This document shows positions 1 through 64,000 of a stretch of DNA of 64,000 bases, one piece after another. A program made the position numbers and the translations under genes. Positions within the stretch are counted from its first letter, which is position 1. The number at the start of each line of letters is the position of its first letter. Source of the DNA: Panorpa germanica (Eukaryota; Arthropoda; Insecta; Mecoptera; Panorpidae); assembly GCA_963678705.1 (NCBI GenBank), contig OY783208.1, positions 4,340,001 through 4,404,000 on the forward strand, in the 5' to 3' direction. The notes beneath the pieces are model-generated. The model made no database searches, was not told the origin of the DNA, and saw nothing but the letters and a program-made list of their open reading frames with translations.

Positions 1-3000
1 CCAACATACAGCAAAGACGACTACTAGATTCTAGATAGTGGGGAAAAGAAACAACGAGTCATTATGAAGATAAAGAGGAATTTTGTCATAATAATCTAGC
101 CGCCTTCAATGCTGAAAGATGCATCCCAACATACAGCAAATAGGACTACTGGATTCTAGATAGTGGGGAAAAGAAACAACGAGTCATTATGAAGATAAAG
201 AGGAATTTTGTCATAATAATCTAGCCGCCTTCAATACCGAAAGATGCATCCCAACATACAGCAAATAGGACTACTGGATTCTAGATAGTGGGGAAAAGAA
301 ACAACAAGTCAATATGAAGATAAAGAGGAATTTTGTCATAATAATCTAGCCGCCTTCAATGCCGAAAGATGCATCCCAACATACAGCAAATAGGACTACT
401 GGATTTTAGATAGTGGGGAAAAGAAACAACGAGTCATCTTGAAGATAAAGAGGAATTTTGTCATAATAATCTAGCCGCCTTCAATACCGAAAGATGCATC
501 CCAACATACAGCAAATAGAACTACTGGATTTTAGATAGTGGGGAAAAGAAACAACGAGTCATCTTGAAGATAAAGAGGAATTTTGTCATAATAATCTAGC
601 CGCCTTCAATACTGAAAGATGCATCCCAACATACAGCAAAGACGACTACTGGATTCTAGATAGTGGGGAAAATTAACAACGAGTCAATATGAAGATAAAG
701 AGGAATTTTGTCATAATAATCTAGCCGCCTTCAATACTGAAAGATGCATCCCAACATACAGCAAAGACGACTACTGGATTCTAGATAGTGGGGAAAATTA
801 ACAACGAGTCAATATGAAGATGAAGAAGAATTTTGTCATAATAATCTAGCCGCCTTCAATGCCGAAAGATGCATCCCAACATACAGCAAAGACGACTACT
901 GGATTCTAGATAGTGGGGAAAAGAAACAACAAGTCAATATGAAGATAAAGAGGAATTTTGTCATAATAATCTAGCCGCCTTCAATGCCGAAAGATGCATC
1001 CCAACATACAGCAAATAGGACTACTGGATTCTAGATAGTGGGGAAAAGAAACAACGAGTCATCTTGAAGATAAAGAGGAATTTTGTCATAATAATCTAGC
1101 CGCCTTCAATACTGAAAGATGCATCCCAACATACAGCAAAGACGATTACTGGATTCTAGATAGTGGGGAAATGAAACAACGAGTCATCTTGAAGATAAAG
1201 AGGAATTTTGTCATAATAATCTAGCCGCCTTCAATACTGAAAGATGCATTTCAACATACAGCAAAGACGACTACTGGATTCTAGATAGTGGCGAAAAAAA
1301 ACAACGAGTCATTATGAAGATGAAGAGGAATTTTGACATAATAATCTAGCCGCCTTCAATACTGAAAGATGCATCCCAACATACAGCAAATAGGACTACT
1401 GGATTCTAGATAGTAGGGAAAAAAAACAACGAGTCATCTTGAAGATAAAGAGGAATTTTGTCATAATAATCTAGCCGCCTTCAATGCCGAAAGATGCATC
1501 CCAACATACAGCAAATAGGACTACTGGATTCTAGATAGTGGGGAAAAAAAACAACGAGGCATTATGAAGATAAAGAGGAATTTTGTCATAATAATCTAGC
1601 CGCCTTCAATGCCGAAAAATGCATCCCAACATACAGCAAATAGGTCTACTGGACTCTACATAGTATGGAAAAAAAAACAACGAGTCATCTTGAAGATAAA
1701 GAGGAATTTTGTCATAATAATCTAGCCGCCTTCAATGCCGAAAGATGCATCAGAACATACAGCAAAGACGACTACTGGATTCCAGATAGTGGGGAAAAGA
1801 AACAACGAGTCATTATGAAGATGAAGAGGAATTTTGACATAATAATCTAGCCGCCTTCAATACTGAAAGATGCATCCTAACATACAGCAAATAGGACTAC
1901 TGGATTCTAGATAGTGGGGAAAAAAAACAACGAGTCAATATGAAGATGAAGAGGAATTTTGACATAATATATCTAGCTGCCTTCAATACTGAAAGATGCA
2001 TCCCAACATACAGCAAATAGGACTACTGGATTCTTGATACTAGGGAAAAAAAACAACGAGTCATCTTGAAGATAAAGAGGAATTTTGTCATAATAATCTA
2101 GCCGCCTTCAATACTGTAAGATGCATCCCAACATACAGCAAAGACGACTTCTGGATTCTAGATAGTGGGAAAAAGAAACAACGAGTCATCTTGAAGATAA
2201 AGAGGAATTTTGTCATAATAATCTAGCCGCCTTCAATACTGAAAGATGCATCCCAACATAGAGCAAATAGGACTACTGGATTCTAGATAGTGGGGAAAAA
2301 AAACAACGAGTCATTATGAAGATAAAAAGGAATTTTGTCATAATAATCTAGCCGCCTTCAATGCCGAAAGATGCAACCCAACATACAGCAAAGACGACTA
2401 CTGGATTCCAGATAGTGGGGAAAAGAAACAACGAGTCATTATGAAGATAAAGAGGAATTTTGACATAATAATCTAGCCGCCTTCAATACTGAAAGATGCA
2501 TCCCAACATACAGCAAATAGGACTACTAGATTCTAGATAGTAAGGAAAAAAAACAACGAGTCATCTTGAAGATAAAAAAGAATTTTGTCATAATAATCTA
2601 GCCGCCTTCAATACTGAAAGATGCATCCCAACATACAGCAAATAGGACTACTGGATTCTAGATAGTGGGGAAAAAAAACAACGAGTCATCTTGAAGATAA
2701 AAAGGAATTTTGTCATAATAATCTAGCCGCCTTCAATGCTGAAAGATGCATCATAACATACAGCAAATAGGACTACTGGATTCCAGATAGCGGGGAAAAA
2801 AAACTACGAGTCATTATGAAGATAAAGAGGAATTTTGTCATAATAATCTAGCTGCCTTCAATGCCGAAAGATGCATCCCAACATACAGCAAATAAGACTA
2901 CTGAATTCTAGATAGTGGGAAAAAAAAACAACGAGTCATCTTGAAGATAAAGAGAAATTTTGTCATAATAATTTAGCCGCCTTCAATGCCGAAAGATGCA

Positions 3001-6000
3001 TGCCAACATACAGCAAATAGGACTACTGAATTCTAGATAGTGGGAAAAAAAAACAACGAGTCATTATGAAGATAAAGAGGAATTTTGTCATAATAATCTA
3101 GCCGCCTTCAATGCCGAAAGATGCATCCCAACATACAGCAAATAGGACTACTGGATTCTACATAGTGAAGAAAAAAACAACGAGTCAATATGAAGATAAA
3201 GAGGAATTTTGTCATAATAATCTAGCCGCCTTCAATGCTGAAAGATGCATCCCAACATACAGCAAAGACGACTACTGGATTCTACATAGTGGTGAAAAAA
3301 AACAACGAGTCATTATGAAGATAAAGAGGAATTTTGTCATAATAATCTAGCCGCCTTCAATGCCGAAAGATGCATCCCAACATACAGCAAAGACGACTAC
3401 TGGATTCTAGATAGTGGGGAAAAAAACAACGAGTCATCTTGAAGATAAAGAGGAATTTTGTCATAATAATCTAGCCGCCTTTAATGCTGAAAGATGCATC
3501 CCAACATACAGCAAAGACGACTACTGGATTCTACATAGTGGGGGAAAAAAACAACGAGTCATCTTGAAGATAAAGAGGAATTTTGTCATATTAATCTAGC
3601 CGCCTTCAATGCCAAAAGATGCATCCCAACACACAGCAAAGACGACTACTGGATTCTAGATAGTGGGGAAAGAAAACAACGAGTCATCTTGAAGATAAAG
3701 AGAAATTTTGTCATAATAATTTAGCCGCCTTCAATGCCGAAAGATGCATCCCAACATACAGCAAAGACGACTACTGGATTCTAGATAGTTGGGAAAAGAA
3801 ACAACGAGTCATCTTGAAGATAAAGACGAATTTTGTCATATTAATCTAGCCGCCTTTAATGCCGAAAGATGCATCCCAACATACAGCAAATAGGACTACT
3901 GGATTCTAGATAGTGGGGAAAAAATACAACGAGTCATTATGAAGATAAAGAGGAATTTTGTCATAATAATCTAGCCGCCTTCAATGCCGAAAGATGCATC
4001 CCAACATACAGCAAAGACGACTACTGGATTCTAGATAGTGAAAAAAAAGAAACAACGAGTCATCTTGAAGATAAAGAGGAATTTTGTCATATTAATCTAG
4101 TTGCCTTCAATGCCGAAAGATGCATCCCAACATACAGCAAATAGGACTACTGGATTCTAGATAGTGGGGAAAAAATACAACGAGTCATTATGAAGATAAA
4201 GAGGAATTTTGTCATAATAATCTAGCCGCCTTCAATGCCGAAAGATGCATCCCAACATACAGCAAATAAGACTACTGGATTCTAGATAGTGAAGAAAAAA
4301 AACAACGAGTCATTATGAAGATAAAGAGGAATTTTGTCATAATAATCTAGCCGCCTTCAATGCTGAAAGATGTATTCCAACATACAGCAAATAGGACTAC
4401 TGGATTCTAGATAGTAGGGAAAAAAAAGCAACGAGTTATTATGAAGATAAAGAGGAATTTTGTCATAATAATCTAGCCGCATTCAATACCGAAAGATGCA
4501 TCCCAACATACAGCAAATAGGACTACTGGATTCTAGATAGTGGGGAAAAAAACAACGAGTCATTATGAAGATAAAGAGGAATTTTGTCATAATAATCTAG
4601 CCGCCTTCAATGCTAAAAGATGCATCCTAACATACAGCAAAGACGACTACTGAATTCTAGATAGTGGGGAAAAAAACAACGAGTCATTATGAAGATAAAG
4701 AGGAGTTTTGTCATAATAATCTAGCCGCCTTCAATACTGAAAGATGCATCCCAGCATACAGCAAAGACGACTACTGGATTCTAGATAGTGGGGAAAAGAA
4801 ACAACGAGTCATTATGAAGATAAAGAGGAATTTTGTCATAGTAATCTAGCCGCATTCAATACCGAAAGATGCATTTCAACATACAGCAAAGACGACTACT
4901 GGATTCTAGATAGTGGGGAAAAAAAACAACGAGTCATTATGAAGATAAAGAGGAACTTTGTCATAATAATCTAGCCGCCTTCAATGCTGAAAGATGCAAC
5001 CCAACATACAGCAAAGACGACTACTGGTTTCTAGATAGTAAGGAAAAAAAACAACGAGTCATCTTGAAGATAAAGAGGAATTTTGTCATGATAATCTAGC
5101 CGCCTTTAATGCTGAAAGATGCATTTCAACATACAGCAAAGACGACTACTGGATTCTAGATAGTGGGAAAAAGAAACAACGAGTCTTCTTGAAGATAAAG
5201 AGGAATTTTGTCATAATAATCTAGCCGCCTTCAATGCCGAAAGATGCATCTTAACATACAGCAAATAGGACTACTGGATTCTAGATAGTGGGGAAAAAAA
5301 ACAACGAGTCCTCTTGAAGATAAAGAGGAATATTGTCATAATAATCTAGCTGCCTTCAATACTGAAAGATGCATCCCAACATACAGCAAATTGGATTACT
5401 GGATTCTAGATAGTGGGGAAAAAAAACAACGAGTCATTATGAAGATAAAGAGGAATTTTGTCATAATAATCTAGCCGCATTCAATACCGAAAGATGCATC
5501 CCAACATACAGCAAATAGGACTACTGGATTCTAGATAGTGGGGAAAAAAAACAACGAGTCATCTTGAAGATAAAGAGGAATTTTGTCATGATAATCTAGC
5601 CGCCTTCAATGCTGAAAGATGCATCTCAACATACAGCAAAGACGACTACTGGATTCTAGATAGTGGTGAAAAAAAACAACGAGTCTTCTTGAAGATAAAG
5701 AGGAATTTTGTCATAATAATCTAGCCGCCTTCAATGCCGAAAGATGCATCCCAACATACAGCAAATAGGACTACTGGATTCTAGATAGTGGGGAAAAAAA
5801 ACAAGGAGTCATTATGAAGATAAAGAGGAATTTTGTCATAATAATCTAGCCGCATTCAATACCGAAAGATGCATCCCAACATACAGCAAATAGGACTACT
5901 GGATTCTAGATAGTGGGGAAAAAAAACATCAAGTCAATATGAAGATAAAGAGGAACTTTGTCATAATAATTTAGCCGCCTTCAATGCTGAAAGATGCAAC

Positions 6001-6779
6001 CCAACATACAGCAAAGACGACTACTGGATTCTAGATAGTGGGGAAAAAAAACAACGAGTCATTATGAAGATAAAGAGGAACTTTGTCATAATAATCTAGC
6101 CGCCTTCAATGCTGAAAGATGCAACCCAACATACAGCAAAGACGACTACTGGATTCTAAATAGTTAGGAAAAAAAACAACGAGTCATTATGAAGATAAAG
6201 AGGAACTTTGTCATAATAATCTAGCCGCCTTCAATGCTGAAAGATGCATCCCAACATACAGCAAAGACGACTACTGGATTCTAGATAGTGGGGAAAAAAA
6301 CAACGAGTCATTATGAAGATAAAGAGGAATTTTGACATAATAATCTAGCCGCCTTCAATACTAGAAGATGCATCCCAACATACAGCAAATAGGACTACTG
6401 GATTCTAGATAGTGGGGAAAAAAACAACGAGTCATTATGAAGATAAAGAGGAACTTTGTCATAATAATCTAGCCGCCTTCAATGCTGAAAGATGCATCCC
6501 AACATACAGCAAATAGGACTACTGGATTCTAGATAGTGGGGAAAAAAAACAACGAGTCCTCTTGAAGATAAAGAGGAATTTTGTCATAATAATCTAGCCG
6601 CCTTCAATGCTGAAAGATGCATCCCAACATACAGCAAAGACGACTACTGGATTCTAGATAGTGGGGAAAAAAAACAACGAGTCCTCTTGAAGATAAAGAG
6701 GAATTTTGTCATAATAATCTAGCCGCCTTCAATGCTGAAAGATGCAACCCAACATACAGCAAATACTGGAGCTACTGGA
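1..6779. repeat. 125-bp tandem satellite array
   Basis: The same unit recurs every 125 bp (the string CCAACATACAGCAAA starts at 1, 126, 251, 376, 501 and onward), giving about 54 copies. The array continues off the left edge and stops against a LINE near 6780. Units differ at a few diagnostic sites: AAATAGGAC or AAAGACGAC, CATTATGAAG or CATCTTGAAG or CAATATGAAG, and short A-run length changes. Open frames of 61-79 codons (1665, 3111, 3414, 4664) run across one and a half units. Because 125 is not a multiple of 3 and most units carry stops, I regard them as chance, not genes. Confidence 0.97.
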
Positions 6780-6789
6780 ATACAATTTA

Positions 6790-9700
6790 GTATTAACAGG
6801 AAAAGTTTTAATCTCATCTAATATATCACTATTCAATTTTATCTTTCTGAACTATAATTTATGCATTTAAATATAATATGATTCAAGGTTCCTTCTTCAC
6901 CACAGTGACATCTATCGTCAGATTTAATATTAATTTTATACAGGTGAGCTGTAGTTTTGCAATGATTACTTTTGATTCTGATTATAGTTGACATAATTTT
7001 GCGGGCCTCATCTCTTCTTACTTAAATTTGGATGTAACATATAATAATCTTTTCCTTTTATCTGACCTTTGTTAATGAAATCTTAGTTTCTCAAATTGAA
7101 GTTTAATTTTTGACTATATTAAAAATTTCATTTGAAGGTAATTTCACTTTCATCTCAATTTCCAAATTTATTGATTCCTTTGCCAATTTATCCGCAATTT
7201 CGTTTCCTCTTATTCCACAATGTCCTGGTATCCACATAAATTTTATGGTATTATTCCTATTTATTGTATTGAAATACAGCTCCTTAATTTTGCATGTCAA
7301 AATATTATTATTTGATTTGTTATCATTAGAATTTAAATTTTTTAAAACACTTAAATAATTCGTTATTATTATAATTTTATTATTGTTGATATTTTCATTA
7401 ATTTCCAATGCTTTTATCATTTATTTATGCTAATTTTTCTCCAATGTAATAGCAAACTTTGTTATTTCATTTAAATTTATCAAATAATAAATGTATTTGT
7501 TCATATATAGCAAATCCTGCTTTATTTCTTTCTAAATCAATGGACCAATGCATCTGTATATATTATTTTTGTAAAATTTGTATTAAATTGATGCATTAGA
7601 TTTAAAAACATTTCATTATTTATCGCCATATTAAATGATTTTGACAATAATTGTGTGTTCATATATATATCCATAGGTTTAATTAATGATTCAAAAGGAA
7701 TAGAGTATATAGGAGATTTGGAATTTCTTTGTATATTTAGATCCTTTAATTTCATGTAACTATTTATTAAAATAGGTTTATTCTTTTTGGTCCAGTAAAA
7801 AGAGTTTTGAATATATGTAGATAATAACTTAATTTTATCAATAATTTGAAATTTCGATAATGATTCACATTTAACATAAAATTTATCACTAAGGAGTTGG
7901 TTTCTAAATTGTAATAGAGCTATATTAGATTCAGCTTAAAGTATATGAGTTGGAGTTGAAGTCATGCAACCTAAAGCGATTCTTAAGCTTCTGTATTGTA
8001 TTCTATCCAATTTTAGTAATCTTGATTTGGAAGCTGTACTAATTAATATATTCGAATAGTCTAAATGTGAACTTATATTTGCTTGATAAATTTGTAGTAG
8101 AGAGATAGGATGAGCTCCCCATTTACTTCCTGCTAGACTTCTTAAAACAATTATTCCTCTGTTGAATTTAAGAATTATTTTATCAATTTCAAAGCTCCAA
8201 GTAGATTTACAATCAAATCAAATACCTAAAAATTTTGCGCTATTTGATATAATAATATTTTTGTTATTATATATTATCCTCGGACTTGATATAATTTTGT
8301 GTCTAGTAAAAATGACAGCTTGAGATTTTTCTACTGAGATTTCTAATTCAATTTTGTCTAATATATCTCTTAATTTGCATAATTTCTTGTTAATTCTCTT
8401 CCTTAAACATTCTATGGATGGGCCAATACTATATAAATCAATATCATCTGCAAATTGTAAAATAAATGAGTGGTCGTCTTTTAATTTAAAAATGTCTCTA
8501 GAATATATTGTGTACAGTGGACTAAGAATAGATCCTTGAGGTAGGCCTTTATTGCAGGTAAATGATCCTATTAAATTTTCTTCATTTCTTACATAAAAGG
8601 ATCTCAATTCTAAATATGACATTAACCAATTTGTAATTTTGCTGGTTATTCCAATTTCTCTTAATTTCAGTTGTAGGTTAGGATATGTAACTGCATCATA
8701 AGCTCCCTTAATATCTAAGAACACAGCTGGCATGTATTTATTGCAGCTATATGTTTTTGAATGTCTAGATTGAATATATTTAAGCTGTCATGCACACTTC
8801 GATTTTTCCTAAATCCAAATTACGAATCTGATAATTTATTGTTGTGTTCTAAATACCATTCTAATCTGTTTTTCATAATATTTTCCATTGTTTTGGCTAC
8901 GCATGATATTAAAGTAATTGGTCGATACGATGATGCTACTTCAGGGTTCTTTCCAGATTTTAAAATAGGAACAATAATATGATTTTTCCAATCGCTAGGA
9001 ATTATTCTGGTATTGAATATATTATTAAAATTGTTAATTTGGGGCAATTTTGGCGCTTTTAGGTAAATTTTGGATCATTTCATATGAGATTCTGTCAATA
9101 CCAGTACTTGTTTTTCTTTTTATGATTTAAACTGTATATTTATTCTTCTAACTCTATAGATTTATCTAAAAATTCTACTACTTTAGAATTTAGAATATAC
9201 GGCCTTGGAATGATATTGTAATCACCACAATAATTTCTAGCAAACTCTTCAATCCAGTCATTATTCATATTTCTGGTGTTCTGATTTTTTTTCAGTCTTG
9301 ATAATTTATGAACTACTCCCCATATTAATTTAGCTGGAGTTTTTGGCTTAATATTTTCACAAAATTTCTTGTATTCCTCCTTCCTTCTTATCCTAAAATA
9401 TTTTTGTGTGTTTGCTTGTTCCTTTTTAAAATTTAGATAATTTTCCATATTAGAATTTCTATTAAATTTAGTTAAAGCTAATCTTCTTTTAGCAACCATT
9501 TTATTACAATTGCTGTCCCACCATAGGGTTTTTCATGTTTTGGGTCCTTATTATAAATTTTATTGTGTGGAATACTTTCCTGCGGTGACTAATTCACGGT
9601 ATTAATTAAATGCTCATAGCCGATATATAAATTTGAACTATTAACAAGTTTATTGGATATAATATTTTGATATTCGTTCCAGTCAGCTTTTTTTAAATTT

Positions 9701-10430
9701 CTTCTAGTGATTTAACTCCTTGTTCTACCTATGTCAACATTATTTAAATTGGTTAATTAAAAACTATGGGATAATGATCACTTCCCATGCTGTCATTTAA
9801 TACCTTCCAGTCTATTAACATGTGCATTATTCTAGGAGTAAAAAGGGTTAAATCCAAGAAACTATCTCTTCTATAAGGATGGTGGACTCTTGTAGGACAA
9901 TCATTGTTAGCTATATGAAGAAGTTCTTCATCAATAAATTTATTCAGTTCTTGTCCTTCGTAATTTATTAAGTTGTTTATATTCCATGATGGATGAAGTG
10001 AATTGAGATCTCCCGTTAGTATCACTGGTAATTTAATTAGTCTGTACATTTGTTTCCATTTTAAACTGTCAATTTTGTGTCCTGGAGGAACGTATATTGA
10101 TGTAATACATATTTCGATATTATTTAATTTTGTACTAACTGCAGTAAGTTCCATATTGTTTACTGATTTAGTGATATGTAATCTTTTATATATTATGCTT
10201 TTATGTATAATAATGGCCGTACCTCCATAAGGATTTGCTCTTCCAATTTGAATTCTATCATCCCTTTCTAAGTTATATCCTCTTATATTAAAATTTATAT
10301 TTTCTCGTAAAAATGTTTCTGAAATCAAAGCTATATGTATATTTTGCGTTTTTAATAAATTTTGTAGATCGTCTTTTTTGTGTCTAATTTACTTTAAATA
10401 TTTACGTTTAATATTTACTTCTTTAATTTT
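6790..10430 (-). pseudogene. LINE ORF2 (endonuclease, RT, RNase H), broken
   Basis: Open pieces lie at 9753-10328 (endonuclease: ISETFL near the start, GDLNS, and the terminal SDHYPI motif), 9140-9499 (linker), 8820-9047 and 8218-8733 (RT: YRPITLIS, the FLDIKGAYD aspartate, GLPQGSILSP, catalytic FADD), 7537-7755 and 7103-7420 (RNase H: YTDA, WIPGHCGIRGNEIADKLAKE). About 6860-7010 encodes the C-terminal knuckle CHCGEEGTLNHI with a following cysteine. The third acidic RNase H position reads ITN here but ITD in the fragment at 60110, so the catalytic aspartate is lost in this copy. Function in life: nicking target DNA and copying the element RNA into it. Confidence 0.9.
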
Positions 10431-10550
10431 GTTGTGGAAGATATCAATTACTACAAAAACTTATTTACAAATAAACGCTACTTAGAAATTAAAATTTTAT
10501 AGGTTACTCTAATATGTATGCTGCTGTATTATTTTATATTTATAATTTCG

Positions 10551-11835
10551 CTATGTTTTTCCTCTTTCTATATCTTCAAATATAGAAAATTTATTTGAAT
10601 CCGTCATGAATTTATTCCTGTCATCATTTTTATATTCACGAAAATTTTGGGATACCAATAAGTCAGGGTAGTATTGAATTTTTGGTACTTTTATGGACCT
10701 CTGAGAATTATTTTCTGTTTTTTCTTCTTCATTATCTTTTTCATTTTTTTTGTAATTGTTCCTTGTATTATAAGTTCTAGGTGTAGAATTTGTAATATAA
10801 TTAATGAAGCTTTGTTCTTTCTCATTCTGTTTCGTTCCTATTTTATTATTATTTATATTATTTTGTTTTTTCATATTTTTCGTTTTACAGTTTCTATCTA
10901 AATATGTTCTTTTCCTAATGGGTGCTGGCTTATATGTTGGTATACTATTTTCACGACTTGTTAAATTTTGAGGAAAGTCCTTATCATAATTCGATAATAT
11001 ATCAAATCTATTTTTTGTAGTTACAGCATACGAATTTTTGTCTTTCTAAATTTGAGGTATTTCAATAGCGGCTTCTTAATAACTAAGATTTCTGTTTCCC
11101 ATTAAAATTTTTTTTTCTTGTTGCCTTTTTCTTTTTTTGCAATTTTTATCAGTCGAATCATGTTCTTCATCACAATTTACACATTTTATAATTTCATTTT
11201 TACATAAATTTAGCGTAAGTTCATTTGAACCACACTTGCTACATCTACTTTTTCCTTTGCATTGATTGGCCGTATGGTTTTATCTTAAACATTTATAACA
11301 TTGTTTCGTAGTTCCAATAAATGGTTCACATGGTAATTTAGCATTCCAAATATAAATATATTGAGATAGATTTTGACCTTCAAAGGAAATGATTATATTT
11401 CTAGAGTCCTCATATTTAATTACATGTTTAAATTTCACTCTCCTTTTTAATCTCCTTATGGAGTGGATTTTATACGGGTAACTATATACGATTTCTTTTA
11501 ATTCTTCCCCCGAAAATTCAATATCTACATTTTTGACAATTTCGATTCTTGTAGTCCAAAACATTGGTATAAAAATATCAATTCGTGATGTTTTCTTATT
11601 TTTCAATTTCACTAGCATATTAGCTGATGTAGCATTTTTACATTCAGCCATTATTCTAATTTTCCCTATTTTCTTAATTTCTGTAATATCTTTTCCAAAT
11701 TCTGAATGATATAACATTTTTGCTGTTTTTAGTGTACTGATCCCGTACTTTTCGTAGAAGATAATGATAAATTATTTTTATTGTATAAATTTATATTGGG
11801 GTCAACTCCCACTTTCCCCTCAGAATTCAAATTCA
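10551..11835 (-). pseudogene. LINE ORF1 (gag-like RNA-binding protein), broken
   Basis: A start codon at 11835 opens a short frame that meets a stop just before 11720. The main body continues in another frame at 11280-11717 and ends in CYKCLR, followed downstream by two more cysteine/histidine clusters (about 11140-11280), the CCHC knuckles typical of LINE ORF1 proteins. The C-terminal part at 10551-10874 is Asn/Lys-rich and low in complexity. ORF1 proteins coat the element RNA. At least two frame breaks make this copy non-functional. Confidence 0.8.
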
Positions 11836-11925
11836 TTTTAAAAATTCAGAAAAAATTTGAATATTAAAATGGTAATAATTTAAATAATGCAATTTTACTT
11901 TTACTTTAAATTTACTTTTTAATTA

Positions 11926-11929
<4 letters not shown>

Positions 11930-11971
<42 letters not shown>
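11930..11971. repeat. (TA)n microsatellite
   Basis: An uninterrupted TA dinucleotide run of about 40 bp beside the 5' end of the LINE. Confidence 0.95.
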
Positions 11972-11974
<3 letters not shown>

Positions 11975-12039
11975 AAAATATTAATTCAACTAAATTATTT
12001 TAAGGAAACAGACAAAACACGTCTATCACGTATCGAATG

Positions 12040-12150
12040 ACTGATTCCAGATTAATTAGTGAATTATTTAAATATTTAGATATTTGTAAAATAGAATTAT
12101 AAAATGTTAAATATAATACGAATAAAAGTCAAGGCAAACAAATAAAAAAT
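12040..12150 (+). mobile_element. 3' end relic of the same LINE family, plus orientation
   Basis: The sequence matches the reverse complement of the LINE 3' UTR and tail at 51880-52025, including the terminal motif AATAAAAGTCAAGGCAAA and an AAAT-rich tail. Here it is oriented forward, opposite to the adjacent long LINE. Confidence 0.75.
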
Positions 12151-12945
12151 ATATATATTTACATTACTTTATATTACCACATATCACATTAATCACGAAA
12201 TTCATTTTAGTTTTTACATTATTTCATTTAAAGCTAGCAGTCTTACATTTTGTATTATATTTTTAGTCTTATATATTTTACATTACATCATATTATCTCA
12301 TTTATATTTATATATATTTATATTTATATTAACAGTGTCACAATTATATCACACAATAGTATCACATTTGTATTAATTGGTCTAGCTATCAGAAAACGCA
12401 GAGTAGAGTTTCAATGGGCCTGGACTTATTTCGGTTACTATTTGTGACTCAGCGTTTAGAGCCCTTCAAAAATAGCCAAATTCATCAGCTTCTGCAGATG
12501 GGGTATCATTTGCGTTTGCATTTTCTTCAATTCACCATCTACATGCCTAGCTTCATTTTTTGCAGCACTTTTTTGTTTGTTGTTGCGCTTTCTTTTATAT
12601 TTTCTAATTCGGACTGAAATAAAAAATAAATCAAGATTAATTTTGGTTCTTAAATGAAGTCGTTTGTTAGAAGTTTCACAATTATGTTCTTATGACTATA
12701 GTGGATTCGAATTACGAGTCTCAATGTATTTTACGAAACATTAAATAACAACAGCTTGCAGTTACGTCCCGACATTGAGAGTATTGAGAATGGCGATAAA
12801 CATTGCAGAAATAACTTTGTGCAATATTTCATTAATGAAGCAAGATACAAAAAACACATTTTGGATAATTATGCTTACTAAAAATATGAAATAAATTTTT
12901 TGATTATTTACTAAAGCTATGCATTTGCCTACCATTTCTTGTCTT
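12150..12945. other. Non-coding stretch with a duplicated 160-bp block
   Basis: 12150-12310 is nearly identical to 16160-16320; both follow a LINE tail. The rest (12310-12945) is AT-rich. A hydrophilic minus-strand reading between 12400 and 12610 is broken by stops and I could not identify it. Confidence 0.6.
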
Positions 12946-14199
12946 CTATCCTCGATCTCTATCTCGATCTTGATTCTTCATAGCGCCGACGTTAGCTTGA
13001 GAAGGCACGGTTTCAATGCACCTAAAAGTGGACGAATAAGGTGCAAATGGAAACGGAAAATGCCATTTCCAAGATGCGTAGCCCGTTTGGTAATATCGAA
13101 GAATCCAATTTAGTCCAATTAAGTACTCAGAAAGTACCACTTTTTTGTGATCTGAAACTACATTAGCTTGTCGCCTATTTTCCATTGGTAATGAAAATGT
13201 AGCATTTATTTCTCCCATTATTGATTTGAGCAGAAATAAATTAATTTCTCCACCTTGCGATAAATATTGGTTATTCCTCGTAAAACACTTTTTATAGATA
13301 CTGACTAAGATTTCCATACCGTTGTTCCAAATGTCAATATCTGGTAAGGGAGGCAAAAAATCGTTTCCCAAGAAAAATGTAAGGACGATATAGTCGTCTA
13401 GAGCTTTCTCGAAGTCATTTACATTTGGTATTTGAAGTTCATACCTTAAATGTTCTCTTAACAATTCTAATTTTACTAGAATCAAGTTCTTGTATGGGTT
13501 GCGGTTTTGCCCAGATTTCGTTTTTATATACTTCTTTCTTAATATAGTTATATTCGGATCATGGCTTGCCAACCCTAACATAATCAAGTCTGCATCTTCA
13601 CCGTACAGAACATGCCTAGTACCGGCGTTATAGTTTGCCTCATTTTTTTGGGTTCTGATAAAACTGGCGATTTTATGTTCGCCTTCTCCAGGAACCGAGT
13701 CGTCTGATAGAATAAACTGAACATTTTTTAGATTTAGATTGTTCATTTTTCGTTTCTGTACGTAACCTTCTACGCAATTTGTTAACTTTTTCATGAAAAC
13801 CGTTCCCGGGAGTATTCTTTGACTTTTAATATTATTACTCTTATTTTTTGAAAAATAATTGATGGTCTTCACTGTTTTGGATTTGTACATTTTAGCATTC
13901 GGCACAGCTCCGTCAACTGCAATATAAACTAATTTTCTTGGATTGACAATTCCGATTATAGAATCCAGAGCCATTTCTATTTTTAGAAAAGTCTTTGCTT
14001 CATTTTCAGGCGATTTATCTTCTGGATCGTGGCACGTGTGAAAAATACCATTTGCGTCTATGTACAGGTTATCAAATTCAACACTATTTGAGATTTCTTT
14101 AGTACAACTTAATTGATTTTTATATTTCTGAACAACACATTCCTTAATAACAGTAGGATATTTTTGAGATAACCACGTGTAAAAACCCTTAATTCCCAT
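12946..14199 (-). CDS. Compact intronless XRN-family 5'-3' exoribonuclease
   Basis: A complete 417-codon ORF starting MGIKGFYTWLSQKYP, the typical N-terminus of Xrn1/Xrn2 proteins. Acidic residues of the XRN active site are visible in order: IDANG (about residue 48), AVDGAVPNAKM (about 114), PGEGEHKI (about 170), GEDADLIMLGL (about 200) and GNDFLPPLPD (about 278). The C-terminal signature WILRYYQTGYASWKWHFPFP also fits. Xrn enzymes degrade 5'-monophosphate RNA processively. Oddities: there are no introns, and only about 330 residues precede the WILRYY block because the usual segment between conserved regions 1 and 2 is greatly shortened. The arginine-rich stretch after AKM, which binds the 5' phosphate in Xrn1, is replaced by YKSKTVKT. 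The tail ends in DRDRDRG. The start ATG has A at -3 and G at +4. It may be an old retrocopy, a diverged host paralogue, or virus-derived. The family call is secure; activity is not. Confidence 0.88.
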   Translation of the reverse strand: MGIKGFYTWLSQKYPTVIKECVVQKYKNQLSCTKEISNSVEFDNLYIDANGIFHTCHDPEDKSPENEAKTFLKIEMALDSIIGIVNPRKLVYIAVDGAVPNAKMYKSKTVKTINYFSKNKSNNIKSQRILPGTVFMKKLTNCVEGYVQKRKMNNLNLKNVQFILSDDSVPGEGEHKIASFIRTQKNEANYNAGTRHVLYGEDADLIMLGLASHDPNITILRKKYIKTKSGQNRNPYKNLILVKLELLREHLRYELQIPNVNDFEKALDDYIVLTFFLGNDFLPPLPDIDIWNNGMEILVSIYKKCFTRNNQYLSQGGEINLFLLKSIMGEINATFSLPMENRRQANVVSDHKKVVLSEYLIGLNWILRYYQTGYASWKWHFPFPFAPYSSTFRCIETVPSQANVGAMKNQDRDRDRG

Positions 14200-14514
14200 G
14201 TTGGTCTTAAAGTTTTATTGTTTTTATTATTTCACACAAAACCACTATTTTTTTTAAATAAAATATAAATTCAGTAATTTTAGTTTAATTTTTGAGATAT
14301 TACACGACCGATGTTTACTCTGTAAAAGGTGAAACCTAAATAGCAGGGTATCCTCACTTAGTGTACAATTCTTCAATGTCGCTTATGGCGCCCTCCGTCC
14401 GCCATTATTGGGTTAGTGAACTAAGATGCTCGGCGACTCAACATTTGAAGGGATTGAAGGGAGAAGGGAGTGCACTTAACTAAAGTTCAGTGCAGTTCAG
14501 TGATACCACATATT
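14200..14514. other. Upstream region of the XRN-like gene, locally GC-richer
   Basis: This stretch precedes the XRN-like start on the minus strand. 14340-14480 is more GC-rich than its surroundings and contains GGCGCC and CGGCGAC strings, and on the minus strand AATGGCGGAC. It could be a promoter, but no TATA box or defined site is convincing. Confidence 0.3.
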
Positions 14515-15640
14515 AAAATCAATAGCTACTGGCCTATATCTTTAACAAACACCTTATGCAAATTATTAGAAAGGCTCATATATACCCTGGATACACAAAA
14601 TTTCTTAGAACCTAGAAAGTGACTTTTGTAAGCGTCATTCTAAACTAGATCAAATAGTTAATCTGGAAACGGAAATATATAATAGCTTTACAAATAACCG
14701 GAAAACTGTATTAATTTTCTTAGACAATGACAAATCTAACGATCGAACATGGAAATACAACATATTAAAGGCACTGGAATTATGGAACATATAGGGTCAT
14801 CTAGTCCACTTCGTTAAAAATTTAATGAAAACAAGAACATTCAGTGTGAATTTAAATAACAATAAATCTCAAGAATTCGAACAAGAAAACGGCGTTCCTC
14901 AAGGTCCATTTCTTAGAGTAACATTGTTTCTAAATTTAATAACCAATTTAATCAATAATATTAAAAATCCCGTAAAAGCAGTCTTTCATGCTGACGACTT
15001 AGTTATTTACTGCAGTAACAAGGATTTAAAAATAGTTAAAAAAAAAATAAACTGCTTAGAAGAACTGCCTAATAAAACATGATATAAGGTTTCTAACAGC
15101 AAAAGTAAATACAGCCTTTGCTGCATCTGAAGCTTATTTTTCATTTAAGACTGACAATATACAACGAAGAACAGGATAATATCATGTAATAATTGGTAAT
15201 ATCATATAATAATTGGGCAAATGATCAGAAAACTCTAATGCATATTTTTCAAATTTTGATCCGCTCTGAATAGATTACGGTGGAATTATATATTAAACTG
15301 CAAATAAAAACATTCTAAAGCACATTTATAATGCAGGTTTAAAACTAGACACTGGTGCATTTAGAACGTCTCCTGTAAAGACCCTTTACGCCATAACTGA
15401 TGATCCACCTCCATCCACTTAAACGAGACCAATTAACTCTATATTATTATGCATCAGTCATATCCAATTCCACAAAGATAAATTTCAGAATTACAATAGC
15501 TCCACAATAAGTCTCACTATACCACAGAAACTCAAAACTGGAAGAACCGCTTCTAATCAGATTAAAAAATCTCAAAGACAAACATTTTTTACCTAACATT
15601 CCAAGAACAATTCCAACAATCGTCAATAGCATCGCACCAT
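14515..15640 (+). pseudogene. Decayed LINE reverse transcriptase fragment
   Basis: Broken plus-strand reading carries RT landmarks: YWPISLTNTLCKLLER (about 14525-14575), a degenerate IFLDNDKS palm segment (about 14715), an open piece at 14825-15082 with NGVPQG and HADDLVIY (a YxDD-type motif), and near 15340-15390 LDTGAFRTSPVKTLYAI, a typical post-RT LINE block. Several stops and shifts make it inactive. It appears to be a different LINE from the one at 6782-11930. Confidence 0.75.
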
Positions 15641-15834
15641 GAAAGAAAATGAAGATAATGAAGAAGATGTGGGTGTAACTAATAATGAAGAATGTAACAA
15701 TAAAATAAAATTTCATTTTTGTTGGATAAAGAATTTATCAACATTTGTCAGTAATCAACTTTCAAAAACTTTCGAATTGTAAACAATTTATATATGATCG
15801 ATGTTTACATTTTTTTAGAGTGCTGAGTGCTAGT

Positions 15835-16108
15835 TTAAGAAACATTTACAAGACTGTGTTCGATTAGGTCTAACACCAGTTAGAGCGATAGTCTCAGATG
15901 AAAGTTCAAATATACTTGAGTTTAAAAACTTTTAGAGAAAAATTAGAAACGCATGTGTTATTTATGCAGACTTTGAAATTGTTGACAAATGTTGAAACCA
16001 ACGGAGTATAACAAACACATATTGCACATAGCGTTGGATATTTTGTAAAATATTCACATGATGACTCTGAATCTTATTATAATACTTATCGTGGGGAAGA
16101 TTGTGTTC
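15835..16108 (+). pseudogene. Relic of a family-B DNA polymerase of Polinton or virus type
   Basis: A forward reading gives a histidine/cysteine segment (KKHLQDC), a stop, then CVIYADFE (about 15950-15973). After a frame change it continues HIAHSVGYFVKYSHDDSESYYNTYRGEDC. The YADFE motif followed by a YRGEDC-like block is the pattern of protein-primed PolB copies common in arthropod genomes as Polinton/Maverick or endogenous viral remnants. It is short, with at least one stop and one shift, and is dead. The assignment rests on motif memory. Confidence 0.5.
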
Positions 16109-16165
16109 AGAGGTTTGTTGGTGGCTATGACAAATAAAAGTCAAGGCAAATAAATAAATAAATGA
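16105..16165 (+). mobile_element. LINE 3' tail relic
   Basis: Contains TTGTTGGTGGCTATGACAAA and AATAAAAGTCAAGGCAAATA with repeated AAAT. This matches the 3' terminus seen at 51880-51960 (reverse strand) and 12110-12150. Confidence 0.7.
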
Positions 16166-16320
16166 AAAAAAAATATATTTACATAACTTTATATTACCAC
16201 ATATCACATTAATCACGAAATTCATTTTAATTTTTACATTATTTTATTTAAAGCTAGCAGTCTTACATTTTGTATTATATTTTTAGTCTTACATATTTTA
16301 CATTACTTCATATTATCTTT
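16160..16320. repeat. Second copy of the 160-bp block that follows a LINE tail
   Basis: Nearly identical to 12150-12310, including AAAGCTAGCAGTCTTACATT. Both copies sit immediately downstream of a LINE tail. This suggests duplication of the locus, or that the block belongs to an element. Confidence 0.75.
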
Positions 16321-16560
16321 GTTTTGTCTTCAATAATAAGGAGGCCCATATTTGCAGCAGAGATTTCTAAGGCTTGGAATGCCTCTCTCACTGCCCTCTC
16401 ATATCTTCCAGTAATGTCTATATCGTGTCATGTTCCATAGAGTGTCTCTTCGATCTAACCCGCAATCTCGGATGCATTTCTCTAATGTAAGATTGATGAG
16501 CAAGCAGGCAACCGAGTCTCCCTGACGTTAGCCTCTTTCTGTTGTAAATGGCTCTGAAAG
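16318..16560 (-). pseudogene. LINE reverse transcriptase fragment (RTE/CR1-like)
   Basis: Minus-strand reading contains a degenerate DDID catalytic region followed by ERAVREAFQALEISAANMGL and an EDKTK end, a well-known pattern just after the RT catalytic motif in insect LINEs. Upstream reading is broken by stops. It is a short fossil. Confidence 0.6.
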
Positions 16561-16565
16561 ATATG

Positions 16566-17148
16566 AGAATTGTTGATTGAAATTGATGTTAATAAATGTG
16601 TATTGGAGTGTCTATTTTATTAAATATCTAAATATTGACGGAGATACAGCAATTAAAAGTTTGAATTGTAGTTTTAGCGCTGGAAATGATCCATATTTGT
16701 ATGACGTAAAATGCATTTTAACGTCACTTATTTGTTGAGTAGGTCAGTGCTGTGGTAATGTTCTGTAACTGTTGGTTGTCAAATAATAAAATTAAATCAA
16801 AGAATAATAAGTTTTCATTTTATTTAACCCTGCTAAGGCAGACATAATATTGAAATTTGATTGTTCCTTAAAATAGCTGTAAATAATATTTGTTATTTTC
16901 ATGTATAAATATATATAGCAGAGATTTATGTAACCTTACACAATGATTGTGATGTCATATGCACTTGGAATGTGTACAACGTTGAATCACTTTAAAATTT
17001 AAAAAGACACAATGACTTTTTTAATTGTTAATATCTTTTAACATATAAGGAGTTATTAACAAATAATTGAACATTTGAGGTTCTAGTAACCAACTTTATT
17101 AATATATAGTACTCTTTTATAGAAATTAAGACATCGGACACAAGCCTA
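16566..17148 (+). repeat. Family A element, copy A1 (5' truncated)
   Basis: It matches the family consensus from the ATTGTTGATTG segment to the end GGACACAAGCCTATT. The first ~45 bp of the full element are missing. Confidence 0.85.
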
Positions 17149-17619
17149 TTTTTTACCAAAGAAACAACCCAATTATAAGTATATTGATTTCCTAAACACA
17201 ATGGTGACATCTAGTTTATAAATATTGAGACTGTGTATTATCGATATTCAATTATTTCGAAAAAAAAAAACAAACATGAATAAATATCACGTTGAAATTG
17301 ATAAATTCAATTTTAGCGCTAAAATAATATTTGAAATTAAAATTTAATTGGTATTGTATATAAATGTATGAAATCAAACAAAATTTTAAATTATTTGTCT
17401 GTTTTGGAGTGTTGTTGAGACCAAATTTAAAATAATGTCGTGATTTATGAATTGGATTGACAGTTCTCGGATTGGAGTCGGCCCCCTTGATGGTATAGAC
17501 AATTTTTTTAAATCAGCTGAACATAAAGGTATGTACAAATCATGGTATTACGTTTATATTTCAACCCAAGTCTTCATTTCTAATAAAGTGTACTATATAC
17601 CGGTTGTATTCATCGTAAC
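17149..17619. other. AT-rich intergenic stretch
   Basis: No supported gene or repeat is seen. Open frames here are short and shadow repeats. Confidence 0.5.
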
Positions 17620-18150
17620 ATAACCATGTTCCAGGTGCATGTTTATCTTATATTACAATGTTCCAACAATATGTTTATTTGTTTATATGCTCCAACGATT
17701 TGTGTGGTGGCTCGAAAATGGCTCCATGCATCTTATTAAAAAGTTAATATTTTGTAGAGAAGACAATTCTAAGACTTTTGGCGTCCTCAGATTTTTTCCT
17801 GAATTTCCTGGAAACCAGTAATTTTTTTACGTTTTTACTCTATAGCTTTTATTTCGTAAAAGATAGAAAGCTAAAATTTGGCATGTGTATTACGGCGTTC
17901 AATGCTAAATTTTTTTGAAAATTAGAAAATATTAGGGAGCCCGGTAGGAAACTTTGGAGAACACTTAAATTTTGAATAATTTAATAAAGAAATATGTTAT
18001 TATAAAAAAAATAATTCAAAATTCAAAAAATTTATTTGGGAGCACGGGGGTAGTTTTTGCCGAGGGTAAAAATAGGGCTAGAAAGTTGAAATTTTATATA
18101 TGGGCTAACTTTTGTACCTAATTTACAAATCGAAAAAAAAAAAATACTTA
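17620..18150 (+). mobile_element. Helitron-like family D copy, 3' truncated (D1)
   Basis: It resembles the 5' and middle parts of the copies at 58045-58707 and 27501-28195 (GAAAATGGCTCC, then AAAGATAGAAAGCTAAAATTT, the GGGAGCACGGGGGTAGTTTTTG region and CTAGAAAGTTGAAATTTT). The terminal hairpin and CTAG end are absent. Confidence 0.65.
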
Positions 18151-18197
18151 CTGACAAGCGATTGCGAGGCCCTTGTTCTCTGTACAATTGATGTAAA

Positions 18198-18819
18198 TGG
18201 CTTGTTTCCTCATTTTATAGAGGTTGATTTTTCATTATTGATTGAAATTGATGTTAATAAATGTGTATTGGCGTGTCTATTTTATTAAATATCTAAATGT
18301 TGACGGAGATATACCAATTAAAAGTTTGAATTGTAGTTCTAGCGCTAGAAATGGTCGGCCATATTTGTATGACGTGAAATGCATTTTAACGTCAGTTATT
18401 TGTTGAGTAGGTCAGTGCTGTGGCAATGTTTTGTAGCTTTTGGTAGTCGAAATAATCAAGTCAAGTCAAAGAATAATAAGTTTTTATTTTATTTAACCCT
18501 GCTACGGCAGACATAATATTGAAATTTTATTGTTCCTTGAAATAGCTGTAAATAATATTTAATATTTTGATATATAAATACATATAGCAGAGATTTATTA
18601 TCTGTAAAGTTGGCAGCGGTTGTGATGTCACATGCATTTGGAATGTGTACAACGTTGAATCCTTTTAATAATCAAAGAGACAAAACGCTTTCTAATTGTT
18701 AATATCTCTTAAGATATAAGGAATTATTAAAAAATAATTCGACATTTGAGGTTCTAGTAATCCACTTTATCAATATATAGTACAGTTTTATAGAAATTAA
18801 GACATAGGACACAAGTCCA
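18198..18819 (+). repeat. Family A element, copy A2
   Basis: Near full length. The left end GGCTTGTTTCCTC and right end GGACACAAGTCCA are mutated forms of the TGGGCTTGTGTCCT inverted repeat. Confidence 0.85.
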
Positions 18820-18949
18820 TTAAAAGTAAGTATTTTTGATGATAATTGACGAGAAATAAAATTACATATTGGAAGTGTTATAAAAGTAACAAGCACAAAG
18901 ACGACAAATATCAATGATGATTAACTAAGGTACATGAATGCCTTAAAGG

Positions 18950-19130
18950 ATATACGCAGGGATTCAAGTGGGATTTCTAAAGAGTGAGGCGCGAGATTCA
19001 AATACATATATAGTAATGAATTTTTCTGCTTGTGTTGTTGCGCGAAACTGCGAGACCCCTACAAGAGCAAAGCCCTGGGCGGTTGCCCTGCTAGCTACCC
19101 CCTAAGGCCGCCTCTACTTACTGATTCCTT
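18950..19130. repeat. Possible hAT-like element end
   Basis: A GC-rich block with GCCCTGGGCGGTTGCCCTG, GCTAGC, then CCCCCTAAGGCCGCCTCT resembles the ends of insect hAT elements. The other end was not found. Confidence 0.3.
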
Positions 19131-19161
19131 AGGATAACTATTTTATTAAAATTTGTTTCAG

Positions 19162-19232
19162 ATACAAAATGACCAATCACATTCTGAACGTCTTCCTTCA
19201 ACGATTTATTCTCCCTGTAATAATATTAATAT
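19162..19232 (+). CDS. Piezo exon 1 (start codon exon)
   Basis: A TTTCAG acceptor precedes 7 nt of 5' UTR and ATG at 19169. It encodes MTNHILNVFLQRFILPVIIL plus one residue and ends in phase 1 before GTAAGT. The acceptor implies an upstream non-coding exon. The hydrophobic N-terminus resembles other insect Piezo starts, and joining T to the next exon gives a Cys codon. Confidence 0.85.
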
Positions 19233-22200
19233 GTAAGTACTTTAACCATTTCTTTTATTTGTAATCACCCTGTCAAATAAACAATAAAATAGGACTAGAT
19301 TAGCTATAATTCGCATAGAACTGAAAGATGGTATACACCTTAATGACATTATTACAAATAAAATACTAAAAGTCCTCACCGATAGCACATCTGCATAAAA
19401 AGTTATTCAAGGTCAAAAATAAATACAAATAGTTTTTCCAATTTTTACGGTAAACGGTAAGTTTTATCATAAATATAGATCAGACCAGAGTTGTAGACCA
19501 TTAAATTATCTACAAAAATTGTTCTTATACTTTTTTTTCTAAGAATCACCATTCCTGAGATATTGCGATTCTCAGCGATGAAATTTTTTCACCGGTGGGA
19601 ATAGTTTACAGAATAAGGCCCAAAGTCGCATTGTGCTCTATAATTGGTAAACAGCCTTTAAAAGCATTATTAGTAATATAAGATTTATTGCTTATAGGCA
19701 TGATGTGCAGACCATCTTTTTACAGCGTCATGTATTTATTGATCCTGCTCTACATTCCTTGGGTGCCGGTTGTGAACATTACGAACGTAGATGGTAAGTT
19801 TCCGGTCAAGTCCTATGTCTTAATTTCTATAAAAGTGTACTACATATTGATAAAGTGGGTTCCTAGAACCTCAAATGTTCAATTATATTTTAATAACTCC
19901 TTATATGTTCTGAGATATTAACAATTAAAAAAGTCATTTTGTCTCTTTAATTATTAAAGGGATCCAACGTTGTGCACATTCCAAGTGCATGTGACATCAC
20001 AACCGCTGCCAACCTTACAGCTCATAAATCTCTGCTATATGTATTTATATATCCTAAAATATCAAATATTATTTACAGCTACTTCAAGGAACAATCATAT
20101 TTCAATATCATGTCTGCCTTAGCAGGGTTAAATAAAATAAAAACTTATAATTCTTTGACTTGACTTAATTATTTGACTACCAACAGCTACAAGACATAAC
20201 CACAGTACTGACCTACTCAACAAATAACTGACGTTAAAAATGCATTTCACGTCATACAAATATGGCCGACTATTTCTAGCGCTAAAACTAAAATTCAAAC
20301 TTTAAATTGCTATATCTCCGTCAATATTTAGATATTTAATAAAATAGACACGACTATACACATTTATTCAATCAACAATTGAAAAATCGACCACTAAAAA
20401 ATGAGGACACAAGCCCATTAGTACTCCTAAAAAATAAAACTTCAACACTTTACAAGCTCTGATACAGGATTTCTCATGGTAATTTTTACATGGAGGATAA
20501 AAAAAGTGCGGCAAATTTTCAACTAGCAACATTCATATTATTGTTATATAAAAACAGCTAGAACTCATATCAGTTGTCAGAATTCGTTCCTCATATTATG
20601 CATACTCACCTTATCTCCAGCGCCCGGTCTATTATATTACTTGAGATTTCGATTGAATATTTTTCTACCAACTCAATGTTTATACCTTAACGGTCACCCT
20701 TAACGGTCACCGGAATCGTAACCGGTAATCTTACAAATCGTAGAGGTCGTAAACATGAAATTGGCAAAGTGAAAATAAACCCTATTCGCTATTACGCCGA
20801 CAGGGCCATAAATACATAAAATGTTAAATCCAGAAATATTCTTAATATCTGGAGTTTTATTAGTACATTACCGACGTAAAACTAAATTTTACTTTAAATA
20901 GGTAATAAAGATCGGAACGATTTGCAAAATGTCTGTATTTTGTTTAACATTATCTATGACATTAGATTAATCTAGTATTGGGTTACATAGGTTTCGAAGG
21001 CTGAAGAAAAACATATTCTATCAAATTTTTTTCTAATAAAATCACATATCAAAGATAAAAATTTGGCAAATCAAATATTTTGTGAACTTTCAACAGAGTT
21101 GTGTACAAAAAGACATTATTTTTAGATTTAATTTCCACCACGGCCTTGCAATAAGTAGTTGTGGTTAAAAAAAATTCTTTATCTAAGCACCAGTTATTTT
21201 AAAGAATTGTGCCAAATTTGACTAACATCGGTTAAATATTACTCGCCCCAAATGAGTGGAACTTTCCAAGGCTCTATCTCATAAACTTTCACTTTAATTG
21301 ACCTAAACCTTTATGAGAATATTCTAGACATATTGTACTACAAGACAATTAATGTTTTGAAATTTTGAAACCTATTTAAACCATAAAGGTGACTTTTGAC
21401 TGACGTACTTGTAACCCTACCACTTATATATGGTGATAGTTTACTTATTTTAAGAGCCGCATGACCTTATCACCTTGAGTCGGATGACCAAGCTTATTGT
21501 GGATGTCTTATATATCTATCAGGACTTAGTACTTCATCTAATAATATTGTAGAAATATATTAGGTTTACTTACTTTGTGAGCTCTGCAGGCTGCTATCTC
21601 TGCAACGAACAATCAATTTATTTTAACGCAACGCGACCGTTAATTCTAAGTACTTTACAATTAAAACAATGAATACATTAACACTTATTTTCTTTATTGA
21701 ACATTCAACTATTTAATACATTTCTTTACTTTATTAGAATCTTGACAATTTACTTTAATAATGGGCTTGTGTCCTCATCTTTTAGTGGTCGATTTTTCAA
21801 TTGTTGATTGAAATTGATGTTAATAAATGTGCATTGGCGTGTCTATTTTATTAAATATCTAAATGTTAAGGGAAATATAGCAATTAAAAATTTGAATTGT
21901 AGTTTTAGCGCTAGAAATGGTCAGCCATATTTGTATGACGTGAAATGCATTTTAACGTCAGTTATTTATTGAGTAGGTCAGTGCTGCGGTAATGTTTAGG
22001 TAGCTGTTGGTAGTCAAATAATCAAGTCAAATCAAAGAATAATAAGTTTTTATTTTATTTAACCCTGTTGCGGCAGACATAATATTAAAAAATAATTGAA
22101 CATTTGAGGTTCTAGTAACCCACTTTATCAATATATAGTACACTTTTATAGTAATTAAGACATAGAACACAAGCCCATTCTTTTAGTAACTTTATAATTC

Positions 22201-25200
22201 TTATATTGGGGCGACTCACTAAAACCGACCGACCTACTGGGGGAACTCCTATTTGACTGGGTCTGGATGGACTGACCAAGAATCCCTTATTTCCAAGGTT
22301 TATATAGTTTAAAAAGTCTTTGTTCGAATATATGATCTCATTTGAACTCTAGCTATGTTTATCTTAAATCAAAATACCGCTTCCTCAACACTTCTTTGAA
22401 TTTTGGTATTTGGTTCTAATATAAGCATTATTTGTGCTCTCTACGTGCTTATGAACAAAAGGTTTAGTTCATTAATATTTCTTTTAAAAGTTAATGTAAA
22501 TACTACATCGCCAGTTTGAAGAATTAAACAAATTATAATAATATGCGTCTTGGTTCTATTGATAAAGCAATACTTAATCTAAATATTATATCCGCCACTT
22601 TGACTTCTTAAAATCATTAAAAATCTACGTTTTAGTTTATATATGAATCTTTACACTGGTTCCTAAATAGTTATTGTCAATAATTAATGAATCTATGGGA
22701 CTGTTACATACTGTTAGACACCCAGCATAATGGTCTACTTGTTTTTAGGTTCCCCAGGATGTTTGTGGAAGTTTTTAGTAACCTTTGCAACTCTAGCCTT
22801 AATGAGCCACGTGGTCTTCCAAGTATTGCTAGCAGCAGCGCCACATTTGCTCGACCTCGAGAAATGTAGCTTTCAAGAGAAGTTATTAAGACAAATAGGA
22901 TTAATATCGTTTACTGAACTTCCACCACTAGAAATCGTAAGATGGGTAGCCCCAGAGGTTGTCATCTTCATAATGTCCATTTTCTTTTACGAGGTGTCAT
23001 ACAAAATGAATTTGCCACCGAAAGTAAAGAAACCAAAAAAGAAAAAGTCAAAATTAAATGAAACTGATACAGAACCTAAAGAAAAGCATAAGAAGAAGAC
23101 CGAGTTCAGGGAGGTCTCGCAAGAAGAGAAGGTTTGGTTAGACTTGAAACAACATGACGAGCCCAATTTATTTCATGTGAACTTCGGTAAATTTGTTGTG
23201 CTGGTTTCGCTTTGTGTGACATCCAGTATTCGTCCTTCTATTTTTGGAGGGCTCTATTTCTTAACGTTCATTTTCTTCATGACGACCTGGTCCATCGCTA
23301 TGAACACAGATCGGTTGTACATGGTCGCCTGCTACCTGAACAGTCTCATTTGTGCCGTCCATTTGATCGGGATATTCATGTACCAGCTTCAGTACCTCCA
23401 GGAGAGCATTGCCATCACTCATCTGTTTATCCGGCTGTTTGCAATGACTCCTTACTACACTATGTCCTGCGAGGATGATCCCAGAGAATTCATCTACAAT
23501 CCTAACTGCTCCTGGACCGTCGTCGTGAATCCAATCGCTCTTGGTTTAATGTACCAACTCCTGGTGATTGAAGGGAAACTGTTGGTGGCCAAAATTCGCG
23601 CCAAGAGACTTGTTTCGTTGCATAAACGTCTGACTCACGAAGTACCTTCGGAAGTAGATTCTAAGTCGTCTTCCCACGCTAAAGTAGATCGCTGGCTCAG
23701 TGGAAGGACCCTGAGTGTAGCAGATGAAGACTCTTTGAACATCCAGAATTTAGTCAGGCCTAGTTATCGCGCATCAGTAAGTCAATTTAAATCTTTCTAA
23801 TAAATTAGTCTAATAAAGTTCATATTTTCAAAAAAAAATTCTCCTTCTTCTCATGCCTTTTTCCAAAATATTTCTCCTAATTTGCTGTCTACCTTTTGTA
23901 CATATTCCCATTAACATTAGGCTTCTTCTAATTTATTCTCCTACCCTTGTATCTTTCTCCTTACTTCCGTTATCCACACATTTCCGTTTCATCTTCTCCA
24001 ATACTGATTCTTTTTGGAATTTCTTTTATTATTTGCTTTTATTTCGAGTCAGTGTACTATAGAATTATTCGGTGCGATATAGTGACTTTTAGACTACTTC
24101 TCTTAATCCTCTATCTTCATGTTCCTTATTCCTCCTTATCGTTCCTTTTTGTTTGTATCTCCATCTCTAACCTTTGCCTTTCTTGTCTCCTCTCGACAAA
24201 CCCTATATTATCTGTTGCCTATCCTACCTCATTTCTGTGTTTATTTTCCCTGCTCCTGCCTTCAGTAAGTAAATTTTAGTGATGGGACTGATACAAACTA
24301 TACACGAGTAGTGCAAACCTGCTTCCGTTAACTGTCTTCGTGTTCCTAAGCTATCTTTTACACGACCTGATAAGATGTTTCCTTTTTATCAAAGATTGCT
24401 CTTGTTTTTCATCTACCGTTACACAGCACCTTACGGTCATCAATACAACACAAGAACATTCTTAAAGCATTTTAATTTCTATAAAACTGTCCTACATATT
24501 GATAAAATTGGCTGCTAGGGTCTCAAATGTTCAATTATTTTTTAATAACTCCTTATATGTTAAGAGATATTAACAATTAAAAAAGTCATTTTGTCTCTTT
24601 GACTAATAAAGGTATTTAACGTTAAAAAGATAGCATACTTGACACAGAACTCTTATACATATACAAACAAATAACTGACCTATCCCTTAGTCCCTTTATA
24701 TCTTAATGTTACGTCATAAATATGGCCAACATTTCTAGCGCTAAAACTACAATTCAAATGTTTAATTGCTATATCTCCGTCAACATTTAGGTATTTAATA
24801 AAATAGGCACGCCAATACACATTTATTAACATCAAGTTTAATCAATAAATGAAAAATCGACGCCTTAAATAGGAGCACACTAAAGATCTTACTATCAGCA
24901 TTCTTCATTTATTTTAAATCATATTGTTCTTCTTCATGCTTCATAGTTCAAGATCCCAGACCCGGCAGACATCACTTTCTTTTCAATGAACAAAATGTTT
25001 AAGATTAAGTAGTGTTAGTATGTACAATGGTCGTGCCTACCTGCTAACTTGACCAGGCGCTTATTTTCTAGGTATCAGGTAATTAAGGTTTATGTCTCAC
25101 TCACTCTCATGCGCACGTATAATGCCTCCTTCCTCCTACTCATAGCGGAATTAAAATTGGGTTTAGGGGATGTTTTGTTTTTAATGCTTCTCGTTTACCC

Positions 25201-28200
25201 ACGCATTTTAAATAAGGCGTAGCATACTGATAACAAGCAAGTTAGTGAATTAAGGCACTGTGCCAACCATTTTGCTTGAAACGAAAACAAACGGTCATTC
25301 CGGTTGTTAGTAGCTTAATCAATCCTTTATTTAGATCTTATGGAAGTTTTCTCTAAATAGTTTGCATAATTTTGTTTCAGGAAATAGTAACTAGTGGCCG
25401 AATCAGGAAATCTGAAATATATACTTCCAATACAATCAATGATAGGGCACATGCGGTAAATAATTCTAGGTTTAAGATATTGAAGTATAAAGTACTAGAG
25501 TTTACCCCCGTCACAATGCGACGTCTTTTTGGCGTGTATGATTTGAATCCAATAAAATAATTCGTAATTCCATTTCATATTTAACTCTATTTTTAAATTG
25601 AAATAATAAACTCGCACAATAATAAAATAATTTTTCAATTTATCAAAATAAAAAATATTTTCAATTTATGCGTTATTTGACAAACTTTTTTTCAAAATTT
25701 GGGATTTTTTTGATTTGTAAATAAGTTACCAAGGTTAGCCTATATACAAAATTTCAACTTTCTAGCACAATTTTTACTCTAGGCAAATACAGCCCCCAAA
25801 TACATTTTAAAAAATAGCAAAAGTAAGGGTTTTATTAGTGTCGCATGTTTATGTCGCACTAGTCTGTACGTTAAAAGTGCAACACTCATAGTACACTCAT
25901 GTCTAAATAATGTCAACTTATGAATGATAATATATAAATGTTGGATGTCGCATGTGGGGTGGGGGTAGTAGGTAAAATAATATATATTTATGTATTTATA
26001 TTTCAGTAAGGAATGTAGTGGAGTGATTGTCTTGTAGTAAAACAAATAATGAACGAGAAAATATGATAAACAAATTTAGGTAAACGAAAATCAGATGTCT
26101 TATGGTGGGGTGGGGGTAACAGGAAGGATAATAAAATAATAGGCACATCTATCATTTTAAATTAGAATTATTAAGACAATTGTGCAGATACTTTTAGATT
26201 ATAGATGGTGCTAATGTTGGTGGGGTTTTAAGTTTATATTCAAAAAATAATATTTACTGATTACCACTATGAAGTAACAAAAATGAAAAAAGTATTTTGT
26301 ATTTTCCAAATAGGAAATAAGTTTGTAAAAGTTTTCAAATAAAATATAAAATTCTATACTCTTAAAAGATATTTAAATACAAAATAGAAAATAGGTTTTT
26401 GCATTTTGAGTATATGTATTTGAAAAACGCACATCTCTGATTCTTCTTCTTAGTACAAGCCACCACTTGCAAATTCTCGTTACTTTTTAAACATATTCTT
26501 ATTTAGATTTTATATTAGCTGTTTTATTTATCATGAATTGCTTTTCATGTTACAGGATTTGGGGCCCCGATCAAGGAGGTCTGAAATGTATGGTCCAACT
26601 CCTTTTGGAGACCATACGGGCGACCACGGCGGGGGTGAATCATATTCCTATATGGGTCAGTATCAAAATATTACAATGTTTTCTTTCTTACTTCAAAAGA
26701 TTGTTTAAATGTTTTAATTGGTTGAATTACATTGTTCTTAACTTTGACTTAACTCACATAACATTGTGAAAATAATATCCTGTATATATGTTACATATAT
26801 CAGGGTTTTTTGATCCGATAAATACAACACCGTGGCACCGTCCTGTTGAAACCACATCTCAGTGATATCCATCCCATCAGTAATGGACCAAAGTTGGGTT
26901 GGTAACATCTCTTGATAGAGTAATACATTGACCGTAACAAAAACCGACCCAATCACGTCTCCAGACCACATATCGCACCATACAGTGACACGTTGAGCAA
27001 TTAACCTCAAATTTTGACCTTTGACCCCGAATAACTTTTGAAGCACACATAGAATCGATGGGGATTTTTAAAACTTTATTTGTAATGATAAACCCTAGCT
27101 CTCCACCAATATTTTGCTCTCCGGCAATTTTTGTTATTTCAAATGTCTATCTTGACCGGGCTACCAGTATAAGAGCTAACTTTGTTATTTAATTTGAATT
27201 TAGCATATAATAAATGTATTTGTTCATATATAGCAAATCCTGCTAACCGTTTAAATCTAATTTTCTACTTTTCAGATGGCCGATCGACCCGTCAGATGAA
27301 CATCGCGGATCATCTGCTAAGGGCAGCGGAACATTTGATTCAGATCTGCATCAGATCATCTTACATTGCTACCAACATAATTATGATGGTGAGTGTTCAT
27401 ATTAAACTACACCAGTGGGCTCGTGAACTCGATTTTTAGTGGTCGATTTTTTATTATTATTTATTTTAATGTTTTTGCCATTAAATTAATAAATTACATA
27501 CTAGAGTTTACCCCCGTCGCAATTCGACGTCTTTTTAACGTGTATGATTTGAATCCAATAAAATAATTCGTAATTACATTTCATATTTAATTCTACTTTT
27601 AAATTGAAATAATAAACTCGCACAATAATAAAATAATTTTTCAATTTATCAAAATAGAAAATATTTTCAATTTTTGCGTCAAATAGACCAACTTTTTTTC
27701 AAAATTTGGGATTTTTTTTTTCGATTCATAAATAAGTTACCAAGGTTAGCCTATATACATAATTTCAACTTTCTAGCACAATTTTTACTTTGGCATATAC
27801 TGCCCCCGTACCCCCAAATTAAATTTTAAAATTTTGAATTTTTTTTTATTAATAATATATAGTTAATTATTCTAGAATCCAGAATATGAACTTTCTCCAA
27901 AGTTCCCTGCCGGGCCCCCGAATTTCTCAACCCTTCCTTTTAAATTTCTAATTTTTGAGAAATGTCAGCATTGAATACCCTAATACACATTTAAAATTTT
28001 AACTTTCTATCTTTTACAAAGTGAAAGTAATACAGTAAAAAAGAGCTCACTTTCCTTCCAGTTTTTTCAAAATTACGGGTTCCCAGGAAATTCAGGGAAA
28101 ATCAGGAGACGCCAAAAGTCTTAGATAAATTTTCTCTACGAAATAGGCAATTTTCAAAAACATTGACGAAGCCGTTTTCGCGATGCCAAACCAAACATTG

Positions 28201-31200
28201 TGATTTATTGAAAAATAAAATGTTGTAATTTTCTAATTCTAGCACGATGTTTCGCTTCTTTGCATCCTCATCTTCACTCTGCCTCCTCTGTCGTCATTCC
28301 GTTCTTTTTAAACTACTGCTTTCTCCTTTTCGTTCCTCCTTCTCCACCTTCTTCCTCATTCTTTCTACACTTCTCTCTTATTTTCTTAAGGAACTCGAAT
28401 TCAGCATTTCTTATTTTCTTCTCGAATCTAATCAGTGATCGATTTTTTAATTGTTGATTGAACTTGATGTTGATAAATGTGTATTGGCGTCTTTTTTATT
28501 AAATATCTAAATGTTGACGAAGATATAGGAATTAAAATTTTGAATTGTAGTTTTAGCGCTTGAAATGGTCGGCCATATTTATAACGTAACATGTAGTGGG
28601 ATAGGTCAATTAGTTGTTGATTCAGTCAGTGCTGTGGTAATGTTTTGTAGTCGTTGGTAACCTTACTCTCCCCTTCTGGAATCTGTAAGGAGAATATCAT
28701 TGAATGATCAATTGCATTGCATAACGAATGTTCGTGTTTCCTAGGTTTGGAGTATTACTTATCACAGCTGGATGTCGTTCATCCTATTAATTTGGGCTCT
28801 CATGGTTTGGATGGTGCCTGACAAACGCAACTGCATGCTAAAGACAAGCGGCCTCCTAGTTTGCTATGCAGAGTTTCTATTAGTTGTCCAGTACATCTAC
28901 GGCATGGATATTATGTTCCATCAGCTAACATCGGAAGACACTGTAAGTACAGACATTTTTAGATATTACTTGTCGTATTAATGCAAAAGGTAATTATTAA
29001 GAATCCACTTTCTGTACCTTAAACAATTAAATTAATTGTATTCAATATTTTGTTTGTAGGTTATGCTCATTAACTAATGTCAGAAATTGATTTTAATCCA
29101 AATTACGATAGTTCGGCGGTGACTTATGTTTAAAAGAGGTTATAAGAGCGGTATAAATCGATAATGAATTTTATCTTATTCGTTTCTATATACAATATAG
29201 AAAAATAAGTGAGTCAGTGCCTTTTAGTTATATCTGCAGTTTATACCCCACAACTTGTTTTAAGTATGAGTCGCTGCCGAACTCTCGTAATTTGAACTAT
29301 AGTTGCTGTATAATTTTTTTAGAATTAGGATTAGTGGTAATTATTCGATAAAGCTACACCTTTTGTTTTTCACTTTGTAAAAAAACTATTGTATTTTTGT
29401 ATGTTTTATTATGCTTATTGTATACTCAAAACATGTCAAAATCACTACGTAATATTTATTTTACCACTTTTTATTAATAAATAGGAGATAAATTTGATAT
29501 AAGGGCCACGCCACTGTAAATAAATAAATATAAATGTAAATGGTTTTTAATTGGACAAATGAATTAGGTACTTGTCAAACTGAGTTTGACAGCGGTAATC
29601 ACGAGTTAGCAGAGATCTTGTTAAATAACGTTTTATTAGTTTCATTTTCTAAAGCTAGTTGAAGGAATTCGTTCGAAATATGAAAGCTTTAATCGTATTA
29701 AGGAGGTACAGGACGTACCGTCAATGGAAAAAGTTTATCTCTGGGAAATACAAAATGAAAAATACGAAGTACATGAAGGACGAGCAAATATTGGGACTGT
29801 ACCTTTTAAAATGAATTTTTCAATTCCCTATTAAACTGCTTTTTGCTAGTTAAAATGATTTTTTTATGCATATAATTCATGTTTAATACATGAAAAATTA
29901 CCTATAATTAATTTCAAATTTATATTAATTCAATTTAAATTCAAATTAAATATTTTGAAAAAGGAATAATAAATTTTGCAAAGCTGTAAATTTACGTGAG
30001 TTGACGCATGCGTGATTTGGGTCTTCGACAAATAAATTGTTATATTTTATATAACAATTATTCCGATTTTGAATTTCCCGCTCAAATTGGCATTTGCAAC
30101 GTTGCCGGCTTATAACCCACACTTACAGTTTCTTAAAGGTTTTATTTAAATATTTTCGTATATAGGTATCCTTTTGATAATTTTCTTTTTGCAATAGTTA
30201 CAGAAAAGATTCTTTTATATACACCTAGTTTTTGAAAGCCGTGTCACTATTTTTTTATAGTTAAAAGTTATATTATGTGGTGAAATTGAGCTAAAAATTA
30301 TGATTTGTATGGAAAATGACTATTTTTAATTATGTATAAAAAGAAAACTATGAACCCTAGGTCTCTAAAATTTTGAGGCAGCATGTATTTTAACTATTTG
30401 TACCGACTCTCCAAATTTCATGACGTTTTCATCATTTACGTTAACGTCCTATACCTCCTTAAGTTGCATGTCGCACTAGTGTGGACATGTTGAACAACTT
30501 CTTACACCAATGTGTACGGTACATTATATTGCAAGACTACCTGAGATATATGCTATATTTACATAAAAAATCTATTCAAAAATAAATTTAAGTGTAATAA
30601 ATTTACAAATGTTCTAGGCTGACAAGTTGGACGAAATAGGATTTGAAAAGCCGCCCAAAGGCGTGGAAGCGTACGAACCCATACTGTACAAATCTTTGTT
30701 CACTTGTATGTTTTGGATTACGCTAAGGCAGCACACACAAGAGCGGATGATAGCAGCTCAGAATGACGCTGAAATGTTAAATAAAGGAATCGAGATCAGC
30801 ATCACTGTCAAAGGACGAAACATTGTCAGAGGTAGACTTAAAAACAGTTGCCTATTCGGATTGTGAACCACGTGGTTTAATTTTTATAAAACTGAGCAAT
30901 ATACTGATAAAGTTGGGTACCAGGACATCAAATGTCCAATTATTTTTAAAACTCGCTATATTTTATACACGTTCGCCATTGCACATTCGTCAAGTTGCAT
31001 TCTCTTTCCTACAACAGAGCGTAAAAGGGATAGCATACTTAACACAGAACTCTTATCCATATAACAAATAACTGACCTATTACTTAATAGTCCGACATAT
31101 TACGTCATAAATATAGCCGACCATTTCTAGCGCTAAAAGTACAATTTAAATTTTCAATTGCTATATCTCCGTCAACATTTAGATATTTAATAAAATAAAA

Positions 31201-34200
31201 AACGCCAATATACATTTATTAACATCAACTTCAATCAACAAATAAAATAGCCTTTAAAAAATAAGTTCGCACGCCTGCTTCTCGATTCATCCTCACTGAC
31301 TATTGCCACCTCTCTTCTACAACAGCTCAGACCTAGCTAATATACCTGACGAATATATATTTAACTAACTGACCAATAAAATTTTCGTTACTATTCCTAG
31401 TAAACAATTTGGTGACGTGTCTTGTTTTGTGTCGTTTCTATCACAATTGCATTTCAATTATAGTTCGCATCAACTTCATTTGTATTCCGATAGTGGGGTG
31501 GAGTGGTTTCGTCATTTGAAGCCTATAAGATAGACATCATATAAGGACTCTGAGAAACTTATCCCTAAAAGAACTCTTTCATGGCACAAAATCATACGCG
31601 TCTTCAATATTATGGCAAAGTGACTTCAAAATGTTTACTGGGTTAGCTTGATTGACAATTTGACAATCAGTTGTCAAATGACATTTGTGTTGTGGACCAT
31701 GTGACCTAATTTATATAAAACTAACACTTTATATTGATAATGTAGCTTTTCATAACCTCAAATATCCAATGGGTTTGTGTCCTATGTCTTAATTTCTATA
31801 AAAGTGTACAATATATTGATAAAGTGGGTTACTAGAACCTCAAATGTCCAATTATTTTTTAATAACTTCTTATATGTTAAGAGATATTAACAATTAAAAA
31901 AGTCATTTTGTCTCTTCAATTAATAAAGGGATTCAACGTTGTACACATTCCAAATGCATGTGACATCACAATCCTTGTGTAAGGTTACCAACCTTACAGC
32001 TCATAAATCTCTGCTATATGTATTTATATAACAAAATATCAAATATTACTTACAGCAAGGAAAAATAAAATTTTAATATTAGGTCCGCCTTAATAGAATT
32101 AATAAAATAAAAACTTATTATTCTTTGACTTGACTTGATTATTTGACTACCAACAGCTACAAAACATTACCACAGCACTGACCTACTCAACAAATAACTG
32201 ACGGTAAAATGCATTTTACGTCATACAAATATCAACACACATTTATTAACATAAATTTTAATCAACAATTGAAAAATCGACTACTAAAAAATGAGTACTT
32301 GTTCGAATCAATATAAAACTGCACTGTATATTGATTAAGTTGGCTATCATAACCTCAAAAATCCAATTGTTTTTATTCAATTCGCAATATTACAGAAGTT
32401 ATTAACAATTGAAATAGTCATTGCTTCTTCACAATCTTTCCCACTACCATTTGCTAACCGTTATCATCACAGTTAAACAAGAGAAGTGCAAAAGAGATGC
32501 AGAATTAAACGTCAAAGCTATAGCAGCTGTTGCGTCGACCCATAATGTTTAAATATAATGTCGTGATATAAAACTAAAAATAAATAACATTACTTCAGGA
32601 ATACTACGCAGTAAAACTTTAAATAGATATGTATAAAATAAAAACCCCAATCTACGTTTATTAACCAATTTTTCAATAAAGTTCACAGCCCATTGAATCT
32701 ACTAGTTAGTCTATAATATTAATTTGCTTAACGGACTTGTTTCCTTCTAGGTCGGGCCGATGATGTCATTGTAACCAGTCCGATAATAATAAAACTGGGC
32801 GAATTTCTTTACTACATAATGATCCGGAGCTGGATTTGGGTGGTTGCCATCATGCTTTTCGTCTGTGGCTTCACTGGAGATCGCATGACCGCATTTAGGA
32901 TATGCTACATGACCTTGTTCATGGTTTTCATCATGACGTTTCAAGTAAGCGTGGAAATTCTACACATTCTGTTTTTAAAATGTGCTCTTACCTTTCCATT
33001 AGAACATAGAACCTGTCCTTCACCAATTCCTTTAGAATTAACGACAATTCTGAACACTGGCGTAGCTAGGTATGGGCGAGTCGATGCAGTGCACCGGGGC
33101 CCCCAAGCACAGAGGGCCCTCAGACTTTTATAACTTATATTTATATTTTAACGGTTTCACAGTGAAGTAATAATCTTAGGGCCGGTTTTATGGTTTTTTA
33201 TTTACTTCGGGGTTATGAAACCCCGAGTTAGCTCAGTTCGGTACTTATTTTTGTATCGGGTTTTATGGTCCAAATTTAATCCCGAGTTAGTTAGTAGAGA
33301 CGTAAACCATATTTTAAGAAATTCGAATATTTGTTTACAGTTGTAAATCCATGGGAATGCAAGATTCAGTTTAATTATTGTTTTAAAAATGACGGATTTC
33401 TCAACTTAGTACTATATTTGTATAATAGCTGATCTTCCTCATCATCTGTTATTGATAATTGATTAAGGTCACTCACAAAATTCATAATAAACAATAATTT
33501 AATATTATAACCTAAAATATTATAATAATGAAAGCTAAACTGGCTGAGATAGCATGATATTTTATCTCTGTTGCACACTTACTCCGGGTTAAATATTATT
33601 ACCTTGATTTATGACGGGTTATCTTACTCCGCGATTTTAGTTCCGAGTTAGCGTTAACCCTTGATGATAAAACCCATTTTTAGCTATTTAGTTAGCTATT
33701 TAGTTCGGTAGTAAGACGAACCATAAAACTGGGCCTTAGTAAATAGTTATTCCCGACAATGCATATAAAACTTTTATAACAAAAACATAAACAATAACAA
33801 AAATTCTAAATAGGAATGAATTTTTTTTATTGAGAGTGTATTTCATACTCACTTGTGTACAAATTTATCGCTGAACATGAGGGAGGGGGAAAGCATGGAC
33901 CAGGCAAGGGTCTAAGTCTATTACGTAATTCTCTCAGGCAGAGATACGCATTCTAGAGTTGTTTATGTTGAGATTAAGCTGAAACAAAAGTAGCTGCAGG
34001 ATTGTACTTAGTCTTACAGCGTAATATTGCTAACAATATACAGAAAAGGCAGATGTATATTTCCTTTGGTCTACTATTAAAACATCATAATAATTGATAG
34101 GATAGGATAGAAGGAGTGACATAAGTGCACATAATTTGGTGCAAAAAAGTATACCCGCTAGTGAAGAAAGTAGGATATTCCAGTCCGTGTGTTTGCCACC

Positions 34201-37200
34201 CTTGCCTTCGGATAGGGAGTCAGTTTTACACGCGGGTTGACTTGTCTTACTTTCTTCCCTCGGTGTGTAATATACTATTAATGTTTTATGTACAATAAAT
34301 GTTTTACATACATACATGCATACATCTTTTATTGATTAATACCAATAATATAAATCCAAGTATACATTCCTAAACTCTTCACCTAGGCGATCACTAAAGC
34401 TCACACAAGACACACATACACATACATGTAGTAAGTAGTTTTGCTGTGCCATGTAGAATACCATAAAGAGCTGATGATAAACTAATAGCTTTGTACCTTT
34501 AAAGCATTTATATATGACTTAAAAAACCTAAACAGTTTAGTTAGGGGCCCAGATTTTTTTTTGCACCGGGGCCCTTGGTTACCTAGTTGCGCCACTAATT
34601 CTGAACATTAATGTTATCACTGAATCAAACAAATGTTATGAATTAAAATTTTGCATTCTTAGTAAATATTTTGCTTCCAGATTAATTGGAAGTTTTGGCG
34701 GAAGATGATGTCCACGTTCTTGCTGACTGTCATCATATTTTCCATGGTGATCCTCATCTTGATATATACCTATCAGTTTGAGAACTTCCCGTACTACTGG
34801 AAAACATTTCTACTCGTGCCCATTAATTTGTAAGTAATTTTTATTTATTTTATGTTTTTGGGTTTTAAATGGATTGGATTCTGGATTTACTTTAATTGGA
34901 TACTACATATTGATAAAATTGGCTATGAGTACCACAAATGTTTAATTATTTTGTACTAGAAGAAGTTTAGAAATTTGGCACCCTGTCATCAACAGACTTG
35001 AAACATTAAGTAGACTGCTTCACTTTAAATCTTAAACTCAGGCTCATCATGATTGCAATATTACCTTGTGGTTATAATGAAACCCCTTCAAGTAATTCAA
35101 TGCATCTACTAGAACACTTAAGTTTTAGTGATCGATTTTTTAATTCTTGATTGACATTGATGTTAATAAATGTGTATTGGTGTGTCTATTTTATTAAATA
35201 TCTAAATGTTGACGGAGATCTAGCAATTAAAAGTTTGAATTGTAGTTTTAGCGCTAGAAATGTCGGCCATATTTGTATGACGTAAAATGCATTTTAACGT
35301 CAATTATTTGTTAAGTAGGTCAGTGCTGTGGTAATGTTTTTGTAGCTGTTGGTAGTCAAATAATCAAGTCAAGTCAAATAATAATAAGCTTTTATTTTAT
35401 TTAACCCTGTTACGGCAGTCATAATATTGAAATTTTATTGTTCCTTGAAATAGCTGTAAATAATATTTGATATTTTTATATGTTAATACACATAGCAGAG
35501 ATATGAGCTGTAAGGTTGATAACCTTACACAAGGATTGTGATGTCACATGCACTTGGAATGTGTACAACATTGAATCCCTTTAATAATTAAAGAGACAAA
35601 TGATTTTTTTAATTGTTAATATCTCTTAACATATAAGGAGTTATTAACAAATAATTGAACATTTGAGGTTCTAGTAACCCACTTTATCAATATATAGTAC
35701 ACTTTTATAGAAATTAATTCATAGGACACAAGCTTATTGCTACTTATATTACAGACAACAGGATATGGGCTTGGAAACGTACCAAACCAAGCAGCTGTTC
35801 TTCAAATTAGCGACACCCACGTTCTTTGTGATCATGACAGTTATTCAGTTGCAGTATCTGCACGCTGACTTCCTAGAGATAACGGAAATGAGGCTTAGGT
35901 AGTGAAGGTTTTTGTTTTATTGATTAATATAACCGCTAAACACAGTTAGGTTAAGATTACCTTGAATATCTAACTTAAGCGACTATATATTAACTTCCAA
36001 TATACTATATACTGCAACAACACGTGGTCGTTGATCCTTCTATGCCAGATTTATACTCGTTGCCTCGCGATATAACTCGAATACGTAGTTACCTCTTTCT
36101 TACCACATTTACGTTATATTTACTCTAAGAACATACTTTATTTTGTGATATATTTACTAATTATATCCGCTTTGATTATTTAATAATACGGTACTTATTT
36201 AGTTTAACTATTTTTTTTTGCTTTGCTTCTTTTAAAATAAACTACTGCACTTTTATATATTTATGGTGCTTTTAATATAGTCAAAAGACTTACAAATTAT
36301 TGCGTAATAGTCATTATACCACTTTCAATTATGATTTAGACAATATTCTAGAAAAAGTCGTAATTTTAAATTTGAGGTTAGAAATAATATGACAATGTTC
36401 CATATATAAATGGCGTCATATTTGACATTTATTAATCAACTTTAACCATAGATATTGTCTATTTCCTAATAGAAAGTAGTATATTGAATATTATGTAAAG
36501 ATTTGTACGTCCTTTAACGATATTATAAGAATCATAAAACATACATAAGTGCAATATTTTTTTTACAAGTTTCTAAACAAAAAATGTAGCTAAACTAAAT
36601 AATTTCCAATAATACTATGTTCAACTTTCGTTACCCTAAAATGAACTCTAAAAATAAAATATTACGTTAACCTGTTATAATTTTTTACAGAAATATAAAC
36701 CTGACGGACCTTAGATCCAGAACTTCCATGAGAGGAACCAGAAGGACCTCCAGGAGTTCAGTAACATCAGAAGAAATAGCTTCAAAAATGCTTACGTAAG
36801 TTACTTCTTGAATATTGTAACGTTGAAACTACAACAAGCGTAGCTTCTTCTTAAAACATGCATCATTACGTAATATACATTATACCATATTTCATTTAGA
36901 AATACACAACATTAATGGTTACAATTAAATTTTCAAATTTAACGTTAGAAATAATATAACAATGTTTCATATAACAGTGAAAATGGCGTCATATTTCACA
37001 TTGACTGGTCAACTTTAAGCATAAATTCTGTCTATTTTTTAATAAAAAAAAATCGTATAAGGTATATTACGTGTGATTTGTACATGTTTTCACTATAACA
37101 AAAGCGCCAGAAAATATACGAAAAGCAAAAGTTTTTTTATAAGATTCAAACCAAAAGGTGTAGCTATATCGAATAATGGGCTTGTGTCCTCATTTTTTAG

Positions 37201-40200
37201 TGGTCGATTTTTCAATTGTTGATTGAACTTGATGTTAATAAATGTGTATTGGCGTGTCTATTTTATTAAATATCTAAATATTGACGGAGATATAACAATT
37301 AAAAGTTTTAATTGTAGTTTTAGCGCTAGAAATAGTCGATTATATTTGTATGACGTGAAATGCATTTCAACGTCAGTTATTTTTTGAGTAGGTCAGTGCT
37401 GTGGTAATGTTTTGTAGCTGTTGGTAGTCGAAATAATCAAGTCAAGTCAAAGAATAATAAGTTTTTATTTTATTTAACTCTGTTACGGCAGACATAATAT
37501 TGAAATTTGATTGTTCCTTGAAATAGCTGTAAATAATATTTGATATTTTGATATATAAATACATATAGCAGATATTTATGAGCTGTAAGATTGGTAACCT
37601 TACACAAGGATTGTGATGTCACATGCACTTGGAATGTGTACAACCTTGAATCCCTTTAATAATTAAAGAGACAAAATGACTTTTTTAATTGTTAATATCT
37701 CTCAACATATAAGGAGTTATTAAAAAATAATTGGACATTTGAGGTTCTAGTAACCCACTTTATCAATATATAGTACACTTTTATAGAAATTAAGACATAG
37801 GACACAAGCCCATTACCGAAAATATTAATAATACAACGAAATAAAACAGTAGAAAAATGACCAAAATAATATAAATTAAATATGTAATATATGCTTTATT
37901 TATTTATATTAAAATTATTTAAAAGATATAATAACTGTAAATACATTTCATTTAAATAAGAAGACGTCGTCCACATAATACATATTCATTTTTATTTCTG
38001 TGCAAAACAATATCGCTAGAAAAAGAGGTTTCTGACGTTAACTCATATATTAACCTATATTTTAATAAAAACAAACATTCCCAAAATTCACTCTATACTC
38101 TAAATGCTAGAGTTTTCTAATACAACTAAATGAGAATTATTATGTTGTTTTAATTCACCCAAACTTCTAAATGACTTATTACAAATACCACAAGAAAACG
38201 GTTTCATTTCTTTATGGGTACTTTGATGTAATTTTACCGCCTTCAAAGACTTAAATGCTTTGCTACAAGTGCCACATAAGAACGCTTTAACATCTGTATG
38301 AGTAATTTTATGTTGGTTTAACTCCCTTACAGTTTTAAACGATTTATTACAAATACCACATGAAAATGGTTTTAAATTTGAATGGGTAATTTTATGTTGT
38401 TTTAAATCCGTTATACTTTTAAACGATTTATTACATGTGTTACACAAAAACGGTTTAATATCTGTATGTGTAATTTTATGTTGTTTTACCTGTCGTAAAC
38501 TTTTAAATGCCTTATGACAAATGTCACACGAAAAAGGTTTACTGTCATTATGTGTGATTTTGTGTCGTTTCAATGAAAATAACGTATTAAATGATTTCTG
38601 GCAGATATCACATGAAAATGGTTTTAAATCTGTGTGTGACATTTTATGTATTTTTAACTCGTATAATCTTTTAAACGATTTGTTACATACATCACATAAA
38701 TACGGTTTCATATCCGTATGCGTAAGTTTATGTTGTTTCAGTACATGTTTGGTTTTGAATGATTGTTTGCAGATGTCACATAAAAACGGTTTAACGTTTA
38801 TATGTGCAATTTTATGCTGTTTTAATGCCGTGGAACTTTTAAAACCTTTTTTACAAATGTCACAAGCAAATGGGCGTTCCCTGGTATGAATACGTTTATG
38901 AACAACTAACCCACTGTTATAATGGTAAATTTTGTCACATTCATTACAAGAATATAACTTCCTTCCGGTGTGAACTCGTAAATGATTCAACAGTTCTCTC
39001 GCTTTTTCAAACGATTTATTACAAACATCACAGATATAATTTAATTCTTCGGATTGCCTGCATTCTTGTGTGTCGAAAATATAACTTTCATTATCACCAA
39101 TTACATTTCCTCGACAATTAGGCGATTCCTTAAGGTGCTCCAGCAACTTATAGTTGTCCATAAATATGTCACCACAGTGGTCACACAGGACAACAGATAA
39201 ATTAAAATCGGGTTCATCTTTAATGTCATCGATCTCTTTTTTAATTTCTGTTCTTAATTGAACACATAATACTTCTTCTTTAACAGAATATTCCTCTTCT
39301 GATTTTATTTTTATATTCAAATCCATCTTTTGTATTTCCGGTGTTTCATTAAAAATATCCTTTTCCAATTTTATTTCGTGTATTTCGTCCGACGCCATTT
39401 TTAATTAGAAATGAAAACGATTCTGAAACACAATTAGTGTTTGTTATTAATTTGTATTATTTAATGGTAAAGCAAAAGACTTAAAGCTAGTAAAAAGACA
39501 ACACTATTTTTGTTTCCATATGTAAAATGATTAATAGAATGTATTTGTATGGCGAATCAAATCAGTACATGAAATTAATAAAAACTTTGTGAAATTAAAT
39601 CATTCATAGTATAAAATATTATATTAATATGTGAATTAATCATATATTTATCAATAGAGAGTAATAATTTATCACCACTACACTAATTTAGTATTAATTA
39701 AACAATCACAGTACCTAATAAATCACATAACCTAATAAATAAATTGCTGTTAATTTCTAATCCATAAGTTTCTATCTTATTTTCAACCAATATTATAAAA
39801 GTATATATATTTAATTGTTAATAAAAAAAACTTACAATAAAAGGCTACAATTAATGAAAAAGTTTATAATAAAATTATTTCAGGAAAGATGGTAGTAACT
39901 GTCAAAGACAAGTACCTGATAATAATGTTCCATAATAAATTATATACTAATTGAATTCATATTACCTGTGAACACAACAAAAAATCTATAAAAGTAATAT
40001 CAATTTACCTGTTTAATATATTTAATAGTGAACAATCGCAGTATTTTTTTAGCTTCTTCTTGTAAAATGTGCTAATAAAAAATAAATAAAAACGTCAAAC
40101 ACGCCATGTTTTTTCTAATCTCAATATTGAAGGTTAAGGGGCTAGTGTACTCATTTTTTAGAGGTCGTTCTATTAATTTTTGATAGAAGTAAAGGTATAT

Positions 40201-43200
40201 GAATATATTATTTTTTTAAATATTTAAGTTTATGGAAAGTTTAGTAAAGCTATTTGAAAGTTAAATATCTGTTATGCAGACCTTGTTTGTTGTATTCGTT
40301 TTGCGTGTGACGTCATAAGAAATAAATGGGTTTGTGTCCTACATATGTCTTAATTTCTATAAAACTATACAATATACACACATGTTCAATTATTAGTTAA
40401 TAACTCGTTATATTTCAGGATATATTAACAATGGGCTTGTGTCCTCATTTTTTAGTGGTCGGTTTTTCAATTGTTGATTGAAATTAAAGTTAATAAATGT
40501 GTATTGGCGTGTCTATTTTATTAAATATATAAATGTTGACGGAGATATAGCAATTAAAAGTTTGAATTGTAGTTTTAGCGCTAGAAATGGTCGGCCATAT
40601 TTGTATGACGTGAAATGCATTTTAAAGTCAGTTATTTGTTGAGTAGGTCAGTGCTGTGGTAATGATTTGTAGCTGTTGGTAGTCAAATAATCAAGTCAAA
40701 TCAAAGAATAATAAGTTTTTATTTTATTTAACCCTGCTAAGGCAAACATAATATTGAAATTTTATTGTTCCTTGAAATAGCTGTAAATAATAATAAATAA
40801 ACGGGATTCAACGTTATAGTATATTCCAAGACATGCGTCATTATGTCCGCTAAGTTGCTATCTCTTTTAAACAATAGACCCTAAAAGAGATAGCATGTTC
40901 AACACAGAACTCTTAGGCCCTCCGCACACGAGTCGACTGATTGCAAACAAGTCAAGCCGTGTTTCTTGACTCTTTAAAATTATTAACAATACCATAACAG
41001 GGGATTTCATTGTGTCGTATTTGTATATATGTATGTATTTAAATACTTTTGAATAGTATTTGTGCACATCGCTGCTCATGATGTCACCATCAGAAGCATG
41101 CCCTGCGACTGCGAAAACGTACTCAAAACCAGTTTAGTTCGTTCGTGCCGTGTGTTATCCCACTCGTATACACGTTCGATCTCTCACTAACAACACAGTT
41201 GCATTCTCATTCGGTTCAGGAAAATTCGGGGCTACGGATTACAATTAGTCGACCCATGTGCGGATGGCCTTATTCATAGAAAAAATAACTAATCTACCAT
41301 TAATATGTTACGTCATAAATATTGCCGACATTTATATTGCTAAAACTACAATGGGCTTGTGTGCTCATTTTTTAGTGGTCGATTTTTCAATTGTTAATTG
41401 AAATTGATGTTAATAAATGTGTATTGGCGTGTCTATTTTATTAAATATCTAAATGTTGACGGAGCTATAGCAATTAAAAGTTTGAATTGTAGTTTTAGCG
41501 CTAAAAATGGTCGGCTATATTTGTGTGACGTGAAATGCATTTTAACGTGAGTTATTTGTTGAGTAGGTCAGTGCTGTGGTAATGTTCTGTAACTGTTGGT
41601 AGTAAAATAATCAAGTCAAGTCAAAGAATAATAAGTTTTTATTTTATTTAACCCTGTTACGGCAGACATAATATTTGAATTTTATTGGTCCTTGAAATAG
41701 CTGTAAATAATATTTGATATTTTGATATATAAATACATATAGCAGAGATTTATGAGCTGTAAGGTTGGCAGCGGTTGTGATGTCACATGCATTTATATAT
41801 CCTTAACATTTATAATTAATTAATGCAGTTAATATCTTCTTACATATAAAGAGTTATTAACAAATAATTGGACATTTGAGGTTCTAGTAACCCACTTTAT
41901 CAATATATAGTACACTTTTATAGAAATTAAAACATAGGACACAAGCCTATTGCAATATCCCCGTCAATATTTAGTTCACAAGCTAATTACTATTTTTTTT
42001 TCTTTTTTTTTTATCATGTATCTTTTGATGTTTCTTCACATCACTTGAAGTTGCAAAAGTTTTATTACAAACGTTACAAGAAAACGGTTTCACTTCTAAG
42101 TGATATATTTGATGTCGTTTTAAATCACTGGAAGTTGCCAAGGTTTTACTACAAACGCTACAACAAAACGGTTTCACTTCTAAGTGACTATTTTGATGTC
42201 GTTTTAAATCACTTGAACTTGCAAACGTTTTACTACAAAAGCTACAACAAAACGGTTTCACGTCTAAGTGACTAATTTGATGTTGTTTTAAATCATTTGA
42301 ACGTGCAAATGTTTTATTACATTCATTACAAAAGAAAGGTTTCACACTTAAGTGATAGGTTTGATGTGTTTTTAGTTTGCCTGTTGTAGCAAATGTTTTA
42401 TTACAAATGCTACAAGAAAATGGTTTTACACTTAAGTGAATTATTTGATGGTTCTTTAAAACACCAGCACTTACAAATGTTTTATTACAAACGCTACAAG
42501 AGAATGGTTTAACATCTAAATGAGTGTTTTGATGTTGTTTTAAAGCACTTAAAAACGCAAACGTTTTCTTGCAAACATTGCAAGGAAAAGGTTTGAAATC
42601 AACATGACTAATTCGATGTTTTCTTAATAAATCTGATGTTACAAATTCTTTTTTACAAGTATTACAAGTAAATTTACGTTCTCCGGTATGTTTGCGTTTA
42701 TGAATCAGTAAATTATAGTTCATACGAAACGAGATGTTACATTGAGTACATAAATGTTTCTTTTCATAGTGAATACGTAAATGCTTTTTAATTTCCGCGG
42801 GATTTTCAAACGACTTAAAACATATATCGCATACATAATTGAATTGTGAATCAATAATATTTTGATTATCTATATTACGATTTATCGGTATTTCGACATC
42901 TTCCCTAAAATCAGGTAAGGCAGGTAAATTGGACGGGTTTTCGTCGGGCTCGAATTTAATTTTATCAAGTGACCAATTACATGAATCAGCTACATTTTCT
43001 TCTTTAATTTCATAATTTGATGGTTCTAATTTTACATCACGCTCCTCCTCTTCTGTTTTTATTTTTAGATCCATCTTTATCTTTTTTATTTGCTCTCTGT
43101 TGTCTTCAAACTTTGTGAAATACAAAGAAATTTATAGTTTTCTGAAAATAAAAGATAGCAGAAAGATTTTAGGTAATTATTCGATAAAGCTACACCTTTT

Positions 43201-46200
43201 GTTTTGAATCTTATTAAGAAACTACTGCACTTTTGTATGTTTTATGTCATTTGTTGTATACTAAAAACATGCACAAATCTTACGTAATATACATTATACT
43301 ATTTTTTCCTTAGGAAAGGACAGTATTAATTGTTAAAGTTAAAATTTTAAATTTGAGGTTACAAATAATATATGACAATGTATATAATAATTTCACATTT
43401 ATTAGTCAACTTTAAGCATAAATTCTGTTTATTATTTAATAGAAAATGGTATAATATATATTACGTAGTGATTTGTACATATTTTTACTATATTAAAAGC
43501 GCCAGAAAATATACGAAAGAGCAATATTTTTTTTATAATATTCAAAACAAAAGGTGTAGCTATATCGAATAATTACCAAGAATTATTATTCTCATAGTAT
43601 ATTTGTGATACTTTTTCTGCAAGTGTAACATATCTGTTTTGCTGTCATATATTAATTATGTTATTGTGTTTATTGCATAACGCATTATTTACTTATTTCT
43701 GGTTTACCAGTATTATTTATTAAAAAATTAAATTATCATTTACTGAACATAACCTATAATTCTATATATGGTAATGTTTGCAATGATATAAATAAAATAA
43801 ATTATATTTTTTAACAATATAACACAAAGATATCTACCCAATATTTACGATTTATTCTTTTGTGGATTTTTAATTTGTAAAATACGTATTCCAAAAAAGC
43901 TTGTCAAACAGTTTATACAATGATAATGACAATAGATGACAGATTGAGACACGCAGATACGAATGTAATAAAACCAATGCAAAATGTTAGTCAAAAGGAA
44001 AGGGTCAGTTCTAGAGAGAGTATTTTGATCGTGATAATAATCATTAATGAATTATGTTATTAATTATGATGTAATTTGTACCACTACAACAGCTTTATTT
44101 AAAACCATACCTTTTATAAAACAGCAATAATTTATCCTATTATTATATTTAAAACAAATGAAAAGTGTGGATTGACATTTCTTTTAAGCCTATGTTATAG
44201 AAGGTTATCTTAGTTTACCACAAAATCTTTTTTTAATGTCCATTGCTATCATATCTTGTAAAATAATGTATTAATCTTTGTCATACAACAGATAGATTAT
44301 TTTGCTCTTATGCATCGCAGATGAATGTTGCTCCCAATATTAAATGGGCTTGTACTCTATGTCTTAATTTCTATAAAAGTGTACTATATATTGATAAAGT
44401 GGGTTACTAGAACCTCAAATGTTCAATTATTTTTTAATAACTCCTTATATGTTAAGAGATATTAACAATTAAAAAAGTCATTTTGTCTCTTTAATTATTA
44501 AAGGGATTCAACGTTGTACACATTCCATGTGCATGTGACATCACAATCCTTGTGTAAGGTTACCAACCTTACAGATCATAAATCTCTGCTATATGTATTT
44601 ATATATCAAAATATCAAATATTATTTACAGCTATTTCAAGGAACAATCAAATTACAATTTTATGTCTGCCGTAACAGGGTTAAATAAAATAAAATCTTAT
44701 TATTCTTTGACTTGACTTGATACTTTCGACTACCAACAGCTACAAAACATTATCACAGCACTGACCTACTCAACATATAACTGACCTATACAATGCATTT
44801 TACGTCATCCATCTCTAGCGCTAAAACTACAATTCAAATTTTTAATTGCTATATCTCCGTCAACATTTAGATATTTAATAAAATAGGCACGTCGATACAC
44901 ATTTATTAACATCAATTTCAATCAACAATTGAAAAACCGACCACTAAGAAATGAGGACACAAACCGTCAGTTGAAGAAAAGTAGCTTCGATATAAATTTA
45001 AAATAGAAAATGTATTTTATAAGTATGTATACTAAAGCGCTAACTTCAAATTAAAATAACGCAAGTAATATTCTAAATACTGGTATGGGTAAACTCTTAA
45101 AATATTCTTAATTAAAGCAAATTAAGAAATTTGAAATAAGAAGAGAAATTATTTAGGTGAGCTACACCTTTTGTTTTAAAAGTTGTAAAATAACTACTGC
45201 ATTTTTGTATATTTTATGTAGATTGTATACTTATAATGTGTACAAATCCTACGTAATATCCATTATACCATTTTTTAATTAGAAAAATGCAATATTAATG
45301 GTTAAAGTTGAAATGTCAAATTTGAGGTTAGAAATTAATGACATTGTTGTTTATTTAAATGGCGTCATACTTCACATTTATTGATCAACTTTAAACAATG
45401 AACATTGTCTATTTTTTAATAAAAAATGGTATGAACAATATTACGCAGTGATTTGTACATGTTTCAAGTATAGGACAAGCGCTGCAAAATATAATAAAAT
45501 GCAGTACTTTTTTTATAACATTCAAAATAAAAGGTGTGACTATTGTAAATAATTACAAGTTTACCATAGAAAGTTATCTATAATCTAATGGTGTAACCTA
45601 ATTTTCAGGAAGGAAAGTCGGGCTCTGGTCAACAAAATAAAAAAACTTTGGAATGACTTTTTCGAAACACTTATCCTAGCATTAGAAATGCATCTCAATA
45701 AAATAATTATCTTCTCCGTTATGATGATGTGTGTGCATGACGTAAGAAAGTTTTATTTATTCACTTATATTCTAGGTTATGATTTGTTAAAAATAAATGT
45801 AGGCGGAGCTTACTGTTATACTGATTTATGATTGGATGACAGAAGGAGACATTTTTGTTGGAAAACTATATTGAATTATTAATTGGATTGTGAACAACTT
45901 CATTATGCAGATATATGTATGTCGTTTTTTAGCTTTCATTTGACACACATTTGACATGAAAACATCGATTTTATTTATTGCAGCTAACCATTTTCAAGAT
46001 ATCAAAACTTTATTTAAACTATATATAGAACAAGATTGATATATATTCATTATTTCTTTAATTAAACAGGAATCTTACCGCTGAATAGAGAAAGATAACA
46101 GACCCACCAGACTATTTATATGGCCCTTATTACTTAAATTTAACTAACATGAAATAAACTTAAACCAATTTCAACTTCCAAAAATGTTTATTCTTCTTCT

Positions 46201-49200
46201 AGTGGTGCTCTCCTTAATGTCGCACTCTTTTCCTCTACCTCGTTCCTTCTTATCTGTACTTCCGCTATTCACCTCTTCCCTCCGTTGCTCCCTCTCAACT
46301 GCTTTTATTTCTTCTTATCACTCTTAATTTTGCAATCACATGTCTACTTTATACCCTCCGACATCTCTATTTCTTTCTTGTACATTCTGCATCAAGTTTT
46401 CTCTCTTTTTCCCTAATGCCTTCTGCCTTTCTCTTCATTTCCCATTCTCAATCTTGCAATTCTCTTTTCATTTTTTGTACCCTCTCCCATAGCCCCTTGT
46501 ATCTCTCCCAAGTATACAATTTGGTGAAGTGTCCTGTTTTGTGACGTTTCTATCACTATTGTGCATCAATTATAGTTCGCATCAACTTTATCTTCATTTG
46601 TATTCCGACAGCTGGAGTGGTTTCACCATTTGTAGCCGATAAAATAGACATTTCATATAAACAACTGTAAGAAACTGAACTCGTTCTTGATAAAAAAAGT
46701 CATATGCATCTTCAATGTGATGGCAAAGCGACTCCAAAATATTTACTGGGTCAAAATATTTACTTTTATCAATTTTCGTCATCCTTTCTTGTAGTTGTTT
46801 TCATCTGTTACTGCTTTTTAACTCCTCCTACACTCTTTTTCCTTCTTCTATCTTGGTAATATTTCCTCCTTATCGCTTTTTTCTTTGCACCCTCTTTCCT
46901 TTCTCTATTGCTCAAGATCTCACTATTTGCCTTGGTCATTTTTTCTTAGAATCTTACTGCTTCAATTTTTACATTATCCCTCTTTACTTCTTCCTTTACT
47001 ATATACCACAGCGCGCATTTATCCAACTCCATTTCGCAAAATTTTTCTTGTACTTTTTCAGCGCCTTTTTGTCTTCCAATAGCAGTCAATATATCTGTCT
47101 ATATTCTAGCAACGATTCCAAATATCCAACTAGAAAGAAGTTGTTCACAGACCAATTGAATGGCCAACTATTTGACCACCTGGCGTCGTCTCAATTGATT
47201 GTACCTCTTATTTTCAGGTAGCAGCAGTTCACATCATCTTCGTTTTCCTGATTGTCATTTGTCTTCCATTTACCGCGTCCAGGCACACGGCTACCATTCG
47301 ACTGATAGCTTTGATGGTATCAGCGTTGTTCTTGCTAAAGATGATCTACCAAATAGAATACATCCATCATTCGACTTTTACGTTTAACTGCACTCTTGTA
47401 AGTATACTTATGATATCTTTTTACCTGAATTTTAGGGATGTGCAACATGTCTTAGTTTATGTAAATAGAACATTACTTTAGTTATGTAACTAGCATATAG
47501 AGCTTCATTTTGTATATGGTACAATCACAGCAATGCCTTGCTAAATGTTATTCAAACTAGGTATATTTTCTCATTAAAAAGCAATGCTTTATCGATGCTT
47601 GAAATTCATATTGAAAATTCCAACAGTAGTGTCACTAAAGCCACTGTAAATTGTAAACTAATGGCCGTAATTTTATGAAATTTTGACACATTTTGCTTTA
47701 AGGTTGGTACTATCTCATTATCATATGCATTTGTTATTAGTGGTGTCCAATGTTTTCCAATTACTGAACACAATTGGACTTAGTGCCGCACTGTGTTGAA
47801 TTGTGCGGATGTTTAATTGGAACCTACATTAGATTTTAAATCTATACCATACTTGTTTATTTTTATTTTCAAAAATTGTTTAAATTTTTTAACTCAATAT
47901 TACAAATTTCAATTTTAATTTTTATAATTTAAGGGGTTAAACACAGCCAGGAGACCAAAAAAAACTATTCTTGGAGTTTTTCTTGAGAAGACTTTTAAAT
48001 GTATTATTGTAAAAATTTGTACACATATTATGGTATATCAACATTTTTGTATTTGTAAAAATAATAATTTTAAAGCTGCTATAGCTGATCTCCAGGAGCT
48101 CCTCTAAAAAAAGGATCTTGCGGTGACTTCAATATCTCTATACTTGATCATTTAAAATGAAAAAACCAAAAGGATTTTATTACAGTAACATATAATCTAG
48201 TAATTAATCGAAGGAATAATCAAAATACATTTTTTTACAAAATGACGGCTTCTCAAAAAAATAATTGATTTTTGTCCAAATTTTTTGACTTAAATTGTTT
48301 ATAAAAAGAAAAATATTTGTCGGAAAAAAAAATTCGATTGATAACTAAAAAATATACTTAAGAAGCTTGTGTTAAATGTTAAGACTGATCTGTTCAACCA
48401 TTTCCCGACTTTAAAAACACAGTTTTCCGAAAAAAAATTTCAACTTACATATCCAGTAAACAATTTGGTGAAGTGCCCTATTTGGTGAAGTTCGAGTCAC
48501 TCGTACAATTCTATTCTAACGCTTTACAAGTTCGAAGCAACAACACAGAAACCAATTTTAGTTAAAATTTATTCCTTACCTGTCAAGATTTTGTGAAATA
48601 AAATGTGATGTATGTAGTATTAGCAAGTTCGTTAATAGTTCAAAAGTGGTACACAAAAGTCGCTTTTAGTTAAAATTCATTCTCTACCTGTCACAGATTT
48701 TTCATAATAATATTCTTTCTTTTTCCAACATCATTCATTAAGTATTTCTGTTTCTTTCACACATCAATATATTTTTTATAAGTTCACTTTCATCTCATTT
48801 ATTCCAAGGTGAGAGAGAAACGAGATGTGGTTAGGCAAGTAAAATATATTTTTCACCGTTACACTTGTATACTTGTATATTATATCGTTCTGTACAGTAT
48901 GTTTAAAGTATATGCTATCCTTTTTCAACAAATATTTCTTTAATGGTAATAGACAGACGCTATCTCCCTCAATCCCCGAATATAATGTATATAAACGAAG
49001 ATAGTACCTAGCGATGGTAAGACAGAGGTTTTAAACCTAACGCAGACCTGCCGATCGTGGATTTTTGAATCATCAAAACAATGTAAAAAACTAATATGTC
49101 GAGTATTGTTGAAGATGAATAATATTCATTAAAAAAATCACGATCCGTACTAAAGATTACATCTATTTATTTCTTCATTTAAATATTTATATTTTGCAGA

Positions 49201-52200
49201 CTCTAAAAAGTAGAATTCCATTAAGTTTTATACCCCTGCCATCCCTGCTAGTGTCAAGTTTATAACTCCGGTCATAAATCATAAACCGACTCCGCTTTTA
49301 ATTCAGCAGTGAACCGTCGTTGCGATCTCTGTAACTCATAAAAAGAGCCTTTCCTATGAACGACTGAATAGAAAACAAACACGTTCTAGACAAAAAACTC
49401 ATAATATGTAATAGAAATTAGGTAGAATTTACTCCAAAATGTCTACTGGGTAACTTCGAAAATAATCTTCTTTTTTAAATTTTCTGTGTTTTAATAATAC
49501 GAAAATGATATTAAAAAAAAACGATTTTTGAAGATTCTAACTGTATATAATCCCTTAAATAAGGATGAAATAAGGATTCTTATTATAAGTATTAAATAAT
49601 TTATGCAATGGTATTGCAAATAGTAATTATCAACAATATCAAGAATTTCTACATTTTGTGCTAATTAGTTGGTATTAATTGAACACACCATGCCAGAGCA
49701 CAACTTTTAAAATTGTTTAACTGATCAAGGCACTGCTCTAATTGGAACATTTAGTGCAGGGCTCAATACCGCATTATGCGCCCTTGTGCCGTAGTTGGAA
49801 ACCAGCTAATGTTACCTTCTCTGGTATTCGTTGACCCCTAGATACTAGACACTTGAGTACTAAAATTTAGCCTTATTCCAACTAGGCTAGTACTGCTATT
49901 TTGGGTAAATTTTCATAGCCTAAATTAGATCATTGTGTTTAAACTATCCATTCGCACTCGTTCCAAAAGAAAACATTAAAACACAAGCAGATCTGCTTCT
50001 ATACCTCCTGTTACTACTCTGCCCTTCCTTCTATTTCCTCGCTCCTTCTCTCTATCTTTACCATCAAATGCTCTTTAATAACTGCACAATCTTCTTTTCA
50101 CTTACTACTCTTTCTCACTTGAATACTTAATGTGATTTAGCGTTTCCATCTCTCTCTAGCACACCTTACACATTATTTCCTCTCTATTTTCACAGTCTCT
50201 GCTGCATTTGTGTTCGTATGTATTTCGGTAAATCTCTCCCAAATTCTCTTATATCTTTCATTATATTTGCTAATATGTTTTTCCCATTCTTTCCTGCTGC
50301 TGTATCTCTGTGTATCTGCTTCTTAGCAACTTTTCAACACTTGTACCTTTTTATCTTTTTCTCTCTGCCATCTTCTAACACCATTACGTTCCTTTTAACG
50401 TACTCCTTTTTTCTTCTCGCTCCTCCTCTTCCACCATCCTTTCTTTCCTAAGGTAAACAGCTATTAAACAAGTATCTAGGAGTATAGAGAATATTCTAGT
50501 AAGAAAGATAAAGTTTTTGAAATGTGGCTTTACTTTAGTAAATATTCGGACGCTTTGAGTGTTCTATTTGAGTGTTCGGATTATAATATTAGCCGAACGA
50601 TCAGGCGTTTGTAAACAAAATTCGAACATGGAAGTGTGAATTCTACTAAAATTCATTTCGTTCTTAATATATACTTGTATGTGACAAATTTAAAAATATT
50701 TTCATTTGCTTTATGTTCCAATCAGAATGAAACCCACGCGGAGACGATTAACATTGCTGAATGGATAGGATTCTTCAAGGAAACTGAAGATAGATCACTC
50801 GCAGATCTTCTTAAAGGGTATATTGGGATCCTTGTCGTCACTACTGTCCAGGCTGGGGTTAAATTCAGACAAATATTTAAAAGGTAACCAAATTTTTAGA
50901 ATATGAAAAAACTGGAAGAATTTCTAGTCAGAGTATAGCTGTGATTTCGTCAAGTGATCAATATAACAAATTTCTTTCAATTTTCTGCCGTAACAGGGTT
51001 AAATAAAATAAGAACTTATTATTCTTTGACTTGACTTGATTATTTGTCTACCAACAGCTACAAAACATTACCACAGCACTGACCTACTCAACAAATAACT
51101 GACGTTAAAATGCATTTCAAGTCATACAACTATGGCCAACCATTTCTAGCGCTAAAACAACAATTCAAACTTTTAATTGCTATATCTCCATCAACATTTA
51201 GATATTTAATAAAATAGACACGTCAATACACATTTATTAACATCAAATTCAATCAACAATTGAAAAATCGACCAATAGAAAATGAAGACACAAGCCCATT
51301 TTTATTAAAAACAGCAATTTTAATTATTTCACATTCAATTGAACTGACAAAATTTATATTACTAACGACGCATGCGCACCAACTAAATTAACTAACCTCA
51401 AATTGATCAAAGAATACCTAACTTAAAATCTTGATTAAAATATTTCTAAAAACGTAAATTAAATATCAAAACAGTGAGTGGTAATGAGGCTTAAATGATA
51501 TTTTTATATTTTCCAGATATACAATGGGCAAACCTATCAGAAAACCTTATTTGATGTTCCCAAAGGTCAGAAGGGCCGATGCTGATCGCGGGCTGCTATT
51601 AGCTATAAAGTACCTAGCAAACTTCGGATTTTATAAATTCGGAATGGAGGTATTTAACCAATTCCCTTTGAGATTTGTTAAAAATTTGATACAAAAATTG
51701 GAATTTAACTAGAAAATATAGCAATTAAATATTTTTGCGGTTCCAAACCATTAAAAGTCAGTGGAAGAAATGTAGATACGTTATTCATCTAACTAATTGC
51801 AGCTTTAGATTTTGATTCGCGTTTATAGTTACTTACATAAAACGATTTAAACATAAAATAACATGGATTTTTTGATTTTTATTTTTTTATTTATTTACTT
51901 ATTTGCCTTGACTTTTATTCGTCCTAGCCACCATCAAACATTTTTTATACAGCTTTTTTAATTTATAATTCTATTTTACGTATTTCTAAATATTTCAATA
52001 ATTCACTAAATAATTTTGAATCACTTTACAAAAATTTAGTATTAACAGGAATAGTTTTAATCACATTTAATATTACACTATTGAATTTAGATCTTTCTAA
52101 ACTATAATTTATGCATTCAAATATAATATGATCCAAAGTTCCTTCTTCACCACATTGACATCTATCGTCAGATTTAATATTAATTTTGTACAGGTGAGCT

Positions 52201-55200
52201 GGAGTCTTGCAATGATTACTTTTAATTCTGATTATAGTTGATATAATTTTGCGGGGCTCATTTTAAACCATCTCTTCTTACTTAAATTTGGATGTAACAT
52301 ATAATAATCTCTTCCTTTTACCTGACTTTTGTTAATGAAATCTTGGTTTCTCAAATTGAAGTTTAATTTTTTGATTATATTAAAAATTTCATATGAAAGT
52401 AATTTCACTTTCATCTCAATTTTTAAATTTATTGATTCCTTTGCCAATTTATCCGCAATTTCGTTTCCTCTTATTCCACAATGTCCTGGTATCCACATAA
52501 ATTTTATAATATTGTTCTTATTTAAGTTTTTTTTATAATATTTAACCTGCTGTATAGTATCGCGATCTATATTTCGCTAGAAAAAATGGCCAAGTATCGT
52601 TTCACCATAAGTAAGATATTGACTAAATAGTTTCACTACTCTTTCACAGGTGGTGCTGATAACGATAGTGACACTGATTGCCGTGAGAATGGACATCTAT
52701 GGACTACTGTACTCCATTTGGCTGTGCGCGCTGTTCTCCATGCCTCGACAAACTGCTGCTAGAATCTGGCTGAGCTTCATTTGCTTCATTATGTTTTTTA
52801 TTCCCTTGCAGTACATCTTGATAGTAGGATTTCAACCCTTCACCTGCAAACGTGAGCCAAAATATTAATTTATTCTGATTTCCTTTTCGTGTGATCTTGA
52901 TTTTACAGTCGAAGATTAACTAGAAAACAACGAAAGATGAATACAATTTTAAAAAACGCGCGTATTCGAATGCAATATTGGGTGCGTTCCACTAAGTGTT
53001 CACAAAGTCCAAAATACGTCATAAAGTCACTAATGACGTCATTAATTTCGCTCACGGCAAGCTCAGAACGACCCATCTGAAGAGTTGGGTTGTAGTGGTC
53101 GTTGTTGAGCATTTCGGCGCAATGTTTAAACATATCGCAAAACTTAAAGATTCGGAAAGAGATATATTATTGGATTTTATTTTATTACATAATTATGTTA
53201 AATAAGCTTAGTAAAGTTAGTTTTAATTTATATTTAAGGAGGTACAGGACGTACCGTCAATGCAAAAAGTATATCTCTCGGTAATACAAAATGCAAAATA
53301 CGAAGTACATGAGGGACGAGCAAATATTGGGACTGTACCTTTGAAAATGAATTTTTCAATTCCCTATTAAACTGCTTTTTGCTTGTTAAATTATTTTTTA
53401 TGCATATAATAGTTTAATAAATTAAGAATTACCTATAATTAATATCAAATTTAAATTAATTCAATTTAAATACAAATTAAATATTTTGAAAACGGAATAA
53501 TAAATTTTGCAACGCTGCAAATTTACGTGTGTTGACGCATGCGTGATTTGGTTCTTTCACAAATAAATTGCTATATTTTATATAATATTTATTCTGATTT
53601 TGAATTTCCCGCTCAAATTGGGATTTTATATTCGTATATAGGTATCCTTTTGATAATTTTCTTTTTGCAATAGTTACAGAAAAGATTCTTTTATATACAC
53701 CTAGTTTTTGAAAGCCGTGTCACCATTTTTTTATAGTTAAAAGTTATATTATGTGGTGAAATTGAGCTAAAAATTATGATTTGTATGGAATATGACTATT
53801 TTTAATCAGGTATAAAAAGAAAACTATGAACCCTAGGTCTCTAAAATTTTGAGACAGCATGTATTTTAACTATTTGTATCGACCCTCCAAATTTCACAAC
53901 GTTTTCATCATTTACGTTAACGTCCTGTACCTCCTTAATAAATAAATAATGTTCATTATCATTTAGAATATATTTCTCTTATGATAAATTTATTTTGTTT
54001 GTAGATATAGCTTTTGCTACAGAGCTATTTAATCAACTATAGCAATCCTTTTTATTTCAACGCTCAAAACCATTCAATACCCTGTATATGCATTCCACTT
54101 GAGTGTATGCTTGAAACACTCACGAGCAAGTGGAAAGCTGTGAAACTTGATTGTTGTGAACACTTAGTGTAACACACCCAAAGTGTCAAAATGTCAAGTC
54201 AATCGCTCGACTCTTTTCGAATTTTGCGAGCACAATCATACGCCGGTTGAATTGTTGTATATGTAAAAGATGTAACAATCGTGTGTCAAAAATTACTTCT
54301 GTGATATTTTCTTTTGGTAATTATACGTCTACATACATTTTTTGTTTTGAACCTTGTAAAAAAACTATTGCATTTTGATATGTTCTATAGCGCTTGTTGT
54401 ATACTCAAAACATATAGATCATCAAGTAATCATTAAGTAATATATATTATACCACTTTATATTTAGAAATACACAATGTTAATGTTTAAAGTTGAAATTT
54501 CAAATTTGAGGTTAGTAATAATATGACAATCTGTCAAATACATGTCATATGACATTTCTTAACTATTAACCGTGTGTGTGAACCGAGTCACGGTGTGTAC
54601 ACTGGGTCCTTTGAGGGAACAGTTGAGTTTTTCTACTTTTCTAAGCTTTCAAAAATTCTGGATTACTTCTTGAAGTGTCTACTACATGGTCCAGAAGTTG
54701 CCAAAGTTCAAAGTTTAAAACCGTTGTTAATAAAAAATGACAAATAGTGAAAAACGTGTAAAAAACGGAATATTGTTAAAAAATTCATAACTTTAGAACA
54801 AACAAATATTAAGAAAAACGGTTGTAGACTATTTTATCTTAGGTTTATAAGCTTTCGAAAGAATGTAGTGTCTTTGGCGTGGGGCCCAAAAAGTTGAATT
54901 ATTTGTGCACCGGAAAGTGGGGAATATTTTACGGATTCAGGCATGTCGTAATAAACGGAACGGTGATTATTCGGCACAAAATAAGTTTTTATTGATAAAA
55001 ATACAAAAGTTATGAAATAATAATTAATATTAGTTAATAATAATTAGTTTCAAAAAGAGAATTTACTAACTAGTGTGCCGCCGTGGAATTGTCACCCATC
55101 TTCAAAAACTTATTGTAGTTAAAAGATGAACTAATAAAAAGAAATCTATATATATAATCTAAGAAATAATATATTAAATTATATAAAACAACGAGAAAAA

Positions 55201-58200
55201 CAAAAAAAGTGCATTTACTAACATTGGAGGCAAGTTTCACTGCCTTTGCCGGTAAACTGCCAGATCTGTACGCCACTGGAACGTTAAGTCCCTACCACTA
55301 CCTAGATTTTTTAGGGGGCTTGAAATGTCAACTGTTCTTTAAAAGACCCAGTGTACACACGCAGGGTTAAAAGTGATATAACGACTATGACGTATAATTT
55401 ATACATTTTTACAAGTTTCAAAAAAATATATAGTTCTATCGAATTAAAACTACCTTTCTTTCTTATTCTTTATTGAAAGGTAATACACTAAGTTAAATAT
55501 TGAAAACAATTAAAATATGTATTGGCTATATTAATTTGTATATTTGACAGAAGATTATTCTTAAATTTAACAGCACCTGACTCCACGAGACACTTTCGAA
55601 TTTATGGTGATTATTATCTTCCTCGATTTCCAATAGGTAAGAATATTATATTATAAGCTATAAAGATACACTTAAAAGTTAGGTTATGTCAAATATGATT
55701 TTAGTGCTATTGGAACTTTAATGATTTTTTTAAATTCTTTATTGTAATATTGGTTAATAAATTTAAGTGTTTAATTTATTAAATATCCACAAATTGATGG
55801 AGATATATCTATTTAAAGTTTTACTGCGTAATATTCCTAAAGCAATGTTATTTACATTTCGTTTTATATCACGACATTATATTGAAACATTATGGGTCGA
55901 CGCAACAGCTGCTGTAGTTTTGACGTTTAATTCTGCATCTCTTTTACACTTCTCTTGTTTAACAGTGATGGTAAAGGTTGGCAAATGGTAGTGGGGAAGA
56001 AAGTGAGGAAGCAATGACTATTTCAACAGTTAATAACTTCTATAATATTGCGAATTGGATAAAAATAATTGAATATTTGAGAGTTTGAGCCAACTTTATC
56101 AATATACAGTGCAGTTTTATATAAATTCAGTTATTGTTCACAATTTTATTTAGTATTTTAAGGCAATGGGCTTGTGTCTTATGTCTTAATTTCTATAAAA
56201 GTGTACTATATATTGATAAAGTGGGTTACTAGAACCTCAAATGTTCAATTATTTTTTTAATAACTCCTTATATGTTAAGAGATATTAACAATTAAAAAGG
56301 TCATTTTGTCTCTTTAATTATTAAAGGAATTCAACGTTGTAGAACATTCCATAACATGTGACCTCACGTCCGCTATGTTGCTATCTCTTTTATACAACAC
56401 AGTGTAAAAGAGATAGCATATTCATGACAGTACTAGTTTACAGGGTACTAACCTTACAGCTCATAAATCTCTGCTATATGTATTTATATATCAAAATATC
56501 AAATATCATTTACAGCTATTTCGAGGAACAATAAAGTAACTGGCTAAGGCATTCATACTAGATACACAGGACTACCAACAGCTACAAAACGTTACCACAG
56601 CACTGACTTACTCAACAAATAACTGACGTTAAAATGCATTTAACGTCATACAAATATGGTCGACCATTTCTAGCGCTAAAACTACAATTCAAACTTTTAA
56701 TTGCTATATCTCCGTCAACATTTGGATATTTAATAAAATAGACACGTCGATGTACATTTATTAACTCATTAAATCAAATGTTTATATAAATTAATTTAAT
56801 TTTAATTTTAAAAGTGGCGAAGGTTATCGGCCGAGCAAAACTGCTCTTTTTTTAAATGCAGTATTTTAATTTGTTAAAGTTGATTTGTTTTTATTTTTGT
56901 GTTAACATTTAAATTCTTTATAGAATATCCATGGAAGCATAATGGGGATTCAATGCAGAAACCTCAGGAGCTGTCATTTCTGCCAGATTCGTTCAATAAT
57001 CTAGATCCGTACAAACTAATGTTTGATTTTGCTTTGCTGATTGGGGCTTGCAGACAGGTAATAGAAATAATCTTGTACTAGCTGTTGTAACTAAGATATA
57101 TGATCGTTATAACAAGTTCATCACGAATCCTTATTCCTCATTTATGAGTTAACCGACTATTGTATTTTCGTAATATCATTATTGAACTAAGTTTGTTTCA
57201 TCACTGGATGTACATATACATGACGTCAGAAACGTTGATTCGATTCGTTAGTGAAATTTTATAAATTGTCTTATGGAAAATGAATAAACGAATGAAGTGG
57301 ATAAATGCAGTAAAAAATGATGTGCAAACATACATAGAGTGCAGTGCATTCAGCATTACTGATTACTGATTACTGACATTTCGATTAACATCAAGCTGAA
57401 AACAATATTTATATTATTATTCTCAATCTGATTTATTCATTTATATATTTACCGATATTTTGACATTGTAAACATTGGATACACTTGTTTGGGGGACAAC
57501 TTTATCGTCAACAAGTTATCGTCACTTGCCCGTTTAAATCTTTTTACACAACATTATATACATGACCAGATTTAAATAATTTCGCACCTTTGCAATCATT
57601 CTGATCATGTGTACGATTATTTATTACTGGCCGGAACCCATAGTTAATAACTTTATCCATTTTAAAGAATATCTTTCGTACGTTGTTGTAGTAAATTGAT
57701 ATTATATCTTGTTGTATCCATTTAGTTCTAAAACTAAAACACTGACAGCGCCATTTTCGGCATTAGTGGTGGCTCTATGTTTTACGCATCCTCACTATAT
57801 AGATTTTTTATTGCAGAAAATCGTGTTCAATATCGAGAAGAAATATCAGCACGTTGAATACTATGGCGGAAGCAACGCGGCCATTATCCATTTTGCCGAA
57901 GCTGCGGGATTTATCAACCCTGTGCCTAATTTCTTTGGAACAATCAAGTAACTATATATCTTTTGTTCTAAATACTAAAATCATATGTTATAATATCCCA
58001 GGTGTATATTTATGATCTTATGGTCTTATATTCTTATGATCTTATATGTTTGGTAGTGAATTTTGTATGGCAGCGCGAAAACGGCTCCGTCAATGTTTTT
58101 GAAAATTGCCTATTTCGTAGAAAAATGGACATTTTTTATGCTATATAACTTTTTATTTGTAAAAGATAAAAAGTTGAAATTTTGCATTTGTATTACTCTC

Positions 58201-61200
58201 TTAAAAATATACATATTTCAAAATTTTATAAAGGGGCCTAAAAATTATGGGGCCCTCTTGGAAACTTTTGAGATAGCTCAAATTTTGGATTTTGTAATAA
58301 TTCAATATTATATTAAAAAGGAAAAAATCAAAATTTCAAAATTTTATTTGGGGCACATGGGTAGTTTTTGACGAAAGTAAAAATTGTGCTAGAAAGTTGA
58401 AAATTTGTATATAGGCTAACTTTAGTAACTTATTTACGAATCGAAAAAAAAAATTCTAAAATTTGAAAAAAAGTTGGTCAAATAACGCATAAATTGAAAA
58501 TATTTTTTATTTTGTTAAAAATAATATATTTTTTTAGTCCGTTTATATGAAAAATTATTTGTTTTTATATGTAAAATTTATATAGAATGAGTTAAATATT
58601 TTAATTTTTTAATGGAATTAAAATTTGAAATAAAATTACGAATTATTTTATTGAATTCAAATCATATACACTAAATAGACGTCGTTAGCGACGGGGGTAA
58701 ACTCTAGTTATAGTATATTTATACAACAGAGTGTAAAAAAGATGCATAATCTAACATTATCTACTAATAGATGTCTAAACTGTTGACACATTCGTTTAAA
58801 TAAAATAAAGTGAGGTTATGACAGTGGTTTGTTTACTATAACATAAATACTTGACAAAAATTGTTAATGATGCGTAATAAACGTTCTGATACGTTCACAC
58901 TGAGCATTGCAGGTTATGTTTTAATGTCATAGTCGTCAAATACTTCGTCATCTTCTATTTTACCGACACCAAACCAAAAATGCTAGTCTTTATGTACAAA
59001 AACTTGAAATAACTAATTCAATTTGTATTTTTTAGGAGCTGGCTCGATATCGTCAAGCGCTTGCTGTTCCTGCCTCTGTTGTGGGTTACTTTAGCATTTG
59101 TCTTTTTGGCGGGAACTTTAAGAGTTAGTATCTTCTCCCTGGGATATCTAATAGGATCTTTCTACTTCTTATGGCAAGGAATGGATTTATACTTACGTCC
59201 TATTCCTATGATAATCAACAGGTATGTTAATCGTTTGATAAGTTTTAAGGGGCAACACCAACAACATAAAAATTTTGACATGCTAAGGGCATAATTAATT
59301 TCTCCTAATTATAATGATTAATATCTCGTAACATATAAAGAGTTATTAACAAATAATTATTAAAATATAAATAATAATTAACAAAGAAATTCCAATTCTC
59401 CTATTTATCAAGCTATTATAAGTTAACATTTAGACTATTCAAGTATATTAATTAGTACAGCTTTCAAATCAAGATTATTAAAATTGGATAGAATACTAAG
59501 AGAATACTAGATAGAAGCTTAAGAAACGCTTTAGGTTGCATGACTTCAACTCCAACTCATATACTTCAAGCTGAATCTAATATAGCTCCATTACAATTTA
59601 GAGACCAACTCCTTAGTGATAAATTTTATGTTAAATGTGAAACATTATCGAAATTCCAAATTATTGATAAAATGAAGTTATTATCTACTTCTATTCAAAA
59701 CTCTTCTTACTGGACCAAAAAGAATAAACCTATTTTAATAAATAGTTACATGAAATTAAAGGATCTAAATATACAAAGAAATTCCAAATCTCCTATATAC
59801 TCTATTCCTTTTGAATCATTAATTAAACCTATGGATATATATATATGAACACAAAATAATTGTCAAAATCATTTATTAATGCGATAAATAAGGAAATTCC
59901 TTTAAATCTAATACAAATTTTACAAAAATAATATATACAGATGCATCCATTGATTTAGAAAGAAATAAAGCAGGATTTGCTAAATATGAACAAATACATT
60001 TATTATTTGATAAATTTAAATGAAATAACAAAGTTAGCTCTTATACTGGAGAACAATTAGCAATATTAAAAGCATTGGAAATTAATGAAAATATCAACAA
60101 TAATAAAATTATAATAATAACGGATTCTTTAAGTGTTTTAAAATATTTAAATTCTAATGTTCTATTCTATGTATTAAATTCTAATGTAATATTCTATTGT
60201 TTGCAGTTGGAACGGACTCCTAGGGTTCAACGTGTTGGCAATATTCTTGAAATGCAGTCTACAGGTGATAGGTTGTATTTACATCGAAACTGTTGAAGAA
60301 AACGCCTGCTGGGTAGTCCAGCTGTTCGGCGTAGGTTGCGACCAAAATCCCTTTTATCTTAGGGGCGGCGTAATTCCTCAAACGGTAAGCATCATTATCA
60401 TCATCATCAAATATTAAAACGATCCAGGCGTATGTATCCTAAATTATAATGTTCCAAGTGTATGTTTATATGTTTGGAAGTAAATTTTGTATGGTGGGTC
60501 AAAAACGGCTCTTAGAATTCTGATAAAACTAAAAAAAATTCTTTTACATTTTATTGTGTAATTTTTAATTCGTAAAAGATAGACAGTTGAAATTTTGCAT
60601 GTGTATTAAGGTATTCAATGGTAATATATTTCAAACTTTACAAATTGAGAAAAGGGGCTCTGAGAAATTTATGGGGCCCAGTTGGAAACTTTGCAAAAAC
60701 TCAAATTTTGGATTGTGTATAATTGAGTATCTAATTAATAAAGAAAAATCAAAATTTTACGAGAGCTGTTTTTCCCGAAGGTTAAATCTTTGCTAGAAAG
60801 TTTAAATTTTGTATTTACGCTAACTTTGGTACCTAATTTACAAATCGAAAAAAAAGATTCCAAATTTTGAAAAAAGTTGGTCAAATAATGAATAATTGAA
60901 ACATGTTTTATATTTTGTTGAAAAAAAAAAATTTTTTAGTCAGTTTATATGAAAAAGTATTTGTTGTTATATATAAAACTAATTAGCCCGGTCAAAAGAA
61001 ACATTCGAATTAGCTATAATTCGTATAGATCTGAAAGTTGGTACATACCTGGGGGACACTGTTACAAATAAAATACTTAAAAAACTTAAGGAGGTACAGG
61101 ACGTACCGTCAATGCAAAAAGTTTATCTCTCAGTAATACGAAATGCAAAATACGAAGTACATGAGGGACGAGCAAATATTGGGACTGTACCTTTGAAAAT

Positions 61201-62231
61201 GAATTTTTCAATTCCCTGCTTTTTGCTAGTTAAAATGATTTTTTATGCATATAATAGTTTAATAAATTAAAAATTACCTATAATTAATATCAAATTTATA
61301 TTAATTCAATTTAAATACAAATTAAATATTTTGAAAAAGGAATAATAAATTTGGCAACGCTGTAAATTTACGTGTGTTGACGCATGCGTGATTTGGTTCT
61401 TTCACCAATAAGTTGTTATATTTTATGTTGCGTACTATAAGTTTTTAATAGACAGAACAAGCTGATGGACCACATCGGCTCTTTAATTTTAGTTTTTTTT
61501 GTTATAAATGTAAATTGATTGTAAATTTTGTATTTATTTCTTAGTCTAAGGCTTGTGCTGTTAACTTTGTAATTTGATTCCATTGTAATTATGTTTATTT
61601 TAATTTTTACTATTGACTTTAACTTTTACATTCGACGAACAAAGACATTGCTTTCATTGGCACCGTTGCTTGTAGTTGATAGTTCTTAATAAATCAATTT
61701 AATTTAAACTAAAAAATATTCGTGGTTTTCTTCACATAATTCGAAATCATCATCGTACAACATCGCAAAAATAAATCGCGGTAAACTAATCGCGATTCAA
61801 ACATTTTATATAAAATTTATTCCGATTTTGAATTTCCCGCTCAAATTGGCATTTGCAACGTTGCCGGCTTTATTTAAATATTTTCGTATATAGGTATCCT
61901 TTTGATAATTTTCTTTTTGCAATAGTTACAGAAAAGATTCTTTTATATACACCTAGTTTTTAAAAGCCGTGTCACCATTTTTTTATAGTTCCAATATTGT
62001 CTCTAAAAATCACATAAAGCCCTCCAAACTTTCGCTAAAGTAGATATATATTAGCTAATCAAAACTAAATTAATCTTATTGTTAGGAATGCGTGGTACCG
62101 CCAGAGGATTACGGCCTGGCATGGGACGCGGTTTGTTTTTCCTTCCTGCTCATACAGCGTCGTTTGTTCAATAGTTTCTACTTCTTCCACGTGGTTGATG
62201 AAGCCAAGGCTATGACGATGCTGCAATCCAG
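19169..62231 (+). CDS. Piezo-type mechanosensitive ion channel, N-terminal half, 22 coding exons
   Basis: Piezo is a very large trimeric plasma-membrane cation channel opened by membrane tension. Its N-terminal blades are built from repeated four-helix units. The start codon (19169) and 22 exons joined at GT-AG sites give 1,353 codons plus 2 nt with every splice phase matching. Recognisable Piezo blocks are IVRWVAPEVVIFIMS (exon 3), SSYIATNIIMMVWSITYHSW and CYAEFLLVVQYIYGMD (exons 6-7), FYKFGMEV (exons 16-17), YPWKHN (exon 18), CWVVQLFGVGC (exon 21) and LLIQRRLFNSFYFFHVV (exon 22). Most exons alternate hydrophobic helices with short loops. A lysine-rich cytosolic linker (PPKVKKPKKKKSK) lies in exon 3. 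The family is about 2,500 residues, so the C-terminal half with cap and pore lies to the right. Introns reach 8.8 kb and are full of transposons. Identity is very secure; individual exon edges are inferred. Confidence 0.97.
19305..19420 (+). repeat. Short repeat E, copy 1
   Basis: TTAGCTATAATTCGCATAG and ATTACAAATAAAATACTAAA recur at 60985-61083 and, reversed, at 27040-27165. Confidence 0.6.
19698..19793 (+). CDS. Piezo exon 2
   Basis: Preceded by CTTATAG and followed by GTAAGT. Residues about 22-53 include RPSFYSVMYLLILLYIPWVP, the characteristic early membrane segment of Piezo. Enters and leaves in phase 1. Confidence 0.9.
19803..20417 (-). repeat. Family A element, copy A3
   Basis: Reverse orientation and near full length, ending GAGGACACAAGCCCA at 20417. 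The left end is damaged. It follows Piezo exon 2 by about 10 bp. Confidence 0.9.
20418..21761. other. Piezo intron 2, unassigned part
   Basis: 1.3 kb of AT-rich sequence in which I see no gene and no repeat with a second copy in the window. Confidence 0.5.
21762..22177 (+). repeat. Family A element, copy A4 (internally deleted)
   Basis: Both ends are intact (TGGGCTTGTGTCCT and ACACAAGCCCA), but about 220 bp after GGCAGACATAATATTA are missing, giving a 416-bp derivative. Confidence 0.92.
22178..22748. other. Piezo intron 2, remainder
   Basis: AT-rich intron with no recognised feature apart from the acceptor for exon 3. Confidence 0.5.
22749..23776 (+). CDS. Piezo exon 3 (1,028 bp, largest)
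   Basis: Residues about 54-396. TTTTTAG acceptor and GTAAGT donor. Contains at least six hydrophobic helices, the RWVAPEVVIFIMS block, a lysine-rich linker with NETDTEPKEKHKKK, the conserved stretch from LYFLTFIFFMTTW to YLNSLICAVHLIGIF, and NPIALGLMYQLLVIEGKLLV. Unusually long relative to the other exons (75-214 bp). Confidence 0.95.
23777..24467. other. Piezo intron 3, pyrimidine-rich part
   Basis: 23830-24280 is strongly C/T-rich on the plus strand, like 46190-46500, 46790-47060 and 49940-50450. This may be antisense LINE coding remnants; I see no intact frame. Confidence 0.4.
24468..24885 (-). repeat. Family A-like element, copy A5 (short subfamily)
   Basis: Reversed and shortened. It carries AAAGATAGCATAC and CACAGAACTCTTAT in place of the middle of full-length A, as at 30865-31268. 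Confidence 0.75.
24886..25380. other. Piezo intron 3, remainder
   Basis: No feature recognised apart from the TTTGTTTCAG acceptor before exon 4. Confidence 0.4.
25381..25455 (+). CDS. Piezo exon 4 (possible cassette)
   Basis: 75 nt between TTTGTTTCAG and GTAAAT, phase 0 on both sides, encoding 25 hydrophilic residues (about 397-421). Because exons 3 and 5 also join in phase 0, this exon could be skipped without a frame change. It has no membrane segment, so support is only splice sites and frame. Confidence 0.55.
25495..25810 (-). mobile_element. Helitron-like family D copy, 3' end (D2)
   Basis: Read on the minus strand it ends with a hairpin (CGTCGCATTGTGACG), then GGGGTAAACTCTAG and a flanking T, the CTRR-type end of Helitrons. 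The end lies 40 bp after the exon 4 donor. The 5' part is missing. Confidence 0.7.
25811..26555. other. Piezo intron 4, remainder
   Basis: AT-rich with two G-rich patches (GGGGTGGGGGTAG near 25955 and GGGGTGGGGGTAAC near 26105). No gene. Confidence 0.4.
26556..26655 (+). CDS. Piezo exon 5
   Basis: 100 nt after TTACAG, donor GTCAGT, phase 0 to 1. Encodes a Gly/Ser/Arg/His-rich linker (residues about 422-454, DLGPRSRRSEMYGPTPFGDH). The phase-1 end is required to read exon 6 correctly, which supports it. Confidence 0.7.
26815..27030 (-). pseudogene. mariner/Tc1-like transposase fragment
   Basis: Minus-strand frame with RVTVWCDMWSGDVIGSVF and MWFQQDGA. The latter is the segment around the second catalytic aspartate in insect IS630/mariner-type transposases. 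Only about 70 residues remain and no inverted ends were found. Confidence 0.65.
27040..27165 (-). repeat. Short repeat E, copy 2
   Basis: Reverse-strand AGCCCGGTCAAGATAGACAT through ATTACAAATAAAGTTTTAAA and AAAAGTTATTCGGGGTCAA, matching 19305-19420 and 60985-61083. It is fused to the transposase fragment. Confidence 0.55.
27172..27252 (-). mobile_element. LINE scrap
   Basis: About 80 bp including ATAATAAATGTATTTGTTCA, matching the RNase H region of the LINE at 7450-7515. It ends about 24 bp before the start of exon 6. Confidence 0.8.
27276..27388 (+). CDS. Piezo exon 6
   Basis: Acceptor CTTTTCAG, donor GTGAGT. Ends in SSYIATNIIMM, a highly conserved Piezo block, leaving phase 0 (to residue 492). 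A short LINE scrap ends about 20 bp upstream of the acceptor. Confidence 0.93.
27413..27465 (+). repeat. Family A end fragment (A6)
   Basis: GGGCTCGTGAACTCGATTTTTAGTGGTCGA-type sequence: only the first ~50 bp of the element, 24 bp after the exon 6 donor. Confidence 0.6.
27501..28195 (-). mobile_element. Helitron-like family D copy (D3), long
   Basis: Minus-strand 3' end with hairpin CGTCGAATTGCGACG, then GGGGGTAAACTCTAG and flanking T. The body matches the copies at 58045 and 60430 up to GCGAAAACGGC and GTCAATGTTTTTGAAAATTG. The 5' boundary is uncertain. Confidence 0.75.
28430..28662 (+). repeat. Family A element, copy A7 (5' half)
   Basis: Matches from GTGATCGATTTTTTAATTG to TAGTCGTTGGTAACC. 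The 3' half is absent. Confidence 0.75.
28745..28942 (+). CDS. Piezo exon 7
   Basis: 66 codons, phase 0 both sides, TTTCCTAG/GTAAGT. Encodes VWSITYHSWMSFILLIW and CYAEFLLVVQYIYGMD, two membrane helices characteristic of Piezo. Confidence 0.96.
28943..29335. other. Piezo intron 7, first part
   Basis: No feature recognised. Confidence 0.4.
29336..29480 (+). repeat. Foldback MITE family B, copy B1 (one arm)
   Basis: GGTAATTATTCGATAAAGCT through TTACCACTTTTTATTAATAA, one arm of the element complete at 43172-43577. Confidence 0.8.
29702..30458. mobile_element. TTAA-flanked piggyBac-like MITE, copy 1
   Basis: Inverted ends GGAGGTACAGGACGT and ACGTCCTATACCTCC, with TTAA on both sides (29698-29701 and 30459-30462). 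757 bp, non-coding. The TTAA duplication is the hallmark of piggyBac-type insertion. Other copies are at 53238 and 61090. Confidence 0.85.
30618..30831 (+). CDS. Piezo exon 8
   Basis: Starts ADKLDEIGFEKPP, continues LYKSLFTCMFWITLRQHTQE and ends GRNIVR, phase 1, donor GTAGAC (weak). Joining G to GT of exon 9 keeps the frame. Confidence 0.93.
30865..31268 (-). repeat. Family A-like element, copy A8 (short subfamily)
   Basis: Reversed. Contains GTAAAAGGGATAGCATAC and the shared right arm ATTTCTAGCGCTAAAAGTAC. Resembles 24468-24885. Confidence 0.75.
31398..31642. repeat. TIR family F, short copy 1
   Basis: Starts CTAGTAAACAATTTGGTGAC and ends CAAAATGTTTACTGGG, an inverted-repeat pair. About 245 bp. 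Related to 46510-46757 and to the longer 48457-49451. Confidence 0.75.
31700..31769 (-). repeat. Family C fragment split by A9
   Basis: ATATAAAACTAACACTTTAT through AACCTCAAATATCCAA resembles the C element beginning at 32297. It is interrupted by a family A insertion. Confidence 0.55.
31770..32296 (-). repeat. Family A element, copy A9
   Basis: Reverse orientation. Left end TGGGTTTGTGTCCTATGTC; the right end is degraded to AATGAGTACTTG. Some internal sequence is missing. Inserted in family C sequence. Confidence 0.85.
32297..32690 (-). repeat. Family C element (diverged relative of A), copy 1
   Basis: Shares layout with A but differs in sequence. The paired blocks CGTCAAAGCTATAGCAGCTG, GTTGCGTCGACCCATAATG and AAGAGAAGTGCAAAAGAGAT recur on the opposite strand at 55740-56130. 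Confidence 0.75.
32751..32944 (+). CDS. Piezo exon 9
   Basis: Acceptor CCTTCTAG, donor GTAAGC. Encodes ADDVIVTSPIIIKLGEFLYY and IRSWIWVVAIMLFVCG, ending MTFQ in phase 0. Confidence 0.95.
33055..34597. mobile_element. hAT-like element with 8-bp target duplication
   Basis: Ends CACTGGCGTAGCTAGG and CCTAGTTGCGCCACTA form an imperfect inverted repeat, extended by matching GTGCACCGGGGCCC and TTGCACCGGGGCCC blocks. ATTCTGAA is directly repeated at 33047-33054 and 34598-34605, an 8-bp duplication as hAT transposases make. 1,543 bp including a nested MITE. No transposase frame survives. Confidence 0.85.
33179..33735. mobile_element. Harbinger-like MITE nested in the hAT element
   Basis: Ends GGGCCGGTTTTATGG and CCATAAAACTGGGCC are inverted (13 of 15), with TTA directly repeated on both sides (33176-33178 and 33736-33738). 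A TTA/TWA 3-bp duplication and GGGCC ends fit the PIF/Harbinger type. 557 bp, non-coding. Confidence 0.82.
34681..34829 (+). CDS. Piezo exon 10
   Basis: INWKFWRKMMSTFLL, VIIFSMVILILIYTYQF and FPYYWKTFLLVP. Phase 0 to 2, TGCTTCCAG/GTAAGT. The hAT-like element ends about 75 bp upstream. Confidence 0.95.
34890..34965 (-). repeat. Family C scrap
   Basis: ACTACATATTGATAAAATTG, GCTATGAGTACCACAAATG and following bases resemble the start of family C/A in reverse. Confidence 0.45.
35120..35736 (+). repeat. Family A element, copy A11
   Basis: Near full length from AGTTTTAGTGATCGA to GGACACAAGCTTA, 5' end truncated. It ends 18 bp before exon 11. Confidence 0.88.
35755..35898 (+). CDS. Piezo exon 11
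   Basis: QQDMGLETYQTKQLFFKLAT followed by FFVIMTVIQLQYLHADF. Phase 2 to 2, ATATTACAG/GTAGTG. A family A element ends only 18 bp before the exon. Confidence 0.94.
36190..36605 (+). repeat. Foldback MITE family B, copy B2
   Basis: Diverged but complete in layout: AAATAAACTACTGCAC, TTGCGTAATAGTCATTATAC, ATTTGACATTTATTAATCAA, ending AAAATGTAGCTAAACTAAATA. Confidence 0.65.
36691..36795 (+). CDS. Piezo exon 12
   Basis: 35-codon Arg/Ser/Thr-rich linker (NINLTDLRSRTSMRG and SSVTSEEIASKML). Phase 2 to 2, TTTTTTACAG/GTAAGT. Likely a cytosolic loop. It is symmetric in phase, so it could also be skipped in frame. Confidence 0.85.
36840..37825 (+). repeat. Foldback MITE family B, copy B3, split by A12
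   Basis: B sequence runs 36840-37176 and resumes TTACC at 37813. The join would restore CGAATAATTACC, as in B4 and B7. Confidence 0.8.
37177..37812 (+). mobile_element. Family A element, copy A12 (reference copy)
   Basis: Complete 636 bp with perfect 14-bp inverted ends TGGGCTTGTGTCCT and AGGACACAAGCCCA. Inserted in B3; the empty sequence CGAATAATTACC seen at 43567-43577 and 63178-63188 shows insertion at AA/TT. Non-coding and MITE-like, with no transposase. Confidence 0.95.
37895..37900 (-). promoter_or_regulatory. Candidate polyadenylation signal of the zinc-finger gene
   Basis: AATAAA on the minus strand about 200 bp after the stop at 38100. Confidence 0.5.
38100..39398 (-). CDS. C2H2 zinc-finger protein (432 aa), antisense in Piezo intron 12
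   Basis: Intact intronless coding frame, probably a DNA-binding transcription regulator. Residues 1-110 are acidic and carry lysine motifs of the KxE type (IKSEEE, VKEE, IKDE) that may be SUMO sites, plus one atypical finger (CDHCGDIF). Eleven C2H2 fingers follow, about 28 residues each. The usual TGEKP linker appears as HTGRKLY or HTRERPF only in the first links; later ones read HTDIKPF, HNDSKPF, HSNLKPF and HTDVKAF. A possible 3' splice site (TTGTGTTTCAG on the minus strand, about 39423) suggests a 5' UTR exon. Paralogous in design to the gene at 41983. Confidence 0.93.
   Translation of the reverse strand: MASDEIHEIKLEKDIFNETPEIQKMDLNIKIKSEEEYSVKEEVLCVQLRTEIKKEIDDIKDEPDFNLSVVLCDHCGDIFMDNYKLLEHLKESPNCRGNVIGDNESYIFDTQECRQSEELNYICDVCNKSFEKARELLNHLRVHTGRKLYSCNECDKIYHYNSGLVVHKRIHTRERPFACDICKKGFKSSTALKQHKIAHINVKPFLCDICKQSFKTKHVLKQHKLTHTDMKPYLCDVCNKSFKRLYELKIHKMSHTDLKPFSCDICQKSFNTLFSLKRHKITHNDSKPFSCDICHKAFKSLRQVKQHKITHTDIKPFLCNTCNKSFKSITDLKQHKITHSNLKPFSCGICNKSFKTVRELNQHKITHTDVKAFLCGTCSKAFKSLKAVKLHQSTHKEMKPFSCGICNKSFRSLGELKQHNNSHLVVLENSSI
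39399..40137. other. Upstream region of the zinc-finger gene
   Basis: AT-rich, no recognised element. It may contain the gene's 5' UTR exon and promoter. Confidence 0.4.
40138..40325 (+). repeat. Diverged family A/C piece
   Basis: GGGGCTAGTGTACTCATTTT and TTAGAGGTCG resemble the start of family A; the rest is weakly similar. Confidence 0.45.
40432..40795 (+). repeat. Family A element, copy A14 (3' truncated)
   Basis: Perfect left end TGGGCTTGTGTCCT. Stops after TAGCTGTAAATAATAA and passes into the reverse element. Confidence 0.9.
41352..41949 (+). repeat. Family A element, copy A15
   Basis: Left end TGGGCTTGTGTGCT and right end GGACACAAGCCTA; shortened internally. Flanked by CTACAA and TTGCAATATCC of the host repeat. 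Confidence 0.92.
41983..43074 (-). CDS. C2H2 zinc-finger protein (363 aa), antisense in Piezo intron 12
   Basis: The frame extends upstream to 43125 without an ATG, and an in-frame stop lies just 5' of that; the first ATG is at 43074 (MDLKIKTEEE). This matches the internal MDLNIKIKSEEE of the neighbour gene, so I chose it. The N-terminal third is acidic with IKTEEE, VKLEP and IKEE motifs. Ten C2H2 fingers follow, later ones highly alike (CSVCNKTF, CNVCNKTFATSSD), with linkers HLDVKPF or HLSVKPF in place of TGEKP. A TTTTATTTTCAG before 43150 (minus strand) could be an acceptor, allowing an upstream exon. Probably a nuclear DNA-binding regulator; target unknown. Confidence 0.92.
   Translation of the reverse strand: MDLKIKTEEEERDVKLEPSNYEIKEENVADSCNWSLDKIKFEPDENPSNLPALPDFREDVEIPINRNIDNQNIIDSQFNYVCDICFKSFENPAEIKKHLRIHYEKKHLCTQCNISFRMNYNLLIHKRKHTGERKFTCNTCKKEFVTSDLLRKHRISHVDFKPFPCNVCKKTFAFLSALKQHQNTHLDVKPFSCSVCNKTFVSAGVLKNHQIIHLSVKPFSCSICNKTFATTGKLKTHQTYHLSVKPFFCNECNKTFARSNDLKQHQISHLDVKPFCCSFCSKTFASSSDLKRHQNSHLEVKPFCCSVCSKTLATSSDLKRHQIYHLEVKPFSCNVCNKTFATSSDVKKHQKIHDKKKRKKNSN
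43172..43577. mobile_element. Foldback MITE family B, copy B4 (complete)
   Basis: Ends GGTAATTATTCGATA and TATCGAATAATTACC are inverted. The similarity between arms extends about 140 bp inward, so most of the 406-bp element can fold on itself. Confidence 0.9.
43578..44344. other. Piezo intron 12, unassigned
   Basis: AT-rich, no gene or repeated element recognised. Confidence 0.5.
44345..44964 (-). repeat. Family A element, copy A16
   Basis: Near full length in reverse, from TGGGCTTGTACTCTATGTC to AATGAGGACACAAACC. Confidence 0.92.
45147..45557. repeat. Foldback MITE family B, copy B5
   Basis: GAGCTACACCTTTTGTTTTA at the left and AAAATAAAAGGTGTGACTAT then AATTAC at the right, with the shared middle. 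Confidence 0.82.
45609..45741 (+). CDS. Piezo exon 13
   Basis: KESRALVNKIKKLWNDFFET and LHLNKIIIF-type helix (read EMHLNKIIIFSVMMMCVHD). Phase 2 to 0, ATTTTCAG/GTAAGA. It follows the 8.8-kb intron that holds two antisense zinc-finger genes. Confidence 0.94.
45742..46509. other. Piezo intron 13, first part
   Basis: 46190-46500 is a pyrimidine-rich stretch like those in introns 3 and 14. No frame recognised. Confidence 0.4.
46510..46757. repeat. TIR family F, short copy 2
   Basis: AAGTATACAATTTGGTGAAG at the left and CCAAAATATTTACTGGG at the right. Internally close to 31398-31642. Confidence 0.75.
46758..47217. other. Piezo intron 13, remainder
   Basis: Pyrimidine-rich (46790-47060). Open frames here are composition artefacts. 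Confidence 0.4.
47218..47397 (+). CDS. Piezo exon 14
   Basis: 60 codons, phase 0 both sides, TATTTTCAG/GTAAGT. Two helices (VAAVHIIFVFLIVICLPF, LIALMVSALFLLKMIYQIEY), ending FNCTL. Confidence 0.95.
47398..48456. other. Piezo intron 14, first part
   Basis: About 1 kb of AT-rich sequence, nothing recognised. Confidence 0.5.
48457..49451. mobile_element. TIR family F, long copy
   Basis: Begins CCAGTAAACAATTTGGTGAA and ends CCAAAATGTCTACTGGG, inverted. About 995 bp, so it may be nearer the parent of the 245-bp copies. No transposase frame. Confidence 0.75.
49452..50725. other. Piezo intron 14, remainder, with antisense LINE-like remnant
   Basis: 49940-50450 is pyrimidine-rich. The minus strand between about 50110 and 50200 reads CENREEIMCKVC, a stop, then REMETLNHI, resembling the C-terminal cysteine/histidine knuckle of insect LINE ORF2 proteins. 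Nothing else identified. Confidence 0.4.
50726..50883 (+). CDS. Piezo exon 15
   Basis: NETHAETINIAEWIGFFK and LKGYIGILVVTTVQAGVKF. Phase 0 to 2, CCAATCAG/GTAACC. Confidence 0.95.
50983..51299 (-). repeat. Family A element, copy A17 (half)
   Basis: Reverse; starts inside the element at CTGCCGTAACAGGGTT and ends GAAGACACAAGCCCA. Confidence 0.9.
51517..51649 (+). CDS. Piezo exon 16
   Basis: YTMGKPIRKPYLMFPKVRR followed by GLLLAIKYLANFGFYKFGME. Phase 2 to 0, TTTTCCAG/GTATTT. Confidence 0.95.
51880..52535 (-). mobile_element. LINE 3' fragment with intact tail
   Basis: Same family as 6782-11930. Minus-strand reading includes WIPGHCGIRGNEIADKLAKE (about 52440-52498), the C-terminal CGEEGTLDHI-type knuckle, the 3' UTR and an end AATAAAAGTCAAGGCAAATA with an AAAT-rich tail at 51880-51905. 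5' truncated, ending about 110 bp before exon 17. Confidence 0.9.
52650..52851 (+). CDS. Piezo exon 17
   Basis: VVLITIVTLIAVRMDIYGLL, WLCALFSMPRQTAARIW and the helix CFIMFFIPLQYILIVGFQP. Phase 0 to 1, CTTTCACAG/GTGAGC. Confidence 0.95.
52979..54182. mobile_element. TIR element with a 28-bp inverted repeat, host of a nested TTAA element
   Basis: Left end GGGTGCGTTCCACTAAGTGT (from about 52980) is inverted at the right end (ACACTTAGTGTAACACACCC, to about 54180); about 25 of 28 bases match. Removing the nested element leaves about 500 bp of non-coding MITE. Superfamily not assigned. Confidence 0.75.
53238..53934. mobile_element. TTAA-flanked piggyBac-like MITE, copy 2 (nested)
   Basis: Ends GGAGGTACAGGACGT and ACGTCCTGTACCTCC with TTAA at 53234-53237 and 53935-53938. 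697 bp. Confidence 0.87.
54310..55445. repeat. Foldback MITE family B, copy B6, split by a piggyBac-like element
   Basis: The left arm (GGTAATTATACGTCTACATA and TTGTATACTCAAAACATA) is clear to about 54560. The right part (TTTTACAAGTTTC and TATCGAATT at 55410-55445) is degenerate. Confidence 0.5.
54570..55366. mobile_element. piggyBac-like element with TTAA duplication
   Basis: TTAA at 54566-54569 and 55367-55370. Ends CCGTGTGTGTG and CACACGCAGGG, then an inner inverted pair GTGTACACTGGGTC / GACCCAGTGTACAC and GGAACAGTTGA / TCAACTGTTC. 797 bp; no transposase frame survives. Confidence 0.85.
55740..56130 (+). repeat. Family C element, copy 2
   Basis: Matches 32297-32690 on the opposite strand (GGGTCGACGCAACAGCTGCT, TGCATCTCTTTTACACTTCT, ATTGCGAATTGGATAAAAAT). 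Confidence 0.75.
56167..56775 (-). repeat. Family A element, copy A18 (hairpin variant)
   Basis: Reverse, left end TGGGCTTGTGTCTT. The middle contains GCTATCTCTTTT, a short loop and AAAAGAGATAGC (about 56383-56420). The right end is truncated after TTTATTAACTCA. Confidence 0.9.
56924..57057 (+). CDS. Piezo exon 18
   Basis: YPWKHNGDSMQKPQEL then DPYKLMFDFALLIGACRQ. Phase 1 to 0, CTTTATAG/GTAATA. The YPW motif is shared by Piezo proteins at this point. Confidence 0.94.
57058..57816. other. Piezo intron 18
   Basis: AT-rich, nothing recognised. Confidence 0.5.
57817..57947 (+). CDS. Piezo exon 19
   Basis: KIVFNIEKKYQHVEYYGGSN and FAEAAGFINPVPNFFGTI, a hydrophilic linker. Phase 0 to 2, TTATTGCAG/GTAACT. 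Confidence 0.92.
58045..58707 (+). mobile_element. Helitron-like family D copy (D4), intact 3' end
   Basis: Runs from about GTTTGGTAGTGAATTTTGTA to the hairpin CGTCGTTAGCGACG, then GGGGTAAACTCTAG and a flanking T. CTAG fits the Helitron CTRR rule, and there is no target duplication. Non-coding. Confidence 0.8.
58708..59035. other. Piezo intron 19, remainder
   Basis: Nothing recognised. Confidence 0.4.
59036..59221 (+). CDS. Piezo exon 20
   Basis: SWLDIVKRLLFLPLLWVTLA then YLIGSFYFLWQGMDLYLR. Phase 2 to 2, TTTTTTAG/GTATGT. Confidence 0.95.
59455..60165 (+). pseudogene. LINE ORF2 fragment (post-RT and RNase H part), forward
   Basis: Same family as 6782-11930. Open frame 59540-59848 (STPTHILQAESNIAPLQFRD, SYWTKKNKPILINSY), then YTDA, GEQLAILKALEINENI and ITDSLSVLK with stops between. 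The RNase H aspartate that is Asn in the long copy is Asp here. Truncated at both ends. Confidence 0.92.
60207..60384 (+). CDS. Piezo exon 21
   Basis: WNGLLGFNVLAIFLKCSLQV and CWVVQLFGVGC. Phase 2 to 0, GTTTGCAG/GTAAGC. An internal AG-GTGATA is read through, because the protein continues in frame as in other Piezos. A LINE fragment ends about 40 bp upstream. Confidence 0.95.
60430..60985 (+). mobile_element. Helitron-like family D copy (D5), 3' truncated
   Basis: AAACGGCTC, GTAAAAGATAGACAGTTGAA, GGGGCTCTGAGAAATTTATG and GTTGGTCAAATAATGAATAA follow the D4 order. Lost before the terminal hairpin; passes into repeat E. Confidence 0.72.
60985..61083 (+). repeat. Short repeat E, copy 3
   Basis: Begins AGCCCGGTCAAAAGAAACAT and contains TTAGCTATAATTCGTATAG and TTACAAATAAAATACTTAAA. 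Confidence 0.6.
61090..61990 (+). mobile_element. TTAA-type piggyBac-like MITE, copy 3, split by a solo LTR
   Basis: TTAA at 61086-61089, then GGAGGTACAGGACGT. Sequence follows copies 1 and 2 to TATATTTTA (61425), resumes at TTTTATATAAAATTTATTCC (61804), and is lost before the right end. Confidence 0.85.
61426..61803 (+). mobile_element. Solo LTR with 5-bp target duplication
   Basis: 378 bp beginning TGTTGCGTACTATAAG and ending CGATTCAAACA (TG...CA), flanked by TTTTA at 61421-61425 and 61804-61808. The interrupted MITE gives the empty site. Contains AATAAATC near 61690, a possible polyadenylation signal. Strand is inferred from that signal. The TG...CA ends and 5-bp duplication fit gypsy or BEL type elements after LTR recombination. 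Confidence 0.85.
62086..62231 (+). CDS. Piezo exon 22 (last in window)
   Basis: ECVVPPEDYGLAWDAVCFSF then LLIQRRLFNSFYFFHVV, ending LQS plus AG in phase 2 before GTATTT. A family A element begins about 35 bp after the donor. The gene continues beyond 64000. Confidence 0.95.
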
Positions 62232-62266
62232 GTATTTCTCATTTTTTCATAATAAATAATACTGTA

Positions 62267-62884
62267 ATAGGCTTGGGTCCTCATTTTTTAGTGGTCTATT
62301 TTTCAATTGTTGATTGAAATTGATGTTAATAAATGTGTATTAGCGTGTCTATTTTATTAAATATCTAAATATTGACGGAGATATAGCAATTAAAAGTTTG
62401 AATTGTAGTTTTAGCACTAGAAATGGTCGGCCATATTTGTATGACGTGAAATGCATTTTAACGTCAGTTATTTGTTGAGTAGGTCAGTGCTGTGGTAATG
62501 TTCTGTAGCTGTTGGTAGTCAAATAATCAAGTCAAATCAAAGAATAATAAGTTTTTATTTTATTTAATCCTGTTAAGGCAGACATAATATTAAAATTTTA
62601 TTGTTCCTTGAAATAGCTGTAAATAATATTTGATATATAAATACATATAGCAGAGATTTATGAGCTGTAAGGTTGGCAGCGGTTGTGATGTCACATGTAT
62701 TTGGAATGGTGTACAACGTTGAATCCCTTTAATAATTAAATAGACAAAATGACTTTTTTAATTGCAAATATCTATTAACATATAAGGAGTTATTAAAAAA
62801 TAATTGAACATTTGAGGTTCTAGTAACCCACTTTATCAATATATAGTACACTTTTATAGAAATTCAGATACAGGACACAAGCCA
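62267..62884 (+). repeat. Family A element, copy A19
   Basis: Ends TAGGCTTGGGTCCTC and GGACACAAGCCA; near full length. Begins 35 bp after the exon 22 donor. Confidence 0.92.
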
Positions 62885-62984
62885 TTTATTTTATCATATT
62901 CTAAAACCTACCACTTATATTTTTAATTTATTTGAATCTTGGGAAGTATTAAGTATTACACAGGCTACTATTAACGATATAATG

Positions 62985-63188
62985 TGAAAATAATGTCAAA
63001 TTTCACATTTTTTGGTCAACTTTAACCCTCTATATCTCCTATTTCTTAATAGAAAGTGGTAAAATGAATATTACGTAGTGATTTGTATATATTTTGAGTA
63101 TACAGTAAGCATAATAAAACATTCGAGAATGCAGTAGTTTTTTTTACAAATTAAATATCAAAAGAAGTAGCTATATCGAATAATTACC
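62985..63188. repeat. Foldback MITE family B, copy B7 (one arm)
   Basis: TTTCACATTTTTTGGTCAAC to GTAGCTATATCGAATAATTACC-type end; the other arm is missing. Confidence 0.8.
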
Positions 63189-64000
63189 AATATTTTGAAT
63201 AAATAAATTCAAGGTTATAATTCCGAATATTTATTTAGAAAATAATGTATTGTCTGTAAAATAAAATGCTGTAAAAGATGTTATGTTCACTTTAAATGTT
63301 AATGCAATGTACAATGTACTTTCAATGCGCTAAGATTTATAATTGTTTGAATTACAAAATTATTTTATTTCAACTTAGTCATGGTAGTATATTACATATA
63401 AATATTTTTGATAACTTGTTTTGAAGTACAAATGTTATGCTTGATTGCATGATGGTTTATGGTTTCGTAGAAAGTATAAAATATATTTTGACCTTATTAT
63501 ATTAAACGATACTTGGAATTTCAAAGAGTTTAACTCATGGAGGCATATACGATGAATCCTTTAGAATTTGAACGGTTTTAAACAAACGCTACGAACAAAT
63601 CTAATATATATTTTACAATTGACCAAGTATTTACTTTGAAAAATCTGAAATTTATCAAATTAATGTTTTCTATAAACGTGTTTGATTTCTAATGATGAAC
63701 GCTTTTTGACCAAATAAAATTTATACTTAGAATAGTGATGATTGATTATTTAATAAAAGTAATCTGTGCTCAGAAACAAATTTTTCTAACTTGGCTATTA
63801 AATTGAAACCAATTATCATTTAGAAAATGTACTTTATTACGATGTAGAAGCAGTATTGAGATAGGACAAGATAATAATATATAAACAAGGAAAATAATTT
63901 ACCGTTGGATCTTGAATTATATCAGTAGGTGCAGATGCTGGCTTTAGATTAACTTAAGATGTTCGATGTCGTAGTAGAGTGTAAGTGTGTTAGATGTTTG
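63189..64000. other. Piezo intron 22, end of window
   Basis: AT-rich, no exon or repeat recognised. Confidence 0.45.

Follow-up and report, generated by a model that had tools for sequence, protein, structure and literature searches.

An intact, intronless XRN2-like open frame in four local copies in Panorpa germanica

An open frame for a compact XRN exonuclease lies among fragments of transposable elements in Panorpa germanica, within a 64,000-nucleotide stretch of contig OY783208.1 (C5:4340001-4404000 in our coordinates; hereafter the window). It raises the question of where so small an XRN came from, and whether selection still maintains it as a nuclease. A first-pass annotation, made from the letters of the window, had proposed a viral or retroposed origin.

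The open frame and its active site

The frame occupies 12946..14199 on the minus strand, from an ATG at 14199 to a TAG stop at 12946-12948, and its 417 sense codons are free of internal stops, exactly as first annotated. Pfam assigns the product, here termed mini-XRN, to XRN_N (E 3.1e-65, 220 bits against a curated cut-off of 22.9) and XRN_M (E 8.8e-30, 104 bits). In 300 simulated 8-kb stretches (first-order Markov, window composition), no stop-free frame exceeded 245 residues; together with the Pfam scores, this argues that the frame is not a chance occurrence. The XRN_N domain, corresponding to conserved region 1 (CR1), covers residues 1-222 (13534..14199, minus strand) and holds D48, H54, D96, K103, E172, E174, D202 and D204. 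A partial XRN_M match follows at residues 262-333 (13201..13416, minus strand) and contains D280 within a GNDFLP motif. Among the 14 distinct PDB sequences matched, the best relative is 5fir, an XRN2, and by its sequence mini-XRN is an XRN2-class protein. The organism names that we attach to the PDB chains in the comparison are in part our own assumption.

Three features are described as crucial to the XRN active site, namely the metal-binding acids, a basic pocket for the 5'-phosphate and a base stack made by a His and a Trp (PMC9512700, section 4), and PMC10590902 also gives their roles and lists the pocket residues as Lys, Gln, Arg and Arg. According to PMC9512700, the His and Trp sandwich the first three bases in XRNs, and in Chaetomium thermophilum Xrn2 they are His61 and Trp706. 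Our residue numbering was checked against the C. thermophilum protein, and the acids, a feature taken from PMC9512700, were mapped by us. Both protein versions encoded by the copies described below carry all seven (D48, D96, E172, E174, D202, D204 and D280), in agreement with the earlier claim that the acidic catalytic motifs are kept. H54, which aligns with His61, is likewise kept in both versions.

The pocket site, at residues 103-111 (13867..13893, minus strand), reads K-x-x-K-S-K-x-V-K in place of K-x-x-Q-Q-R-x-R-R, so that the leading Lys is kept and Q-Q-R-x-R-R is replaced by K-S-K-x-V-K. The latter motif is intact in all 13 other aligned XRNs with letters at this site (a further row, L050, is a fragment), and the reported replacement of the arginine patch is therefore real. 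At the positions that we take to correspond to the Lys/Gln/Arg/Arg set, K103 alone is retained and the others are S107, V110 and K111.

Homology to XRN2 stops at XRN2 residue 601, about 50 residues into conserved region 2 (CR2) and ahead of the stacking Trp, which in C. thermophilum Xrn2 we located by counting as the W of AWQGV. What is left of CR2 is a remnant at residues 354-403 (12991..13140, minus strand) matching XRN2 551-601; the rest, including the Trp half of the base stack, is absent from the frame. No match to XRN2 601-742, the Trp706 region, was found within 224 kb around the frame (best E 4.3). The CCHC zinc finger of animal XRN2 CR1 is also gone, since there is no Cys between residues 142 and 305, a region that is shortened. 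The long linker between CR1 and CR2 is missing too, which bears out both the description of the protein as a miniature and that of the stretch between the conserved regions as cut down. Judged from the alignment, of the three active-site features mini-XRN keeps the acids, loses the pocket and keeps half of the base stack. The remaining core may be unstable after the loss of CR2.

Relationship to XRN2 and the origin of the frame

Over the frame, mini-XRN is 42.5% identical to the XRN2 of P. germanica itself, 41.7% to human XRN2 (in a sequence that we supplied and take to be correct), 39.0% to that of C. elegans and 38.7 and 36.2% to two fungal proteins. The corresponding values are 32.9-35.9% for five XRN1 proteins and 27.0-29.0% for four XRNs from viral contigs. 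At eight sites diagnostic of XRN2 against XRN1, five residues are XRN2-like, none is XRN1-like and three are neither; the 20 sites separating animal from fungal XRN2 divide 8:3, and the 93 separating the P. germanica from the human protein divide 18:15. XRN1/Pacman has the same catalytic acids and His as mini-XRN, but is set apart by its lower identity and by the diagnostic sites. With XRN2/Rat1, mini-XRN shares CR1 by sequence, the seven acids, the stacking His and five of the eight diagnostic sites, whereas XRN2/Rat1 possesses introns, the pocket, the zinc finger, the CR1-CR2 linker and a full CR2 with its stacking Trp.

Trees of 16 and 18 rows both placed mini-XRN with animal XRN2 (support 95/94 and 96/93), where its branch is very long, at about 2 changes per site. 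The trees were built without L001/L051, L047-L049 and L054, and L052 and L053 entered the second only; L001/L051 are one contig, which looks eukaryotic and has an intron, and L047-L049 are the same contigs as L004, L002 and L003. The three ordinary animal XRN2s fall on their own side of a branch (68/74) in the first tree, so that mini-XRN appears, weakly, beside rather than among them. Tying it to the P. germanica XRN2 alone cost 2.72 log units (p 0.225). The 68/74 placement and the 18:15 division weigh against a firm claim of an insect XRN2 parent. Of the phylogenetic comparison with XRN1, XRN2 and viral XRNs proposed earlier, the grouping with animal XRN2 therefore emerged, and a firm position inside insect XRN2 did not.

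The viral origin raised by the first-pass annotation is not supported. Had mini-XRN been acquired from a large DNA virus encoding a compact XRN, this would explain why its frame lacks introns and is small, as in the viral-contig XRNs (L003 and L004, which are whole, and L002 and L050, which are cut); these also have a single open frame and, where covered, the catalytic acids. Grouping mini-XRN with the viral rows lowered the likelihood by 5.48 and 7.95 log units, and with p-AU values of 0.114 and 0.099 the test does not reject it. Nevertheless, identity to the four viral-contig proteins lies far below that to the host XRN2, the phosphate pocket is intact in the three whose sequence covers it, and L002, L003 and L004, unlike mini-XRN, run through CR2 past the region of the stacking Trp. 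Furthermore, the mini-XRN protein alone, used as a query, found no relative in viral contigs or phages, and Pfam scans of ten window pieces detected no virus gene. Given these data and the grouping with animal XRN2, we consider acquisition from a virus highly improbable. A scan of prokaryote genomes returned three XRN matches, all in MAG records, two of which (L052 and L054) we judge to be eukaryotic in appearance and the third (L053) virus-like. L053 is a 623-residue open frame for a virus-like XRN on a contig assigned to a Flavobacteriales MAG, where it is presumably a contaminant.

The host XRN2 gene, as spliced here, has introns after codons 25, 270, 372, 496 and 548. Those after codons 25, 372 and 548 sit in stretches that mini-XRN retains and are absent from it (the other two sit in stretches that are lost), so the frame is truly intronless, as had been noted. 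An old retrogene is the simplest account of this intron loss combined with the affinity to XRN2, and of the two origins first suggested it is the retroposed one that our results favour. Any poly(A) tail and target-site duplication of such a retrogene would be expected to have eroded. Mini-XRN is thus most likely an old intronless duplicate of XRN2 that would have arisen by retroposition and was recently amplified with its surroundings. It is unusual for a retrocopy to lack the 3' rather than the 5' end; a prematurely ended transcript may be the source of the missing 3' part. Codon 605 closes exon 6 of XRN2, and the homology breaks off four residues before it. Among the literature matches listed, in the parts consulted, none describes a pocket-less or amplified XRN2 duplicate.

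Local amplification and constraint

The genome (464 Mb in 249 contigs) was searched with the protein, which gave ten matches, comprising four complete open copies and six pieces of the intron-bearing XRN2 gene on C4 and the XRN1 gene on C6. Using the XRN_N family as query yielded 12 matches, none of them outside the four copies, XRN2 and XRN1. The copies all lie on the minus strand of C5 within 111 kb (c1 at 4243230, c2 at 4276235, c3 at 4314875 and c4, the copy in the window, at 4352949), and among the best candidates scored (11/11 and 10/10) there was none outside this cluster in the 464 Mb. Self-comparison of 224 kb revealed long duplicated blocks, one of 22 kb common to c1 and c2 (99.7% identity) and one of 11 kb common to c3 and c4 (98.2%). 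Over 1230 coding bases, c1 and c2 show no difference, and c3 and c4 are separated by three changes, all silent, so that there are really two protein versions. It may be that c1 and c2 are two haplotypes assembled in series.

The duplicated segments also carry part of a Piezo gene. Its N-terminal exon, identified by Pfam at 22718..23797 on the plus strand, recurs 38 kb away at C5:4324737-4325816 beside c3. The long duplicated blocks and the recurring exon indicate that copy number rose by segmental duplication and not by repeated arrival. The recent arrival suggested earlier is better recast as a recent local amplification of an old gene.

Pieces of LINE elements lie on both sides of the frame. 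Downstream is a broken LINE with reverse-transcriptase and endonuclease pieces (8221..10388, minus strand), and upstream, on the opposite strand, a reverse-transcriptase piece (14795..15079, plus strand), both recognised by Pfam. A direct repeat of 163 bases, 94% identical between 12136-12298 and 16156-16318, also brackets mini-XRN and is probably an old repeat element. One could read these flanks as the remains of a transposable element that carried mini-XRN as cargo, but all four copies lie in one cluster that segmental duplication explains, with none found elsewhere in the genome, and we regard such a carrier as extremely unlikely. A DNA-polymerase-like piece at 16012-16134, which we had taken for a possible Polinton, has no Pfam match, and that reading was dropped.

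Comparison of c1 and c3 gave a measure of constraint. Of 1230 coding bases 41 are substituted between them, every one in the first 675, and there is not a single indel. From codon 226 on they are nearly identical, and the 3' flank shows one substitution and two gaps in 981 aligned bases, one of the gaps being a 13-base difference at the end of the frame. This near identity from codon 226 through the 3' flank suggests gene conversion. The 13-base difference extends the frame of c1 and c2 by 57 codons, with a plausible donor and acceptor downstream; these delimit a hypothetical 3' intron (GTAGGC...TTTCAG, 12614..12932, minus strand), read by eye just past the frame and reached in frame only in c1 and c2. 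A 77-codon frame at 12459-12689 was considered as a further exon and rejected, its best Pfam match (E 0.025) being below the cut-off.

Over codons 1-235 (the first 705 bases), dN between c1 and c3 is 0.047 and dS 0.118, giving a dN/dS of 0.40 (Fisher p 0.014; binomial 0.004-0.011). In the 5' flank, 877 bases could be aligned and show 92 substitutions and 12 indels, with 65 of the differences in a stretch of unrelated inserts; in the better aligned part 22 of 577 bases differ, a divergence that dN does not undercut. It is the high dS that makes the ratio low, dN itself being at the level of the flank. Most likely, mini-XRN is weakly constrained, with a dN/dS of about 0.4.

A longer view comes from 110 columns invariant across ten cellular XRN1 and XRN2 proteins (one row supplied by us, and the D. 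melanogaster and Kluyveromyces chains as deposited). At the 106 that could be aligned, mini-XRN keeps 72 residues and has lost 34, against 56 matches to the host XRN2 at 203 sites variable among XRN2s. Invariant sites are thus kept far more often than variable ones, a pattern produced by long-term constraint and not by a dead copy. The c1/c2 version keeps 70 of the 106, having lost two more (E41 and S126, both to Lys), and also carries Cys at G51, where all five XRN2 rows have Gly. Were invariant sites kept at random, the chance of retaining all seven acids would be about 0.06 (0.065), or 0.14 for the five that fall among the 106 sites. Two acids drop out of that set because the crystal chains from fly and Kluyveromyces each carry a change at one acid, presumably an engineered one. 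As evidence for catalytic constraint, retention of all seven acids is suggestive only.

These comparisons bear on whether mini-XRN is an early-stage pseudogene, a once functional XRN2 retrocopy that was copied with its surrounding segment and has yet to meet a stop. Such decay would fit its position between LINE pieces and near a 125-bp satellite, the inclusion of the copies in duplicated blocks of 11-22 kb, the truncated CR2, the invariant residues lost (with two more in c1/c2) and a dN similar to the divergence of the flank. In contrast, about 42% identity to XRN2 combined with a 417-codon open frame calls for long constraint, conserved sites are retained far oftener than variable ones, and c1 and c3 have accumulated 41 substitutions without an indel at a dN/dS below 1. 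We consider an incipient pseudogene possible, if on the improbable side.

Proposed activity

Expression, fold, activity and substrate are here projected from the sequence. Mini-XRN would be reduced to the two-metal catalytic domain, stripped of the zinc finger, the 5'-phosphate pocket, the stacking Trp and the greater part of CR2. Should the protein be produced, two-metal hydrolysis of RNA is most likely retained. Loss of the pocket would remove strict selection for a 5'-monophosphate, and with the processive ratchet missing the enzyme would be slow and distributive, resembling a FEN nuclease, and would perhaps act on XRN2 substrates. Our overall reading, to which we assign a probability of about 0.5, is of an old, fast-evolving, intronless XRN2 duplicate, most likely a retrogene, present in four local copies and encoding a minimal two-metal nuclease core that is non-processive and independent of a 5'-monophosphate. 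Mini-XRN may represent an altered nuclease, or else a gene in the process of being lost.

A bolder version of the altered-nuclease idea, which we think unlikely, is an XRN under selection without the monophosphate pocket or processivity, amplified as a mini-nuclease for RNA ends closed to other XRNs (5'-OH or triphosphate), with germline or antiviral RNA decay as conceivable settings. Alternatively, mini-XRN could be a non-catalytic mimic that binds the partners or substrate RNA of XRN2 and so tunes it. Without the pocket and Trp, turnover would presumably be crippled, and XRN2 itself is dependent on XTBD-family binding partners (PMC10511037). However, a mimic has no need of the seven metal-binding acids, all of which are kept, and this role seems quite unlikely.

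Mini-XRN is a natural separation of XRN active-site features, seen in none of the 13 other sequences with letters at the pocket. If expressed and active, it would test the purpose of the pocket and of CR2; if not, it would show an essential RNA-decay gene seeding amplified remnants.

Two further features of the window may be recorded. The 125-base satellite occupies positions 1-6779 in about 54 copies (93% match) and adjoins the broken LINE. Long single-frame C2H2 zinc-finger genes lie on the minus strand at 38103-39404 (Pfam) and 41986-43131 (read by eye).
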